DNA from: Streptomyces sp. MMG1121
Lineage (GTDB): Bacteria > Actinomycetota > Actinomycetes > Streptomycetales > Streptomycetaceae
Assembly: GCF_001280015.1 (NCBI RefSeq)
Contig: NZ_LGDV01000226.1
Location: 1-64,000 of the forward strand
Direction: 5' to 3'
DNA: 64,000 nucleotides
A model generated the notes under the pieces. It had not been told where the DNA came from. It searched no databases and saw nothing but the letters and a program-made list of their open reading frames with translations. The stretch's first letter is position 1. Each line of letters begins with the position of its first letter. Positions 1 to 64,000 of the stretch are shown piece by piece. The position numbers and the translations under genes were made by a program.

Positions 1-457
1 ACCGGATACGTCACCGACCCCCTCCACACCCCTGTGCAGAACGTCAAACTTCACCCCCCTGTTTTGTACACATACGGCTCATGACGTGCCCCGGGTGAGG
101 AGCGATAGCCTTGTGGCGTGATCAGCGCGATATCTCGCGGGGACGATCGTGTCCCTGCCCTGCGCCCGGGTTGCACGGAACACCTCCGTGACCGGGCGGC
201 GGTCGCTGGTCTTCGCGGGCGGGGCGGGGCCGCAGGGGCTCCCGGGACGCCGAGGACGACCCCGGACACGGCGCTGCCGAGAGCAGCGTCACATCCGACG
301 AGCACGTCGAGAATGGCCGAATTCCCCCCGCTCATCTCACCTCGCGGCATAGCGTCTGAACGGTCCGGACACCCCGGGCTGTGGCGTCGAGCCGGAGGGA
401 AAGAGACCGTACTTCCTTCTACGTCACGCAACGGCGCGCGACAGGAGCCAGAGGACA
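1..457. other. Gene-free leader upstream of NAD-GDH
   Basis: I find no convincing coding sequence on either strand. The open frames here are short, Arg/Pro/Gly-rich and look like shadows. The stretch presumably carries the promoter of the dehydrogenase gene, whose ribosome-binding region (purine-rich AGAGGAC just before the ATG) closes it. A small palindrome, CGCGA-tatc-TCGCG, lies at 126-139. I could not pick a reliable -10/-35 pair. Confidence 0.5.
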
Positions 458-3400
458 ATGCAGACCAAGCTGGACGAAGCCAAGGCCGAGCTGCTCGAGA
501 GGGCTGCCCGGGTAGCTGAGAACAGCCCGGTCGGGGGGCACCTACCGACCGGGACCGCGGGCGAGGGCTCTCCGGACACCCCGGACAGCGAGTCCGTGCT
601 CGCGTTCCTCCAGCGCTACTACCTGCACACCGCCCCGGAAGACCTCGCCGACCGCGACCCGGTCGACGTCTTCGGCGCCGCGGTCTCGCACTACCGCCTC
701 GCCGAGAACCGCCCCCAGGGCACGGCGAACGTCCGGGTCCACACCCCGACCGTGGAGGAGAACGGGTGGACCTGCAGTCACACCGTCGTGGAGGTCGTCA
801 CCGACGACATGCCCTTCCTCGTCGATTCCGTCACCAACGAGCTGACGCGGCAGGGGCGCGGGATCCACGTCGTCATCCACCCGCAGTTCGTCGTCCGGCG
901 TGATCTCACCGGCAAGCTGATCGAGGTCCTGCCGACCCCGCCGGGCGGTGACCTTCCGCACGACGCGCACTTCGAGTCCTGGATCCACGTCGAGATCGAC
1001 CGCGAGACCGACCGCGCCGATCTGAAGCAGATCTCCGCCGATCTGCTGCGCGTGCTGTCCGACGTCCGCGAGGCCGTCGAGGACTGGGAGAAGATGCGCA
1101 GCACGGCGACCCGGATCGCCGACGAGCTGCCGGCCGAGCCCGCCCCGGGCGATCTGGTCACGCCCGAGGTCGAAGAGGCCCGCGAGCTGCTGCGCTGGCT
1201 GTCCGACGACCACTTCACCTTCCTCGGCTACCGCGAGTACCAGCTGCGCGACGACGACACGCTCGCCGCCGTGCCCGGCACCGGCCTCGGCATCCTGCGC
1301 TCCGACCCGCAGCACGCCGAGGACGACCAGCACCCGGTCAGCCCCTCCTTCGAGCGGCTGCCCGCCGACGCCCGCGCCAAGGCCCGCGAACACAAGCTGC
1401 TCGTGCTGACCAAGGCGAACAGCCGGGCCACCGTGCACCGGCCGTCGTACCTGGACTACGTCGGCGTCAAGAAGTTCGACGTGGACGGGAACGTCGTCGG
1501 CGAGCGGCGCTTCCTCGGGCTCTTCTCCTCCGCCGCGTACACCGAGTCCGTGCGCCGGGTCCCGGTGATCCGCCGCAAGGTCGAGGAGGTGCTGCACCGC
1601 GCCGGGTTCTCGCCGAACAGCCACGACGGCCGCGACCTGATGCAGATCCTGGAGACCTACCCGCGCGACGAGCTGTTCCAGACGCCCGTCGCCGAACTGC
1701 AGTCCATCGCCACGTCCGTGCTGTACCTGCAGGAGCGGCGGCGGCTGCGGCTGTACCTGCGCCAGGACGAGTACGGGCGCTACTACTCGGCCCTGGTCTA
1801 CCTCCCGCGCGACCGCTACACCACCGGCGTCCGGCTGCGGATCATCGACATCCTGAAGGAGGAGCTCGGCGGCATCAGCGTCGACTTCACCGCCTGGAAC
1901 ACCGAGTCGATCCTGTCCCGGCTGCACTTCGTCGTGCGCGTCCCGCCGGGCACCGTGCTGCCCGAGCTGTCGGACACCGACAAGGACCGCATCGAGGCCC
2001 GCCTGGTCGAGGCCGCCCGCTCCTGGACCGACGCGTTCGCCGAGGCCCTGACCGCCGAGTGCGGCGAGGAGCACGCGGCCGAGGTACTGCGCCGCTACAA
2101 CCACGCCTTCCCCGAGGGCTACAAGGCCGACCACACCCCGCGCGCGGCGGTCGCCGACCTGGTCCACCTGGAGCAGCTCAGCGAGGACAAGGCCTTCAGC
2201 CTGAGCCTGTACGAGCCGGTGGGTGCCGGACCGGAGGAGCGCCGGTTCAAGATCTACCAGAAGGGCGGCTCGGTCTCCCTCTCGCACGTGCTGCCGGTGC
2301 TCAGCCGGCTCGGCGTCGAGGTCACCGACGAGCGGCCGTACGAGATGCGGTGCGCGGACCGTACGACGTCCTGGATCTACGACTTCGGTCTGCGCATGCC
2401 GAAGTCGGTCAACGGCGGCGGGGAGTACCTCGGCGACGACGCCCGCGAGCGCTTCCAGGAGGCCTTCGCCGCCACCTGGACCGGCAAGGCGGAGAACGAC
2501 GGCTTCAACGCCCTCGTGCTGAGCGCCGGGCTGTCCTGGCGGCAGGCGATGGTGCTGCGCGCCTACGCCAAGTACCTGCGGCAGGCCGGTTCGACCTTCT
2601 CGCAGGACTACATGGAGGACACCCTCCGCAACAACGTCCACACCACCCGGCTGCTCGTCTCGCTGTTCGAGGCCCGGATGTCCCCGGAGCGGCAGAAGGC
2701 CGGACTGGAGATCACGGACGCCCTGCTGGAGGAGCTGGACGCCGCCCTGGACCAGGTGGCGAGCCTGGACGAGGACCGGATCCTGCGGTCCTTCCTGACC
2801 GTCATCAAGGCGACCCTGCGCACCAACTTCTTCCAGGAGAAGGTCGACGGCACGCCGCACGACTACGTCTCCATGAAGTTCGACCCGCAGGCCATCCCGG
2901 ACCTGCCCGCGCCGCGCCCCGCGTACGAGATCTGGGTGTACTCGCCGCGCGTCGAGGGTGTGCACCTGCGCTTCGGCAAGGTCGCGCGCGGCGGTCTGCG
3001 CTGGTCCGACCGGCGTGAGGACTTCCGTACCGAGATCCTCGGCCTGGTCAAGGCGCAGATGGTGAAGAACACCGTCATCGTGCCGGTCGGCGCCAAGGGC
3101 GGCTTCGTCGCCAAGCAGTTGCCGGACCCGGCCAAGGACCGCGACGCGTGGCTCGCCGAGGGCATCGCCAGCTACAAGACGTTCATCTCGGCGCTGCTCG
3201 ACATCACCGACAACATGGTCGCCGGCGAGGTCGTGCCGCCGCAGGACGTCGTCCGGCACGACGGAGACGACACCTACCTGGTGGTCGCCGCCGACAAGGG
3301 CACCGCGACCTTCTCGGACATCGCCAACGGGGTCGCCGAGAAGTACAACTTCTGGCTGGGCGACGCCTTCGCCTCGGGCGGCAGCGCGGGCTACGACCAC

Positions 3401-5398
3401 AAGGGCATGGGCATCACCGCGCGCGGTGCCTGGGAGTCCGTGAAGCGGCACTTCCGCGAGCTGGGCGTGGACACGCAGACCGAGGACTTCACGGTCGTCG
3501 GCATCGGTGACATGTCCGGTGACGTGTTCGGCAACGGCATGCTGCTCTCCGAGCACATCCGCCTGGTCGCCGCCTTCGACCACCGGCACATCGTCATCGA
3601 CCCGACCCCGGACGCGGAGACGTCGTACGCCGAGCGCCGCCGTCTGTTCGAGCTGCCCCGCTCCTCCTGGGCCGACTACAACACCGAGCTGCTGTCGGCG
3701 GGCGGCGGGATCTTCCCGCGCAGCGCCAAGTCGATCCCGATCAACGCCCACGTCCGCGAGGCCCTCGGTATCGAGGACAAGGTCACCAAGATGACCCCGG
3801 CCGACCTGATGAAGGCGATCCTGCACGCGCCGGTCGACCTGTTGTGGAACGGCGGCATCGGCACGTACGTGAAGTCGTCGGGCGAGTCCAACGCCGACGT
3901 CGGCGACAAGGCCAACGACGCCATCCGCGTCGACGGCAAGGACCTCAGGGTCAAGGTCGTCGGCGAGGGCGGCAACCTGGGCCTGACCCAGCTCGGCCGG
4001 ATCGAGTTCGCCCTGCACGCCGGCAAGATCAACACCGACGCGATCGACAACAGCGCCGGGGTGGACACCTCCGACCACGAGGTGAACATCAAGATCCTGC
4101 TGAACGGCCTGGTCGGGGACGGCGACATGACCGTCAAGCAGCGCAACAAGCTGCTCGCCCAGATGACCGACGAGGTCGGCGCGCTGGTGCTGCGCAACAA
4201 CTACGCGCAGAACACGGCTCTGGCCAACGCGCTGTTCCAGGCGAACGCCATGCTCCACGCCCAGCAGCGGTTCGTCCGCCACCTGGTGCGCGAGGGCCAT
4301 CTGGACCGGGCGCTGGAGTTCCTGCCCACCGACCGCCAGATCCGTGAGCGCCTGGGCCAGGGTCAGGGTCTGACCGGCCCGGAGACCGCGGTCGTGCTGG
4401 CGTACACGAAGATCACGGTCGCCGAGGAGCTGCTGCACACCTCGCTGCCCGACGACCCGTACCTGCGCGGCCTGCTGCACGCGTACTTCCCGACGGCGCT
4501 GCGCGAGCGGTTCGCCGACGCCATCGACAACCACCCGCTGCGCCGCGAGATCACCACGACCGTGCTGGTCAACGACACGGTCAACACGGGCGGTACAACG
4601 TATCTGCACCGGCTGCGCGAGGAGACCGGCGCCTCCCTGGAGGAGATCGTCCGGGCGCAGACCGCGGCCCGCGCGATCTTCCGCTCGGCGCCGGTGTGGG
4701 ACGCGGTGGAGGAGCTGGACAACAAGGTCGACGCGGCCGTCCAGACCCGGATCCGGCTGCACTCGCGCCGGCTGGTCGAGCGCGGCACGCGCTGGCTGCT
4801 CAACAACCGGCCGCAGCCGCTCCAGCTCGCCGAGACGGTCGAGTTCTTCGCCGAGCGGGTCGAGCGCGTCTGGCAGGAGCTGCCGAAGCTGCTGCGCGGC
4901 GCGGACCTGGACTGGTACCAGCACGTGTACGACGAGCTGTCCGAGGCCGGCGTCCCGGACGAGATCGCCACGCGCGTGGCCGGTTTCTCCTCCGCCTTCC
5001 CGGCGCTGGACATCGTCTCGGTGGCCGACCGCACCGGCAAGGAGCCGCTCGACGTCGCCGAGGTCTACTACGACCTCGCCGACCGGCTGAACATCACCCA
5101 GCTGATGGACCGCATCATCGAGCTGCCCCGCGCAGACCGCTGGCAGTCCATGGCCCGCGCCTCCATCCGCGAGGACCTGTACGCGGCGCACGCGGCGCTC
5201 ACCTCGGACATCCTCGTGACCGGCAATGGCACGTCGACGCCCGAGCAGCGCTTCAAGGCGTGGGAGCAGAAGAACGCGCCCATCCTCGGCCGGGCGCGCG
5301 CCACCCTGGAGGAGATCCGCAGCTCGGACTCCTTCGACCTCGCCAACCTGTCGGTGGCGATGCGTACGATGCGGACGCTGCTGCGTACGCATTCGTAA
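458..5398 (+). CDS. gdhB: NAD-specific glutamate dehydrogenase, large 180-kDa class
   Basis: Oxidatively deaminates glutamate to 2-oxoglutarate and ammonia with NAD, in the cytoplasm. At 1646 residues it has the size of the large NAD-GDH class described from Streptomyces clavuligerus and Pseudomonas. The long N-terminal half is the regulatory region of that family. The catalytic core sits around residues 820-1230 and includes the substrate-binding stretch VGAKGGF (about residue 880) and the dinucleotide-fold motif GIGDMSGDVFGNG (about residue 1020). The C-terminal 400 residues are the helical tail usual for the class. The ATG at 458 follows a purine-rich Shine-Dalgarno. The gene stands alone and ends in a strong hairpin. 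A 1616-residue open frame lies antisense over nearly its whole length; this is a GC-rich codon artefact. Confidence 0.95.
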   Translation: MQTKLDEAKAELLERAARVAENSPVGGHLPTGTAGEGSPDTPDSESVLAFLQRYYLHTAPEDLADRDPVDVFGAAVSHYRLAENRPQGTANVRVHTPTVEENGWTCSHTVVEVVTDDMPFLVDSVTNELTRQGRGIHVVIHPQFVVRRDLTGKLIEVLPTPPGGDLPHDAHFESWIHVEIDRETDRADLKQISADLLRVLSDVREAVEDWEKMRSTATRIADELPAEPAPGDLVTPEVEEARELLRWLSDDHFTFLGYREYQLRDDDTLAAVPGTGLGILRSDPQHAEDDQHPVSPSFERLPADARAKAREHKLLVLTKANSRATVHRPSYLDYVGVKKFDVDGNVVGERRFLGLFSSAAYTESVRRVPVIRRKVEEVLHRAGFSPNSHDGRDLMQILETYPRDELFQTPVAELQSIATSVLYLQERRRLRLYLRQDEYGRYYSALVYLPRDRYTTGVRLRIIDILKEELGGISVDFTAWNTESILSRLHFVVRVPPGTVLPELSDTDKDRIEARLVEAARSWTDAFAEALTAECGEEHAAEVLRRYNHAFPEGYKADHTPRAAVADLVHLEQLSEDKAFSLSLYEPVGAGPEERRFKIYQKGGSVSLSHVLPVLSRLGVEVTDERPYEMRCADRTTSWIYDFGLRMPKSVNGGGEYLGDDARERFQEAFAATWTGKAENDGFNALVLSAGLSWRQAMVLRAYAKYLRQAGSTFSQDYMEDTLRNNVHTTRLLVSLFEARMSPERQKAGLEITDALLEELDAALDQVASLDEDRILRSFLTVIKATLRTNFFQEKVDGTPHDYVSMKFDPQAIPDLPAPRPAYEIWVYSPRVEGVHLRFGKVARGGLRWSDRREDFRTEILGLVKAQMVKNTVIVPVGAKGGFVAKQLPDPAKDRDAWLAEGIASYKTFISALLDITDNMVAGEVVPPQDVVRHDGDDTYLVVAADKGTATFSDIANGVAEKYNFWLGDAFASGGSAGYDHKGMGITARGAWESVKRHFRELGVDTQTEDFTVVGIGDMSGDVFGNGMLLSEHIRLVAAFDHRHIVIDPTPDAETSYAERRRLFELPRSSWADYNTELLSAGGGIFPRSAKSIPINAHVREALGIEDKVTKMTPADLMKAILHAPVDLLWNGGIGTYVKSSGESNADVGDKANDAIRVDGKDLRVKVVGEGGNLGLTQLGRIEFALHAGKINTDAIDNSAGVDTSDHEVNIKILLNGLVGDGDMTVKQRNKLLAQMTDEVGALVLRNNYAQNTALANALFQANAMLHAQQRFVRHLVREGHLDRALEFLPTDRQIRERLGQGQGLTGPETAVVLAYTKITVAEELLHTSLPDDPYLRGLLHAYFPTALRERFADAIDNHPLRREITTTVLVNDTVNTGGTTYLHRLREETGASLEEIVRAQTAARAIFRSAPVWDAVEELDNKVDAAVQTRIRLHSRRLVERGTRWLLNNRPQPLQLAETVEFFAERVERVWQELPKLLRGADLDWYQHVYDELSEAGVPDEIATRVAGFSSAFPALDIVSVADRTGKEPLDVAEVYYDLADRLNITQLMDRIIELPRADRWQSMARASIREDLYAAHAALTSDILVTGNGTSTPEQRFKAWEQKNAPILGRARATLEEIRSSDSFDLANLSVAMRTMRTLLRTHS

Positions 5399-5425
5399 GA
5401 TCCGTAGGGCCGTTACGGCACTGAA

Positions 5426-5457
5426 GACGCCCCGGGCACCCAGCGGCCCGGGGCGTC
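5426..5457 (+). terminator. Rho-independent terminator after NAD-GDH
   Basis: Perfect 12-bp stem, GACGCCCCGGGC paired with GCCCGGGGCGTC, around an 8-nt loop, 28 bases past the stop codon and followed by a short T-rich run (GCGTTTCTTG). Confidence 0.75.
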
Positions 5458-5542
5458 GCGTTTCTTGCTGACCCTTAAGAAAACTTGTGCAGCGAATTTA
5501 CCGTTTCCTGCTAATCGGTATGGTTGGGCTAGGGTCGAGCGC

Positions 5543-6016
5543 GTGACAGTGAACCTCGAGACCCGCCCGGCGCCTCCCGCGCCGGCACCGGCGGCCCGGC
5601 CCGTCACGCGCGTCGTACTGGAGGTCGTGAAATTCGGGATCGTCGGTGGCAGCGGCGTCCTCGTCAATTTCGCGGTCTTCAACCTGCTGCTGCACGGCCT
5701 GGGTTGGCAGGCGATGACCGCGACGGTCCTGGCCAGCTGTATCGCGATGTCGGCCAATTACGCCGGCTTCCGCTATTTCGCCTATCGTGACCGGGCCTCG
5801 CGCACCCGCCGGCAGATCGCCCTGTTCTTCGTCTTCAGCGGCCTCGGGGTCGTCATGGAAATCGGCCTGTTCTGGATCGGTTACCACGGACTCGGTCTGC
5901 ACAGCGTGATCGAGTCGAATCTGGCGAAGGCGCTCTCGATCGTGATCGCTTCCGCCTTCCGTTTTGTCGTCTATCGCACATGGGTATTTCAGCAGGATGC
6001 ACGCCGCACCGTCTGA
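5543..6016 (+). CDS. GtrA family membrane protein
   Basis: Small integral membrane protein (157 residues) with the GtrA fold. The opening FGIVGGSGVLVNFAVFNLL is typical of the first GtrA helix, and four hydrophobic segments are visible. Family members are thought to help move polyprenyl-linked sugars across the membrane for surface polysaccharide or teichoic acid decoration. I chose the GTG at 5543 because the family homology begins about 30 residues later. An AT-rich stretch with a TAGGGT box ends only 7 bases upstream, so the message may be leaderless. The frame stays open upstream to 5465. The 3' end overlaps the next gene, which suggests translational coupling with a membrane glycosyltransferase. 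Confidence 0.85.
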   Translation: MTVNLETRPAPPAPAPAARPVTRVVLEVVKFGIVGGSGVLVNFAVFNLLLHGLGWQAMTATVLASCIAMSANYAGFRYFAYRDRASRTRRQIALFFVFSGLGVVMEIGLFWIGYHGLGLHSVIESNLAKALSIVIASAFRFVVYRTWVFQQDARRTV

Positions 6017-7517
6017 CACCGAGCCGGTGAGGCGTACGACGCCGCCGCACCGCACCACCGCGCGGGCCGGGCGGATACTGCCGCAGGCCGTCGCCGCACT
6101 CGTCGTCGTACTGCTGCTCGCGGTGGTCGTCCGTCTGCCGTGGGCGGGCGACCTCGGCATGCACGCGGCCACCATCGAGCGGCTGCGCCACAACCTGCTG
6201 CATCCCGGCAACCCGCTGGTCGACGCGGACACGCCGAGCCCGTACTACTCGCCGTGGATGCTGCTGCTCGGCTGCCTCGCCAAGCTCACCGGTCTGTCGG
6301 TGTTCGTGATCCTGCGCGCCGGCGCGCTCGTCGGACTCGGGCTGCTGGTCACGGGCGTGTGGCGGTACGTCCGTACCCTCAGCGCCCATCGTGCGGCGCC
6401 CGCCCTCGCGCTGCTGAGCCTGGTCTTCCTGTGGGGCCCGGTGCTGTTCAACTGGTCCGGCTTCGTGGGCCTGAACTCGCTGGCGCTGACGGTGTCGTAC
6501 CCGAGCGTGTTCGCGATCGGCCTCACCTTCCACTTCTGGGCGTGGCTGACGCGCGCGCTGCGTGCGAGCGAGCCGGTGGCATGGGTGCGCTGGGCGGCGT
6601 TGGGCCTGCTCTGGGCCGTGATCCTGCTCAGCCACCAGTTCACCGGAGTCGTCTCGTCCCTGGGCGCGCTGGCCATGGTGATCGCGGCCCGGCCCTCCCG
6701 CCCGGTACTGCTGCGACTGGCCGCCGCGCTGGCGCTCGGCATGCTGCTGCTGGGCCTGTGGCCGTACTACGACTTCTTCTCCCTCTTCTCGGCGGGCGCG
6801 GATCTGGAGGCCATCCACAAGCCGCTCTACGAGCACCTGGCCGGGCACTTCGGCTTCGTCCTGCTGGGCGTGGCGGCCCTCGTCCTGCGCTTGCGGCGCG
6901 ACCGCTGGGACCCGCTCGTCCTGTTCTTCGCCCTGGGCGCGCTGATGTTCGCCGCGGGCGGGCTGACCGGCCACTACTCCTGGGGCCGCGCGCTGCCCGC
7001 CGCGCTGATCCCGGCCCAGCTCGCGGCCGCGCTGGAGGCCGTGACGGCGGGGCGGCGGGCGGTCCGGACAGGTTGGGCGTGCGTGCTCGGCGCCGTACTG
7101 GCCGTGGGGGCGTGGACGCAGGCCGGCACGCTCGGCTATGTGATCCCCAAGAGCTCGCTGCCGGCGCCGGTCGCGGACAAGTACCACACGCCGTGGGTGG
7201 GCTACCACTGGATCACGCCGTGGGCGAAGTACGGCGACGTAGTGATGGCACAGACGTTCCCGGCGCGGCAGATCCCCGCGTACGGGCCGTACACCGTGAC
7301 GCCCGGCTATCCCGACTTCTTCCTGCCGGACGAGAAGCAGCGGGACGCGGCGGTGTCGCACTACTTCGCCACGGACACGTCCGCCGCCGAACGGCAGGCG
7401 ATCCTGCGGAAGTACAAGGTGCGGTGGGTCGTCGGGGCGAAGAGCCTGGCGGGCCCGGGGCTGAAGAGGGTGACGACGGGTCCGGGGGACCAGGTCCTGT
7501 ACCGGGTGGTGGGCTGA
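5997..7517 (+). CDS. Polytopic membrane protein, probable glycosyltransferase
   Basis: A 506-residue protein with about ten hydrophobic helices from residue 30 to 370 and a polar C-terminal domain. It has the layout of GT-C type membrane glycosyltransferases and related DUF6541-like proteins of actinomycetes. An acidic pair in the first periplasmic loop (WAGDLGMHAATIERL) fits a GT-C catalytic site. I do not recognise the exact family. The ATG at 5997 lies inside the end of the GtrA gene (20-bp overlap), so the two are co-translated. A TTG at 5964 in the same frame is a weaker alternative. It probably acts on a polyprenyl-phosphate sugar handled with the GtrA protein. The gene ends at an exceptional hairpin shared with the convergent glycosyltransferase. 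Confidence 0.7.
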   Translation: MHAAPSDTEPVRRTTPPHRTTARAGRILPQAVAALVVVLLLAVVVRLPWAGDLGMHAATIERLRHNLLHPGNPLVDADTPSPYYSPWMLLLGCLAKLTGLSVFVILRAGALVGLGLLVTGVWRYVRTLSAHRAAPALALLSLVFLWGPVLFNWSGFVGLNSLALTVSYPSVFAIGLTFHFWAWLTRALRASEPVAWVRWAALGLLWAVILLSHQFTGVVSSLGALAMVIAARPSRPVLLRLAAALALGMLLLGLWPYYDFFSLFSAGADLEAIHKPLYEHLAGHFGFVLLGVAALVLRLRRDRWDPLVLFFALGALMFAAGGLTGHYSWGRALPAALIPAQLAAALEAVTAGRRAVRTGWACVLGAVLAVGAWTQAGTLGYVIPKSSLPAPVADKYHTPWVGYHWITPWAKYGDVVMAQTFPARQIPAYGPYTVTPGYPDFFLPDEKQRDAAVSHYFATDTSAAERQAILRKYKVRWVVGAKSLAGPGLKRVTTGPGDQVLYRVVG

Positions 7518-7521
7518 GCCA

Positions 7522-7586
7522 CGAACGCCTGAATGCCGAAGGGGCGCGGGGAACTTCCCCGCGCCCCTTCGGCATTCAGGCGTTCG
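7522..7586. terminator. Perfect 32-bp inverted repeat, bidirectional terminator
   Basis: Positions 7522-7553 pair with 7555-7586 without a mismatch around a single central base (7554). The core reads AAGGGGCGCGGGGAA and its complement. It lies between two convergent genes (stops at 7517 and 7599), so it probably terminates both. The length and perfection are far beyond a usual terminator. Confidence 0.85.
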
Positions 7587-7598
7587 GCGCTGAAACAG

Positions 7599-9275
7599 CT
7601 ACCGCAGCACGCTCGACAGCAGCTTCGCCGCCTTACGGACCTTGGGCCGCGCCACCTTCTTGATGACCGGACGGATCACCTTGGCCGTCACTCCCACCGG
7701 GCGCCAGCGGATCTGCAGACGGCCGGGGTTGCGGCCCTCCGGCTCCAGCGTGACCTCGTGCGGGGTCGCGCCGGAGCGGTAGTCGACGCGGGCCGTGACC
7801 GCCGTGAAGTCCAGCGGGGCCAGCAGGACGCCCGAGTGGGCCAGGCCCTGCTGCTGGAGGCGGACCTGGGGGTGCCGGATGCCCTCGAAGCCCTGGAAGG
7901 GGAGGGGCGCGGCCGACAGGTCCAGGTGGACCGTGCCCTCGAAGAAGCCCGGGCTGACGGGGTCGAGACGGAACGGGACCGTCATCCGGCGGTTGCCGGG
8001 CGACAGCAGCAGGCTCGCGCGCTGCGGGCCGACCGGCAGGCGCAGGCCCGGGTCGTAGGTGCGGATCGAGAGCGTCAGCGTGGCACCCCGGCCGCGCGTC
8101 AGTTCTGTGATCTCGTGGCGGAACTGCGCGCTCGGGAACGGGCGCGTGTCCAACTCGAGGTCGGAGAGGTCCAGTTCGCGGCGGGCGCGGTCCGACGCGG
8201 GAACCGTGTCGCCCCAGTACGGGACACCCGACGCGTCGGCCGTCACCTGGCGCGGTGCCACCCGGTCGCCGAGGCCGCGGGCCGCGAGCTGGGCGTCGGC
8301 CAGGCGGCCGTCCCGCAGCAGCTCCAGCACCACCCGCTCCGGACGCGGCAGCCGGGTGAAGGCACCGTCGGCCAGCGTGTCCAGGTACGGGTTCATGATC
8401 TCGGCGAAGGAGCGCATCCACTCCTCGTCCCGGAAGGGCAGGTCACCGGCGTACATCCGGAAGTCGTGCTTGAGGAACTTGTAGTCCTTGTCCTCGCGCA
8501 GGACCGCGTGCCCGCTCTCCACCAGGAACTCGTCGATCAGCGTCTGCACGTAGACGCGGTCGCGGACGTTGGTGACCTTGTGCCGCTGGTTGGAGATGGA
8601 CGCCGAGGCGGCCGCCGCGTACGGGTCGATGTACCAGACGTACACCGGGTCCGGGATGATCGTGAACGCCTGGGCCAGGCAGTAGGCCTGGGCCGAGAAC
8701 AGCTGGTCCTCGTAGTGGATGCCCTCGGGGAACCGCAGGTCGTGCCGGTCCAGGAAGGAGCGCGCGTACATCTTGCTGGTCGACAGGTGCTCGAACAGCA
8801 GGCGCGGGTCCTGCTCGATGCCCTCGACCGTGCGCTTCTCGGTCACCACGTGCGGCATCCACGTCGAACGCTTGCCGTTGTCCACGCGCACCCGGCGGAC
8901 CGCGCCCATGGTGAAGTCGACCTCGCGCTCGCGGTGCGCGGCGAGCAGCAACTCCACGGCGCGGGGCGGGAGTTCGTCGTCGCTGTCGAGGAACATCAGA
9001 TACGGCGCCCGGGCGATGTCGATGGCCCGGTTGCGCGGGGCGCTGCAGCCGCCGCTGTTCTCCGGCAGCCGGAGGTAGCGGACGCGCTCGTCCTGCGCCT
9101 CCAGCCGGCGCGCCACCGCGGGCGTGTCGTCGGTGGAGTGGTCGTCGCTGATGATGATCTCGATGTTCGCGTGCGTCTGCGCGCGCAGCGACTCCACGGC
9201 CCGGGGCAGGCGCTCCGCGTCGTTGAAGACGATGACCGTGACCGTGACGTCAGGGGTCGAGGTCGTGGTCGTCAT
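7599..9275 (-). CDS. GT2 family glycosyltransferase with long C-terminal region
   Basis: 558 residues. The first 240 residues are a GT-A/GT2 nucleotide-sugar transferase: VTVTVIVFNDAERL opens the Rossmann core, SDDHSTDD binds the nucleotide, and FLDSDDE is the DXD metal motif. The C-terminal half has no clear family but reads like the accessory region of TagF/GT2 proteins of this locus. ATG 9275 is chosen because homology starts directly there. It overlaps the stop of the preceding TagF-like gene (ATGA, 9272-9275), so the pair is translationally coupled. The likely job is adding a sugar to the wall polymer made by its operon partner. Confidence 0.85.
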   Translation of the reverse strand: MTTTTSTPDVTVTVIVFNDAERLPRAVESLRAQTHANIEIIISDDHSTDDTPAVARRLEAQDERVRYLRLPENSGGCSAPRNRAIDIARAPYLMFLDSDDELPPRAVELLLAAHREREVDFTMGAVRRVRVDNGKRSTWMPHVVTEKRTVEGIEQDPRLLFEHLSTSKMYARSFLDRHDLRFPEGIHYEDQLFSAQAYCLAQAFTIIPDPVYVWYIDPYAAAASASISNQRHKVTNVRDRVYVQTLIDEFLVESGHAVLREDKDYKFLKHDFRMYAGDLPFRDEEWMRSFAEIMNPYLDTLADGAFTRLPRPERVVLELLRDGRLADAQLAARGLGDRVAPRQVTADASGVPYWGDTVPASDRARRELDLSDLELDTRPFPSAQFRHEITELTRGRGATLTLSIRTYDPGLRLPVGPQRASLLLSPGNRRMTVPFRLDPVSPGFFEGTVHLDLSAAPLPFQGFEGIRHPQVRLQQQGLAHSGVLLAPLDFTAVTARVDYRSGATPHEVTLEPEGRNPGRLQIRWRPVGVTAKVIRPVIKKVARPKVRKAAKLLSSVLR

Positions 9276-11488
9276 GCCGAGGCCTCCTCGGGGGTCGGGG
9301 CGGGGGTGCGTTCCTCGATCGGGAGCACCGGGGGCAGGGACTCCTCCGGCTCGCCGAGGAACACCCGGCGTACGACCCGTTCGGCGGCGCGGCCGTCGTC
9401 GTACTCGCAGAACCGGCGGCGGAACGCGGCGCGTGCCTTCGCCGCGCTCTCGTCGCGCCAGGCGCCGGAGACGAAGATCTCCGTCAGCTCCTCCTGGGTG
9501 CGCGCGACCTGGCCGGGGTGCTCTTCCATCAGATCGAAGTAGACGCCACGGGTGGTCCGGTACGTCTCCCAGTCGTCGGCGTAGACGACGATCGGGCGGT
9601 TCAGGTTGGCGTAGTCGAACATGATCGACGAGTAGTCCGTGACCAGCGCGTCGGCGGCCAGGCACAGCTCCTCGACGGGGTCGTAGGAGGAGACGTCGAT
9701 GATCCGTCCGGAGCGGCGCAGCCCGGTGAGCGGGGAGGCGGCGCCGCCGTAGAAGTAATGGGCGCGGACCAGCAGGACCGTGTCCTCGCCGAGGCGGTCG
9801 GCGAGTTCGGCGAGGTCCAGGCGCGGGGTGAAGCCGGCCTCGTAGTCACGGTGGGTGGGGGCGTACAGGACGGCCTTCTTGCCGGGCGCGATGCCGAGGC
9901 GGCGGCGGGCGGCGCGGACGTCCTCGGCGGTGGCCGTGTAGAAGACGTCGTTGCGCGGGTAGCCGTAGTCCAGCGAGGTGTAGCGGGCCGGGTAGGCGCG
10001 CTCCCACATGCGGGTCGAGTGGCTGTTGGCGCTGACGCTGTAGTCCCACTTGTCGATGCGGCCCAGCAGGGCGTTGAAGTCCAGGCCCTTGGCGGCGGCC
10101 GGGTGCTCCATCTGGTCCAGGCCCATGCGCTTGAGCGGGGTGCCGTGGTGGGTCTGGAGGTGGATCGCGTCGGGGCGCTTGACGACCGCGTTGGGGAAGT
10201 TGACGTTGTTCACCAGGTACTTGGCGGTGGCCAGGATCTCCCAGTAGCGGCGGGTGCCGGGGATCACGTGGTCGGTGCCGGGCGGCAGCAGGGACAGGTT
10301 CTCCTTGCTCACCACCCACACCTGGTGGATGTGCGGGGCGAGCTCGGCCATCTTGGCGGCGATCGCGGCCGGGTTGCAGGCCACTCCGCGCTCCCAGTAG
10401 GCGGCGAACACGGCCAGATGGGGGTTGACCGGGCGGCTCAGGGCGCGGCGGTACTGCTGGTCGCGGAGCTGGGCGCCGACCTGGCGCTTACGGGTGCGTA
10501 CGGCCTTCTTGGCGGCGCGGCGGCTGCGGTTGACGGCCTGGAACGCGCGGTACTTGGTGTACGCGCCCTCCTCCAGCAGGGCGTGCCGTACGCCCTCCAC
10601 ACCGGCCGGGCGCTCGTGGTTCTCGGGGCGCCAGCGGACGGCGGCGAGGGAGGCGCGGCGGAAGAACTCGCGCGCGACGGCGTCGGGCAGGTTCTCGCCG
10701 GCGAAGGTGCGCACCAGGTCGCGCATCATCAGGTCGTACAGCACCGCGCGGGTGGCGCGGTGGTCCTTGGTGAGCGCGAGCAGCGACTCGTAGCGCTCGA
10801 TGAGCGCGAAGCGGGCCTCGGGGTCGAGCGGCGGCAGGCTCTCGGGGCGCAGCTCGCGGTTCTCGTACGCCGCCTGGTTCAGGCAGGCGACGTGGCCGGC
10901 GTGCAGCAGGGTGGCGTGCGCGGCGTGCGGCTCGTCGCCGGTGGTGAGCCGCTCCTCGTGCGCCCGCCAGAAGTCGGCGCGCAGGGCGCGGTTGCCGAGG
11001 ATCGGGGTGAGGCGCAGCAGGTCGGCGGACTCGTTCAGGGCGAGGCTCTCACGGCCGACGGCGGCGAGGAGGCGGCCGTCGCGGGAGGGCCGGGCGGCGG
11101 TCTGCCAGGTGGTGGTGACGTGGTCGAAGAGGAGCACGTCGACCGCGGTGCCGGTGGCGCCGGTCTCGGCGTCCAGCTCGGCGGTGCGCTCGGCGATCAG
11201 CCGCGGGGCGCCGGCCGGCAGGCTGTCCTTGGCGTGCACGAAGTGCAGCCAGCGGCCGCTCGCGCGGGCGGCGCCGGCCGCCCGGGCCGCCGCGTCACCG
11301 GTGTCCTCCGGCAGGGGGACGACGATCGTCTCGGGGGAGTGGCCCTCGGCCGTCTCGCGCGCCCAGTCACCGACGGCGGCGACGATGATCTCCGCGTCGG
11401 TGAGGGGGTGGGCTTCCACGGAGTCCAGCAGCTCTGTCAGGTGCCCCTGTGCGTTCGGTCCGTAGACGATGACGCTGAGTTGGGGCAT
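9272..11488 (-). CDS. GT2-like + CDP-glycerol glycerophosphotransferase fusion (TagF-like, copy 1)
   Basis: 738 residues. The N-terminal 200 residues resemble a divergent GT2 domain (LSVIVYGPNAQGHLTELLDS). From about residue 360 the protein is a TagF-type polymerase, a membrane-peripheral enzyme that transfers glycerol-phosphate or a related unit from CDP-glycerol to a growing teichoic acid-like chain. Visible motifs are QTHHGTPLK (about residue 448, His intact), APTHRDY, VRAHYF and TDYSSIMFDY. Start at ATG 11488 with the Shine-Dalgarno AAAGGAG upstream. Coupled by ATGA overlap to the downstream glycosyltransferase. This is one of the two copies here that keep all the histidine motifs expected of an active enzyme. 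Confidence 0.88.
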   Translation of the reverse strand: MPQLSVIVYGPNAQGHLTELLDSVEAHPLTDAEIIVAAVGDWARETAEGHSPETIVVPLPEDTGDAAARAAGAARASGRWLHFVHAKDSLPAGAPRLIAERTAELDAETGATGTAVDVLLFDHVTTTWQTAARPSRDGRLLAAVGRESLALNESADLLRLTPILGNRALRADFWRAHEERLTTGDEPHAAHATLLHAGHVACLNQAAYENRELRPESLPPLDPEARFALIERYESLLALTKDHRATRAVLYDLMMRDLVRTFAGENLPDAVAREFFRRASLAAVRWRPENHERPAGVEGVRHALLEEGAYTKYRAFQAVNRSRRAAKKAVRTRKRQVGAQLRDQQYRRALSRPVNPHLAVFAAYWERGVACNPAAIAAKMAELAPHIHQVWVVSKENLSLLPPGTDHVIPGTRRYWEILATAKYLVNNVNFPNAVVKRPDAIHLQTHHGTPLKRMGLDQMEHPAAAKGLDFNALLGRIDKWDYSVSANSHSTRMWERAYPARYTSLDYGYPRNDVFYTATAEDVRAARRRLGIAPGKKAVLYAPTHRDYEAGFTPRLDLAELADRLGEDTVLLVRAHYFYGGAASPLTGLRRSGRIIDVSSYDPVEELCLAADALVTDYSSIMFDYANLNRPIVVYADDWETYRTTRGVYFDLMEEHPGQVARTQEELTEIFVSGAWRDESAAKARAAFRRRFCEYDDGRAAERVVRRVFLGEPEESLPPVLPIEERTPAPTPEEASA

Positions 11489-11686
11489 CGCGGGAGACTC
11501 CTTTGGATCGTCGGTTTGGCCACCCTTCATAACATACTGTCACTAAGCGGATGAAAGGGATAACCACGCTTGGAGTAAGAGAGGCGGCCTACTGAGGTAG
11601 ACGAACTTCTGTGGCCTGGGGTTTCGCTCCCCGTAACTTTTCGGCCGCCTTCTTACAATCGTTCTTGCAGACCGCTTACCTGGCGG

Positions 11687-12583
11687 TCAGGCCGCCTTCT
11701 TCTTGGCGGTCTTCTCGCCGCTGAAGGCCTCGTACTCCTTCATGACGTCCTCGGTCGGTCCGTCCATGCGCAGCTCGCCGCGTTCCAGCCAGATGGTCCG
11801 CTCGCAGGTGTCGCGGATCGACTTGTTGTTGTGACTGACCAGGAAGACGGTGCCCGCCTTCTCGCGCAGCTCGCGGATCCGGTCCTCGGAGCGCATCTGG
11901 AACCTGCGGTCGCCGGTGGCGAGCGCCTCGTCGATCAGCAGGACGTCGTGGTCCTTGGCGGCCGCGATGGAGAAGCGCAGCCGGGCGGCCATACCGGAGG
12001 AGTAGGTCCGCATCGGAAGGGTGATGAAGTCGCCCTTCTCGTTGATCCCGGAGAAGTCGACGATGTCTTGATATCGCTCCCTCACCTCCTCGCGGGACAT
12101 GCCCATGGCGAGGCCGCCGAGCCAGACGTTCCGCTCGCCGGTGAGGTCGTTCATCAGGGCCGCGTTGACGCCGAGCAGGGAGGGCTGGCCGTTGGTGTAG
12201 ATCTGGCCGTTCTCCACCGGGAGCACGCCGGCGATCGCCTTGAGCAGGGTCGACTTGCCGGAGCCGTTGGTGCCGATCAGGCCGACCGCCTCACCCTTGT
12301 AGGCGACGAACGACACCTTCTTCACCGCGTGCACCTTGCGCACGCCGGCCGCCTTCTCGGCCTGCTCGCGGCGCAGGATGCGGTTGAGGGCGGCGGTGGC
12401 GGATCCGCGGCCGGAACCGGTGCCGTGGACGCGGTACACGATGTCGACGTTGTCGACGACGATGGTGGGGACCGTCTTGGCCTTCGCGAGGCGCTCGTAC
12501 CTCTCGCGCATCTCGCGCGCCTCGGGGGTCTCGGTCTCGGAGTCGTCGAGGAACTCGGGGTTCTCGGGAGTGTGCTCAGCCAC
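11687..12583 (-). CDS. tagH: ABC transporter ATPase, teichoic acid/polysaccharide export (TagH/Wzt type)
   Basis: 298 residues. Walker A GTNGSGKS at residues 104-111, signature YSSGMAARL near 194-202, Walker B VLLIDEALATGD near 214. The 'SSGM' signature and 'DEALATGD' are typical of TagH/RfbE/Wzt ATPases that drive export of lipid-linked polymers, not of import systems. The GTG start at 12583 lies inside the end of the upstream permease gene (8-bp overlap), so the two subunits are co-made. The 40-residue N-terminal extension is charged. It presumably powers export of the polymer assembled by the TagF-like enzymes nearby. Confidence 0.9.
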   Translation of the reverse strand: MAEHTPENPEFLDDSETETPEAREMRERYERLAKAKTVPTIVVDNVDIVYRVHGTGSGRGSATAALNRILRREQAEKAAGVRKVHAVKKVSFVAYKGEAVGLIGTNGSGKSTLLKAIAGVLPVENGQIYTNGQPSLLGVNAALMNDLTGERNVWLGGLAMGMSREEVRERYQDIVDFSGINEKGDFITLPMRTYSSGMAARLRFSIAAAKDHDVLLIDEALATGDRRFQMRSEDRIRELREKAGTVFLVSHNNKSIRDTCERTIWLERGELRMDGPTEDVMKEYEAFSGEKTAKKKAA

Positions 12584-13487
12584 GGCCGTACTTCTCCTCA
12601 GCCTTCCAGAAGTAGATGAAGCCGCCGACGCCGATGACCAGGGCCCAGCCGATCGCCGTGGGCCACACGTGCGGGGGCAGCTGCTTGGCGTGGAAGCTCT
12701 TGATCAGGGCGTACCGCATGAGGTCGATGTAGACCGCGGCCGGGTTGGCCTCCAGCAGGGTGGTGACGACGTGCGGGAGGTGGTCGCTCTTGGTGAGCTT
12801 GCTGATGCTCCACATCACGCCGGACATGTACATCCAGGTGCGCAGGATGAACGGCATCAGCTGGGCGATGTCGGGGGTCTTGGCGCCCATCCGGGCCATG
12901 ATCATCGACATGCCCGCGTTGAACACGAACTGGAGGACCAGCGCCGGGATCACCAGCAGCCAGGACGCGGAGATCGGCAGGCCGAAGCAGAGCAGGATGA
13001 CGACCAGCGCGGCCATCGAGAACAGCAGCTGCTGGAGCTGCTGGATGCAGAAGGAGATCGGCAGGGCGGCGCGCGGGAAGTGCAGGGCGCGCACCAGGCC
13101 GAGGTTGCCGGAGATCGCCCGGGTGCCGACCTGGATCGAGCTCTGCGTGAACGTCCACACGAACACGCCGGTGACCAGGAACGGGATGTAGTCCGGGACA
13201 CCCTTCTTGGTGCCGAGCAGGACACCGAAGATGAAGTAGTAGACCGCCGCGTTCAGCAGCGGGGTCATGACCTGCCAGATCTGGCCGAGCTTCGCCTCGC
13301 TGTACTGCGCGGTGAGCTTGGCGGTGGCGAAGGCGGTGATGAAGTGACGCCGGGCCCACAGCTGGCGGACGTACTCGGGCAGGGTGGGGCGGGCGCCGCT
13401 GACCGTCAGGCCGTGCCGGGCGGCCAGTGCCGAGAGGTCGTCGTCCGGGACCTGGGTAGGGGGCGGTGTGTCGAGGACCTGGCTCAC
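12576..13487 (-). CDS. tagG: ABC-2 type permease, teichoic acid/polysaccharide export (TagG type)
   Basis: 303 residues from the GTG at 13487. Six hydrophobic segments follow a cytoplasmic amphipathic N-terminus (residues 1-75), as in TagG/Wzm permeases; ALHFPRAALPIS is characteristic of ABC-2 exporters. An in-frame GTG at 13586 would add 33 Arg-rich residues; I prefer the shorter form because the family N-terminus is short, but the Shine-Dalgarno is weak for both. It pairs with the overlapping ATPase downstream. The promoter region is shared with the divergent TetR gene and contains direct repeats, so TetR control of this exporter is plausible. Confidence 0.88.
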   Translation of the reverse strand: MSQVLDTPPPTQVPDDDLSALAARHGLTVSGARPTLPEYVRQLWARRHFITAFATAKLTAQYSEAKLGQIWQVMTPLLNAAVYYFIFGVLLGTKKGVPDYIPFLVTGVFVWTFTQSSIQVGTRAISGNLGLVRALHFPRAALPISFCIQQLQQLLFSMAALVVILLCFGLPISASWLLVIPALVLQFVFNAGMSMIMARMGAKTPDIAQLMPFILRTWMYMSGVMWSISKLTKSDHLPHVVTTLLEANPAAVYIDLMRYALIKSFHAKQLPPHVWPTAIGWALVIGVGGFIYFWKAEEKYGRG

Positions 13488-13607
13488 ATCCGCTGCTTTC
13501 GCTCGGGGGAGGGGGAATGCGCGTCCGGCGGACGGCCGGGGCACGTCGGAGGCCGTCGTCCGACGTTTCCTTACGCTTCTCTTCACGTTCTCTTACGTCG
13601 GGACGGG

Positions 13608-13672
13608 ACCGTATCGTCGCAACGTGAGCGTAGAACCAATCGACGTCGGAACGCAACCGTTTCGTCGTAACG
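13608..13672. promoter_or_regulatory. Paired 17-bp direct repeats in the tagG-tetR divergent promoter
   Basis: ACCGTATCGTCGCAACG at 13608-13624 recurs as ACCGTTTCGTCGTAACG at 13656-13672 (15 of 17 identical, 48 bp apart). Looser relatives (CGTTTCCTTACG, CGTTCTCTTACG) lie at about 13565 and 13586. They sit between the export permease and the TetR gene, so they are candidate TetR operators or duplicated promoter elements. Confidence 0.4.
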
Positions 13673-13688
13673 CCCTATGCTGTGAGTC

Positions 13689-14315
13689 ATGACGACGAAC
13701 GCCGACGAGGCCCCGAAGCGTGAGCGGCGCAGGGCTCCGGCCGGGGCCGCCGTGCTCCGGGAGGACGTGACCGAGGCCATCCGGGGGGCGGTCTTCGAGG
13801 AACTCGCGGCGGTGGGCTACGCCCGGATGTCCATCGAGGGCATCGCGCGCCGGGCCGGAGTCGGCAAGACCGCGGTGTACCGCCGGTGGCGTTCCAAGCT
13901 GCACCTGGTGCTGGACGTCGTCTCCGCGATGGCGGTCCTGGGCCTGCCGGTCCCCGACACGGGTTCCCTGGAGGGCGACCTGCGCCTCCTCTACGAGGTC
14001 ACCTCACGAGCCCTGCGCCACCCCGTCGCCTCGCAGATCATCCCCGACCTCCAGGCCGAGGCGGCCCGCAACCCCGACATCGCCGAGGCCTTCCAGAAGG
14101 CCCTGCGGGACGGTCAGGAGGGCGTGGCCAGCAAGATCGTGGCAGCGGCGGAGGCGCGGGGAGAGGTCCGCGCGGCCCTGGACCCGGACCTGGCCCTGGA
14201 TCTGATCTCCGGCCCCCTGTACTGGCGAGCGGTGGTGATCAGGTCCCCCAAGCTGCCGAAGGGGTACCTGGAGAAGCTGGCCCGGGCCACGGCGGGGGCG
14301 CTGAAGGCGCTGTAA
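13689..14315 (+). CDS. TetR family transcriptional regulator
   Basis: 208 residues. The N-terminal helix-turn-helix spans about residues 27-72, with MSIEGIARRAGVGKTAVYRRW as recognition region. The C-terminal ligand-binding half resembles the TetR_C group found with many actinobacterial one-component regulators (IIPDLQAEAARNPDIAEAF). Divergent from the tagGH-type exporter with a 100-200 bp shared promoter carrying direct repeats, so its likely targets are itself and the exporter genes. The ligand is unknown. It ends in a strong hairpin facing the DraG-like gene. Confidence 0.9.
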   Translation: MTTNADEAPKRERRRAPAGAAVLREDVTEAIRGAVFEELAAVGYARMSIEGIARRAGVGKTAVYRRWRSKLHLVLDVVSAMAVLGLPVPDTGSLEGDLRLLYEVTSRALRHPVASQIIPDLQAEAARNPDIAEAFQKALRDGQEGVASKIVAAAEARGEVRAALDPDLALDLISGPLYWRAVVIRSPKLPKGYLEKLARATAGALKAL

Positions 14316-14318
14316 GGG

Positions 14319-14349
14319 GGCCGCGGCGCCGGGATCCGGCGCCGCGGCC
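14319..14349. terminator. Bidirectional terminator between tetR and the DraG-like gene
   Basis: Perfect 14-bp stem (GGCCGCGGCGCCGG and its complement) with a 3-nt loop GAT. It lies between the convergent stops at 14315 and 14357. Confidence 0.75.
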
Positions 14350-14356
14350 ATGCCCC

Positions 14357-15298
14357 TTACGGAGTGAGGAGCCCCTCGGCCAGTTCGATCAGGTCCGGCG
14401 CGCGCAGCACCCGCCCGTCGAACCCCGGCAGCGGCACGTGCAGCGGCTCGGTCCAGCGCGCTGGTACGGCGCGCAGGCCGTACACCGCGCCCGCCAGCGC
14501 CCCCGTGACCGCGGCGACCGTGTCCGTGTCGCCGCCGAGGTCGATCGCCGTGCGCACCGCCTCCTCGTACGACCCCGTGGTCCGCAGGGCCCACACCGCC
14601 GAGCCCAGGCACGGCCAGACCGCGCCGTTGAACTCGGTGGCCCGGTCGGGGTGCCAGTCGGGGGCGAGGACCGTCGTGTAGCGCTGCCGGTGGGCGGGGC
14701 GGAGTGCGCTCAGGGTGGCCGGGACGGCGCTGAGAGGGTCCGTGCCGGTCAGGGCGACGCGGATCAGCTCGTGCAGCACGGCCGTGCCCTCCCAGGCCGC
14801 CGGGTCACCGTGGGTGAGGGCGGAGAGGCGGCGGGCGGCGGTCATCGTGGTCTCGCGGCCATGGCGGGCGAAGCGCACCGCCGAAGGGGCCGCTCGCATC
14901 AGCGCGCCGTTGCCCGCCGCCCGTTGACTGACCCGGAAATGGAGTGCGGCCGCCGTGTCCCAGGGGGCGCCGCCGGTCAGGACCGCCTCCGTCTGGAGGC
15001 CGATGTCCTTGGGGTCGGCCGCCGCCCAGCGCCTCAAGCGGTGGAACACGTCCGGCAGGTCCAGGCCGCCGCAGGCCAGCAGGGACTCGCCGGTCAGGAC
15101 CGCCATCTGCGTGTCGTCGGTCGCCTCGCCCGGCTCCCAGCCGCCGCCCCCGCACATCTCGCCGCCGTGCCCGGAGCGCGGGAAGCGGGCGGAGAAGGCG
15201 CCCTCGGGGCCGAACTCGAAGGGTGCTCCGAGGGCGTCGCCCACGGCAGAGCCGAGTACGGCGCCGAGGGCGCGCTCACGCACTCCCGGAACGTCCAT
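14357..15298 (-). CDS. ADP-ribosylglycohydrolase family protein (DraG-like)
   Basis: 313 residues covering the whole ADP-ribosyl-glycohydrolase fold. Metal-ligand motifs are visible: GSAVGDALGAPFEF (residues 16-29), ATDDTQM (about 59-65) and GGDTDTVAAVTGALAG near residue 255. These coordinate the two Mg ions that the family uses to release ADP-ribose from proteins, nucleic acids or small molecules. It lies 9 bp downstream of galE on the same strand, so it is very likely in the same transcript. The link between galactose-nucleotide supply and ADP-ribose removal is not obvious. The substrate cannot be told from sequence. Confidence 0.88.
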   Translation of the reverse strand: MDVPGVRERALGAVLGSAVGDALGAPFEFGPEGAFSARFPRSGHGGEMCGGGGWEPGEATDDTQMAVLTGESLLACGGLDLPDVFHRLRRWAAADPKDIGLQTEAVLTGGAPWDTAAALHFRVSQRAAGNGALMRAAPSAVRFARHGRETTMTAARRLSALTHGDPAAWEGTAVLHELIRVALTGTDPLSAVPATLSALRPAHRQRYTTVLAPDWHPDRATEFNGAVWPCLGSAVWALRTTGSYEEAVRTAIDLGGDTDTVAAVTGALAGAVYGLRAVPARWTEPLHVPLPGFDGRVLRAPDLIELAEGLLTP

Positions 15299-15307
15299 CG
15301 GCGCAGC

Positions 15308-16288
15308 CTACGACCGGGCTGCCGCCGGATGCAGCCGTACCCAGCCCTCCCAGGCCGAGGTGATCATGTCGTGGACGTCGTACTTGGCCTGCCAGCCCAG
15401 TTCGACGGCGATGCGCTCCGCCGAGGCGACGACGCGGGCGGGGTCGCCGGGGCGGCGCGGGGTGACCGTCGGAGGGCGGTCGTAGCCGGTGACCGCGTTG
15501 ATGCGGTCGATCATCTCGCGGACGGAGACGCCCTCGCCGCGGCCGATGTTCACGGTCAGGTCCGTGCCGGGGGTCGAGCGCAGGGCCCGGGCGACCGCCA
15601 CATGCGCCTCGGCCAGGTCGACCACGTGGATGTAGTCGCGCACACAGGTGCCGTCGGGCGTGGGGTAGTCGTCGCCGAAGATACGCGGCGGCGCGCCCTC
15701 GGTGAGCTTCTCGAAGACCATGGGGATCAGGTTGAACACACCGGTGTCGGCGAGTTCGGGGGTGGCCGCGCCCGCCACGTTGAAGTAGCGGAGCGAGGCC
15801 GTGGACAGGCCGCTCGCCCGGCCCGTCGCGCGCACCAGCCACTCGCCGGCCAGCTTCGTCTCGCCGTAGGGGGACAGCGGGACGCAGGGGGTCTCCTCCG
15901 TCACCAGGTCGACGTCGGGCATGCCGTAGACGGCCGCCGAGGAGGAGAAGAGGAAGGACGGGACCTCGGCGGCGGTGACCGCCTCCAGCAGGACCCGCAG
16001 GCCCTCCACGTTCTCCCGGTAGTAGTGCAGCGGGCGGTCCACCGACTCGCCCACCTGCTTCTTCGCCGCGAGGTGCACGACTCCGGTGATCTCGTGCTCG
16101 GCGAGGGTGCGGGCCAGCGTCTCCGCGTCCAGCGTGGAGCCCCGCACCAGCGGGACCTCCGCCGGCACGCGCTCGGCGATGCCCGTGGACAGGTCGTCGT
16201 ACACGACCGTGCGCTCTCCCGCCTCGGTCATCGCTCGTACGACGTGTGCCCCGATGTATCCGGCACCGCCGGTGATCAGCCAGGTCAT
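15308..16288 (-). CDS. galE: UDP-glucose 4-epimerase
   Basis: 326 residues, full length for GalE. It interconverts UDP-glucose and UDP-galactose with bound NAD. The N-terminal Rossmann motif is GGAGYIG (residues 7-13). The catalytic triad region FSSSAAVYG holds the Ser, and YGETK holds the Tyr and Lys. ATG at 16288. In this locus it probably supplies UDP-galactose or a similar sugar donor for the neighbouring glycosyltransferases. The DraG-like gene follows after 9 bp. Confidence 0.92.
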   Translation of the reverse strand: MTWLITGGAGYIGAHVVRAMTEAGERTVVYDDLSTGIAERVPAEVPLVRGSTLDAETLARTLAEHEITGVVHLAAKKQVGESVDRPLHYYRENVEGLRVLLEAVTAAEVPSFLFSSSAAVYGMPDVDLVTEETPCVPLSPYGETKLAGEWLVRATGRASGLSTASLRYFNVAGAATPELADTGVFNLIPMVFEKLTEGAPPRIFGDDYPTPDGTCVRDYIHVVDLAEAHVAVARALRSTPGTDLTVNIGRGEGVSVREMIDRINAVTGYDRPPTVTPRRPGDPARVVASAERIAVELGWQAKYDVHDMITSAWEGWVRLHPAAARS

Positions 16289-16423
16289 TGCGGTCGTCCT
16301 CTTGTCGGTCGGCCCGTGGAACCGCTCGGTGGAGCAGCGGGCGTGTCTCAGTGAATCAGCAGGTGTGGAGCGCCCGCGAAGCGGCAGGCGCGCGGCGGGC
16401 GGGAAGCGGCACGCGCGCGTGCA

Positions 16424-18175
16424 CTACCGCAGCAGGCGCTTGAGGCGCCCGCGGGCCACCCGCACCACCCCGCGTGCGCCGCTCGCCATCCGCAGGGCCA
16501 GCGCGCCGGAGTGCGTCGCGTACGGCTGGACCAGCAGCACACCGTGCCGGGCGCTCAGAACGGCGCGCCGGCGCAGCCGGCCGGCGCCCGTCAAGGCGTG
16601 CGCCGTGACCACCCGCTGCGTGCCGTCCGCGAAGTGCACGGTCAGCCGCAGGTCCCAGGTGCCCGCGCCGAGCGCGGCCAGATCGACGGGGACCTCGGCC
16701 GTCCAGCCTGCCGCGTCCGTGTTCGCGCCCGAGTCCGCGCCCGAGTCCGTGTCCGCGCCGAAGGGCGTGAGCGGGACCGTCGTGCGCCTGCGCACGTGCT
16801 CGTCCTCGCGCGCCGTCCACTCGACGTCCACCTCGCGCGGGCCCGCCTCGGCCACCCTGCCGTACATCTCGTGCAGCCGCAGGCGTACCTGCGCGCCACG
16901 CGCGCGTGGGTGCAGTTCCGCGTCCACGGTGACCGGGAGGGTCCCGCTGGGGCGGGTCAGGAACGGCGCCAGCGTGACCTGGGGGAGGTCGGCGGACCAG
17001 ACGGGGACGCCGTCGGCGTCCCGGGCGTACGGCGGCAGCAGCCGCGCCGGGCGCGCGGCCAGCTCACGCAGCCGGGCCAGGTCGCGGGGCTCGGGCGACT
17101 CCAGGACGACCCGCGCGATCACGCGGCCCGGCGCGCCCGGGTTCAGTTCCCAGTCGGCGGCGTCGTAGCGCGCCAGGTATTCCTGGGTGTGCGTCCACCA
17201 CGCGCGCCGGTAGTGCACGTCGCGCAACCCCAGCTCGCGCACGTACATCCGCACGTCGTGGTCGAGGAACTTGGCCCGCGCCGCCCGCGCCAGCTCCTTC
17301 TGCCCGGCGCCCAGCAGGATCTCGTACGCCTGCGCGCAGGCCTCGGTGCGCGCCTGCCAGTTCTCGACGCGCTCCCGGTCCAGCGAGATCGACAGCCGTT
17401 CGGCGGAGCGGCGTACGTGCCACACGTAGACGCGGTCCGGGACGAGCGCCATGCGCGGGCCGGCGGCCAGCACGCGCGCGGTGAAGACGATGTCCTCGTA
17501 GTGGAAACGGCCCTCGGGGAAGCGGATGCCGTGCTCGCGCAGGAAGTCGGTGCGGTACAGCTTGTTGACGCAGAGCGTGTCGTGGACCAGCCGGAGGCGC
17601 TGGGCGGGGCGCGCGAGGACCGTGTGCGCCGTGTAGAGGGGCGCCTGCCAGGGCTGCTCGCGCCCCGAGGGCAGCTCCCGGCGCACGCACAGCCCGGCCG
17701 CGACCTGGGCGCGCGACTCCGTGGCCGCCGCCAGCAGCGCGTCCACCGCACCGGGCGGCAGCACGTCGTCGCTGTCCAGGAACATCACGTACGGCGTGGT
17801 CACCGCGTCGATCCCGGTGTTGCGCGGGCTGCCGCACCCGCCGCTGTTCACGTCCCGGCGCACCACCCGCAGCCGGGGCTCCTCGGCGGCCAGCCGGTCG
17901 AGCAGCTCGGCGCTGCCGTCCGTGGAGCAGTCGTCGACGGCGACGACCTCGGCCACCGCAGGCCCCTGCGCGAGCGCCGAGCGTACGGCGTCGCCCACAT
18001 GGGCGGCGTCGTTGTAGCCGATGACGACGACACCGACCTGCGCCGGGCGCGGCGGCTCGGCGGTGCCGACCGTGCCGGTCGCATCGGGCGCGTCGGTTAT
18101 CTCCACCGTGGCCGGCGGGACTGCCGTGTCGGGCGTGTCGGGCGTGTCTTGCGGTTCTGGTCGCATGGGGTCCAC
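16424..18175 (-). CDS. GT2 family glycosyltransferase with C-terminal beta-rich region
   Basis: 583 residues. After a Pro/Thr/Asp-rich N-terminal segment (residues 1-45) comes a GT2 catalytic domain: VGVVVIGYNDAAHV, VDDCSTDGS, and FLDSDDVLPPG as the DXD site. The part after residue 350 is unassigned, predicted beta-rich, and parallels the C-terminal half of the glycosyltransferase at 7.6-9.3 kb, so the two may be paralogues. Start: GTG 18175 or ATG 18166 give nearly the same protein. A perfect palindrome lies just upstream. It probably glycosylates the wall polymer or its linkage unit. Confidence 0.83.
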   Translation of the reverse strand: MDPMRPEPQDTPDTPDTAVPPATVEITDAPDATGTVGTAEPPRPAQVGVVVIGYNDAAHVGDAVRSALAQGPAVAEVVAVDDCSTDGSAELLDRLAAEEPRLRVVRRDVNSGGCGSPRNTGIDAVTTPYVMFLDSDDVLPPGAVDALLAAATESRAQVAAGLCVRRELPSGREQPWQAPLYTAHTVLARPAQRLRLVHDTLCVNKLYRTDFLREHGIRFPEGRFHYEDIVFTARVLAAGPRMALVPDRVYVWHVRRSAERLSISLDRERVENWQARTEACAQAYEILLGAGQKELARAARAKFLDHDVRMYVRELGLRDVHYRRAWWTHTQEYLARYDAADWELNPGAPGRVIARVVLESPEPRDLARLRELAARPARLLPPYARDADGVPVWSADLPQVTLAPFLTRPSGTLPVTVDAELHPRARGAQVRLRLHEMYGRVAEAGPREVDVEWTAREDEHVRRRTTVPLTPFGADTDSGADSGANTDAAGWTAEVPVDLAALGAGTWDLRLTVHFADGTQRVVTAHALTGAGRLRRRAVLSARHGVLLVQPYATHSGALALRMASGARGVVRVARGRLKRLLR

Positions 18176-18184
18176 GGGCCGGAG

Positions 18185-18198
18185 CGTAAAAATTTACG
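18185..18198. promoter_or_regulatory. AT-rich palindrome before the GT2 gene
   Basis: CGTAAA-aa-TTTACG is a perfect inverted repeat in the 34-bp gap between the two leftward genes. It is 10 bases upstream of the GTG start and strikingly AT-rich for this genome, so it is a candidate operator or promoter element for the 16.4-18.2 kb gene. Confidence 0.3.
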
Positions 18199-18209
18199 GT
18201 AATACTCGG

Positions 18210-19478
18210 TTAAGAGAGGCTTACGGCTCGGTCCGGAAGACGGTCGGAATCAGGTCGGGGTTCCGGCCTTTGCGCGCTCTTTCCGATCGGTCGTGCCGCC
18301 CGCCGCAGCCGCGTGAAGGACAGTACGGCGGCGGCCGCCAGGATCCCGTTGCGGGCCACCAGCAGCAGACATCCGGTCCAGGTGCCGTCGACGATCTCGC
18401 CGTAGTGCATCGGGAACACCAGGGTGCTCAGCGCGGTCGCGGCCAGGACCAGCACCGCGACCGGCCGCTGGCTGGTGTGCCGTGAGGTCAGACACACGGC
18501 GGCGAGGCCGACCAGCCAGATCATGTACTGCGGGCTGATGACCCGGCTGGTCACCGTGAACAGCAGCACCGCGCTCAGTGCCGCGTCGAACGGCGTGGCC
18601 TCGGTCCAGCGCCGCGCCCGCACCCGCCACACCACCAGCAGCGCGAACGCGACCACCGTCAGCGCGAGGAAGGCGGTGGCGACGGTGTGCACGTACGGGC
18701 CGACCAGCTCGACGGAGCCGTACTGGTAGCGCTCCCGGCCGGACCAGCCGGTGCGCCGCGCGAGGTTCAGCGCCGTACCGCCCAGCGACTCGATCTGCAC
18801 CCCGCGTCCGCCCTGCTGCCGCAGGAAGGACAGCGGATGGTCGAACACCACGGCCAGCAGGCCCAGTGAGAGAGCCCCGGTGGCCGCCGCCCACGCCCAC
18901 GCCCCGCGCGTCGTCCGCCCCCGGGGCGTGCCCAGCAGCACCAGCGCGGGCCACACCTTCACCAGCGCGCCCAGCGCCGCGAACGCGCCACCCGCGCGCG
19001 GGGAGCGCGCCATCGCCAGCAGGGAGAGCACGGCGAGGGCGGTGACCTCCACGTCGTACCGGGCGAGCGGGAGCTGGAGCAGCAGCGGCAGGCCGGCGGT
19101 CCACAGGACCGCGCCGTGCAGGCTGCGTCCGGGCCGTGTGCCCGCGCGGACCAGTGCCGCCATGACCAGCGCGTCCGCGGCCAGCGTCAGCGCCACGAAC
19201 GCCTGGAAGTACGTCAGCCACGGCAGCAGGCCCGGCGCCAGCAGCACCGTGCCCGCGCCCGGCGGGTACTGCCACAGGGTGTCGTGCGCCGGGAAGGCGC
19301 CGTGCGCGAGGACGCCGTACCAGTGGAAGTAGAGCCGCCACACCTCACGGTCCACCGCGCCCCCGCCCAGCAGCGGGGACGCGTCGTGGACGAGCAGCCA
19401 CAGCATCACGGCGCGGGTGATCGGCCAGAGAGCGGTGACGGCAAGCACCGGACCGGAGTTGGCACGGAGACGGTTCAT
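18210..19478 (-). CDS. GT87-type membrane mannosyltransferase-like protein (DUF2029)
   Basis: 422 residues with ten or more hydrophobic helices. It matches the pattern of GT87 polyprenol-phosphate-mannose transferases: an Asp-Arg pair in the first outer loop (DREVWRLYFHWYG), QYPPGAG, and a conserved RYDVEVTALAVL stretch. Such enzymes transfer mannose from polyprenyl-phosphate on the outer face of the membrane. I start at ATG 19478; the open frame runs to 19781 but that part is low-complexity. It is divergent from another GT-C gene with only 61 bp between them. Confidence 0.82.
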   Translation of the reverse strand: MNRLRANSGPVLAVTALWPITRAVMLWLLVHDASPLLGGGAVDREVWRLYFHWYGVLAHGAFPAHDTLWQYPPGAGTVLLAPGLLPWLTYFQAFVALTLAADALVMAALVRAGTRPGRSLHGAVLWTAGLPLLLQLPLARYDVEVTALAVLSLLAMARSPRAGGAFAALGALVKVWPALVLLGTPRGRTTRGAWAWAAATGALSLGLLAVVFDHPLSFLRQQGGRGVQIESLGGTALNLARRTGWSGRERYQYGSVELVGPYVHTVATAFLALTVVAFALLVVWRVRARRWTEATPFDAALSAVLLFTVTSRVISPQYMIWLVGLAAVCLTSRHTSQRPVAVLVLAATALSTLVFPMHYGEIVDGTWTGCLLLVARNGILAAAAVLSFTRLRRAARPIGKSAQRPEPRPDSDRLPDRAVSLS

Positions 19479-19539
19479 CGCATGGGAGCCTAAGCGGCAC
19501 GGATGGGGTATCCACGCCGATACGCCGTCATGACCGGAA

Positions 19540-21191
19540 ATGGGTTGTCTCATCGCAAAAGATCGGGCCGTGGTGATGGTCGGGCTTCCTGTGACACCGC
19601 AGTCGCGCAGGGCGGCTGCAGCGACAGTCGTCGTACCGGCCGGCGCGGCCCCCCGCGCGCCGGGGGACCATCGGGCGCGGGCCCGCCGCCGGGCCGCTGT
19701 GTGGGTGCCCGCGCTGGTGATGCTCGCGGTCGGGCTCTGGGGGCTCGACCGGGGCGGGATGTGGCGCGACGAGGCCGTCACCTTCCAGGTCGGGCGGCGT
19801 ACGGTGCCGCAGATCTGGCGGCTGCTGCACGACGTCGACGCCGTGCACGGCCTGTACTACCTCCTCATGCACGCCGTCCTCGCCGTCCACCCCGGCGAGG
19901 TCGTGCTGCGGCTGCCGTCGGTGTGCGCGGCGGCGGCGACGGCCGCGCTGGTCGCCGCGCTCGGCACCCGGCTGGCCCGGCCGCGTGTCGGGCTGTGGGC
20001 CGGTCTGCTCTACGCGGTCGCCCCGATGGCCGGCCACTACGCCCAGGAGGGCCGCTCCTACGCCCTCGTGGCGGCCGGTGCGACCGGAGCCACGCTGCTG
20101 TTCGTCCGGGCCGCGCAAGGGGGCTCCTGGTGGGCCTACGGCGCCGTCCTCGGGGCGACCTGCTGGCTGCACGAGTTCGCCGTGCTGCTGCTGTGCGCCC
20201 ACGCGGTGTCGCTGGCGCTGGCCCGGCCCGGGGCGCGGGTGTGGCGGGGCTGGGGGTGTGCGGCGGGCGCAGTCGTGGTCTCGCTGCTGCCGATGGTGCT
20301 CGTGTCGCGGGGGCAGGCGGCGCAGGTGGCGTGGCTGCGCAGGCCTACGGCGGCTACGGCGGAGGGGGTGCTGCGGGGGTTCCTGGGACCGAGCTGGGGG
20401 GTGTACGGGGTGTGTCTGGGCCTTGCCGTGCTCGGGGTGGCGGGGATCCTGGGGCGGCGCAGTGAAATCACTCTTCCGGGGCTGGCGTTGCCGTTGACCC
20501 TGGTGCCGCCCGTGGTGTTGATGCTGGCGTCCCAGTTCTCGCCGCTGTTCGTCGACCGGTACGTGCTGTACGCGTTGAGCGGGGCGCCGTTGCTGGTGGC
20601 CGCGGGAGCCGAGCGGGCGGCGGGCGCGGTCGGACGCCTGCGGAACGCCCGCGCGCACCGCGACGGCAGGCCGGAAAGGCCCCCTTTCCCGCAGTCCCGT
20701 CTCGTCACCCTCGCCGGTGTCGCCGCCATCGCCCTCTCCTTCGTCCACCAGCTCCCCCTCCTCCGGGCCGACCGTGACCCCGCGACCCGGCCCGACGATC
20801 TCGCCGCCGTGTCCGGGGTCGTCGCGAGGGAGTCGGCCCCCGGGGCTCCGGTGGTGTTCCTGCCGTCGAGCGAGCGGAATGCGGCCCTTGCCTATCCGGG
20901 CGCCTTCCGGGCGACGCGGGACGTCGCGCTGGTGGAGGGGGCGGCCGGGTCCGGGACGCTGTACGGGCGGGAGGCCGGGCCCCGTGAGGTACGGCGGCGG
21001 ATGGAGCTGCTGGACCGGGTGTGGGTCGTGGCGGACGGCGATCTGATCGCCGGGCGCCGGCGTCCGCGCGAAGCCGCCGAGCGGGCCGAACTCGCCGTCC
21101 TGGAAACCGAGTTCACCGTGCGGGAGACGATCGTGCGGGGCGGGATGACCGTACGGCTCTACGTCCGTACCGCCGTCCGGGGGTCGTCCCG

Positions 21192-21195
<4 letters not shown>
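19540..21195 (+). CDS. GT39-like membrane glycosyltransferase
   Basis: 551 residues, polytopic, with a PMT/ArnT-like first loop GGMWRDEAVTFQ (the conserved acidic pair in a GT-C fold), HYAQEGRSYAL as a second family motif, and a soluble C-terminal domain after residue 430. These enzymes transfer a sugar from polyprenyl-phosphate to protein or glycan on the outer face. The ATG at 19540 and another at 19576 are both possible. The last codon overlaps the convergent ohrR gene: both stops share CTAG at 21192-21195. Confidence 0.8.
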
Positions 21196-21674
<479 letters not shown>

Positions 21675-21705
21675 GCGTCCAGGGTAGCTCTTGCAGGCCA
21701 TTTGA

Positions 21706-21725
21706 TTGTGCACAACTTAATTGTG
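21706..21725. promoter_or_regulatory. Candidate OhrR operator
   Basis: TTGTG-CACAA-CTTAA-TTGTG: two overlapping inverted repeats sharing the CACAA arm, in the ohrR-ohr divergent promoter. AT-rich TTGT/ACAA palindromes are the usual OhrR site type. Confidence 0.6.
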
Positions 21726-21798
21726 TGCTCTACTTGTGGTCGTGAGGCGGTCGGGACAGGGGCCGCCGGAACACCGACTTCGTAAAGGGATGGTCTTC

Positions 21799-22212
<414 letters not shown>

Positions 22213-22282
22213 CCCCCCAGAAGACGCTTCAGGGTGCCGGTCCCCCTCCCCGGGGGCCGGCACCCTCGCGCGTACACGGCCC

Positions 22283-24490
22283 CTACGCCGACGCCAGCGC
22301 GTCCCGCCCCGCCGTCTGCCCCGGGATCCGCACCGCGTCCGGCTCCGGCATCGGCTCGCCCAGCAGCAGCGTCCGTACGACCCGCTCGGCCGCCCGGCCG
22401 TCGTCGTACTCGCAGAACCGGGACCGGAACCGGGCCCGCAGCCGGGCCGACTCCTCGTCCTGCCAGCAGCCGGAGGTGAACAGCCGGACCAGCTCCCGGT
22501 AGGAGTGCGCGACATGGCCCGGCGGTTCGGCGGTGATGTCGAGGTAGGCGCCCCGGCTCGCGGTGAACGCGGGCCAGTCGTCGGCGTGGAGGACGACCGG
22601 GCGGTCCAGGCACGCGTAGTCGAACATGATCGACGAGTAGTCGGTGACCAGCACGTCCGCCGCGAGCAGGACGTCCTCGACGCGCGGTTCGTCGGTCGCG
22701 TCGACGACGATCCCGCGCCGGGCCAGCTCGGCCAGGCCCGTCCCGCGCGCGGGACCGTTCGCCAGCGACGGGTGCAGCCGGACCACCAGGGTGTGCCCCG
22801 CGCCGAGATCGGCCGCGAGGCGGGCCGGGTCGAACCGGTCGACGTGCCCGTCGCGCCGGTAGTCACGGCGGGTCGGCGCGTACAGCACGACCGTGTGGTC
22901 CGCCGGGATGCCGTGCCGCGCGCGGAAGTCGCTGGGGCCGCCGGTCACCAGGACGTCGTTGCGCGGGCTCCCGGTGCGTGCCGAGCTGAAGTGGCACGGG
23001 TAGGCCCGCTCCCAGACCAGCTCGGAGTGGCGGCTGGCGACCAGGCTGTGGTCCCAGCGGTCGGCCCGGCGCAGCATCTGCGGCACGTCGAAGCCGAGCC
23101 GGGCGCCCGGCTTGTCCAGCAGATCGGCGCCCAGGTACTTCAGGGGGGTGCCCTGATGGGTGTGGATGTGCACGCTGCCGGGCCGTTTGACCAGCGTGCC
23201 GGGCCAGTTGACGTCGTTGACGAAGAACTTCGCGCGCGCGGTGACCTCCAGATACCGCCGGGAGCCCACGATCACGTGTTCCACACCCGGCGGCAGCAGC
23301 GCGGCGGTCTCCGCGTCCCGCACCACCCACACCCCGCGCAACCGCGGAGCGATCTGCCGGGCCTTGGCGTAGACGGCCGCCGGGTCGCCCAGCAGGCCCC
23401 GGTGCGAGGAGGCCGAGTACACGACGAGCCACGGGTCCAGCGGGCGGCGCCGGTGCACGGCCGCCCAGCCGGAGCGGGCCCGCGCGGCGGCCGCGGCGCG
23501 CACCACGCCGGCGCGCCGTGCCGCCTCCCGCCCGGCCCGCGCCGCCTGCCGCCTCATCCGGTACACCGGCCAGGAGCCCTCCAGCACCGCGACCTCGCCG
23601 TCCACCAGGGCGCCCGCGGGCCGGTGGATGCGGAACATCGCCTTCGTGTGCCGGAAGAACTCGGCCTTGTCACCCGCCGGCACCCGGTCCGGCTTGGCCA
23701 GGATGTCCAGGCAGTGCTCGCCCATCTTGCGGTGCAGATACGGCAGCCAGGGCGCGAGCCGCGGCCGTGCCGCCACGAACGCGAAGACCCGGTCGTACTG
23801 CGCGTGGATGTCGAAGTGCTTGCGGCTGGTCGTGGACAGGATGTTGCCCTGCCTGCGCTGCCGGTAGTACACGCAGATCCGGTCCAGGGTGGCGATCCGC
23901 CGGGCGCTGAGCATGACCGGGAAGGTCCAGGGGGTGTCCTCGTAGTAGCCCGGCGGGAACTCGAAGCCCTCCGCCGCCACGAACTCCCGTCGGTAGACCT
24001 TGTTCCACACCACCATCAGCAGGTCCAGGATCCGCGGGAACTCCTCGGCCGTGAAGGTTTCCGGGCCGGCCTCGGCGAGCAGGGACGCGAGGGCGTTGCG
24101 CCGGGTGCCGCCCCACCAGTAGGCGCGCGCGTAGTCGAAGACGAGCACGTCCGGTTCGGCCGCCTCCACGAGCCGGTCCGCAACGGCACGCAGCGCGCCC
24201 GGGGCGAGGGTGTCGTCGCTGTCCAGGAAGAAGAGGTAGTCGCCGGTGGCGTGCGCGAGCCCGGCGTTGCGGGCCCGGCCGAGGCCCACGTTCTTCGGCA
24301 GGTGCAGCACCCGCACCCGCGGGTCCCGCTCGGCGTACTCGTCGAGGATCGCGCCGCTGCCGTCGGGGGAGCGGTCGTCCACGGCGATCAGCTCGACGTC
24401 GCCGAAGGACTGCGCCAGCACCGAGTCCAGGCACTCGCGCACAAAGCCCTGCACCTGGTAGCAGGGCACGATCACACTGAAGCGGGGCAC
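22283..24490 (-). CDS. GT2 + CDP-glycerol glycerophosphotransferase fusion (TagF-like, copy 2)
   Basis: 735 residues. Residues 1-240 form a well-preserved GT2 domain (RFSVIVPCYQVQGF, VDDRSPDGSG, FLDSDDTLAPG). The C-terminal TagF-type domain shows VLYAPTRRDY, VVRLHPSLAN and TDYSSIMFDYACLDRP. In the first active-site motif the usual His-Gly is Gln-Gly (IHTHQGTPLK), with a His two residues earlier, so catalysis may be altered. GTG start at 24490 with GAGGAG upstream; it begins 6 bp after copy 3 ends, so both are in one operon. C-terminal end about 290 bp from no other gene except ohr, which converges on it. Confidence 0.87.
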   Translation of the reverse strand: MPRFSVIVPCYQVQGFVRECLDSVLAQSFGDVELIAVDDRSPDGSGAILDEYAERDPRVRVLHLPKNVGLGRARNAGLAHATGDYLFFLDSDDTLAPGALRAVADRLVEAAEPDVLVFDYARAYWWGGTRRNALASLLAEAGPETFTAEEFPRILDLLMVVWNKVYRREFVAAEGFEFPPGYYEDTPWTFPVMLSARRIATLDRICVYYRQRRQGNILSTTSRKHFDIHAQYDRVFAFVAARPRLAPWLPYLHRKMGEHCLDILAKPDRVPAGDKAEFFRHTKAMFRIHRPAGALVDGEVAVLEGSWPVYRMRRQAARAGREAARRAGVVRAAAAARARSGWAAVHRRRPLDPWLVVYSASSHRGLLGDPAAVYAKARQIAPRLRGVWVVRDAETAALLPPGVEHVIVGSRRYLEVTARAKFFVNDVNWPGTLVKRPGSVHIHTHQGTPLKYLGADLLDKPGARLGFDVPQMLRRADRWDHSLVASRHSELVWERAYPCHFSSARTGSPRNDVLVTGGPSDFRARHGIPADHTVVLYAPTRRDYRRDGHVDRFDPARLAADLGAGHTLVVRLHPSLANGPARGTGLAELARRGIVVDATDEPRVEDVLLAADVLVTDYSSIMFDYACLDRPVVLHADDWPAFTASRGAYLDITAEPPGHVAHSYRELVRLFTSGCWQDEESARLRARFRSRFCEYDDGRAAERVVRTLLLGEPMPEPDAVRIPGQTAGRDALASA

Positions 24491-24496
24491 GGCGGG

Positions 24497-26698
24497 TCAG
24501 CTCCTCACGAGGGTCGCGCCGGCGGGGGCGGGGACGCGGTCCGCGAGCGGGATCACCGGCGGCAGCGCCTGCGGCGGCTCGCCGAGCAGCACCCGCCGGA
24601 CGACCCGCTCGGCGGCCCGCCCGTCGTCGAACGCGCAGAACCGTTCCCGGAACGCGGCCCGCAGCGCCGCCGCCTCCGCGCCCGCGTACGAGCCGTCGCG
24701 GAAGACACCGGCCAGCTCCTCGGGGGTACGGGCGACCGGGCCCGGCGGCTCGGCCATCAGGTCGAAACAGACGCCCCGTGTCTCTTGGTAGACCTCCCAG
24801 TCGTCGGCGTACACGACGATCGGGCGGTCCAGGTTGGCGTAGTCGAACATGATGGACGAGTAGTCGGTGACCAGCGCGTCCGCGGCGAGACACACGTCCT
24901 CGGCGGACCGGTGCGCGGTCACGTCGATGATCCGGCCGAAACTCCTCACGGGCCCCCGGTCGTAGAAGTAGTGGGCGCGCAGCAGCACGACGACGTCCTC
25001 GCCGGCCGCCTCGCAGAAGGCCTCCAGGTCGAGTCCGGGCTCGAAGCCGGTGTGGTGGTCGCGGTGGGTCGGCGCGTACAACACGGCGGTCCTGCCCTCG
25101 GGGACGCCCAACTCCCGCCTGACGCGCGCCACGTCCTCACCGGTGGCCGTGCAGTAGACGTCGTTGCGTGGATAGCCGTACTCCAGCTGTTCGTACGAGC
25201 CGGGGAAGGCGCGCTCCCACATCTGGGTCGAGTGACGGTTGGCGGACAGGTTGAAGTCCCACCGGTCGACCCGGCCGAGCAGCTTGGTGTAACTGCCGGA
25301 CCGGGCGGCCACCACGGGGTACGGCGCCTGGTCCACGCCCATCGTCTTCAGCGGGGTGCCGTGCTGGGTCTGCAGATGCACGCTGCCGGGCCGCTTGACG
25401 ATCCCCTCGGCGAAGTTGGCGTTGTTGACCAGGTACGTGGCGCGGGCCAGCACCTCCCAGTAGCGGCGCGAGCCGATCACCGCGTACTCCACGTCCTTGG
25501 GCATCGTGTGTTCCTGGCCGGTCTCGACCAGGAACACCGCGCGCAGGTGCGGGGCGAGTTCGCGGGCCTTGGCGTGGATCGCGGCCGGGTTGCAGGCGTA
25601 GCCGCGGCCCCAGTAGGCGCAGTACACGACCAGGTCGGGGTCGAGCGGGCGGCGCAGGTCCAGGGCGTAGCGCAGCCGGGTGCGCGGCATGTGCGGGCGC
25701 GGCAGCCGCCCGGCCGCCCCGGACGCCATCCGGTTGGCACCGCGCAGCGCCCGGAACGCGCCGTACCCGCCCGCCGCCAGCAGCCGGTGCTGCACCCCCA
25801 GGCTGCCGCCCGGCGGCCGGAAACCGGCCGGGCGGTGGCGCCGGTAGAGGCGGCCCGCGCGGCGGAAGAACGCCCGGTGCCCGCCGGGCAGCCGCTCCGG
25901 CCGGGACGCGGTCTTCAGCACATGGGCGAAGAGCTGCCCGAACAGCGCCCGTGCGCGCACGGCGGGCAGGGCGCGCTCGGCGGCCCGGGCCAGTACCAGC
26001 TCCACCTGGTCGAGCAGGGCGTGCTGATGCGGCCCGGGCAGGTTCAGCCGGCTGCCCTGCCGGCGCAGCCGGTGCCGTACGACCACCCGGCGCAGCACCG
26101 CGATCCGCCCGGCCGCGAGCGTGGTCAGCCCGCCCCAGCCGAGGTCGGTGAAGTGGCTGTCGGGAAAGGTGAGTTCGTGCTCGACGAGGAAGGCGCGGCG
26201 GTAGACCGCGCTCCACGCCGGGAACGGCACGCCGGTCAGCTCGGGCTGGTCGGCGGGGGCGAAGGCGCCCTTCGGGGCGCGGGCCAGCAGCGGCGCGGCG
26301 GGGTTCGTCGGCTCGCCCTCCCACCAGGGCACGCGCTCGTGCTCGACGTACAGCACGTCCACACCGGCGGTCTCGCTCAGCCGCTGGTCCAGCGCGGCGA
26401 GCGCGCCCGGCAGCAACAGGTCGTCGCCGTCGAGGAACAGCACGTACGCGCCGGTCGCCACCCGCAGCCCGGCGTTGCGTGCCCCGCTCAGACCGGCGGA
26501 CGGCGGCGAGTCGACCGGGGCCACCCGGCAGTCCCGCTCCGCGAACCCGGCGGCCACCTCGGCGGCCGGGGCGTCGGGAGCGTCGCAGACCGGGATCAGT
26601 TCCAGGTCGCCGAAGGACTGGCCGAGGACCGAGTCCAGCGCCTGGGACAGCCGGCCGGCGACCCCATGGGACGGGACGATGATGCTGAAGCGGGGCAT
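24497..26698 (-). CDS. GT2 + CDP-glycerol glycerophosphotransferase fusion (TagF-like, copy 3)
   Basis: 733 residues. An N-terminal GT2 domain (RFSIIVPSHGVAGRL, FLDGDDLLLPG) is followed by a TagF-type domain with QTQHGTPLKTMG, VLYAPTHRDHH, LLRAHYFYD and TDYSSIMFDYANLDRP. Together with copy 1 it keeps all histidine motifs and is probably active. ATG 26698; its Shine-Dalgarno is poor. It heads the pair with copy 2 (6-bp gap) and lies 125 bp after copy 4, which it may be transcribed with. Compared with the other copies, the nucleotide-binding acidic motif of the GT2 part is altered (VCDAPDAPAA instead of VDDxSPDG), so the GT2 half could be degenerate. Confidence 0.87.
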   Translation of the reverse strand: MPRFSIIVPSHGVAGRLSQALDSVLGQSFGDLELIPVCDAPDAPAAEVAAGFAERDCRVAPVDSPPSAGLSGARNAGLRVATGAYVLFLDGDDLLLPGALAALDQRLSETAGVDVLYVEHERVPWWEGEPTNPAAPLLARAPKGAFAPADQPELTGVPFPAWSAVYRRAFLVEHELTFPDSHFTDLGWGGLTTLAAGRIAVLRRVVVRHRLRRQGSRLNLPGPHQHALLDQVELVLARAAERALPAVRARALFGQLFAHVLKTASRPERLPGGHRAFFRRAGRLYRRHRPAGFRPPGGSLGVQHRLLAAGGYGAFRALRGANRMASGAAGRLPRPHMPRTRLRYALDLRRPLDPDLVVYCAYWGRGYACNPAAIHAKARELAPHLRAVFLVETGQEHTMPKDVEYAVIGSRRYWEVLARATYLVNNANFAEGIVKRPGSVHLQTQHGTPLKTMGVDQAPYPVVAARSGSYTKLLGRVDRWDFNLSANRHSTQMWERAFPGSYEQLEYGYPRNDVYCTATGEDVARVRRELGVPEGRTAVLYAPTHRDHHTGFEPGLDLEAFCEAAGEDVVVLLRAHYFYDRGPVRSFGRIIDVTAHRSAEDVCLAADALVTDYSSIMFDYANLDRPIVVYADDWEVYQETRGVCFDLMAEPPGPVARTPEELAGVFRDGSYAGAEAAALRAAFRERFCAFDDGRAAERVVRRVLLGEPPQALPPVIPLADRVPAPAGATLVRS

Positions 26699-26823
26699 TC
26701 TGTTCTTTCTGTCTTCTTGCGGACGCGGCCGGGCCGGCCCGCCGGGCGCCAGGTGGGCGGCCGGCTCGGGGTGGGCCGCGTCGAGCCGAGGGGCATGGGA
26801 ACTCCCGGAATGACCAACGGTGT

Positions 26824-29061
26824 TCAGTGGCTCTCGGTGACGGGAAGATGGCCGGAAGGTTGCGGCACGGTGGCGAGCGGTGACCGTGCCCCCGCCGACG
26901 GCACCGGATTGCGCCTCGCGAGCGGCACCACCGGCGGCAGCGCCTGCGGGGCATCGCCCAGCACCACATGCCGTACGACGCGCTCGGCGGCGCGCCCGTC
27001 GTCGTAGGCGCAGAACCGCTCCCGGAACGCCGCCCGCAGCTGGGCCGAGCGCGAGCCGCACCAGTGGCCGCTCGCGAAGATGTCGATCAGCTCGTCCTCG
27101 CTGCGCGCGACCGCGCCCGGCGGGAAGGACCGCAGGTCGAAGTAGGCGCCACGGGCGGCCTCGTACGCCTCCCAGTCCTCGGTGTGCACGACGACCGGCC
27201 GGTCCAGGTTGGCGTAGTCGAACATCAGCGACGCGTAGTCGGTGAGCAGCGCGTCCGAGGCCAGACAGAGCGACTCCACGCTCGGGTGATCACCCACGTC
27301 GATGATCCGGGCGCCCGCGCCGAGGGGGCCGTCGTGAGCGGGCTGCGGCCGGGCCAGGATCACGAAGCGCGGGCCGAGGCGGCGCACGACGCGCTCCAGG
27401 TCCAGCAGCGGGCGCTGGGTGCGCCGATGGTCGCGGCAGGCCGGCGCGTACAGGATCGCCACCGCGCCCCGCGGGATGCCCAGCGACTCGCGCAGCCGGC
27501 TCACGTCCGCCGAGGTCGCCCGCTGGAAGACGTCGTTGCGCGGCGACCCGTACTCCAGCGTGCGGTAGCGGCCCGGGAAGACCCGCTCCCAGACGAGCGT
27601 CGAGTGCCGGTTGCCGGACAGGACGTGGTCCCACTGGTCCACGCCCCGCAGCAGCGCGGCGAAGTCGGTGTCACGGGCCGCCGCCGGACGCTCCAGCAGA
27701 TCCAGCCCCATGTGCCCCAGCGGGGTGCCCCGCCGGGTCTGGATCACCACCTGCCCGCGCCGCTTGCGCAGCCGCCGGTCCAGCGCGTCGGCGTCGGTGA
27801 CCAGGTACTTGGCACGGGCCAGCGCCGTCCAGTAGGCGGCACCGCCGGGCCGGATGCGGCGTGGGCCGGGCGGCAGCGTGTGCTGGTGCTCGGGGCGGAC
27901 GATCCACGCGGTGCGGATGTGCGGGGCGAGGGCGCGGACGGCCTCCTCCAGCGCGCCGGGGTCGCCGCGCCCCGCTTCGGAGGCGAACACCGCCCGGTCG
28001 GCGCGCACCGGCAGCCGCAGCTGGACCCGGTAGTGCAGCCGCAGCGTGCCGGCGCGCACGGCGCGGGCCAGCTTCACCGCCGCCTTCAGCGTGCGCCGGC
28101 GGGCGGCCGAGGCCAACTGGAGCGCGCGGAACGTGCGGTGCAGGCCGAAGCGGACCAGGGCGGACCGGGGCTGCATCCGGATGCCCGGGACCCGGTAGCG
28201 GCGGTAGTGCGCGCGGGCCCGGCGCAGGAACGCGCCGTGGCTGCCGCGCGGCAGCCGGCCCCGCCTGGTGAACACCGTCGCGTAGTGGTCGACCATGCGG
28301 CGGAACAACTCCGGCCGCCACCGCGCCAGTTCGGGCCGCTCCTCGACGAACGCGAACACCCGCTCGTACTGCTCGAACAGGTCGAAGTGCCGATCGCTCG
28401 TGGTGCCGAGGATGCTGCCCTGCCGGCGCTGCCGGTAGTGGACGCACACCCGGTCCAGGGTCGCGATCGACTCCGCCGTCAGCAGCACCGGGAAGGTCCA
28501 GGGGGTGTCCTCGTAGTAGCCCGGCGGGAACGTGAAGCCGTGCTGTGCGACGAAGTCCCGCCGGCAGGCCTTGTTCCAGGCCACCATCAGCACCCTGAGC
28601 AGTCCCGGCCGGTCCTCCAGCCGGAACGGCGCGGGTCCCTGGTGGGTGAGCCGGCCGGCGAGCTGGTTGCGCACCGTCCGGCCGTCCCAGTACGTACGCG
28701 CGTAGTCGTACACCAGCACGTCCGGCTCGCCGGTCTCCTTGATCCGGTCCGCGATCGCCCGCAGCGCGTCCGGAGTGAGCGTGTCGTCGCTGTCCAGGAA
28801 GACCAGGTAGTCGCCGCTCGCCTCGGCCATCCCCGCGTTGCGGGCGCCGCCGAGGCCCTGGTTCCGCGCCAGGTGGACGGCCTTCACGCGCGCGTCCCGG
28901 GCCGCGTACTCGTCGATGATCGCACCGCACGCGTCCGGCGAGCAGTCGTCCACGGCGATCAGTTCCAGATCGGGATACGACTGCGAGAGCACCGAGTCCA
29001 GGCACTGCGAGAGGTACGCCTGGACCTGGTACGCGGGAACGATGACACTGAACCTGGGCAA
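26824..29061 (-). CDS. GT2 + TagF-like fusion with degenerate transferase motifs (copy 4)
   Basis: 745 residues. The GT2 half is intact (RFSVIVPAYQVQAY, VDDCSPDACG, FLDSDDTLTPD). The C-terminal half aligns with TagF domains and keeps TDYASLMFDYANLDRP, but QTHHGTPLK has become QTRRGTPLG, APTHRD has become APACRD, and VRAHYF has become LARPQP, so all three histidine positions are lost. It may act only as a GT2 glycosyltransferase with a binding or scaffold domain. The start is a TTG at 29061 (no in-frame ATG or GTG nearby), aligned with the MPRFS starts of its paralogues. First of three tandem leftward copies. Confidence 0.82.
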   Translation of the reverse strand: MPRFSVIVPAYQVQAYLSQCLDSVLSQSYPDLELIAVDDCSPDACGAIIDEYAARDARVKAVHLARNQGLGGARNAGMAEASGDYLVFLDSDDTLTPDALRAIADRIKETGEPDVLVYDYARTYWDGRTVRNQLAGRLTHQGPAPFRLEDRPGLLRVLMVAWNKACRRDFVAQHGFTFPPGYYEDTPWTFPVLLTAESIATLDRVCVHYRQRRQGSILGTTSDRHFDLFEQYERVFAFVEERPELARWRPELFRRMVDHYATVFTRRGRLPRGSHGAFLRRARAHYRRYRVPGIRMQPRSALVRFGLHRTFRALQLASAARRRTLKAAVKLARAVRAGTLRLHYRVQLRLPVRADRAVFASEAGRGDPGALEEAVRALAPHIRTAWIVRPEHQHTLPPGPRRIRPGGAAYWTALARAKYLVTDADALDRRLRKRRGQVVIQTRRGTPLGHMGLDLLERPAAARDTDFAALLRGVDQWDHVLSGNRHSTLVWERVFPGRYRTLEYGSPRNDVFQRATSADVSRLRESLGIPRGAVAILYAPACRDHRRTQRPLLDLERVVRRLGPRFVILARPQPAHDGPLGAGARIIDVGDHPSVESLCLASDALLTDYASLMFDYANLDRPVVVHTEDWEAYEAARGAYFDLRSFPPGAVARSEDELIDIFASGHWCGSRSAQLRAAFRERFCAYDDGRAAERVVRHVVLGDAPQALPPVVPLARRNPVPSAGARSPLATVPQPSGHLPVTESH

Positions 29062-29191
29062 GGGGCATCCATGAATCGGTCGGCGCGGGCGTATTGCCCG
29101 GGAACGGCCGATGGAGTGAATTGGTTACGCGCCCGTACGGCATGTGGGGGACACCCCCGGGCCCCTCGGCCCAGGAGTGTCCCGTTTGCGG

Positions 29192-30100
29192 CTACTTGAC
29201 CGCGCCCGCCATCACTCCGGACACGAACTGCCGCTGGAACGCGAAGAACACGGCCAGCGGGATCACCATGGAGATGAACGCACCGGGCGCCAGCACGTCC
29301 ACGTTGTTGCCGAACTGCCTTACCTGCGTCTGCAGCGCGACCGTGATCGGCTGGGTGCCCGACTTCGTGAACACCAGCGCCACCAGCATGTCGTTCCACA
29401 CCCACAGGAACTGGAAGATGCCGAGGCTCGCGATCGCCGGCCCGCCGAGCGGCATCACCACCCGCACGAACAACCGGAGTTCACCGGCGCCGTCGAGCCG
29501 GGCCGCCTCCAGCAGCTCCCGCGGGATCTCCGCGAAGAAGTTCCGCAGCAGGAACACCGCGAAGGGCAGACCGAAGCCGGTGTGGAAGAGGATCACCCCG
29601 AAGATGGTGCCGAACAGCCCGACCTTGCCGAACAGTTCGGCGATGGGGATCAGCGCCACCTGCACCGGCACCACCAGCAGACTCACCACACCCAGGAACC
29701 ACCAGTCCCGGCCCGGGAACTCCATCCACGCGAACGCGTAGCCCGCGAGGGAGCCCACCACGACGACCAGAACCGTCGCCGGGACCGTGATCAGCACGGT
29801 GTTCCACAGGGAGTGGGTGATGTCGCCGTTCTCCAGCAGCTTGCGGTAGCTGTCGAAGGTGAGCTGGGACGGCTTGGTGAACACCGTCCACCAGCCGCTC
29901 GCGCTCATGTCCTGCGGGGAGCGCAGCGAGGAGATCAGCAGGCCGACGGTCGGCACCAGCCAGAACAGCCCCACCAGGATGAGCACGACGCGGACCAGGC
30001 CACCGCTCAGCTGCTCGGTGACGCGCGAGCCGACGGACCGCCTCGCCTTCGCCGTCCGGACCGGCCCGGCCTTCCCGACGCCTTCGGCGGTCGCCGTCAT
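29192..30100 (-). CDS. Carbohydrate ABC transporter permease (MalG/AglG type)
   Basis: 302 residues, six hydrophobic helices, with the EAA loop PRELLEAARLDGAGELRLF near residue 205 that contacts the ATPase. One of the two inner-membrane permeases of a CUT1 sugar importer. ATG 30100 overlaps the stop of the partner permease (ATGA), so the two are co-translated. There is no ATPase gene nearby; Streptomyces sugar importers of this class commonly share the MsiK ATPase encoded elsewhere. Confidence 0.92.
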   Translation of the reverse strand: MTATAEGVGKAGPVRTAKARRSVGSRVTEQLSGGLVRVVLILVGLFWLVPTVGLLISSLRSPQDMSASGWWTVFTKPSQLTFDSYRKLLENGDITHSLWNTVLITVPATVLVVVVGSLAGYAFAWMEFPGRDWWFLGVVSLLVVPVQVALIPIAELFGKVGLFGTIFGVILFHTGFGLPFAVFLLRNFFAEIPRELLEAARLDGAGELRLFVRVVMPLGGPAIASLGIFQFLWVWNDMLVALVFTKSGTQPITVALQTQVRQFGNNVDVLAPGAFISMVIPLAVFFAFQRQFVSGVMAGAVK

Positions 30101-31455
30101 CGCCGTACCTCCCGCTCCCGCCGCAGCCGCCGGATGTTGAATGCCATCACCGGGATCACCAGCACCAGCAGCAGCACCGCGATCGCGCTCGCGACGCCCG
30201 GCTGGTCCTCCGCGAAGCCCCTGCGGTACAGCTCCAGGGCGAGCACGTTGGCGTCGTCCTGGGAGGAGCCCGGCGCGATGATGTAGACGAGGTCGAACAC
30301 CTTCAGCACGTTGATCATCAGCGTGACGGTGACGACCGCGAGGACCGGCGCGAGCAGCGGCACGGTGACCTTGCGGAACACCTGCCACTCGGTGGCGCCG
30401 TCCACCCGTGCGGCCTCCAGCAGCTCCCGGGGCACGCCCGCGAGCCCGGCCGCGATCAGTACCATCGCGAAGCCCGCCCACATCCATACGTACGCCCCGA
30501 TGATCGCCGGGGTGACCAGCGTCGGGCCGAGCCACTCGATGCCGTTGTACGGCTCCTTGAAGTTGCTCGCCGGAAGCCGTAGTCGAGCGCCGTCGGCGGA
30601 CGCGGGCAGGGTGAAGGTGCCGTCGCCGGCCGCCTTGGCGGAGGCGACCACCTTGCCGTCCTTCACCGCCTCGATCCGCATCCCGGCATAGCCCTGTTCG
30701 GACGGATCGGGCACGCCGAGCCGCCCCACCCCCTTGCCGCGGGTGAAGTCCTGCCAGGTGGTGCCGGTGATCTTCCCCGGCTCCGGCTTCGCGGCCACGG
30801 CCATCCGCACGCCGTCCGGCATCTGGTCCGGGGCGACGCCGACGAGGGGCAGAGCGACGCTCTGGCCGGTGTGGACGGTGGCCGAGGTGATGAACCCGCC
30901 CTGGTCGGGTGTGAGCGGCGACTCGCGGCCCGGGTGGGCCTTCGGGAACGCCGAGGACTGCGCGAAGGTGTCGTGCACGCCCACCCACACCGCGTTCGCC
31001 ACGCCCTTGTGCGGATCCTGGTCGTACACCAGCCGGAAGATGATCCCGGCCGCCAGCATCGAGATCGCCATCGGCATGAAGACGACCAGCTTGAACGCCG
31101 TTCCCCAGCGCACCCGTTCGGTCAGCACCGCGAAGATCAGACCGAGCGCGGTGGAGACCGTGGGCGCGAACACCACCCAGACGACGTTGTTCTTGAAGGC
31201 GGTGCGGATGCCGTCGTCCGTGAAGAGCGTCCTGTAGTTGTCGACGCCCGCGAAGCCATGGCCGGAGTTGCCCACGAAGCTGCGGACGAGCGAGTACCCG
31301 ATCGGGTAGACCACGAGCGCGCCGAGCAGTACCAGGGCGGGCAGCAGGAACAACGCTGCCACGGCCCTGCGGGTGCCGGTCACGCTCTTGCGGCTCTTGC
31401 GTCCGTAAGGCGCGGCGGGACCCGGTGGGGCCCCCGCCGCCGCTGCCGACGCCAT
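30097..31455 (-). CDS. Carbohydrate ABC transporter permease with large extracytoplasmic insert (MalF/AglF type)
   Basis: 452 residues. Core CUT1 permease with the EAA loop PRELLEAARVDGATEWQVF (342-360). Between about residues 146 and 312, after the third membrane segment, sits a hydrophilic domain of roughly 165 residues with short beta-type repeats (SVALPLVGVAP, GTFTLPASADGARLRLPA). This makes it much longer than the usual 300-residue partner. The insert faces outside the membrane, like the P2 loop of MalF, and may contact the binding protein. ATG 31455 lies 7 bp after the binding-protein gene. Confidence 0.9.
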   Translation of the reverse strand: MASAAAAGAPPGPAAPYGRKSRKSVTGTRRAVAALFLLPALVLLGALVVYPIGYSLVRSFVGNSGHGFAGVDNYRTLFTDDGIRTAFKNNVVWVVFAPTVSTALGLIFAVLTERVRWGTAFKLVVFMPMAISMLAAGIIFRLVYDQDPHKGVANAVWVGVHDTFAQSSAFPKAHPGRESPLTPDQGGFITSATVHTGQSVALPLVGVAPDQMPDGVRMAVAAKPEPGKITGTTWQDFTRGKGVGRLGVPDPSEQGYAGMRIEAVKDGKVVASAKAAGDGTFTLPASADGARLRLPASNFKEPYNGIEWLGPTLVTPAIIGAYVWMWAGFAMVLIAAGLAGVPRELLEAARVDGATEWQVFRKVTVPLLAPVLAVVTVTLMINVLKVFDLVYIIAPGSSQDDANVLALELYRRGFAEDQPGVASAIAVLLLVLVIPVMAFNIRRLRREREVRR

Positions 31456-31462
31456 CGCCGGG

Positions 31463-32848
31463 TCAGCTCCCGCTTCCGTACGCCGCCGCCGCGTCCTTCT
31501 CCAGCTTCGCCTGGGCGCCCGCCACATCCGTCGGGTTCCGCAGGAAGTCCTGGAGATCCTTCCACTCGCCCTTGCCCGGGGTGCCGCCGAAGGCCTGCGG
31601 GGCCTGGTCGGACATGTCGAAGCGGAAGTCGTCGCCGGACGCGATCAGCGACTTGGCGATCTTCTGCTGCACCTCGTTCGGGTACGCCGAGACCGGCACG
31701 TTCTTGTTCGGCGAGAGATAGCCGCCGAGCTTCGCCTGGATCGACGCCGCGTCCGGGGAGGCGAGGAAGGTGACCAGGGCCTGGGCCGCCTTGGAGTCCT
31801 TCAGGATCACCGCAGCGTCCCCGCCGGAGACCACGGGCGCGCTCGCGCCGACGGCCGGGAACGGGAACACCTTCGCGTCCGTGCCCACCTTCGCCTTGGT
31901 CTCACCGATGTTGACCTGCACGAAGTCGCCCTCGTAGACCATCGCGGCCTTCGGCTGGTCGCCGCCCGTGAAGGTCTGGGTGACCGAGGCCGGGAACTCC
32001 GTCTGCAGCGACCCGTCCTGACCGCCCGCGAGGTAGTCCTTCTTGCCCCAGATCTGCGCGAGCGTCGTCAGTGCCTGCTTGACCGACGGATCCGTCCACT
32101 TGATCTTGTGCTGGGTGAGCTGGTCGTACTTCTCGGGCCCCGCCTGGGACAGATAGACGTTCTCGAACCAGTCCGTCAGCGGCCAGCCGTCCGCGCCGGG
32201 CACCGAGAACGGGGTGACACCGGAGTCGTACACCGCCTGCGCGGTGGTCAGCAGGTCCTTCCAGGTCTTCGGCTCCTTGGCGCCCGCGTTCTCGAAGACC
32301 TTGGTGTTGTACCAGATCAGCGACTTGTTGGCGGCCTTGTAGTAGACGCCGTACTGCTTGCCGTCGACCTTGCCGATGTCCTGCCAGCCCTGCGAGTAGT
32401 TCTTCTGCAACTCCTTGAGGGCCTCCGGGCCGAGCGGCTTGGCCCACTTCTGCTGCACGGCCTGCTTGATGGCGCCCGGCTGCGGCAGCATCGCCACGTC
32501 CGGCGGCTGGCCGCCCGCGATCTTCGAACCGAGGAAGTTGATGATCGGGTCCTGGGCGGGCACGAAGGTGACCTTCGCGCCGGTCCGCCGCTCGAACTCG
32601 GCCAGCACCCGCTTGAAGTTCGTCTGCTCCTGGCCGGTCCAGACGGCGGCGATCTCCAGGCTGGCACCGTTCAGCTTCGGCAGAGTGACGGTGGAGCTGG
32701 TGGGGGTGGCCCCGCCACCGCCCCTCTTGTCCTTGTCGTGCTTGTTGTCGCTGCTGGAGCACGCGCTGAGCGCGAGGGCTCCCGCGAGCAGGGCGGCGAG
32801 CGTGCCGACGGTCCTGTGGGTCCGGATGGTGCTGCTCTTGCTGCGCAT
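31463..32848 (-). CDS. Carbohydrate ABC transporter substrate-binding lipoprotein
   Basis: 461 residues. Signal peptide with lipobox LSAC (Cys30), then a Ser/Asp/Lys/Gly-rich linker and a family-1 sugar-binding fold (IAAVWTGQEQTNFKRVLAEFERRTGAKV). It captures a sugar or oligosaccharide outside the cell for the two permeases downstream. ATG 32848 has CGGGGAAG upstream. First gene of the importer operon; direct repeats with a CGTTGAACG core upstream are likely operators. The ligand is not evident; no glycoside hydrolase is nearby. Confidence 0.92.
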   Translation of the reverse strand: MRSKSSTIRTHRTVGTLAALLAGALALSACSSSDNKHDKDKRGGGGATPTSSTVTLPKLNGASLEIAAVWTGQEQTNFKRVLAEFERRTGAKVTFVPAQDPIINFLGSKIAGGQPPDVAMLPQPGAIKQAVQQKWAKPLGPEALKELQKNYSQGWQDIGKVDGKQYGVYYKAANKSLIWYNTKVFENAGAKEPKTWKDLLTTAQAVYDSGVTPFSVPGADGWPLTDWFENVYLSQAGPEKYDQLTQHKIKWTDPSVKQALTTLAQIWGKKDYLAGGQDGSLQTEFPASVTQTFTGGDQPKAAMVYEGDFVQVNIGETKAKVGTDAKVFPFPAVGASAPVVSGGDAAVILKDSKAAQALVTFLASPDAASIQAKLGGYLSPNKNVPVSAYPNEVQQKIAKSLIASGDDFRFDMSDQAPQAFGGTPGKGEWKDLQDFLRNPTDVAGAQAKLEKDAAAAYGSGS

Positions 32849-32870
32849 CACTTCCCCGTTCGTCGTTCTT

Positions 32871-32901
32871 CGTTGAACGTCGTGAACACCGTTGAACGTC
32901 G
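32871..32901. promoter_or_regulatory. Twin 12-bp repeats upstream of the sugar importer
   Basis: CGTTGAACGTCG occurs at 32871-32882 and identically at 32890-32901, 19 bp apart. Each contains the small palindrome CGTT-G-AACG. They lie 23-53 bp before the binding-protein start and are candidate repressor or activator sites. Confidence 0.4.
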
Positions 32902-33052
32902 AGAAGACCGTTCCGTGCGGTCCGGTGTACGCCGGGCCGCTCAGGACGGGCAAGAGCGCCTGCGGTACCGAACCGGTGATCGTGACCGGCTCGTGACCAG
33001 GAACGTATGCACACCGATTCGGGTTTACGTGTACGGCTTCGGCCTCGCGGCT

Positions 33053-36000
33053 TCAGAGCAGGGAGGGCACCTGGGCCGCCGACACCTCCCGGGCCGCCCG
33101 CTCCACCGCGCTCGCCAGCAGGGCCAGGTCGGTCGGGCCGTTGCCCAGCTCGCGCACCGGCCGGCGGGCCGGCGGGTCGCCCATGCGCTGCCAGTCCAGC
33201 GGGACGACCGTGGGCCGCTGGGTCGCGGTCCGCGGGATACGGCCCGTCACCCGGCCCCCCTGGAAGGCGACGGCCCGCCCGTCCGGGTACGCCAACACTC
33301 CACGTCCCGGCGCCGGTTCGTCCGGACCCGCCTTCGGGGCGTCCAGCGCCACCCGCAGCGTGGCCCGGCGCGCCGGCTCGGTCTCCGCCGTACGACCCCC
33401 CGCCCCGGCCGCGGCCACCAGGTGCACACCGAGCCGCTCGCCCTCCCTGGCCACCGCCTCCAGTGCCCGCATCACGGAGCCCGCCGCGGGCCGGCCCGGC
33501 GAGCCGAGCGCGGGCGAGACCAGTGCGTCCAGGTCGTCGACGACCACCACGAGCCGGGGCAACGGCGGTGCGGCCTCGGCCCGTCCGCGCGCGGCGGCGC
33601 CCGGCCGCAGCCGCAGGGTGGAGCTGGGCGGCGCCTCTATGTCCCCGGAGGAACCCGAGGAGGACGTGCGCTGCGCGACGATACGGCCCGACACGGCGCG
33701 CCCCGCGTGCCACTGGGCGAAGTCCGTCCGGCCCAGCAGCTCCGCCCGCCGCTTCAGCTCGGCGGCCAGCGACTGGGCGAACTCCCGCATCCGTACGGGG
33801 TCGTTGGCGATGAGGTGCGTGGTGACATGCGGTATGTCGGTGCACACCCGCAGCCCTTCACCGCGCCCGGCGCCGGTCCCGACCCCGTCCCGCCCGTCGA
33901 TCAGCACGATGCCCAGCCGGTCGGGCCGCTCGGCGGCGGCCAGCGAGGCCACCACGGCGCGCAGCAGCTCCGTACGGCCGCTGCCGCCCGGCCCCTCGAT
34001 CAGCAGATGCGGCCCATCGGCCACCAGGTCGGCGGTGAGCGGCCCGCGCGGTCCGGCACCGAGCACCGCCCGCGCCCGCCCGCCCAGCGCCTGGGTGTCG
34101 TCCGCCGCGTCCGCCCAGCGGGCCATCAGTGACGCCGGGGTGGCCCGGGCCAGCCCCAACTCGTCCAGCAGCCGCGCCGATGGGGGCAACGGTGTGGCCA
34201 CCGCGTGCCGCTCGGCACCCGGGCCGTCCGGCCGCAGCGGCGCCAGCGCCCGCGCGAACCGCTCGGCCCAGGCGCCGGACACCGCGTCCACGGCGGCGAG
34301 CACACCGGGACCCACCGGCCCCCCGGGCGCCACCCGCATCAGATGCAGCGCGCTCGCGACGTCCCCGCTGAGCTGCGCCACGGCACCGCAGTGCCGGAAC
34401 GTCGGCGTCACCGCACACGCGGCCTCGTACGTCGACGCCAGCGGGGAGGCGGCCGACGCGGGCACGGTCTCGGCAAGACACACCACGTGCACCCCGACCC
34501 GCGGCCCGGCCACGGCCAACCGCGCCAGGGCGTCCTGCAACGCGGCTCCGCCGGGGTCGCCGTCCACGACGACGACGGTGTAAGGACCGCTGAAGCCACG
34601 GACTCGTCCGGCATCGACACCGTCCGTCGCCCAGGAGGGGCGCCGGGTGGTGGAGGCGGTGGAGGCGGTGGAGGCGGTGGTCCGTGCGGGCAGGTCGGGG
34701 GCGGTGGGCGCCGGGGTCGTGGAACTGCTGCTGTTGCCGGAGCCGATGCCCGGGTTGGCGGGGTGGGCCGCGCTTCTGCCGGTCGCGGCGTGGTCGTCCA
34801 GCCGGCGCAGCAGCTCCTCCGTGCGGGCCGCCGCTTGTTCGCGGTCGTAGGCCAGCAGCAGACGGCAGTCCTGGCCGTGGCCCGGCCGGACGTGCGGGAG
34901 CCAGCCCAGCCAGGACCACTCGGCCGTGCGCTCCTCCGCGGGACGGGAGCGGTCGGCACTGATCAGCACGATCTCCAGCAGATCGGGGGAGTGCACCGCG
35001 GTGAGCTGGGCCAGCACCGCGCGGGCCAGCCCGGACAGCCGGGGGCGCGGACCGGCCAGGCCGAGCGAGCCCGCCTCGCGCAGCGCCGCCGTCACGGGCA
35101 CGGCGGGCAGCAGGCCCGAACCGTCCGGCGCGCTCCGGTCGGCCGTGCCGAGCCGCACGGTGAGCGCCTCCGGGTGACCCGGCCCGCGCTCCCACAGCCG
35201 GGGTCCGGGACCCAGTGCCGTCAGCAGCAGCGCGGCGGGATCCGGCCAGGTCTCCGGCTGCCGAGGGGCGTCGGCCGACGGGGCGGTGGCGGCGGAGCGG
35301 GCCGCCCTCGTGCCGTCGTACGACTCCTCGCCGCCCGGCTGCTCCGCCCGGCCGCCGGCCAGTCGCCGCGCCCATGCCCCGAGCCCACGGCGCCGGGCGC
35401 CCTGCGGGACCTCGACGCCGCCGACGCCGAAGCGACCCGCGTGGGTGTCCCCGTCGGAGGCGGTACCTCCACCGCCCGCCGTACCGCCCCGCCGCTCGAT
35501 CCGGGGCGCACCGCCCTGCCCGGGCACCACGACCGACTCCCCGGCGGCCCCCCACCCCACGGATCCGTAACCATGCTGCCCAGCCTCCACCGACACGGCC
35601 GGACCCGAACCAGGCCCCTGCGCCCCGGTCCCGCCCGCACCGGTCGCCGGAGCCGCACCAGAACCGGTCCGCTCCGCACCCGACGACGGCCCCGCACCCC
35701 CATCGGGGCCACCCGCACCCGACGACGAAAGGTGTACGGGTGCTGCGGGTGGGAGCCCGTCGCCGGCCGAAGGCCGGGTGCCCCCCGACGCACCCGCACC
35801 CGACGGATCACCCGCACCCAACGCCCCCGCACCAACCCGAACGCACCCCTCCCCGTCCGGCACACCCCGCATCCGAGCCCCCGCCCCCCCGGACGGGGTA
35901 ACCCGCAGCGCCGACTCACCGATCCGCAGCAACGCCCCCGGAGGGAACCGCACCGGCCGCTCTCCCACCCGCACTCCGTCCAGCGCCGTACCGTTCGTGG

Positions 36001-36499
36001 AGCCGAGGTCGGCGATCGAGACGCGGCCGTCGGCGCCGACCGTGACCGCGCAGTGCAGCCGGGAGACGTCGGGGTCGTCCAGCGGTACGTCCGCGTCGGC
36101 CGAGCGGCCCACGCTGATCCGGCCGCCGTGCAGCAGATGGACCCCGCCCGCGTCCGGCCCGGCGACGACGTGCAGCTGGGGCGGCGCGTCGTCCAGCTCG
36201 GGGTGCGGCTCGGGGGCCGCGGGGGCGCCCAGGGACAGCACGGCGCCGTCGACCAGCGGGGGCTCGCCGAGGGTGCAGCGGCGCGGGTCGAGGCGGTCGG
36301 TGCCGGCGTACAGGACCACGGAGGAGCCGGAGCCGTCGCGGCCCTGGCCGCCCTCCCCGGTGACCGCCCCGGCCAGCGCGGACGCGACCGCGGCCAGGTC
36401 CGTGCCCGTGGGCGCCGTGACCAGCACGTCGCGGCTCGCGGCGCGGCCCCGCTGCGGTGACGGGCCGAGCGGGTCTACGACGGTCAGCCGGATCTGCAT
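33053..36499 (-). CDS. FHA domain protein with FtsK/EccC-like ATPase modules
   Basis: 1148 residues. The N-terminal ubiquitin-like stretch (1-92) is followed by an FHA phosphothreonine-binding domain at 120-202 (ISVGRS, SRLH, STNGT all present). A Gly/Pro/Ser-rich linker (205-400) leads to FtsK/SpoIIIE-type modules as in EccC proteins of type VII secretion. The best nucleotide-binding site, near residue 835, reads GPGGSGRTE, with Arg in place of the Walker A Lys; VVVVDDLDALVS follows as a Walker B-like strand. It starts at ATG 36499, divergent from pkaA. The FHA domain suggests it binds a phosphorylated partner, possibly a substrate of the adjacent kinases. No EsxA/WXG100 gene is nearby. Confidence 0.8.
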   Translation of the reverse strand: MQIRLTVVDPLGPSPQRGRAASRDVLVTAPTGTDLAAVASALAGAVTGEGGQGRDGSGSSVVLYAGTDRLDPRRCTLGEPPLVDGAVLSLGAPAAPEPHPELDDAPPQLHVVAGPDAGGVHLLHGGRISVGRSADADVPLDDPDVSRLHCAVTVGADGRVSIADLGSTNGTALDGVRVGERPVRFPPGALLRIGESALRVTPSGGAGARMRGVPDGEGCVRVGAGALGAGDPSGAGASGGTRPSAGDGLPPAAPVHLSSSGAGGPDGGAGPSSGAERTGSGAAPATGAGGTGAQGPGSGPAVSVEAGQHGYGSVGWGAAGESVVVPGQGGAPRIERRGGTAGGGGTASDGDTHAGRFGVGGVEVPQGARRRGLGAWARRLAGGRAEQPGGEESYDGTRAARSAATAPSADAPRQPETWPDPAALLLTALGPGPRLWERGPGHPEALTVRLGTADRSAPDGSGLLPAVPVTAALREAGSLGLAGPRPRLSGLARAVLAQLTAVHSPDLLEIVLISADRSRPAEERTAEWSWLGWLPHVRPGHGQDCRLLLAYDREQAAARTEELLRRLDDHAATGRSAAHPANPGIGSGNSSSSTTPAPTAPDLPARTTASTASTASTTRRPSWATDGVDAGRVRGFSGPYTVVVVDGDPGGAALQDALARLAVAGPRVGVHVVCLAETVPASAASPLASTYEAACAVTPTFRHCGAVAQLSGDVASALHLMRVAPGGPVGPGVLAAVDAVSGAWAERFARALAPLRPDGPGAERHAVATPLPPSARLLDELGLARATPASLMARWADAADDTQALGGRARAVLGAGPRGPLTADLVADGPHLLIEGPGGSGRTELLRAVVASLAAAERPDRLGIVLIDGRDGVGTGAGRGEGLRVCTDIPHVTTHLIANDPVRMREFAQSLAAELKRRAELLGRTDFAQWHAGRAVSGRIVAQRTSSSGSSGDIEAPPSSTLRLRPGAAARGRAEAAPPLPRLVVVVDDLDALVSPALGSPGRPAAGSVMRALEAVAREGERLGVHLVAAAGAGGRTAETEPARRATLRVALDAPKAGPDEPAPGRGVLAYPDGRAVAFQGGRVTGRIPRTATQRPTVVPLDWQRMGDPPARRPVRELGNGPTDLALLASAVERAAREVSAAQVPSLL

Positions 36500-36912
36500 C
36501 GGCGTCAGCGGTCCCTTCTGCGCGGGTCTGCGCGGGCGCGGACTTCCCCCCACCCCACACGAGCACGTCGGCCAGTACTGGGAGGCATCCTCGCACCTGC
36601 CACTGACAGCGCGCCCCGCACCCGGTAACAAGTGATCTTGATTGGTCGCCTCTGCCCCCAAAAGTGCCTGACCAGTGGTCCGCCGGCGATCACTTGAGAT
36701 CGGTCACGTCCGTCCCCCGGCAACCAGTGGACAGAGACGAGCGTCTTTCCGTCGAACACGGCGAACACATCGCACGTATCGAACACATCGAACATGCTCC
36801 GGGAACATGGTCCGGAACGCTTACGTAGTGCCCTCAAGGGCGGCACTACAGTGGATCGGGACAACCGGAATGCAGGCAAGCAACCATCAGCAAGCAGCAG
36901 GGAGCGCGTGAC
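36500..36912. other. 413-bp divergent promoter region of the FHA gene and pkaA
   Basis: No open frame looks real. The region holds a run of 9-bp GAACAC repeats (36754-36808), an inverted repeat GTAGTGCC-9 nt-GGCACTAC (36825-36832/36842-36849) whose right arm overlaps a possible -10 box TACAGT, and the Shine-Dalgarno CAGGGAG of pkaA. It presumably drives both the leftward FHA gene and the rightward kinase. Confidence 0.5.
36754..36808. repeat. Nine-bp GAACAC repeats upstream of pkaA
   Basis: GAACAC/GAACAT recurs at 36754, 36763, 36781, 36790 and 36803. The first four sit in 9-bp register with a degenerate GCACGT at 36772, giving a helical-phase pattern that may bind a regulator cooperatively. 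Confidence 0.45.
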
Positions 36913-38595
36913 GTGCGGCCAGTCGGCAGCAAGTACCTGCTTGAGGAGCCGCTCGGACGCGGCGCCACAGGCACCGTCTGGCGTGCCCGCCAGCGTGAGA
37001 CGGCGGGCGCCGAGGCGGCTGTGCCCGGCCAGCCCGGGGAGACGCTCGCGATCAAGGTCCTCAAGGAGGAGCTGGCGAGCGACCCGGACATCGTGATGCG
37101 CTTCCTGCGCGAGCGCTCCGTGCTGCTGCGGCTCACCCACCCCAATATCGTCCGGGTCCGCGACCTGGTCGTCGAGGGCGACCTGCTGGCCCTTGTCATG
37201 GACCTCGTCGACGGCCCCGACCTGCACCGCTATCTGCGCGAGAACGGGCCCCTGACCCCGGTCGCCGCCGCGCTGCTGACGGCCCAGATCGCCGACGCGC
37301 TCGCCGCGAGCCACGCCGACGGCGTCGTGCACCGCGACCTGAAGCCCGCCAACGTGCTGCTGCGGCAGGACGACGGCCTGATGCACCCGATGCTGACCGA
37401 CTTCGGCATCGCCCGCCTCGCCGACTCCCCGGGCCTGACCCGCACCCACGAGTTCGTCGGCACGCCCGCGTACGTGGCGCCGGAGTCCGCCGAGGGCCGC
37501 CCGCAGACCTCCGCGGTCGACATCTACGGCGCCGGCATCCTGCTGTACGAGCTGGTCACCGGCCGGCCGCCGTTCGCCGGCGGCAGCGCCCTGGAGGTCC
37601 TGCACCAGCATCTGAGCGCCGAGCCGCGCCGCCCTTCCACCGTCCCGGACCCGCTGTGGACGGTCATAGAGCGCTGCCTGCGCAAGAACCCCGACGAGCG
37701 GCCGAGCGCCGAGAGCCTCGCGCGCGGGCTGCGCGTCGTCGCCGAGGGCATCGGTGTGCACGCGAACGCGGCCCAGATCGCGGCCGCCGAGGGCGTGGGC
37801 GCGTTGCTGGCTCCCGACCCGGCCCCGACCGCCGTACCGGGCGTGCCCGGCGCCGCCGACCCCACCCAGGTGCTGTCGGCGAACGCGCCGCAGGGGGCGT
37901 ACGCCCCGAACGCCGCGACCAGCTACCTGCCGCACACCGGCGTGCCCGGCGCCGCCGACCCCACCGCCGTACTGCCGAACACGGGCGCGGCGGACCCGAC
38001 GGCCGTCATGCCGCCGGTGCCGCAGGGCCAGCCCGGCCAGCAGCCCGATCAGCCGCATCCGTGGCAGAACCAGCTGCGCGCCGCCCGCGACCGCAACGAG
38101 CAGACGCAGGTCCAGTACCTGCCCCCGGAGGACGACCCGCTGCGGCACCGGCCGCAGCGGCAGGTCGCCCGCCCCCAGCAGCAGCGCCAGGCCCCGCAGC
38201 CCCGCCCGCAGCAGCCGCAGCAGCGCGGCCGCCAGCAGGGGTACGGCTACGCCCCGCAGCAGCAGCCCCAGCAGTACGCCCCGCCGCAGCAGCCCCAGCA
38301 GCGGTACGCGCCGCCCGCCCCGGAGCCGCAGCGGCCCGTGCGCGAGCCGCGCGAGCCCCGCGCGCCGCGGCAGCGCAGCGCCAATCCGATGAAGATTCCG
38401 GGGCTCGGCTGCCTGAAGGGCTGCCTGTTCACGATCGTCATCCTCGTCGTGGCGAGCTGGCTGATCTACGAGCTGACCCCGCTGCACACCTGGGTCGGCC
38501 AGGGCCGCGGCTACTGGCACGAGGTGACCCACTGGACCCGCCAGGTGGGCAGCTGGGTCAAGGATCTCGGCGGCTCCTCCGGCGGCGGCAACTGA
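36913..38595 (+). CDS. pkaA: Serine/threonine protein kinase PkaA
   Basis: 560 residues. Eukaryotic-type kinase domain: Gly loop LGRGATGTVW (14-23), ATP Lys48, catalytic HRDLKPAN (140-147), DFG at 163-165. Residues 280-495 are a Pro/Gln/Ala-rich juxtamembrane segment; one transmembrane helix follows near residues 500-520 (FTIVILVVASWLIY) and a short external tail. Phosphorylates Ser/Thr of cytoplasmic proteins; S. coelicolor PkaA is an established membrane kinase. GTG 36913 has CAGGGAGC at good spacing. It is divergent from the FHA gene and followed by the paralogue pkaB, but a hairpin between the two suggests separate transcription. Confidence 0.93.
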   Translation: MRPVGSKYLLEEPLGRGATGTVWRARQRETAGAEAAVPGQPGETLAIKVLKEELASDPDIVMRFLRERSVLLRLTHPNIVRVRDLVVEGDLLALVMDLVDGPDLHRYLRENGPLTPVAAALLTAQIADALAASHADGVVHRDLKPANVLLRQDDGLMHPMLTDFGIARLADSPGLTRTHEFVGTPAYVAPESAEGRPQTSAVDIYGAGILLYELVTGRPPFAGGSALEVLHQHLSAEPRRPSTVPDPLWTVIERCLRKNPDERPSAESLARGLRVVAEGIGVHANAAQIAAAEGVGALLAPDPAPTAVPGVPGAADPTQVLSANAPQGAYAPNAATSYLPHTGVPGAADPTAVLPNTGAADPTAVMPPVPQGQPGQQPDQPHPWQNQLRAARDRNEQTQVQYLPPEDDPLRHRPQRQVARPQQQRQAPQPRPQQPQQRGRQQGYGYAPQQQPQQYAPPQQPQQRYAPPAPEPQRPVREPREPRAPRQRSANPMKIPGLGCLKGCLFTIVILVVASWLIYELTPLHTWVGQGRGYWHEVTHWTRQVGSWVKDLGGSSGGGN

Positions 38596-38619
38596 GCCCG
38601 CGCACCCGCGTCGACCGAC

Positions 38620-38650
38620 TGGGCAAACCCGTGGTAATCGACCGCGGGTT
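38620..38650 (+). terminator. Terminator after pkaA
   Basis: GCAAACCCG pairs with CGGGTTTGC, extended by a G-U pair and two more pairs around a 7-nt loop. It lies 25 bp past the pkaA stop, followed by TGATTTG. Confidence 0.6.
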
Positions 38651-38710
38651 TGCTGATTTGTCGACATCTGGCGGGTGATTTCCGCCTCCACGGTGAAGGT
38701 TGGCTCGTCG

Positions 38711-38739
38711 GACGCGTAGTTTTAGCGACAACACGCGTC
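38711..38739. promoter_or_regulatory. Inverted repeat in the pkaB promoter
   Basis: GACGCGT (38711-38717) and ACGCGTC (38733-38739) flank an AT-rich 15-bp spacer (AGTTTTAGCGACAAC) directly upstream of the pkaB Shine-Dalgarno GTAGGAG. A candidate operator; the spacer may hold the -10 box. Confidence 0.35.
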
Positions 38740-38752
38740 TGTAGGAGCAGTC

Positions 38753-39970
38753 TTGGCACGGAAGATCGGCAGCCGGTACACCGCGCATCAGATCCTGGGG
38801 CGGGGCAGCGCCGGCACGGTGTGGCTGGGCGAGGGACCGGACGGGCCCGTCGCCATCAAGATGCTGCGCGAGGACCTCGCCTCCGACCAGGAGCTCGTCG
38901 GACGCTTCGTCCAGGAGCGCACCGCGCTGCTCGGCCTGGAGCACCCGCGCATCGTCACCGTGCGCGACCTGGTGGTCGACGGCAACGACCTGGCCCTGGT
39001 CATGGACCTGGTGCGCGGCACCGATCTGCGTACCCGGCTGGAGCGCGAGCGGCGGCTCGCCCCCGAGGCGGCCGTGGCGATCGTCGCCGACGTCGCCGAC
39101 GCGCTGGCGGCGGCCCACGCGGCCGGCGTCGTGCACCGCGACGTCAAGCCCGAGAACGTGCTCCTCGACATGCAGGGTCCGCTCGGCCCCGGCGGTGCCC
39201 ACCCGGCGCTGCTCACCGACTTCGGCGTCGCCAAGCTGATCGACTCGCCGAAGCGGACGAAGGCCACGAAGATCATCGGCACGCCGGACTACCTGGCCCC
39301 GGAGATCGTCGAGGGCCTGCCCCCGCGCGCGTCCGTCGACATCTACGCCCTCGCGACCGTCCTGTACGAGCTGCTGGCCGGCTTCACGCCCTTCGGCGGC
39401 GGCCACCCCGGCGCGGTACTGCGACGGCACGTCACGGAGACGGTCGTCCCGCTCCCCGGCATCCCCGAGGAGCTGTGGCAGCTGATCGTGCAGTGCCTCG
39501 CCAAGGCGCCCGCCTCCCGGCTGCGGGCCTCGGAGCTGGCGGCGCGGCTGCGCGAGCAGCTGCCGATGCTGGCCGGTATGCCGCCGCTGGACGTGGACGA
39601 GCCGGACCAGAGCGAGGAGCCGGACCAGGAGCCGACGGCCGCACCCGCCGAGCCGGTACGACGCCGGGGCGCCGTGTCGCTGGTGCCGGGCGCCAAGCCG
39701 GACTCCAACCGGGACACGCACACCTCGATGCGGGTACCGGGCCCGGACGAGCTGGCGGGGGGCGCCCACGGGACCGCTCGCGCTCCCCGGGCCGCCGGTG
39801 CACCCCGCCCGGGGTCGGCCAGGCACAAGGCGGTGGTCCGGCGGCGCCGGATCACGCTGGGCGTGGCAGGGGTGGCCGTGGCGGCGGCCGTGGGCGTCGG
39901 CGCGTGGTTCGCCTCGTCCGGCGGGGACGACCATCCGTCGCAGGACACCCACAGCACGTCGGCACCCTGA
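38753..39970 (+). CDS. pkaB: Serine/threonine protein kinase PkaB
   Basis: 405 residues. Kinase motifs: [10 protein letters not shown] (16-25), Lys36, HRDVKPEN (128-135), DFG 156-158. An acidic linker ([15 protein letters not shown], about 286-300) precedes a single transmembrane helix near residues 370-388 ([15 protein letters not shown]) and a short outside tail. TTG start at 38753 with GTAGGAG upstream. Close paralogue of the preceding kinase; the order pkaA-pkaB-prfB matches what I remember of S. coelicolor. Its own promoter region carries an inverted repeat. Confidence 0.93.
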
Positions 39971-40053
39971 TCGCCCAGGGGGCTCAGCCCCCGGACCCCC
40001 GCTTCGTCCGCCCGGCCCGGTCGGCCCGGTCGGCCGTCAAGCGCCCCGGCCCG

Positions 40054-40085
40054 GCTCCCCCGGCACCCCGGGCTGCCGGGGGAGC
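40054..40085 (+). terminator. Terminator after pkaB
   Basis: Perfect 12-bp stem GCTCCCCCGGCA/TGCCGGGGGAGC with an 8-nt loop, in the 196-bp gap before prfB. No U-tract follows, as is common in Streptomyces. Confidence 0.6.
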
Positions 40086-40166
40086 GGGCGCGGTCCTCGG
40101 ACGGGAGACCCGGGCTCCCGATCCCGCCCGGCTCTCCACGCTTGCCGCAGCCGTTACGCTGGAGGC

Positions 40167-41273
40167 GTGGCAGTCGTCGATGTATCCGAAGAGCTGAAGT
40201 CCCTCTCCTCGACCATGGAGTCGATCGAGGCCGTCCTGGACCTCGACAAGCTGAGGGCAGATATCGCCGTGCTCGAGGAGCAGGCGGCGGCCCCGTCCCT
40301 GTGGGACAACCCGGACGAGGCACAGAAGATCACCAGCAAGCTCTCCCACCTCCAGGCCGAGGTCAGGAAGGCGGAGGCGCTGCGCGGCCGGATCGACGAT
40401 CTCGTCGTCCTCTTCGAGATGGCCGAGGAGGAGGACGACCCGGACACCCGCGCCGAGGCCGAGTCCGAGCTGGCCGCGGTGAAGAAGTCGCTGGACGAGA
40501 TGGAGGTCCGCACGCTCCTCAGCGGTGAGTACGACGCCCGTGAGGCGCTCGTCAACATCCGCGCCGAGGCCGGCGGCGTCGACGCCGCGGACTTCGCCGA
40601 GAAGCTCCAGCGCATGTACCTGCGCTGGGCCGAGCAGCGCGGCTACAAGACGGAGCTCATCGAGACGTCGTACGCCGAAGAGGCCGGCATCAAGTCGACC
40701 ACCTTCGCCGTCCAGGCGCCGTACGCCTACGGCACCCTCTCCGTCGAGCAGGGCACCCACCGGCTCGTGCGGATCTCGCCCTACGACAACCAGGGCCGTC
40801 GCCAGACGTCCTTCGCCGGTGTCGAGATCCTCCCCGTGGTCGAGCAGACCGACCACATCGAGATCGACGAGTCCGAGCTGCGCGTGGACGTGTACCGGTC
40901 CTCCGGGCCCGGCGGCCAGGGCGTCAACACCACCGACTCCGCGGTGCGCCTGACCCACATCCCCACCGGCATCGTCGTCTCCTGCCAGAACGAGCGGTCG
41001 CAGATCCAGAACAAGGCCACCGCGATGAACGTCCTCCAGGCCAAGCTGCTCGAGCGGCGCCGGCAGGAGGAGCAGGCCAAGATGGACGCCCTCAAGGGCG
41101 ACGGCGGCAACTCCTGGGGCAACCAGATGCGTTCGTACGTCCTGCACCCTTACCAGATGGTCAAGGATCTGCGCACCGAGTTCGAGGTGGGCAACCCCGA
41201 GGCCGTGTTCAACGGTGAGATCGACGGGTTCCTGGAGGCCGGCATTCGCTGGCGCAAGCAGCAGGAGAAGTAA
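40167..41273 (+). CDS. prfB: Peptide chain release factor 2
   Basis: 368 residues. Ends translation at UGA and UAA. The catalytic GGQ is at 249-251 ([12 protein letters not shown]). The tripeptide anticodon loop reads SPY at 204-206 where E. coli RF2 has SPF. The reading frame is continuous: there is no in-frame UGA near codon 25, so the autoregulatory frameshift of many bacteria is absent. GTG 40167 chosen by family N-terminus; GGAGG is too close to be a normal Shine-Dalgarno and a TACGCT box ends 7 bases before the GTG, so a leaderless message is possible. It ends in a clear terminator. Confidence 0.95.
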
Positions 41274-41286
41274 CTTTGTCGACATG

Positions 41287-41315
41287 ACAACTGCCGCCCC
41301 AGTGGCGGCAGTTGT
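41287..41315 (+). terminator. Terminator after prfB
   Basis: 12-bp stem (ACAACTGCCGCC with its complement) and 5-nt loop, followed by TGTTATGTCTGGGTTTT. Classical intrinsic terminator, 13 bp after the stop. Confidence 0.85.
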
Positions 41316-41570
41316 TGTTATGTCTGGGTTTTACATCACAATTACAGGCTCCAACTCACCGCAAACGCACCCCCAAGGGACATGGCGCCCGCAACGGCCT
41401 TGACGTTGCTTTGAAGAATGGGAAGAGTTGCACGCGGCATGCGTACTTGCGGGGCGCATGTGAACCGGGGGAATGAGTTGACGCGCTTCGTCACCGGCTG
41501 CCTCCCGTCGATCACGGCAACGCCCCTCGCGCCGCCTCATTGACGAACAGCTACTGGGGGTAGCAACCAT

Positions 41571-42530
41571 ATGACGAAGAAGACGCGGATCCGGGTCGCG
41601 CGGATAGCCGCGGGCGCCGTGATCGCGGCCGGTGCGTCACTGACCGCCGCCGGTGCGGCCTCCGCCCTGGACCTCGGTGTCCAGGCGGGCCCGATCAGCC
41701 TGGGTGTGCACACGAACGCCGGAAGCGACGACGGTGGCACCGACGGCGGCTGCCCGGTCGCCGTCTGCACCGACGGCGGCACCACGACCGGCGGTGACTC
41801 CACCACGGGTGGCGACTCCACGACCGGCGGTGACTCCACCACGGGCGGTGACTCCACGACCGGTGGCGATTCCACCACGGGCGGTGACTCCACGACCGGC
41901 GGTGACTCCACCACGGGCGGTGACTCCTCGACCGGCGGTGACGTCACCATCGGTGGTGTCATCGGCGGTGGCGACAGCTCCACCGGCGGGGACTCCTCGA
42001 CCGGTGGCGACAGCAGCACCGGTGGTGACAACGGCGGCAACGGCGGCAACACCGGCGGCGACAACGGCAACACCGGCGGTGGCAACGGCACCGGTGGCGA
42101 CAGCGGCACCTCCGGTTCCACCGGTACCTCGGGTTCCACGGGCACCTCGGGCTCCACGGGTACCTCCGGTTCCACGGGCACCTCGGGTTCCACCGGCACC
42201 TCCGGTTCCACGGGTACCTCCGGTTCCACCGGTTCCACCGGTGGTTCCAGCACCTCGGGCGGCTCCGGCGGCACCGGTGGCTCCACCACGGGCGGCAACC
42301 ACGACAACCCGCAGGGCGGCAGCGGCAAGGCCACCCAGGACGAGGGCTCCTCGCAGCTGACCGACACGGGCTCCGACAGCAAGGCCCAGGGCGGCGACAA
42401 GCAGCTCGCCGAGACCGGTGCCGGCCAGACCGCGTTCCTGGTCATCGGCGCCGCGACGATGATCGCCGGCGGCATCGGCTTCCGCGTGCTGCCGCGTCTG
42501 GTGAACGGCCGGGGCGGCGCCGCCGCCTGA
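41571..42530 (+). CDS. Repeat-rich secreted protein with LAETG sortase-E signal
   Basis: 319 residues. Signal peptide (1-32, cleavage after ASA), a short Cys-containing segment (GGCPVAVC), then two blocks of six-residue repeats: GGDSTT-type (8 units, DNA 41797-41945) and GTSGST-type (7 units, DNA 42103-42240). The C-terminus carries LAETG (279-283), a hydrophobic helix and a basic end (RLVNGRGG). This is a cell-wall sorting signal of the LAXTG type used by class E sortases of Streptomyces, so the protein is probably linked to peptidoglycan with a flexible, Ser/Thr-rich, possibly glycosylated stalk. No adhesive or enzymatic domain is visible. Alternative long frames on the other strand are composition artefacts. 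Confidence 0.85.
41797..42240 (+). repeat. Two arrays of 18-bp coding repeats
   Basis: Unit 1 alternates between TGACTCCACCACGGGCGG and TGACTCCACGACCGGCGG-type forms (41797-41945). Unit 2 is of the form GGCACCTCCGGTTCCACC (42103-42240). The units encode GGDSTT and GTSGST. Tandem repeats like these expand and contract by slippage, so copy number likely varies between strains. Confidence 0.85.
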
Positions 42531-42602
42531 CCGTAGCCCTACGGTCACGCAGCGCACGCACCCCGTATGCGTAAGGGCCCGGAGCTTGGCGCTCCGGGCC
42601 CT
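42528..42602. terminator. Two stacked hairpins between convergent genes
   Basis: The first hairpin, TGACCGTAG/CTACGGTCA (42528-42547), includes the stop codon of the LAETG gene. The second, AGGGCCCGGAGC/GCTCCGGGCCCT (42574-42602), has a 12-bp stem and a 5-nt loop. The latter probably terminates both the rightward gene and the leftward small gene. Confidence 0.7.
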
Positions 42603-42651
42603 CAGCCGTCTCTGCGGCGTTCTCGCGCTCTGTGTCGCGCGCTGCGCTCCG

Positions 42652-42843
42652 CTATGCGGTCTGGTGCGCCAGCAGCGCCACCGCGGCGATCAGCACCGCC
42701 AGCAGCGCGATGAGCGCCATCGGGTTCACCCCGCCGAGGAAACCCTCGTGCTGCAGTCGCTCGCGGTTGGCACGGCACACCGGGCACCGGCCCTCGCTCA
42801 CGGGCGCCGCGCAGTTCGCGCACACCAACCGGTCGTACGTCAT
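42652..42843 (-). CDS. 63-residue zinc-ribbon membrane protein
   Basis: A tiny protein. Two CxxC pairs, CANC and CPVC (residues 8-11 and 21-24), form a zinc ribbon. One C-terminal transmembrane helix ([20 protein letters not shown]) anchors it with the ribbon in the cytoplasm or outside. ATG 42843 has a perfect AAGGAGGG at 9 bp. Antisense to and converging on the LAETG gene, with ftsE on the other side. Family and function are unknown to me; conserved position beside ftsEX in streptomycetes (from memory) would support a real gene. Confidence 0.75.
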
Positions 42844-43080
42844 GCGCTCGCCCTCCTTGCACCGGCCATCACTTGTAGAACGCGCACGGGAACGAGAACG
42901 TTCCCCCTCCACTGTGCCAGGTTCCCGCAAGCCCTGCGCGGGGCCCCGGGGCAGCGGTACGGAAGCGGAGGCCAGTACAAAAACGTACAAGTCTTGCCCA
43001 ACCTCTACCTGCGACTGCACTTGCACACCCGGGTCGCGTATGGTCACGCTCATCTACCCCCGGCTACCCGTGGTGCATCC

Positions 43081-43770
43081 GTGATCCGATTCGACAACGT
43101 CTCCAAGGTCTACCCCAAGCAGACCCATGCCGCGCTCAGGGATGTCTCCCTGGAGGTGGAGAAGGGCGAGTTCGTCTTCCTCGTGGGATCCTCCGGCTCC
43201 GGAAAGTCCACCTTCCTGCGGCTCATCCTCCGCGAGGAGCGGTGCAGCCACGGCCAGGTGCACGTGCTGGGCAAGGACCTCGCGCGCCTCTCCAACTGGA
43301 AGGTGCCGCAGATGCGCCGCCAGCTGGGGACCGTCTTCCAGGACTTCCGGCTGCTGCCGAACAAGACCGTCGCCGAGAACGTGGCCTTCGCGCAGGAGGT
43401 CATCGGCAAGTCCCGCGGTGAGATCCGCAAGTCCGTGCCGCAGGTGCTCGACCTCGTCGGGCTCGGCGGCAAGGAGGACCGCAGGCCCGGCGAGCTGTCC
43501 GGTGGTGAGCAGCAGCGCGTGGCCATCGCGCGGGCCTTCGTCAACCGGCCCAAGCTGCTCATCGCCGACGAGCCCACCGGCAACCTCGACCCGCAGACCT
43601 CCGTCGGCATCATGAAGTTGCTCGACCGCATCAACCGGACGGGCACCACCGTCATCATGGCGACGCACGATCAGAACATCGTGGACCAGATGCGCAAGCG
43701 CGTCATCGAGCTGGAGAAGGGCCGCCTCGTCCGCGACCAGGCCCGCGGCGTCTACGGCTACCAGCACTGA
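43081..43770 (+). CDS. ftsE: Cell division ATP-binding protein FtsE
   Basis: 229 residues. ABC ATPase with Walker [10 protein letters not shown] (near residue 37), signature LSGGEQQR and Walker [13 protein letters not shown]. With FtsX it forms the complex that controls septal peptidoglycan hydrolases. GTG 43081 is chosen because it begins the family N-terminus ([12 protein letters not shown]); no Shine-Dalgarno is evident. ftsX follows after 35 bp, so the two form an operon. Confidence 0.96.
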
Positions 43771-43805
43771 ATCACGTTCACGACGGAAAGGCTTGACCCG
43801 ACGCC

Positions 43806-44723
43806 ATGCGCGCCCAGTTCGTCCTGTCGGAGATCGGTGTAGGTCTCCGCCGCAACCTGACGATGACCTTCGCCGTCATCGTCTCCGTCGCCCTGTCCCT
43901 GGCCCTGTTCGGCGGCTCCCTGCTGATGAGCGACCAGGTGTCCACCATGAAGGGCTACTGGTACGACAAGGTCAACGTCTCGATCTTCCTGTGCAACAAG
44001 CACGACGCCGAGTCGGACGTCAACTGCGCCAAGGGCGCGGTCACCGAGGACCAGAAGAAGCAGATCCTGTCCGACCTGCACAACATGCCGATCGTCGAGA
44101 AGGTCTCGTACGAGTCGCAGGACGAGGCCTACAAGCACTACAAGCAGCAGTTCGGCAACTCCCCGCTGGCCAGCTCGCTGACGCCGGACCAGATGCAGGA
44201 GTCGTACCGCATCAAGCTGAAGGACCCGCAGAAGTACCAGGTCATCGCAACCGCCTTCAACGGGCGGGACGGTGTGCAGTCGGTGCAGGACCAGAAGGGC
44301 ATCCTGGACAACCTCTTCCAGCTGCTGAACCTGATGAACCGCGGCGCGCTCGGCGTGATGGCGATGATGCTGATCGTCGCCCTGCTGCTGATCGTCAACA
44401 CCGTGCGCGTCTCGGCGTTCAGCCGCCGACGCGAGACCGGGATCATGCGCCTGGTCGGTGCCTCGGGCTTCTACATCCAGGCGCCGTTCATCGCGGAGGC
44501 CGCGGTCGCCGGACTCATCGGCGGCGGCCTCGCCTGCGTGGCCCTCGTGGTCGGCCGGTACTTCACGATCGACCACGGCATGGACCTCGCGCACAAGCTC
44601 ACGCTCATCAACTTCGTCGGCTGGGACGCGGTGTTGACCAAGCTGCCGCTGATCCTCGCCACGAGCGTGCTGATGCCGGCGCTGGCCGCGTTCTTCGCGC
44701 TGCGCAAGTACCTGAAGGTGTGA
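43806..44723 (+). CDS. ftsX: Cell division protein FtsX
   Basis: 305 residues. Four-helix FtsX permease: the first helix is about residues 21-43, followed by a large extracellular domain with two cysteines (Cys63 and Cys74, possibly a disulfide), then three helices after residue 180. Transmits ATP-driven change from FtsE to wall hydrolases outside the membrane. ATG 43806 after GGAAAGG. The gene ends at a strong hairpin. Confidence 0.95.
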   Translation: MRAQFVLSEIGVGLRRNLTMTFAVIVSVALSLALFGGSLLMSDQVSTMKGYWYDKVNVSIFLCNKHDAESDVNCAKGAVTEDQKKQILSDLHNMPIVEKVSYESQDEAYKHYKQQFGNSPLASSLTPDQMQESYRIKLKDPQKYQVIATAFNGRDGVQSVQDQKGILDNLFQLLNLMNRGALGVMAMMLIVALLLIVNTVRVSAFSRRRETGIMRLVGASGFYIQAPFIAEAAVAGLIGGGLACVALVVGRYFTIDHGMDLAHKLTLINFVGWDAVLTKLPLILATSVLMPALAAFFALRKYLKV

Positions 44724-44734
44724 CGCATGCCAAG

Positions 44735-44766
44735 AGGGCCGTACGGGCAACCGCCCGTACGGCCCT
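44735..44766 (+). terminator. Terminator after ftsEX
   Basis: Perfect 14-bp stem AGGGCCGTACGGGC/GCCCGTACGGCCCT with a 4-nt loop, 11 bp after the ftsX stop. The promoter of the next gene appears to start inside or just after it (TAGACT at 44778-44783). Confidence 0.8.
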
Positions 44767-44790
44767 TCGCGTTGTCCTAGACTCACGGCC

Positions 44791-45984
44791 ATGTCAGGCC
44801 GAGAACTGTGCCGAGACCTGTTCTGCCAGCCCCGCCGCATCCGCCGCGGGGCCGCCCTGACATTGGTCTTCGCCGGCGTCCTGGTCGCCGGCGCCGCCAC
44901 CGGCTCCTTCCCCGAGACCGCCCCCACGGCACGCGAGACGGCCGTCGGCCCCTCGCCCGCGACCACCGGGCACGAGGACGTCCAGAAGGCCGCGGCCGAG
45001 GCGATGGCCGACGGCAAGTCCCCGATGGAGGCCGCCGAGCGGGCCGTCAGCCGCAGCGGCGACCGCTGGGGCGCGGTGTACACCGAGGGTGAGTACGAGG
45101 AGTTCCAGGAGGCCCTCGACGGCAAGTACACCGGCGTCGGCCTGTGGGCGGGACGCGAGCAGGACGGCCGGATCGAGGTGACCTGGGTCCAGCCCGACTC
45201 GCCCGCCGCTGCGGCAGGCATCCGCGAGGGCGACCGGCTGACCAGTGTCGACGGCGACAGGGTCGACGGCCGCCCGGTCACCGACGTGGTCTCCTTACTG
45301 CGCGGCGACGCCGATGGCGCGGCCGCCGGTACGACCGTCACCCTGGGCCTGGAGCGCGGCACGCGCGCGTGGACCGAGAAGCTGCGCCGGGCCAGCCTGT
45401 CCACCGACTCCGTGACCGTGCGCCGGCTGCCCGACGGGGTCACCGTCATCAAGATCGCCGCCTTCACCAAGGGCTCCGGCGACGCCGTCCGCGCCGCGGT
45501 GCGCCGGGCCCCGGCCGACGGCGGGATCATCCTCGACCTGCGGGGCAACTCCGGCGGCCTGGTCACCGAGGCCGTGGAGACCTCCTCCGCCTTCCTCGAC
45601 GGCGGCCTGGTCGCCACCTACGACGTCGACGGCGCCCCGCGTTCCCTGCACGCCGGCCCCGGCGGGGACACCGCCCGGCCCCTGGTCGTCCTGGTCGACG
45701 GCGGCACGATGAGCGCGGCCGAGATGCTCACCGGCGCCCTCCAGGACCGGGGCCGCGCGGTGGTGATCGGCTCCCGCACCTTCGGCAAGGGCTCGATCCA
45801 GATGCCGACGAAGCTGCCCGACGGCTCGGTGGCCGAGCTGACCGTCGGCCACTACCGCACCCCCTCGGGCCACACCGTCGACGGCCGTGGCATCACCCCC
45901 GACCTGGAGGTCGATCCGGCCGACGGGCAGGCCGCCGTTGAGCGGGCCGGGACCGTGCTCAGCGGTCTGGGCGACGCCGATTAA
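44791..45984 (+). CDS. S41 family C-terminal processing peptidase with a TTA codon
   Basis: 397 residues. N-terminal membrane anchor or signal (residues 20-38), PDZ domain (about 112-195) and S41 protease domain with catalytic Ser308 (DGGTMSAAEM) and Lys333 (RTFGKGSIQ). Such CtpA-like proteases trim or degrade exported proteins, often in the cell envelope. The ATG at 44791 lies 7 bases after a TAGACT box, so the message may be leaderless. Codon 169 is TTA (45295-45297), the rare leucine codon read by the bldA tRNA. It follows ftsX and precedes smpB. It could process FtsX-linked or wall proteins, but that is inference. Confidence 0.93.
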   Translation: MSGRELCRDLFCQPRRIRRGAALTLVFAGVLVAGAATGSFPETAPTARETAVGPSPATTGHEDVQKAAAEAMADGKSPMEAAERAVSRSGDRWGAVYTEGEYEEFQEALDGKYTGVGLWAGREQDGRIEVTWVQPDSPAAAAGIREGDRLTSVDGDRVDGRPVTDVVSLLRGDADGAAAGTTVTLGLERGTRAWTEKLRRASLSTDSVTVRRLPDGVTVIKIAAFTKGSGDAVRAAVRRAPADGGIILDLRGNSGGLVTEAVETSSAFLDGGLVATYDVDGAPRSLHAGPGGDTARPLVVLVDGGTMSAAEMLTGALQDRGRAVVIGSRTFGKGSIQMPTKLPDGSVAELTVGHYRTPSGHTVDGRGITPDLEVDPADGQAAVERAGTVLSGLGDAD

Positions 45985-46029
45985 AGGCTGGCCTCAGGAC
46001 CCCTCCGTAGTGCGAAAATGGACGGCACT

Positions 46030-46584
46030 ATGAGCAAGGGAATGTACGTACCCAAGGAGTCCCAGCCCAAGCAGGGCGGCGGGGCCGCCAAGGCCAGGGA
46101 CGGCGAGAAGGGCGGCAAGCGCAAGATCGTCGCCCAGAACAAGAAGGCCCGGCACGACTACGCGATCATCGACACCTACGAGGCCGGGCTCGTACTCACC
46201 GGCACCGAGGTCAAGTCGCTGCGCGAGGGACGGACCTCGCTGACCGACGGCTTCGTCCACATCGACCGGGGCGAGGCGTGGCTGCACAACGCCCACATCC
46301 CCGAGTACCACCAGGGCAGCTGGACCAACCACTCCGCGCGCCGCAAGCGCAAGCTGCTGCTGCACCGCGAGGAGATCGACAAGCTGGAGTCCAAGGCCCA
46401 GGAGACGGGGCACACCATCGTGCCGCTCGCCCTGTACTTCAGGGACGGCCGCGCGAAGGCCGAGATCGCGCTCGCACGAGGCAAGAAGGAGTACGACAAG
46501 CGCCAGACCCTGCGCGAGCAGCAGGACCGGCGGGAGTCGGACCGTGCGATCGCGGCGGCGAAGCGGAGGCAGCGCGGCGCGTAA
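46030..46584 (+). CDS. smpB: SsrA-binding protein SmpB
   Basis: 184 residues from ATG 46030. SmpB beta-barrel core ([34 protein letters not shown]) and the basic C-terminal tail ([17 protein letters not shown]) that mimics mRNA in trans-translation. It delivers tmRNA to stalled ribosomes. Starts at 46018 and 46042 are possible; 46030 leaves a reasonable distance to a TAGTGC box. A Gly/Lys-rich extension ([17 protein letters not shown]) precedes the core, usual in streptomycetes. tmRNA follows 90 bp downstream. Confidence 0.95.
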
Positions 46585-46674
46585 GCCGGGAATACGGTGG
46601 CATCGGCGTGCGTTGGTCACGTACGATGGCACCAACACCGGTTGAACCCGGTGTGTGCATTGAAAACACAACAT

Positions 46675-47043
46675 GGGGATGATCGGTTTCGACAGCGGCT
46701 GTCGAAGCAGGGGAAGCGTGTCGAGGAAGCGGCAATGATCTCGTAAACCATATGTCGCAAAAAATAATCGCCAACACCAAGCGCGATTCCTTCGCCCTCG
46801 CTGCCTAAGTAGCGACTTGCGAAGTGTCAGCCCGGGGCTGTTCCCGACCCGGATCCTGGCATCAGCTAGGGAACTAAACCTTGATCCCGGTCACGGGGTG
46901 AAGAGGGAAACCAAACAGTGACTGAGCCCGTCGGCGACTTGTTCGCGTGATCGCCGGGGCTGAGAAAATCACAGCGAACTGCACACGGAGAAGCCCTGAT
47001 TCCGCACCGTTGGACGCGGGTTCGATTCCCGCCATCTCCACCA
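46675..47043 (+). ncRNA. ssrA: tmRNA (SsrA)
   Basis: 369 nt including encoded CCA. The 5' GGGGAUG pairs with 3' CAUCUCC of the tRNA-like acceptor stem, and GGTTCGATTCC is the T-loop. The tag reading frame resumes at GCC 46770 after AAUAAUC and encodes ANTKRDSFALAA before TAA at 46806-46808. Adds a degradation tag to proteins on stalled ribosomes, with SmpB from the gene upstream. A hairpin (CACCGG/CCGGTG) precedes the mature 5' end in the precursor. Confidence 0.95.
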
Positions 47044-47070
47044 GTCCCTCCGGGGGCACCCCATGTGGGC

Positions 47071-47103
47071 AAAGGCCCCGTCGCTTCGAGCGGCGGGGCC
47101 TTT
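47071..47103 (+). terminator. Terminator after ssrA
   Basis: AAAGGCCCCG-TCGC/GCGG-CGGGGCCTTT stem (14 bp with one G-U pair) and 5-nt loop, 28 bp past the tmRNA CCA, ending in TTTG. Confidence 0.8.
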
Positions 47104-47258
47104 GTCATGCCGTGGCCTCCCTGATCTCTCCCTGCCCCCTTCCTGACCTGGACGTTCATCGTTTGTTGATCGTCGCGAGTAAGTGTGGTGAAGCCATCTG
47201 CGCACGAACTTCACAAGAGGGCGTGCGTGACGTCTTCACCCTGAAAGGGGGTGCAGTG

Positions 47259-47339
47259 ATGAAGCTTCTCTTCGCCCTTCGCAACAAGGTGTCCGCTCAG
47301 AAGAGCCTGAAGGCCAGCGCCTGGTACTTCTGGTACTAG
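47259..47339 (+). CDS. Atropopeptide-type RiPP precursor, core AWYFWY
   Basis: A 26-residue peptide. Leader (1-20) is basic and amphipathic, ending QKSLKAS. The last six residues, AWYFWY (21-26), match the tryptorubin A core AWYIWY as I remember it except Phe for Ile at core position 4. Strong Shine-Dalgarno GAAAGGGGG lies 7 bases before ATG 47259; a GTG one codon earlier is possible. It is followed by a hairpin and two P450 genes, the arrangement of P450-modified cross-linked peptides. Predicted product: an aromatic side-chain cross-linked hexapeptide with a non-canonical fold. Too short for routine gene callers. Confidence 0.85.
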   Translation: MKLLFALRNKVSAQKSLKASAWYFWY

Positions 47340-47347
47340 GCCAAGAG

Positions 47348-47375
47348 GTCGTCCCCGCCGCACGGCGGGGACGAC
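47348..47375 (+). terminator. Hairpin between precursor and P450 genes
   Basis: 12-bp perfect stem GTCGTCCCCGCC/GGCGGGGACGAC with a 4-nt loop, 8 bases after the precursor stop and 45 before the P450 start. As a partial terminator or RNA-stabilising hairpin it would give more precursor than enzyme. Confidence 0.7.
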
Positions 47376-47419
47376 GCCGTCTGCCGACGTCTGCTCCCTC
47401 GGCCTTCCCGGAGACCCCC

Positions 47420-48463
47420 ATGCGCGCCACGTTGTTCCATCCACGACTCGCCGCCCTGTTCCGGGACCACCTCGGGCAGGACGTCTTCCGGCTCGAATCC
47501 GACACGGTCGGAATCGCCGGCCACGAGGTCGCCGACCGGATCCTCGCCGCCCGGCGGGCCACCGAGACCGAACGGCCCACGTTCAAGCCGCTGCACGGGC
47601 GCTCGATCTCGCGGGGCGAGGCCTCCTCGGTGATGCGGACCATCGGCGGCGACGTGCGCGAGGCGCTGAAGAAGCCCCGTCCCCGGCCCGAGGACGTCGA
47701 CCTGTCCGGGGTCTGGCCCCTCACGGGGCATCTGTTCCTGCGGGACCTGATCCTCGGCGAGGACCCCCACCGGCTGCGCATCCTGATGAGCCGCAACCTC
47801 GAACTGACCCCCAAGCTCACCTGGGCGGTGATCGCGGCAGGTGCGGCGCTGCCGGGGCGGGTCGGGCGGCGCGGTGCCCCGCTGACCGCCATCGCCGGTC
47901 TGACGGCCGACGCCACCGGCTACCACGAGCGCCGCTACGCCATGGGCATGTACCGGCGCGCGGCGGCCCCCGTGTGCTTCACGGTCTCCACCCTGGTCGC
48001 GAACGCACTGTGGCTCGGCTCGCCGTTCGACCCCGGCACGCCGAACCGGCACATCCTGCACGAGGCCATGCGCCTGCTGCCGCCGTCCTGGAACATCCTG
48101 CGCAACGCCTCCCCCGAGTACGGCGCCATCGACCGGCGCATCGGCGCGGGCGACGACGTCCTCCTGCTGCCCCTGCTCTCCCACCGGGATCCGAAGCTGT
48201 GGGAGGACCCGCACGAGTTCCGCCCGGAGCGCTGGGACACCCTCGACCCCGACACCGCCCCCGGCTACCTCCCCTTCGGCCACTCCTCCGAGCGTTGCTG
48301 GGGCCGGCACATGGTGATGCCGCTGGCCGAGCTGCTCCTGGACCTGATACGTGACACGGGCCTGGCGGTGAGCCCCGACCAGACCTCCGCCAAGGTCCCC
48401 CTCGTCGGTCTGCTCGGCGTCGAGGACGTCCGGGTGACGAGGGTGCGCCGTGCCGCTGCCTGA
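47420..48463 (+). CDS. Short cytochrome P450, probable cross-linking enzyme of the RiPP cluster
   Basis: 347 residues, about 50 shorter than a normal bacterial P450. The haem-ligand loop FGHSSERCWG (Cys in FxxGxxxCxG) and the ExxR motif EAMR are present. The I-helix region reads RAAAPVCFTVSTLVANALW and lacks the usual acid before Thr. The N-terminus is short and lacks some substrate-recognition elements of CYP107/105 enzymes. This fits the atypical P450s of tryptorubin-like clusters that form carbon-carbon and carbon-nitrogen bonds between aromatic residues. ATG 47420 with GGAG 6 bp upstream. It overlaps the second P450 gene by 14 bp, so they are co-translated. Confidence 0.85.
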   Translation: MRATLFHPRLAALFRDHLGQDVFRLESDTVGIAGHEVADRILAARRATETERPTFKPLHGRSISRGEASSVMRTIGGDVREALKKPRPRPEDVDLSGVWPLTGHLFLRDLILGEDPHRLRILMSRNLELTPKLTWAVIAAGAALPGRVGRRGAPLTAIAGLTADATGYHERRYAMGMYRRAAAPVCFTVSTLVANALWLGSPFDPGTPNRHILHEAMRLLPPSWNILRNASPEYGAIDRRIGAGDDVLLLPLLSHRDPKLWEDPHEFRPERWDTLDPDTAPGYLPFGHSSERCWGRHMVMPLAELLLDLIRDTGLAVSPDQTSAKVPLVGLLGVEDVRVTRVRRAAA

Positions 48464-49667
48464 GCCTTCGGACGGCGCCGAGACGGTCGACGGGTCCTTC
48501 GCCCGCGACCCGCACGAGGTCTACCGGCGCTGGCGCGAGGAGGGCGGGGTCCGCAAGGTCCGTTTCTCCGGTGCCGCCCCCTTGGCCGGCTGGGTCGTCA
48601 CCGGGCACGCGGCCTGCCGGGCGGCCCTCGCCGACCCCCGGCTGAGCAAGGACGGCGCGACCGAGGCGTACGCCCGCCACGAGGGGCTTCCCACCGGCGG
48701 CCCGGGCGGCGCGCTCACCAGCCACATGCTCAACTCCGACCCGCCACGCCACACCCGCCTGCGCCGGCTGGTGCAACAGGCGTTCACCCAGCGGCGGGTG
48801 GCGGAGCTGCGCCCGAGGATCGAGGCGCGCGTCACCGCACTCCTCGACGCCCTGGACGGGACGGACGAGGTGGACCTGATCGCCCGGTTCGCGCTCCCGC
48901 TGCCGCTCGCGGTGATCTTCGACCTGCTCGGCGCGGACCCCGGCGGGCAGGGGATCCTCCGGGTCCGGGGCCACACGGTGCACGGGGACGGGGGCGACGG
49001 GGAGGTGTCCGTCCCGACGGCCGAGGCGATGCTGGACCGCCTGCGCGCCCTGATCGACGCCAAGCGCGCCCACCCCGGCGACGACCTGCTCTCCGCTCTG
49101 ATCGCCGCCCGCGACCACGGCGACCGCCTCACCGAGCAGGAGGTCACCTCCATGGCCTTCCTGCTGGTGATCGCGGGCCACCAGACCACCGCCAACCTCC
49201 TCGCCAACGGCCTGCACGCCCTGCTCGCCCACCCCGGCCGGCTCGCCGCCGTGCGCGCCGACGCCGCGCTGATCCCCGGCCTGACCGAGGAAGTCCTGCG
49301 CCACGACAGCCCGTTCGCCCTGGCGAGCCTGCGCTACACCACCGAGCCGGTGACGATCGCCGGTACGGCCATCCCGGCCGGGGAGTTCGTACAGATCGCG
49401 CTGCTGGCCGCGAACCGTGATCCGGACGTCTTCGAGGACCCCGACCGCTTCGACCCCGGCCGCGACGCCTCCCGGCATCTGGCGTTCGGCCACGGCGTTC
49501 ACCGCTGTCTGGGCGCACCGCTGGCCCGTCTGCAGGCGGAGATCGCCTTCGGGCACGTACTCCGGCGCTTCCCCGGCCTGCGTCTGGCCGATCCGCAGCG
49601 CGCCCCCCAGTGGCAGGACAACCCCCGCCACCGCGGACTGCTCACCCTCCCGGTCCGCCTCCGCTGA
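48450..49667 (+). CDS. Cytochrome P450 (CYP107/105-like)
   Basis: 405 residues with all canonical motifs: I-helix AGHQTT, ExxR EEVLR, haem loop FGHGVHRCLG. A conventional class I bacterial P450 that would need a ferredoxin partner encoded elsewhere. GTG 48450 lies inside the end of the preceding P450 gene (14-bp overlap) with GAGGG upstream, so it belongs to the peptide cluster. It may add a further oxidation (hydroxylation or an extra bond) to the cross-linked peptide, or act on another substrate. No cognate ferredoxin gene is in the window. Confidence 0.92.
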   Translation: MPLPEPSDGAETVDGSFARDPHEVYRRWREEGGVRKVRFSGAAPLAGWVVTGHAACRAALADPRLSKDGATEAYARHEGLPTGGPGGALTSHMLNSDPPRHTRLRRLVQQAFTQRRVAELRPRIEARVTALLDALDGTDEVDLIARFALPLPLAVIFDLLGADPGGQGILRVRGHTVHGDGGDGEVSVPTAEAMLDRLRALIDAKRAHPGDDLLSALIAARDHGDRLTEQEVTSMAFLLVIAGHQTTANLLANGLHALLAHPGRLAAVRADAALIPGLTEEVLRHDSPFALASLRYTTEPVTIAGTAIPAGEFVQIALLAANRDPDVFEDPDRFDPGRDASRHLAFGHGVHRCLGAPLARLQAEIAFGHVLRRFPGLRLADPQRAPQWQDNPRHRGLLTLPVRLR

Positions 49668-49743
49668 CGGCCGGCGCCACTTGACGGCTCGCGGCGCGAT
49701 GCCCCGGGTGACGCCTTCGTGCCCTCGACAGGTCTGACGGGAA

Positions 49744-50931
49744 TCAGCGCGGGCGGGCCGCCTGGGACGCCGTGTGGACGAGCAGCGCCAGGGCGGCCGC
49801 GCCGGCCGGGACCAGGAAGGCGGTGCCGGGGGAGAGGTGTTCGGCCGCCCAGCCGCCCGCCGCCGAGCCGCAGGCGATGCCGGTGAGCAGCCCGGTCACC
49901 ACCAGGCTCATGCCCTCGTTGAGCCGGTCGGCCGGGGTGCGCTTCTGCACCTGGGTCATCGCCGTCACCATCGTCGGCGCGGTCGCCATGCCCGCCACCA
50001 GCAGCGCGCCCGCGAGCACCGGCAGCGAACCGGCGACACCGGCGGCCACCCAGGGCAGCGTCATCAGGACGGCCATCGCCGCCAGGCAGTGGCCCAGCCG
50101 CGACCCGGCCGGTCGCCGGGCGCCGAACACCAGGCCCGCCGCGCCCGAGCCCGCCGCCTGGAGCGCGAGTACGGCCCCGGCGACCGTGCGATGTCCGTGC
50201 GCGCCGGCGAAGGCGATCGTGGCGACCTCCATCGAGCCGAACACCGCGCCGGTCGCCGTGAAGCAGGCCAGCAGTGGCGGGATGCCCGGGATGCGCCACG
50301 GTGTCCGCGCGGAGCGGGCGGTGCGCACCGGCGGTTCGGTGGCCCGCTGCGCGGTGAACACCAGCATGCCGGACAGCAGCAGCACCGCCCCGGCGAGAGT
50401 GCCCGCCTCCGGGAAGAAGGTGCCGCTCAGGAAGGACGCGAGCACCGGGCCGAGCATGAAGCACAGCTCGTCGGCGGCCTGTTCGAAGGAGTTCGCGGTG
50501 TGCAGCGCACCGGGTTCGTCGCGCAGCAGATGGGCCCAGCGGGCGCGGGAGAGACCGCCGATGTTTGGAGTGGCCGCGGTCGCGGCGTAGGCGGCGAACA
50601 GGGTCCAGTGGGGGGCGTCGTAGCGGACGCACAGCAGCAGCGCGAGGCTGCCGAGCACGGCGGTGAGCGTGGCCGGTACGGCGATCCGGGCCTGTCCGTG
50701 CCGGTCGACCAGCCGGGCGATCCAGGGCCCGGCCAGCGCGGTCGCCGCCAGCCCGGTCGCGGTGACGGCACCGGCGAGGGCGTACGAGCCCCGGGGACCG
50801 GCGATCATCACGACGGCGCTCACGCTGAACATGCCCATGGGCAGCCGGGCGAGCAGGTTGCCGGTGGTGAAGGCACGGGTGCCGGGGAGGGCGAAGAGCC
50901 GGCGGTAGGCTGCGGTGGCTGATATGGGCAT
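49744..50931 (-). CDS. MFS transporter
   Basis: 395 residues with twelve hydrophobic helices. An MFS drug/export-type permease (DRHGQARIAVPATLTAVLGS in the loop after helix 2 resembles motif A; SFEQAADELCFMLGPVLAS is typical of the DHA-type exporters). It converges on the P450 genes, with a 76-bp gap, and is divergent from the LysR gene. It may export the cluster product or provide self-protection. ATG 50931. Confidence 0.85.
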   Translation of the reverse strand: MPISATAAYRRLFALPGTRAFTTGNLLARLPMGMFSVSAVVMIAGPRGSYALAGAVTATGLAATALAGPWIARLVDRHGQARIAVPATLTAVLGSLALLLCVRYDAPHWTLFAAYAATAATPNIGGLSRARWAHLLRDEPGALHTANSFEQAADELCFMLGPVLASFLSGTFFPEAGTLAGAVLLLSGMLVFTAQRATEPPVRTARSARTPWRIPGIPPLLACFTATGAVFGSMEVATIAFAGAHGHRTVAGAVLALQAAGSGAAGLVFGARRPAGSRLGHCLAAMAVLMTLPWVAAGVAGSLPVLAGALLVAGMATAPTMVTAMTQVQKRTPADRLNEGMSLVVTGLLTGIACGSAAGGWAAEHLSPGTAFLVPAGAAALALLVHTASQAARPR

Positions 50932-51015
50932 GCCGATACGGTCCCCCGGAGTCGATCATCCGGTCCAACACCTTCCCGGTGCCGATTCACGCACCCGTGT
51001 TGTAAGTTCGCCGTC

Positions 51016-51981
51016 ATGGCCGCCGACCTGGACCCCCGTCTGCTGCGTGCCTTCGTCGCCGTCGCCGAGGAACTGCACTTCACCCGGGCGGCCGCCTGCC
51101 TCTACGTCGCCCAGCAGGCGCTCAGCCGGGATGTACGGCGCCTGGAGCGGGAGTTGGGTGCCGAGCTGTTCGTGCGGACCACCCGGCAGGTGACGCCGAC
51201 CGCCGACGGTGAACGCCTGCTGCCGTACGCGCGCCGGGTCCTGGCGGCACAGGACGACCTGCTGGCGGCCTTCGCCTCCGGCCCCGCCCGCCCGCTGCTG
51301 GTGGACCTCAACTCGCCGGGCCTCGCCACCGGCCGCCGGGTGCTGCACCGGGCCCGTGAACTCGCCCCCGACTGCGAGCTGATGGCCCGCTACGAGAGCG
51401 GTCTGACCGGAGCCGCGTCCGAGGTGCTGGCCGGCCGGCTGGACGCCTCCTTCGGCCGCTTCGCCGGTCTGGACCCGGCGCTGCGGTCCGGGCTGGAGCG
51501 GCAGCCGGTGCGCTACGAGCCGATGGCCGTCGTCCTGCCCGAGGCCCACCCCTTGGCCGGGCTGTCCGAGGTGCCCGTCGCCGCGCTGGCCGGCGAGACG
51601 GTGTACGCCGGTGCCGGCGACCCGCGCACCCCGGAGTGGACCGACCTGGCGTCCCGCCTCTTCGCGGAGCACGGCATCCGGCTCGCCCCGCCGTTGCCGC
51701 CGGCCGTCGGGGACGAGGAGTTCGAGCGGATCATGGCCAAGACCCGTCACCCGGTGCTGGCTGTCGTGGACTTCCCGGACCTGCCCCGCACGGTCCGTCG
51801 CCCTCTGGTCGACCCGGTCCCGCTGTCGCCGGTGTCGCTGGTGTGGCGCAGGGGCCTGGTCCATCCGGGGCTTGACGCGCTGCGCAGGGCGGCGGCGGAG
51901 ATCGCGGCGGCGCGGGGGTGGCTGCGGCGGCCGGGCGGGAGCTGGCTGCCGGCGGTGGACGAGATGACGAGGACGGCCTGA
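51016..51981 (+). CDS. LysR family transcriptional regulator
   Basis: 321 residues. N-terminal winged helix (LLRAFVAVAEELHFTRAA, residues 9-26, and ALSRDVRRLERELG) and a type-2 periplasmic-like effector domain. Divergent from the MFS gene with an 84-bp shared promoter, the standard LysR layout, so it probably controls the exporter; control of the P450 genes is possible but unproved. Ligand unknown. Confidence 0.9.
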   Translation: MAADLDPRLLRAFVAVAEELHFTRAAACLYVAQQALSRDVRRLERELGAELFVRTTRQVTPTADGERLLPYARRVLAAQDDLLAAFASGPARPLLVDLNSPGLATGRRVLHRARELAPDCELMARYESGLTGAASEVLAGRLDASFGRFAGLDPALRSGLERQPVRYEPMAVVLPEAHPLAGLSEVPVAALAGETVYAGAGDPRTPEWTDLASRLFAEHGIRLAPPLPPAVGDEEFERIMAKTRHPVLAVVDFPDLPRTVRRPLVDPVPLSPVSLVWRRGLVHPGLDALRRAAAEIAAARGWLRRPGGSWLPAVDEMTRTA

Positions 51982-52000
51982 TCGAGGGGCCGCGGGCGAA

Positions 52001-52036
52001 CGGGCCCGCCCGGTCGTGGTCGACCCGGCGGGCCCG
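52001..52036. terminator. Bidirectional terminator between lysR and the ABC importer
   Basis: CGGGCCCGCC-CGGTCG/CGACC-CGGCGGGCCCG stem (16 bp, one mismatch, TGGT loop) in the gap between convergent stops 51981 and 52052. Confidence 0.75.
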
Positions 52037-52051
52037 CAGGCGTGTGGGTGA

Positions 52052-53131
52052 TCAGCCCGCCGAACCGGCCGGGGTCGTGGTGGGGGTGAAGCCTTCCTTC
52101 TTGTTGGCCGCCGTGGCGAAGTCGTTGGTGAAGGTCGTACCGAGGTTCACCGAGGACTTGACGTCACCGACCAGCTGCTCCGTCGCCAGCACGGTCTTCG
52201 GGCCGCCGGCCGGCATGATGCCGTCGGGCAGGAACTGCCCCTTGTCCTTCGTCAGGGCACTGATGTAGTCGGCCTTGGTCACGAGCTGGTTCTGCACGAA
52301 CGACTGCGGCAGCTTGTCCGCGATGTCGGCGGCGCTGTGGGTGTTGATCCAGTGCATGGTGGCCACGAGCGCGTCGACGACCTTCTGCACCGTGTCCTTG
52401 TGCGCGTTCACCCAGTCGGTGCGGGCAAGGACGCCGGCCGCGGGGTAGGCGCCGCCCATCGCGTCCTGGGCCCCCTTGGTGGTGGCCAGGTCGACGGCGG
52501 AGTAGCCGACGCCCTTCTTCTCGATCGCGGCGACCGTCGGCTGCGTCGTCATGACGCAGGCGGTCTTGCCGTTCTGGAGCGCCGCGATGGCCGTGGAGCC
52601 CGCGCCCACCCCGATCCGGTGGAAGTCGCCGTTCTTGAGGCTGTTCTTCGCGGCGAGGAACTGGGTGAGGGTGTCGGTGCCGGAGCCCAGGTCGGTGACG
52701 CCGAGCGTCTTGCCCTTGAAGTCGGCGCCGGAGCGGACGCCGCTCTTCGTGGCGCACATCTCCCGTTCGCCCGGCGCGCCGGACAGCTGGACGACGTCCT
52801 CGACGGCCTTGCCCTTCGCCTGGAACTCGATCGTGTGGTTGTACCAGGCGCCGGCCATGTCCACCTGGCCCGACGCCATGGCCTCCTCGGCGCCGGTGCC
52901 GCCGTCCTGCTCGGTGCTCAGTACGACGTCGACGCCGTACTTCTTGTAGAAGCCGAGGCTTTGGGCGAGCTGGTACGGCAGGTAGATCTGCTTGTCGAGA
53001 CCGCCGGCCATGAGCTTGACGGTCGGGGTGCCGCCGGAGCCGGACGAGCTTCCGGAGCCGCTGGAACACGCGGTGGCCGCGCCGAGGGTGAGGACGGTGA
53101 CGAGCGATGCGACGAGGCTTCTCTTGAGCAT
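52052..53131 (-). CDS. SsuA/TauA-type ABC transporter substrate-binding lipoprotein
   Basis: 359 residues. Lipoprotein signal ending GAATAC (Cys22), Ser/Gly linker, and an NMT1/SsuA-like binding fold (QIYLPYQLAQSLGFYKKYG). Captures an alkane-sulfonate, nitrate, pyrimidine or similar small compound for the permease upstream. Starts at ATG 53131; the Shine-Dalgarno GAAAGG is far (about 12 bp). It is the last gene of the leftward operon ATPase-permease-binding protein. Confidence 0.88.
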   Translation of the reverse strand: MLKRSLVASLVTVLTLGAATACSSGSGSSSGSGGTPTVKLMAGGLDKQIYLPYQLAQSLGFYKKYGVDVVLSTEQDGGTGAEEAMASGQVDMAGAWYNHTIEFQAKGKAVEDVVQLSGAPGEREMCATKSGVRSGADFKGKTLGVTDLGSGTDTLTQFLAAKNSLKNGDFHRIGVGAGSTAIAALQNGKTACVMTTQPTVAAIEKKGVGYSAVDLATTKGAQDAMGGAYPAAGVLARTDWVNAHKDTVQKVVDALVATMHWINTHSAADIADKLPQSFVQNQLVTKADYISALTKDKGQFLPDGIMPAGGPKTVLATEQLVGDVKSSVNLGTTFTNDFATAANKKEGFTPTTTPAGSAG

Positions 53132-53175
53132 GGCGGGGCACGTGCCTTTCGAGAGGGAGGTGAGGAGGGAGAAGT

Positions 53176-54054
53176 TCAGAGGGAGTTCGCCTCGGTCGGG
53201 GCCGGCGGGCGCCAGGCCAGCAGCCGGTGTTCGAGCTTGCCGATCAGCCACTCCGCGCCCAGCACGATGACCGCGATGACGAGCATCGTGGCGAACACGC
53301 CGTTGGGGTCGAAGTTGTTCTGCGCGGTCTTGATGACGAGACCCAGTCCGCTCTGCGCGCCGAGCACCTCGCCGACCAGCGCGCCGACGATGGCGAAGCC
53401 GAAGGCGCTGTGCAGGCTGGCGATGATCCAGGTGAGCGCGGAGGGCACGATGACGTGCCGGACGATCTGCAGCTGGGAGGCGCCCAGCACGCGGGCGTTG
53501 GCGAGGATGTTGCGGTCGACCTCGCGGACGCCCTGGAAGGCGTTGAAGAAGACGATGAAGAACACCAGCACGGCGGCGAGCAGGATCTTCGGGGTCACGC
53601 CGATGCCGAAGGCGACGATGAAGATCGAGCCGAGGACGATGCGCGGGATCGCGTTGACCATCTTGATGTAGGGACCGAGCACGTCGGAGAGGAACCGGCT
53701 CTGGCCGAGGGCGACGCCGACGACGACTCCGGTGACGGAGCCGACGGCGAAGCCGATCAGCGCCTCCTCGATGGTGGTCCAGATGTTGGAGTAGAAGGAG
53801 CCGAACTCGGTGCCGTGCTGGAAGAGGTCGATCAGCCGCTTCCAGATGCCCGACGGCTGCCCGAAGAAGAACGGGTCGACGATGCCCCAGGTGGTGAAGG
53901 CCTGCCAGCCGCCGATGACGAAGGCCGCGAGACCGATGCGGCCCGCCCACACCAGCGCGACCCGTCGCCGGGCGGCCCGCTTCGCGGCGGCCGTCGCCGA
54001 GGTCTGGCTGCCGCCCTCGGCCGGCGCGGCGGAAGCGGTGGACGTCGTACTCAT
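53176..54054 (-). CDS. ABC transporter permease (SsuC/TauC type)
   Basis: 292 residues, six hydrophobic segments, BPD_transp_1 fold with EAA-type loop NILANARVLGASQLQIVRHV. Membrane channel of an SsuABC/TauABC-like importer. ATG 54054 overlaps the ATPase stop (ATGA), so both are co-translated. Confidence 0.9.
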   Translation of the reverse strand: MSTTSTASAAPAEGGSQTSATAAAKRAARRRVALVWAGRIGLAAFVIGGWQAFTTWGIVDPFFFGQPSGIWKRLIDLFQHGTEFGSFYSNIWTTIEEALIGFAVGSVTGVVVGVALGQSRFLSDVLGPYIKMVNAIPRIVLGSIFIVAFGIGVTPKILLAAVLVFFIVFFNAFQGVREVDRNILANARVLGASQLQIVRHVIVPSALTWIIASLHSAFGFAIVGALVGEVLGAQSGLGLVIKTAQNNFDPNGVFATMLVIAVIVLGAEWLIGKLEHRLLAWRPPAPTEANSL

Positions 54055-54923
54055 GCGGTGCCTCCCGCGGTGCGTGCGTAGGCGCGCTCGACCTCTTCGC
54101 GCAGCGTTTCCCAGATCTGTTGCTGGAGTTCGATGAAGCGGGGCTGGAAGCGGATCTCCTGGACGGAGCCGCGCGGCCGGGGCAGGTCGATGTCGAAGAC
54201 CGCCTTGACCGATCCGGGGCCGGAGGTCATCACGACGACCCGGTCGGCGAGCGCCACGGCCTCGTCGAGGTCATGGGTGATGAAGACGACCGACGGCCGG
54301 ATCTGCTCCCACAGCCCCAGCAGCTCGGTCGACATGATCGCCTTGGTCTGCACGTCCAGGGCGCCGAACGGCTCGTCCATGATCAGGATCTTGGGCTCGT
54401 TGATCAGCGCCGCGGCCATGGCCACGCGCTTGCGCATACCGCCGGAGAGCTGGTGCGGATAGCGGTCCTCGAACCCGGTGAGGCCCACCCGGCGCAGCCA
54501 GTCCCGGGCGGCGGCCTGCGCCTGCTGCCTGGGCACACCACGGAAGACCGGTCCCATCAGCACATTGCCGAGGACGGTCTTCCAGGGCAGCAGCGCGTCC
54601 GCCTGGAACATGAAGCTGACCCCGTCGGTGATGCCGTCCACCTCGCGGCCGCCGACCCTGACCGAGCCCTCGGTGGGCCGGTCGAGCCCGGACACCATGC
54701 TCAAAGTCGTCGACTTGCCGCAGCCGGTGGGGCCGACCACCGCGCAGAACTGGCCCGGCTCCACGGTGAACGACACGCCTTGCAGCGCCGTGAACACCTC
54801 ACCGGCAGGAGTCAGGAATCGCTTGGTGAGCCCGGAGATCTCGATGCGCGCGTCCTCGCGCGCCGCTGTACCGGCGCTGCCGCCGGCGATCGGGCTCTTC
54901 GCGACATCGTTTCGCGAAGCCAT
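54051..54923 (-). CDS. ABC transporter ATPase (SsuB/TauB type)
   Basis: 290 residues. Walker A GPTGCGKST, signature LSGGMRKR, Walker B LIMDEPFGALD, H-loop THDLDEAVALAD. Nitrate/sulfonate/taurine family ATPase. ATG 54923 with GAAGGAGAGG upstream. First gene of the importer operon, divergent from the two-component genes at 55.2 kb. Confidence 0.92.
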   Translation of the reverse strand: MASRNDVAKSPIAGGSAGTAAREDARIEISGLTKRFLTPAGEVFTALQGVSFTVEPGQFCAVVGPTGCGKSTTLSMVSGLDRPTEGSVRVGGREVDGITDGVSFMFQADALLPWKTVLGNVLMGPVFRGVPRQQAQAAARDWLRRVGLTGFEDRYPHQLSGGMRKRVAMAAALINEPKILIMDEPFGALDVQTKAIMSTELLGLWEQIRPSVVFITHDLDEAVALADRVVVMTSGPGSVKAVFDIDLPRPRGSVQEIRFQPRFIELQQQIWETLREEVERAYARTAGGTA

Positions 54924-55159
54924 GTGAGGGCCTCTCCTTCCACACCTGTCGGGTCGGGGAAGGCAGACGCTAGGGGTCACCCGGTGTTACGTCGCTGTTT
55001 CCCGGGTATCCCGCGATAGCCGCGTAACCAGGGGTTCTGCTCGTTTAGCTCAGTGCGCCGGGGGTGGGCAGAAAATCGGCCATCAGGCACAATCACGCCA
55101 CCACGGGTGCGGCGCAGGGCCGGCCCGGCACCAACCGGAACAGGGGCGATGAGGCACCT

Positions 55160-56833
55160 GTGACTCCCATCCGCATACGGATCGGGCGCGGCGGGAGGGG
55201 GAGGCTGTCCGCGCGGATCCTCGCCGGCCAGCTCGCCATCCTGGCGCTCACGGGCGTCATCGGCTTCGCCCTGTTCGCCTTCGCACAGCGCTCCGCCCTC
55301 GACCGCACCTACGAGGAGCGGGCCGTGGCCATCGCCAGGACGACGGCCGCCGACCCGCAGATCCGGCGGGCCATGCAGGACGGCAGCGACGACGCCGCGC
55401 GGACCGGCGTCGTCCAGGCCGTCGCCGAACGCATCAGGCAGTCGTCGGGGGCGTCGTACGTCGTGGTCATCGACCTGCACGGCGTCCGCCACTCGCACCC
55501 CATGGCGCAACTGGTCGGCTCGCCGGTGGCCGAGCCGGTCGTGGCGCGGGACGGCCGGCCGCACGTCGGCACCGACCAGGGCGCGACCGGGCGGTCCGCC
55601 AACGGCAGGGTCCCGCTGTACGGGCCGACGGGCGAGCTGGTCGGCGAGGTGTCGGTGGGCATCCCGGAGCACGACGTGCTCGGGGAGCTGTGGCACGAGC
55701 TGCCGACCTTCGGCCTCTATGCCGCGATCGCCACCGCACTCGGTGCCGCGGCCGCGTATCTGCTGGCCAGACGCCTGAAGCGAACGACCTTCGGGCTGGA
55801 GCTGGAGGAGATCGCCGGGCTGCTCCAGGACCGCGAGGCGATGCTGCACGGCATCCGCGAGGGCGTGCTCGCCTTCGCCCCGGACGGCAGGATCTCCGTG
55901 GTGAACGACGAGGCCCGCCGCCTCCTCGGCCTCGGCACCGCGCTCGGCAGCACCCTGGAGGAGACGCTGCCCGACGGACGGCTGCGCCGCGCCCTGGACG
56001 GCACCCTGACCGGCACGGACATCAGCGTGCTGACCGACGAGCACTGTCTGGTCGTCAACCGGATGCCGGTGACCCTGCACGGGCGCGCGCTGGGCGCGGT
56101 GGTGACCGTCCGAGACCGCACCGAACTGGTCGGACTCCTGCGGGAGTTGGACTCCGTGCGCGGGCTGACCGACGCGTTGCGGGCGCAGCAGCACGAGTTC
56201 ACCAACCGGATGCACACGCTCGCCGGGCTGCTGGACATCGGGGCGTACGACGACGCGTACGACCTGGCCGTCGAGGCGGCCGGCACCGGGCAGGCGCTCA
56301 CCGAGTCCGTGCGGGGGCGGATCGGCAACCCACTGATGGTCGGCCTGGTCGTGGCCAAGACCACGGTGGCCGCCGAACGCGGGGTGTGGGTCGAGCTGGA
56401 CGACGACTCCGCGCTGGGCGAGGACCCGCCGCAGCTGCCCCGGCTGCTGACCATCGTCGGCAATCTGCTGGACAACGCGATCGACGCGGCGGGCGACGGA
56501 CCGCCCCCGCCGGGCGGACGCGCGGTCCGCCTCACCCTCACCGAGGACGCTGCCGGGACGACCGTACGGGTGGCGGACACCGGCCCCGGCATCCCGCCGG
56601 GCGCCCATGACTCGATCTTCGAGGACGGCTGGTCGACCCGCCCCGACCGGGGCACCGCCCGGCGCGGTCTGGGTCTCGCCCTGGTCCATCGCCTGGTGTC
56701 GCGGCACGGCGGCACGGTCACCGTCAGCGAGGGCACGGGCGCGGTCTTCACCGTACGCATGCCGCTGCCGCATCTCGTGTCCGCCGGGGAGCCGAAGACG
56801 CTGCGGACGGGATCCGCGGGAGGTGACCGCTGA
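55160..56833 (+). CDS. CitA/DcuS-family sensor histidine kinase
   Basis: 557 residues. Two transmembrane helices (about 21-41 and 175-197) bracket a PDC-type sensor domain outside the cell. Inside are a PAS domain and a kinase with a Spo0B-like H-box QQHEFTNRMHTLAGLL and N/G boxes NLLDNAIDAAG and GLGLALVH. CitA/DcuS kinases sense di- or tricarboxylates. GTG 55160 preceded by GAGG fits the family N-terminus; the frame is open to 55064. The response regulator follows with a 1-bp overlap (TGATG). Confidence 0.92.
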   Translation: MTPIRIRIGRGGRGRLSARILAGQLAILALTGVIGFALFAFAQRSALDRTYEERAVAIARTTAADPQIRRAMQDGSDDAARTGVVQAVAERIRQSSGASYVVVIDLHGVRHSHPMAQLVGSPVAEPVVARDGRPHVGTDQGATGRSANGRVPLYGPTGELVGEVSVGIPEHDVLGELWHELPTFGLYAAIATALGAAAAYLLARRLKRTTFGLELEEIAGLLQDREAMLHGIREGVLAFAPDGRISVVNDEARRLLGLGTALGSTLEETLPDGRLRRALDGTLTGTDISVLTDEHCLVVNRMPVTLHGRALGAVVTVRDRTELVGLLRELDSVRGLTDALRAQQHEFTNRMHTLAGLLDIGAYDDAYDLAVEAAGTGQALTESVRGRIGNPLMVGLVVAKTTVAAERGVWVELDDDSALGEDPPQLPRLLTIVGNLLDNAIDAAGDGPPPPGGRAVRLTLTEDAAGTTVRVADTGPGIPPGAHDSIFEDGWSTRPDRGTARRGLGLALVHRLVSRHGGTVTVSEGTGAVFTVRMPLPHLVSAGEPKTLRTGSAGGDR

Positions 56834-57522
56834 TGATCCGCACCCTGGTCGTGGACGACGACTTCCGGGTCAGCCACATCCACTGCGACTACGTGTCCCG
56901 GGTCCGGGGCTACGAGGTGGTGGGCGAGGCGGCGACGGTGGCTGAGGCGCTGGAGGCGGCGCACGAGCTGCGCCCCGACCTGCTCCTCCTCGACATCTTC
57001 CTGCCCGACGGCAGCGGACTGGACGTACTGCGCCGGCTGACCGGGGCCGCGGGAGGCGCCCGCCCCGACGCCTTCGTGATCACCGCGGACCGTGACATCG
57101 CCTCCGTCCGCACCGCCATGAAGCTCGGCGCCGTCGGCTACCTGGTCAAGCCCTTCGGCGCCGCCGACCTGGCCGAGCGGCTCACCTCGTACCGCGAACT
57201 CCAGCACCGTGTCGACATCCTCGGGGAGAGCACGCAGACCGAGCAGGCCGACGTGGACGCCCTGTTCAGCGCCGTCCGGCCGCCCGCCGTCCCCCGGGTG
57301 CCGGCCAAGGGCCACTCGGCGCCCACGCTCGCCCTCGTCCAGCAGACGTTGCGCACCGCCCACCGCGACCTGTCGGCCGCCGAGGCCGCGGAACTGACCG
57401 GCGTCTCCCGGGCCACCGCCCAGCGCTACCTCTCCTACCTCGTCAAGGAGGGCATGGTCCGGCTGATCCTCCGCTACGGGGCGACGGGCCGCCCGGAGCA
57501 CCGGTACCGCATCGCGTCCTGA
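56833..57522 (+). CDS. CitB/DcuR-family response regulator
   Basis: 229 residues. Receiver domain with acidic pocket DDD (8-10), phospho-acceptor Asp in LLLLDIFLPDGSG and Lys in GYLVKPF. C-terminal helix-turn-helix (TGVSRATAQRYLSYLV). Activated by the preceding kinase. Probable targets are the divergent importer operon and/or narK downstream; only the first is suggested by layout. Confidence 0.93.
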   Translation: MIRTLVVDDDFRVSHIHCDYVSRVRGYEVVGEAATVAEALEAAHELRPDLLLLDIFLPDGSGLDVLRRLTGAAGGARPDAFVITADRDIASVRTAMKLGAVGYLVKPFGAADLAERLTSYRELQHRVDILGESTQTEQADVDALFSAVRPPAVPRVPAKGHSAPTLALVQQTLRTAHRDLSAAEAAELTGVSRATAQRYLSYLVKEGMVRLILRYGATGRPEHRYRIAS

Positions 57523-57569
57523 GGCCCCGGGGCCTTCCGGCTTCCCCTCACCGGTCGGCCTCCCGTCGA

Positions 57570-57596
57570 GTGAGAGCAAAGTTCCTTTCCGGTCAC
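57570..57596. promoter_or_regulatory. Candidate GlnR box upstream of narK
   Basis: GTGAG-6 nt-GTTCC-6 nt-GTCAC. On the minus strand this reads GTGAC-6 nt-GGAAC-6 nt-CTCAC, close to the gTnAc-n6-GaAAc-n6-gTnAc pattern of GlnR sites and 75 bp before the narK start. Confidence 0.5.
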
Positions 57597-57670
57597 CCAC
57601 AGCCACAGCGCGGAAACGCCCGCTCCCTACCTTCGGGCTCAGTGTCGTAGCCGGAGCCCGTGGAGGAGCG

Positions 57671-59041
57671 ATGACAGCCCCAGCCGTAACCCGTCGCCGT
57701 GGCCGCTGGATCGAGCGGTGGGATCCGGAGGACGAGCGATTCTGGCAGGCGACAGGGGAGGGGATCGCCAACCGGAACCTCTGGTTCTCGGTGCTCTCGG
57801 AACACATCGGCTTCTCGGTGTGGACCCTCTGGTCGGTCCTGGTCCTCTTCATGGGCCCGGAGTACGGCCTCACGCCCGCCGACAAGTTCCTGCTGACCTC
57901 GATGGTCACGCTGGTCGGCGCCGTGGTCCGGGTCCCGTACACCTTCGCCGTGGCCGTCTTCGGCGGCCGCAACTGGACGATCATCTCGGCGAGCCTGCTG
58001 CTGGTGCCGACGGTGGCGGCCTTCGCGGTGATGAGGCCGGGCACGTCCTTCACGACGTTCCTGCTGGTCGGCCTGCTGGCCGGCATCGGCGGCGGCAACT
58101 TCGCCTCCTCCATGACCAACATCAACGCCTTCTTCCCGCTGCGGAAGAAGGGCTGGGCGCTCGGGCTGAACGCGGGCGGCGGCAACATCGGCGTGCCGGT
58201 CATCCAGCTCGTCGCGCTGGCCATCATCGGCGCGCACGGCGGCCCGCGGCTGCTGCTGGGGATCTACATCCCGCTGATCGTCGTGGCCGCCGCGCTGGCC
58301 GCTGTCTTCATGGACAACCTGGCGACGGTGCGGAACGACACCGGCGCGGCGAAGGACGCGGCCAGGGACGCCCACACGTGGATCATGTCCTTCCTCTACG
58401 TCGGCACGTTCGGCTCCTTCATCGGCTACAGCTTCGCCTTCGGCCAGGTCCTGACGAACCAGTTCGGCCGCACCCCGCTCCAGGCGGCCTACCTCACCTT
58501 CATCGGCCCGCTGCTCGGCTCCCTGATCCGCCCGGTCGGCGGCCGGCTCGCCGACCGCTACGGAGGCGCCCGCATCACCCTGTGGAACTACGTGGGCATG
58601 GCGGCGGCGACGGCCGTCCTGGTCATGGCGAGCATGCGGAAGTCGCTGCCGCTGTTCGTGTCGGTCTTCGTGGTGCTGTTCGTGCTGAGCGGTCTGGGCA
58701 ACGGCTCGACGTACAAGATGATCCCCGGCATCTTCCAGACGAAGGCGCTGGCCAAGGGCCTGACGGGAGAGGAGGCGGTGGCGTACGGCCGCCGCTTGTC
58801 CGGAGCCTCGATGGGCCTGATCGGCGCGGTGGGCGCGCTCGGCGGGGTCGGGATCAACCTGGCCTTCCGCCAGTCCTTCCTCTCCTACGGCTCCGGGACG
58901 GGCGCGTTCGTGGCCTTCCTCGCCTTCTACGCGGCCTGCTTCGCCCTGACGTGGGCCGTATACCTTCGCCGCCCGGTGCGGCAGGCTGTAACGGAGGCCA
59001 CGGCCGGGACGAACTCGCAGCTCAGCTATGCCGAGGTGTGA
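57671..59041 (+). CDS. narK: NarK/NasA-type nitrate/nitrite transporter
   Basis: 456 residues, MFS. Both nitrate-signature stretches are present: GIGGGNFASSMTNINAFFP (about 140-158) and GLNAGGGNIGVPV (about 168-180). Twelve helices. Takes up nitrate or exports nitrite. ATG 57671 with GGAGGAG. A candidate GlnR box precedes it and nnaR follows, as I recall for S. coelicolor SCO2959-SCO2958, so nitrogen control is expected. Confidence 0.92.
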   Translation: MTAPAVTRRRGRWIERWDPEDERFWQATGEGIANRNLWFSVLSEHIGFSVWTLWSVLVLFMGPEYGLTPADKFLLTSMVTLVGAVVRVPYTFAVAVFGGRNWTIISASLLLVPTVAAFAVMRPGTSFTTFLLVGLLAGIGGGNFASSMTNINAFFPLRKKGWALGLNAGGGNIGVPVIQLVALAIIGAHGGPRLLLGIYIPLIVVAAALAAVFMDNLATVRNDTGAAKDAARDAHTWIMSFLYVGTFGSFIGYSFAFGQVLTNQFGRTPLQAAYLTFIGPLLGSLIRPVGGRLADRYGGARITLWNYVGMAAATAVLVMASMRKSLPLFVSVFVVLFVLSGLGNGSTYKMIPGIFQTKALAKGLTGEEAVAYGRRLSGASMGLIGAVGALGGVGINLAFRQSFLSYGSGTGAFVAFLAFYAACFALTWAVYLRRPVRQAVTEATAGTNSQLSYAEV

Positions 59042-59092
59042 CAAGGGACGGTTGGCGAGGTAGGACGTAACACCGGTGACATCACCCCGAAC

Positions 59093-59122
59093 CGAGCCTG
59101 TCACGCGCCGTTGACAGGCTCG
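59093..59122. promoter_or_regulatory. Inverted repeat upstream of nnaR
   Basis: CGAGCCTGTCA (59093-59103) and TGACAGGCTCG (59112-59122) are perfect 11-bp arms around 8 nt. It could end narK transcription or act as an operator for NnaR or GlnR; a short palindrome GGTGA-CA-TCACC lies just before it at 59075-59086. Confidence 0.45.
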
Positions 59123-59165
59123 AACGGCGTACCGGTCAGGGGCGTGCCGGTCAGCGAGGAGAGCC

Positions 59166-60317
59166 ATGTACGACGAAGAGCAGCAACCCGAGCACGGACC
59201 GCTCGCGGGATTCACCGTGGGCGTCACCGCCGCGCGCCGGGCCGACGAGCTGGGCGCGCTGCTCCAGCGGCGCGGCGCCGCCGTCCTGCACGCGCCCGCC
59301 CTGCGGATCGTGCCGCTCGCCGACGACGGGGAACTCCTCGCTGCGACGAAGGAGATCATCGACCAGGTCCCGGACGTGGTCGTGGCCACGACGGCCATCG
59401 GCTTCCGGGGCTGGGTGGAGGCGGCCGAGGGCTGGGGCCTCGGCGATCCTCTCCTCGGCCGGCTCCGGGAGGCGGAACTGCTGGCCAGGGGCCCGAAGGT
59501 CAAGGGTGCGATCCGCGCTGCAGGTCTGACGGAAGAGTGGTCCCCCTCCTCGGAGTCCATGGCGGAGGTCCTGGACCGGCTCCTGGAGGAGGGCGTCGAA
59601 GGCCGCCGTGTCGCGGTCCAACTGCACGGCGAACCGCTGCCGGGCTTCGTCGAGTCCCTCCGCGCCGGGGGAGCGGACGTGGTCCCGGTGCCGGTGTACC
59701 GCTGGATGCCCCCGGAGGACGTCACCCCGCTGGACCGCCTGCTGGACGCGACGATCGCCCGGTCGGTGGACGCGCTGACGTTCACCAGCGCCCCGGCGGC
59801 GGCGTCGCTCCTGGCCCGGGCGGAGGACACAGGCGTGCTCCCGGACCTGCTGTCGGCCCTGTCCCACGACGTGCTGCCGGCCTGCGTGGGCCCGGTGACG
59901 GCACTTCCGCTCCAGGCCCATGGAGTGGACACGGTCCAGCCGGAACGCTTCCGCCTGGGCCCCCTGGTCCAGCTGCTGTGCCAGGAACTCCCGGCCCGGG
60001 CCAGGTCGTTGCCGATCGCCGGGCACCGGGTGGAGATCCGGGGCCATGCGGTCCTGGTGGACGGCGCCCTGAAGCCGATCCCCCCGGCGGGCATGTCCCT
60101 GCTGCGGTCCCTGGCCCGTCGCCCGGGCTGGGTGGTACCCCGCTCCGACCTCCTGAGGGCCCTGCCGGGCGCGGGCCGGGACGAACACGCGGTGGAGACG
60201 GCGATGGCCCGGCTGCGCACGGCCCTGGGCTCGCCCAAGCTGATCCAGACGGTGGTGAAGAGGGGGTACCGGCTGGCGCTGGACCCGGCGGCCGATTCGA
60301 AGTACGCGGACGCGTAG
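59166..60317 (+). CDS. nnaR: NnaR-like regulator (HemD-like domain + winged helix)
   Basis: 383 residues. The first 265 residues have the uroporphyrinogen-III synthase (HemD) fold (FTVGVTAARRADELGALL, ALTFTSAPAAASLL). The rest is an OmpR-type winged helix (SDLLRALPG, VETAMARLRTALGSP, VKRGYRLA). Fusions of this kind are DNA-binding regulators, and NnaR of S. coelicolor works with GlnR on nitrate/nitrite assimilation genes. ATG 59166 with CGAGGAGAG upstream. It follows narK. Enzymatic HemD activity is unlikely to be the main role. Confidence 0.9.
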   Translation: MYDEEQQPEHGPLAGFTVGVTAARRADELGALLQRRGAAVLHAPALRIVPLADDGELLAATKEIIDQVPDVVVATTAIGFRGWVEAAEGWGLGDPLLGRLREAELLARGPKVKGAIRAAGLTEEWSPSSESMAEVLDRLLEEGVEGRRVAVQLHGEPLPGFVESLRAGGADVVPVPVYRWMPPEDVTPLDRLLDATIARSVDALTFTSAPAAASLLARAEDTGVLPDLLSALSHDVLPACVGPVTALPLQAHGVDTVQPERFRLGPLVQLLCQELPARARSLPIAGHRVEIRGHAVLVDGALKPIPPAGMSLLRSLARRPGWVVPRSDLLRALPGAGRDEHAVETAMARLRTALGSPKLIQTVVKRGYRLALDPAADSKYADA

Positions 60318-60328
60318 CCGGCGGAGCG

Positions 60329-60725
60329 TCAGCGGGGCAGGTCACAAGGCGTCCGCTCGTTCTGCCGGACACGGCCGCCGTACACCGTCAGCGCCCGGCA
60401 CGAGAAGCCCGGCGCCACCGTCGAGCCCACCGCCCGCACCACGTTCCATGCCACCCACGGGCCCTCGAAGTGTTCCCGGAGCGGGGCGGGTTCGCCCCTC
60501 GCCGCCAGCGCGTCGTGCAGCGGGATGCTGAACGCCGGCGTGATCAGGAGGACCAGCGCGTACGACAGCAGCGGCGCCCCCAGGAGCCGGCATCACCGCG
60601 CAGGCGAAGATGTGGAAGACCCCGGTGTCCAGGCCCGTGGTGATCGTCGCCGCCGCCGGGAACGCGGTCCCCTTGCGGGTACTCGTCGTGTCCGTCGCCG
60701 TCATCGCGTTCATCGTCCTCGTCAT
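60329..60725 (-). pseudogene. Broken DUF1772/anthrone-oxygenase-like membrane protein
   Basis: From ATG 60725 (or 60704) a frame encodes the normal family start (TGLDTGVFHIFACAVMP) and then turns to nonsense. A second frame, ending at TGA 60329, encodes the normal C-terminal half (LLSYALVLLITPAFSIPLHDAL, FEGPWVAWNVVRA, LTVYGGR). The halves join out of frame near 60585-60600, and roughly 40 central residues, including one membrane helix, seem missing compared with the family. A deletion plus frameshift has therefore inactivated it. It lies between nnaR and the CGNR gene, on the opposite strand. Confidence 0.7.
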
Positions 60726-60830
60726 GTCTCCAGCATGTCTCCAGCCGGTACGAGGGGTTCCGGCCCGGCGTCCGGGAGGGCACTGTGAAGAGAAGAGCCC
60801 CACGCTTCCTGCCTAGGCGGTGACAGGCAC

Positions 60831-61424
60831 ATGGCACTGGGTACGGCCATACCCGCGTACGAGTCGCGGTTCGATGCCGGACGGATCTGTCTCGATCTCC
60901 TCGCCACCTCGCATCCCGGCGAACGGCTGGACGACGTAGGGGCGTTGCGCGCCTGGATCGGAGGAGCCGGACTCGTGCCGGACGGGACCTCGCTCGTCCG
61001 GGCCGAGGGTGCGTGGGTGGTCCGCTTCCATGAACTCCGCTCCTTCGTAGGGCAGTTGGTGCGGGATCCGCAGGTGTCGGATGCCTCCTCGTACGCGCGT
61101 GCCCTCGGGCGGGTCAACGACGTCGCCCGGGCCGCGCCTCCCGCCCTCCGTGCCGTACCGGGTGAAGGCGGCCGTCTGGTCCGGGAGTTGGCGGAACCGC
61201 CCGGCTGTGCGGAACTGCTCGCCCTCGTTGCCCGGGATGCCGTCGAGCTGCTCACCGACCCCGTCGCGCGGGCCGCCGTACGGGAGTGCGAGGGGGACGA
61301 CTGTCCGCTCGTCTATCTCGACACCTCCCGGGGGCGGCGTCGGCGCTGGTGTTCCAGCGAGGTCTGCGGGAACCGGGAGCGGGTGGCCCGGCATCGGCGG
61401 CGGGCGGCTCTCGCCCGGGCCTGA
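60831..61424 (+). CDS. CGNR zinc-finger protein (ABATE domain)
   Basis: 197 residues. N-terminal ABATE-type ligand-binding domain and a C-terminal zinc finger: CEGDDC, then WCSSEVCGNRERVARHR, with the diagnostic CGNR. Members are putative stress-response transcription factors. ATG 60831 (weak Shine-Dalgarno). Divergent from the DUF1772 pseudogene, which may have been its target. Confidence 0.88.
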   Translation: MALGTAIPAYESRFDAGRICLDLLATSHPGERLDDVGALRAWIGGAGLVPDGTSLVRAEGAWVVRFHELRSFVGQLVRDPQVSDASSYARALGRVNDVARAAPPALRAVPGEGGRLVRELAEPPGCAELLALVARDAVELLTDPVARAAVRECEGDDCPLVYLDTSRGRRRRWCSSEVCGNRERVARHRRRAALARA

Positions 61425-61688
61425 GCGGCCTGTTTCCGCCCCGGCGGCCAGTGATGTGCGTAACACTCCGTTTCCCGGGCGCCCCGGCCGGTCAACTCCG
61501 CCGTCTCCGCGTGCCCCCTGGCGATGTGTCGGAAATGCAAAGATCGGGCGGGGGGAATGTGCGCGCATGTCCCTGTCGTCACGCCGCCCCCAAGAAAACT
61601 GTCACCCCGGTTTGAACACCTCACCGCTGCTTTCCGTACGGGTGGGCGAGCGACCGACTGGGGGAACCCCCGGACACCGGAGGTGGGC

Positions 61689-62267
61689 GTGCGCAAGGAT
61701 GCGGCCGTGGCCAATGAACGTGGATCGAGGGCCCGACATCGCATGTCCTCACAGCCCTCGGAGCCCGATGAGGAGCTGATGCGTGCGCTGTACCGAGAGC
61801 ACGCCGGACCTCTGCTCGCGTATGTCCTGCGGCTGGTCGCCGGTGATCGGCAGCGCGCCGAGGACGTCGTGCAGGAAACGCTCATCCGTGCCTGGAAGAA
61901 CGCCGGTCAGCTCAATCGGGCGACCGGATCGGTACGCCCCTGGCTGGTGACGGTCGCGCGCCGCATCGTCATCGACGGCCACCGCAGCCGGCAGGCCCGG
62001 CCGCAGGAGGTCGATCCGTCGCCGCTGGAGGTCATCCCCGCGGAGGACGAGATCGACAAGGCGCTGTGGCTGATGACGCTGTCGGACGCGCTCGACGACC
62101 TGACCCCGGCCCACCGGGAGGTTCTGGTCGAGACGTACTTCAAGGGGCGTACGGTCAATGAGGCGGCCGAGACGCTGGGCATACCCAGTGGCACGGTGCG
62201 TTCCCGGGTGTTCTACGCCCTGCGATCGATGAAGCTGGCACTGGAGGAGCGGGGGGTGACGGCGTGA
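61689..62267 (+). CDS. sigU: ECF RNA polymerase sigma factor SigU-like
   Basis: 192 residues. Region 2 (YREHAGPLLAYVLRLV, AEDVVQETLIRAWKN) and region 4 (TPAHREVLVETYFKGRTVNEA, GIPSGTVRSRVFYAL). Directs RNA polymerase to envelope- or secretion-related promoters; SigU is the S. coelicolor homologue I recall with a ZAS anti-sigma gene directly downstream. GTG 61689 has GGAGG at 6 bp; ATG 61744 is an internal alternative. The anti-sigma gene overlaps by one base. Confidence 0.9.
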   Translation: MRKDAAVANERGSRARHRMSSQPSEPDEELMRALYREHAGPLLAYVLRLVAGDRQRAEDVVQETLIRAWKNAGQLNRATGSVRPWLVTVARRIVIDGHRSRQARPQEVDPSPLEVIPAEDEIDKALWLMTLSDALDDLTPAHREVLVETYFKGRTVNEAAETLGIPSGTVRSRVFYALRSMKLALEERGVTA

Positions 62268-63100
62268 TGAGCAGTGGTTACGGGGGAATGCAGGGATTCG
62301 GTGCGGGTGGTCCGGGTATGTCTGGGCCCATGAGCCCCAGTTCGGGATCTTCGGTGCCGAGCGAACACGAGACCGTCGGCGCTTACGCCCTCGGGATTCT
62401 CGACGACGCCGAGGCAACCGCTTTCGAAGCACATCTGGCCGGTTGCGAGTGGTGCGCCCAGCAGCTGGACGAGCTGGCCGGGATGGAGCCCATGCTGGCC
62501 GCGCTCGCGGATCTGCCGGGCTCCGGCAGCACACCCTCGATCGGCGAGTCGCTGTCCGCCAGGCCCGGCCCGCGGCTGGCGGAGAGGCTCGTCGACGAGG
62601 TCGCCGAGCGCCGGGCGCAGAAGCGGCGCCGCAGCTTCTACATGATCGCCGCGGCCGCCGCGCTGATCATCGCCGGGCCGCTGGCCGCCATCGCGGCCAA
62701 CAGCGGCTCGTCCGGCGGCAGCGGTCAGGTCACCGCCTCGTCCGCGCAGACCACCTTCAACGCGATGCCGGACAAGAAGTCGGCCACGGACCCGTCGTCC
62801 GCGGTCAGCGCGACCGTCGGCATGACGCAGAAGGACTGGGGCACCCAGGCGGTCCTGGAGCTGAAGAACGTCAAGGGCCCGCTCAAGTGCTCGCTGGTCG
62901 TCGTGGCGAAGAACGGGCAGCGCGTGACGATGTCCTCCTGGTCCGTGCCGGACTGGGGTTACGGCGTCCCGAACGCGAAGACCGAGGAGTCCAAGAAGCC
63001 GCTCTACATCGGCGGTGCGGCGGCCTTCAAGCCGAACGAGATCGACCACTTCGAGGTCGTGACCTTCGAGGGCAAGAAGCTGGTGCAAGTGGACGCGTAG
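62267..63100 (+). CDS. rsuA: Membrane anti-sigma factor with ZAS motif
   Basis: 277 residues. The cytoplasmic part has the zinc-binding anti-sigma motif: His34, then His56-x3-Cys60-x2-Cys63 (AHLAGCEWC). One transmembrane helix follows (about 125-145), then an extracellular domain ending VQVDA. It holds the sigma factor until a signal triggers release, probably by proteolysis. ATG 62267 overlaps the sigU stop (TGATG); GTG 62264 is possible. The Gly/Met-rich N-terminus is low-complexity. Confidence 0.9.
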   Translation: MSSGYGGMQGFGAGGPGMSGPMSPSSGSSVPSEHETVGAYALGILDDAEATAFEAHLAGCEWCAQQLDELAGMEPMLAALADLPGSGSTPSIGESLSARPGPRLAERLVDEVAERRAQKRRRSFYMIAAAAALIIAGPLAAIAANSGSSGGSGQVTASSAQTTFNAMPDKKSATDPSSAVSATVGMTQKDWGTQAVLELKNVKGPLKCSLVVVAKNGQRVTMSSWSVPDWGYGVPNAKTEESKKPLYIGGAAAFKPNEIDHFEVVTFEGKKLVQVDA

Positions 63101-63107
63101 CTTCGCA

Positions 63108-63159
63108 GGGCCCCCTTCGCGTACGGTTGACGGCTGCCCAGCACGTCAGAAGGGGGCCC
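63108..63159. promoter_or_regulatory. Stem that covers the helD Shine-Dalgarno
   Basis: GGGCCCCCTTC (63108-63118) and GAAGGGGGCCC (63149-63159) are perfect 11-bp arms around 30 nt. The right arm contains the AGAAGGGGG ribosome-binding site of the next gene, so if the hairpin lies in the transcript it would block translation. It could also act as terminator for the sigU operon. Confidence 0.5.
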
Positions 63160-63160
63160 G

Positions 63161-64000
63161 GTGGCCGCTCAGGTTCAGCAGTCCGCGGTCGGCTCGGTAC
63201 ACGGCGCACACGATTCCGTCCGTGACCGCGAGATCGGCGTCGAACAGGAACACCTGGACCGGGTGTACCAGCGGCTCGAGGAGAAGATCCACGAGGCCGA
63301 GTTCCTGATGAACGACGCGGCCAAGCGCGGTCAGGTCGGCACGCCGGGCGCGCTGGCCGAGCGCGACGCGCAGGTATTCCGCGCAGGTATCCACCTGAAC
63401 CGGCTCAACAACGAGTTCGAGGACTTCCTCTTCGGGCGGATCGACCTGCTCCTCGGCAAGGACGGGAAGAAGGGCCCGGACGGGGCCTACACCGCCGTCG
63501 AGCCGGCGGAGGGTGCCGTGCGGGACGACAACACCGCCGACATCGCCGAGACCCTGCACATCGGCCGTATCGGCGTCCTCGACGCGGACTACGCGCCGCT
63601 GGTCATCGACTGGCGGGCGCCCGCGGCCGCGCCGTTCTACCGGGCCACGCCGGTCGACCCCGGCCGGGTCGTACGGCGCCGGGTCATCCGGTCCAAGGGG
63701 CGCCGGGTGCTGGGGGTCGAGGACGACCTGATGCGGCCCGAGCTGACCGCCCGCCTGGACGGCCGCACGCTGCCCGTCATCGGCGACGGCGCCCTCATGG
63801 CCGCCCTCGGCCAGGCCCGCACCCACACCATGCGGGACATCGTCTCCTCCATCCAGGCCGAGCAGGACCTGGTCATCCGCGCCCCCGCCGCCTCCGTCAC
63901 CTACGTGGAGGGCGGGCCGGGGACCGGAAAGACCGCCGTCGCCCTGCACCGCGCCGCCTACCTGCTCTACCAGGACCGGCGGCGCTACGCCGGCGGCATC
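63161..64000 (+). CDS. helD: HelD-like RNA polymerase-associated ATPase (partial)
   Basis: 280 residues are visible; the gene runs off the window end. The N-terminal coiled coil (GVEQEHLDRVYQRLEEKI) inserts into the secondary channel of RNA polymerase in HelD proteins. The UvrD/Rep-type ATPase starts with Walker A GGPGTGKTAVALHR. HelD recycles stalled RNA polymerase, and actinobacterial relatives can protect it from rifampicin. GTG 63161 follows AGAAGGGGG. Confidence 0.9.
   Translation, partial: MAAQVQQSAVGSVHGAHDSVRDREIGVEQEHLDRVYQRLEEKIHEAEFLMNDAAKRGQVGTPGALAERDAQVFRAGIHLNRLNNEFEDFLFGRIDLLLGKDGKKGPDGAYTAVEPAEGAVRDDNTADIAETLHIGRIGVLDADYAPLVIDWRAPAAAPFYRATPVDPGRVVRRRVIRSKGRRVLGVEDDLMRPELTARLDGRTLPVIGDGALMAALGQARTHTMRDIVSSIQAEQDLVIRAPAASVTYVEGGPGTGKTAVALHRAAYLLYQDRRRYAGGI

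Follow-up and report, generated by a model that had tools for sequence, protein, structure and literature searches.

A Phe4 relative of the laurentirubin cluster, with a LauB2-type second P450, in Streptomyces sp. MMG1121

The core peptide of tryptorubin A is AWYIWY. In a 64,000-nucleotide stretch of DNA from Streptomyces sp. MMG1121 (contig NZ_LGDV01000226.1, positions 1 to 64,000; hereafter the window), a very short open reading frame ends instead in AWYFWY, and it is followed by two cytochrome P450 genes, here called B1 and B2. The question raised by this locus is what such a cluster would make, and in particular what the second P450 would contribute to the product.

The open reading frame, at 47259–47339 on the + strand, translates as MKLLFALRNKVSAQKSLKASAWYFWY, 26 residues in which the motif KSLK occupies positions 15–18 and the core AWYFWY positions 21–26. 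It matched the NCBIfam model NF038372 ("tryptorubin family RiPP precursor") over its whole length (residues 1–26 of 26) with 59.7 bits, the curated cut-off being 33 bits. A putative ribosome-binding site, GAAAGGGGG, lies upstream at 47243–47251 (+) and was unchanged or slightly altered across eight aligned loci. The family match and the retained ribosome-binding site argue that the frame is a genuine tryptorubin-family gene and not a chance ORF. By the definitions given in the sections of PMC11450843 used here, the peptide is an atropopeptide precursor, with KSLK in the leader, where KSLK or a close motif is expected, and Trp at core position 2; its xWxxWx core together with KSLK places it in the bitryptide subfamily. 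The translation, the NF038372 match and the B1 and B2 matches described below agree with the earlier note on this DNA, which had proposed a 26-residue precursor ending in AWYFWY, with Phe at core position 4, in a cluster of the tryptorubin (atropopeptide) type that holds two P450s. A biarylitide was ruled out, since such systems require a five-residue precursor according to the part of PMC13417212 used here, compared with 26 residues in this case. The string AWYFWY was absent from the literature searched; supplements, Liu 2024 and the 2022 atropopeptide paper lay outside that search and may already list it. One other precursor (L198, genome G358; MKLIHSLKNKIRPEKNLKSYAWYIWY) was seen to have KNLK in place of KSLK, which falls outside the leader-motif list in the sections of PMC11450843 used here.

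A hairpin with a 12-bp stem lies 3' of the precursor stop codon, at 47348–47375 (+). Across seven close loci, 97.6% of cells were paired, a value reached in 2 of 500 shuffles, and the covariation score was reached by one shuffle in 500. Two pairs had changed on both sides (60/500 shuffles as high), and the number of further pair types was reached by 491/500. These mixed results give moderate support for a selected structure, which may act as an attenuator that raises the precursor over enzyme levels, or as a stabilizer of a short mRNA. A long stem was also present at the equivalent place in many of the other atropopeptide loci that were folded, without shuffle comparison.

The two P450 genes follow the precursor on the + strand in the order B1, B2. 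B1 (47420–48463, +) encodes 347 residues, and B2 (48450–49667, +), with a GTG start at 48450 and a stop at 49667, encodes 405 residues and overlaps B1 by 14 bp, in agreement with the earlier description of a second, conventional P450 overlapping the first by that length. Both proteins matched Pfam p450. B1 contains the ExxR motif and the haem-cysteine loop FGHSSERCWG, and the I-helix pattern [AG]Gx[DEHQ][TS] is not matched anywhere in its sequence; in B2, ExxR, the I-helix pattern and the haem-cysteine loop FGHGVHRCLG are all present. A homologue search listed 120 hits for each protein; that with B2 covered approximately 5.8 billion proteins. The 120 B1 homologues listed were 72–94% identical to B1 and 336 to 390 residues long, a range of which 347 residues is typical, and included S. 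laurentii P0137 (82%) and the P450s named for S. jumonjinensis and S. clavuligerus (72 and 73%). Judged on this identity to the homologues listed, B1 is the class-defining P450 of atropopeptides. Other B1 matches in the same 9.45 Mb genome reached 29–33% identity, and B1 lay downstream of the precursor in the window, as it did in each of the 34 loci, found with the KSLK-like pattern, that were fetched from other genomes.

Several known systems share this part of the cluster. The tryptorubin A and B cluster has the NF038372 precursor family, the KSLK leader and a B1-type P450 in common with the window, but is described, as far as the sources used here go, as a precursor with one P450, whereas the window has two. 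The clusters for amyxirubin (jum, S. jumonjinensis) and clavorubin (S. clavuligerus) likewise have a B1-type P450, but are introduced in those sources as two-gene clusters, compared with three genes here. ScaB, from the scabrirubin system, is also an atropopeptide P450 (PMC12352619 and PMC11450843, sections used here), but forms one bond only, on the core TWFIWYS (PMC11450843), which differs from AWYFWY. At the equivalent of position 4, ScaB accepts nine of ten replacements and refuses Arg; Phe is not among the ten in the part of PMC12352619 used here.

The lau cluster of S. laurentii, which consists of LauA, LauB1 and LauB2 (PMC11450843), has the same order as the window cluster: precursor, class-defining P450, second P450. 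According to the sections of that paper used here, LauA and LauB1 yield tryptorubin B, LauB1 forming three bonds, while the complete cluster yields laurentirubin B, in which an aryl ether joins the second Trp and the second Tyr; co-expression demonstrated that LauB2 is required for this fourth bond, after LauB1. The same sections count more than 650 atropopeptide clusters, with additional P450s frequent among the tailoring genes, and present lau as the sole characterized extra-P450 cluster of such kind, bar two exceptions from Liu 2024. Since lau carries both LauB1 and LauB2, the premise of the earlier note that known clusters hold a single P450 fails, and the two exceptions cited there also speak against it.

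Is B2, then, a LauB2? The deposited LauB2 of strain ATCC 31255 is fragmented through sequencing error (PMC11450843, sections used here), and our comparison used other S. laurentii records in its place. Among the 120 matches listed, B2 was 79–80% identical to S. laurentii P0015, P0016, P0017 and P0018. The contigs of P0015 (B2-like) and P0137 (B1-like) are both 23510 long, so both proteins very probably come from a single contig. A B2 tree with 21 rows placed the window B2, the B2 proteins of four other Phe4 loci, P0015 and P0018 in a seven-row clade (99/99). Within this clade, the S. laurentii proteins grouped with L188 and L034 (90/88), whereas P0137 fell outside L188 and L034 in the B1 tree; the main groups of the two trees agree. 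A LauB2-related second P450 downstream of B1 characterizes a laurentirubin-type cluster, and B2 is such a P450 by its identity and clade, as measured against the other S. laurentii records. Comparison with known atropopeptide clusters, which had been proposed as a check, thus found S. laurentii relatives for both P450s, and the window cluster is a new Phe4 relative of laurentirubin, not a new kind of system.

The reported masses of related products indicate what B1 and B2 would do. For varsorubin B1, three bonds correspond to a loss of four protons, and the lau products were observed at 895.3760 and 824.3401 (PMC11450843, sections used here). The [M+H]+ values that we computed for AWYIWY and WYIWY, each minus 6 H, are 895.3774 and 824.3402. 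Three bonds therefore entail a loss of 4 H and four a loss of 6 H, and position 4, Ile/Leu in lau by its masses and Phe in the window, would be the sole difference between the two cores. The earlier expectation of −6 Da for three bonds has to be corrected. The extra oxidation that it assigned to the second P450 is still predicted, but in another form: B2 is expected to remove a further 2 H rather than to add 16. For AWYFWY, the computed [M+H]+ is 931.3774 with three bonds (minus 4 H) and 929.3617 with four (minus 6 H); for WYFWY, lacking Ala1, the corresponding values are 860.3402 and 858.3246.

The sequence data show the three genes and the families to which they belong, the close similarity of B2 to P450s of S. 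laurentii, and a three-gene order that recurs; which bonds form, in what sequence, and how proteases act are deduced from the published lau work. In this scheme, the precursor would be translated and its leader, anchored by KSLK, bound by B1, which is predicted to form the three tryptorubin-type bonds on AWYFWY: a Trp–Trp C–C bond, a Trp–Tyr C–N bond and a Trp–backbone C–N bond. B2 is predicted to close next the aryl ether from Trp5 to Tyr6. Host peptidases would cut off the leader, and often Ala1 as well, leaving AWYFWY minus 6 H and WYFWY minus 6 H as the expected products. The product should be a rigid hexapeptide with four cross-links, and we consider it quite probable that the cluster is of the laurentirubin type and makes the Phe4 analogue of laurentirubin. 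As B2 is approximately 20% divergent and the lau core has Ile/Leu at position 4, the regiochemistry of B2 on the Phe4 scaffold could differ from that in lau. B2 might also perform an ordinary hydroxylation (+16, which the earlier note thought possible) on the B1 product and close no ring, as would fit its usual I-helix, ExxR and haem-loop motifs and its nearest solved relatives by sequence, which include TamI, an enzyme that oxygenates its substrate, and the hydroxylase PikC. However, its closest function-tested relatives come from S. laurentii, in which the second P450 makes the ether with a loss of 2 H, and we regard hydroxylation as improbable.

We then considered how the two-P450 arrangement is distributed. 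The pattern LKxxxWYxWY-stop was run on 392 sampled genomes of the genus, including that of the window, and matched 40 of them, while the reversed pattern matched none of the 392; a stricter KSLK-like pattern, run earlier, had found 35 genomes. Position 4 was Phe in eight of the 40 precursors (G000, G255, G388, G362, G390, G302, G276 and G304). The presence of B2 was scored by tblastn on the fetched neighborhoods, and a B2 was called whole when one aligned stretch ran from residue 20 or earlier to residue 385 or later. By this measure, B2 adjoined seven of the eight Phe4 precursors, whole in five and in pieces in two (G390 and G302), and was absent in G276. It stood beside one (G374, whole) of the 32 precursors with Ile, Leu or His at position 4, and was not found by tblastn in the fetched neighborhoods of the other 31, among which its absence is less certain in G183, where the contig extends only about 440 bases beyond B1. 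Ignoring kinship, Fisher's test of Phe4 against B2 gave p = 3e-6 counting pieces and 5e-4 for whole genes only. The supported branches held only three independent pairs, with B2 going with Phe4 in 1.7 on average and against it in 0.4, and so few pairs confer no significance on the link. The association was consequently rejected as independent evidence of coupling.

A second draw, at the family level and with the Phe4 pattern only, found a Phe4 core in 10 of 394 genomes, four of them already counted; five of the six new genomes had a whole B2 and one, G445, had none. An AWYFWY precursor and B1 without B2 were thus seen at two loci, L195 (G276) and L191 (G445). The ORF after B1 in L191 (8522–10045) resembles by eye an FAD/NAD-linked oxidoreductase. 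In L189 (G565), the B2 frame stays open beyond its normal end, giving 812 residues, which points to an assembly error or to a frameshift close to the C-terminus. Starting from the B2 side, 80 named loci were kept of 320 relatives. In the eight with 63–85% identity to B2, an atropopeptide precursor was present every time (five Phe4, three Ile4); one of these, L039, has a precursor and contig extent equal to those of G374. For the 72 loci at 59% identity or less, the flanks that were fetched, some of them short, showed no precursor motif. Among the 392 genomes, seven had a B2 match at E ≤ 1e-110, which in six lay beside an AWYxWY precursor. The seventh, G121 (S. specialis, judging by contig coordinates), had no B1 match above 34%. 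Its B2-like P450 (L055, 6001–7185; 59% identity) was rejected as a further cluster on that best B1 match of 34% and on the lack of a precursor motif in the fetched 13 kb; it is possibly an outgroup of the B2 family.

The co-occurrence of Phe4 and B2 would be accounted for if B2 acted on Phe4 itself, or built a different ring owing to the Phe4 core. The counts of seven of eight against one of 32 fit such an activity, but the related clusters are not independent, and B2 also accompanies AWYIWY cores (three of the eight named loci) and the lau core, where the second P450 bonds Trp5 to Tyr6. As there are also the two Phe4 clusters without B2, we give this idea hardly any credence. That Phe4 and B2 are functionally coupled, with B2 preferring the Phe4 scaffold or the ether mattering only on Phe4 peptides, we consider doubtful.

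The dN/dS ratio was 0.15–0.33 for B1 (against nine loci) and 0.23–0.48 for B2 (against the eight loci having B2, two of them fragments), values that indicate purifying selection on both genes. In all eight comparisons that measured both, the rate of B2 was somewhat higher than that of B1. B2 is not always kept, since two strains sharing the Phe4 core hold fragments only: residues 14–149 in L158 (G390; 8618–9052) and residues 300–405 in L160 (G302; 6087–5770, minus strand), each beside an open precursor and B1. Both strains are probably without a working second P450. The fragmentary B2 in two of the eight Phe4 loci, and its absence from one, might indicate that B2 stands outside the pathway, or the cluster might be silent, with a tryptorubin analogue that has just three bonds (−4 H) as the product. 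The overlap of the genes, the selection on B2, the agreement of the B1 and B2 trees in their main groups and the co-occurrence of B2 with B1 and the precursor at different sites in the chromosome all argue against this explanation, which we find very unlikely.

When the window was compared by blastn with L152, L034 and L188, homology stopped at both ends, which defines a three-gene unit at 47141–49670 (+); according to the locus compared, its left end lies at 47141 to 47201 and its right end at 49669 to 49672. L158, with its broken B2, aligns with the window over 47192–48867 only. The alignments thus describe the cluster as a 2.5-kb block present at different chromosomal sites. In the window, it is flanked by ssrA, the tmRNA gene, on one side and by an MFS transporter gene (49744–50931) on the other, an arrangement spanning 46675–50931, with a LysR gene beyond (51016–51981), and it occupies the same site in G255 and G302. 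The MFS and LysR genes were excluded as cluster members because neither was found in the 13–15 kb fetched around L152, L158, L188, L034 and L151, five related clusters located elsewhere, and because an MFS homologue follows ssrA in some relatives without the cluster. Among 12 same-genus relatives lacking the cluster there, an MFS homologue (60–67%) lay within 1.5 kb after ssrA in four (G002, G004, G006 and G012), and a LysR homologue followed ssrA in one further relative, G005. In the eight remaining relatives, the 1.5 kb fetched after ssrA held no MFS homologue, and apart from G005 no LysR homologue was seen there either; these eight include G007, G003 and G001, whose ssrA is the most similar of the 12. 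We think it most likely that, in the lineage of the window, an MFS gene was already resident after ssrA and the unit entered between the two, although the empty site was not seen in the nearest kin. Insertion into ssrA as an attachment site was rejected: within the window, the 3' end of that gene (26 bases, up to three mismatches) does not occur a second time, which offers no support for an integrase-type island.

Our preferred reading remains that of a laurentirubin-type cluster in which B2 would close the fourth bond. If Phe4 and B2 were coupled after all, clusters combining AWYFWY with B2 would make up a separate branch directed at a target of its own, and Phe4 strains with a broken B2 would yield a related, less rigid compound and serve as natural comparisons. 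The two-P450 laurentirubin arrangement, of which few cases are characterized, turns up repeatedly among the genomes sampled from Streptomyces and its relatives, frequently with Phe4, and exact masses are now given for detection of its product. Strains with the same core and a whole, broken or absent B2 allow the role of the fourth bond to be asked. Most useful in this analysis are the repeated pairing of Phe4 with B2, the natural strains whose B2 is broken, and the corrected masses.
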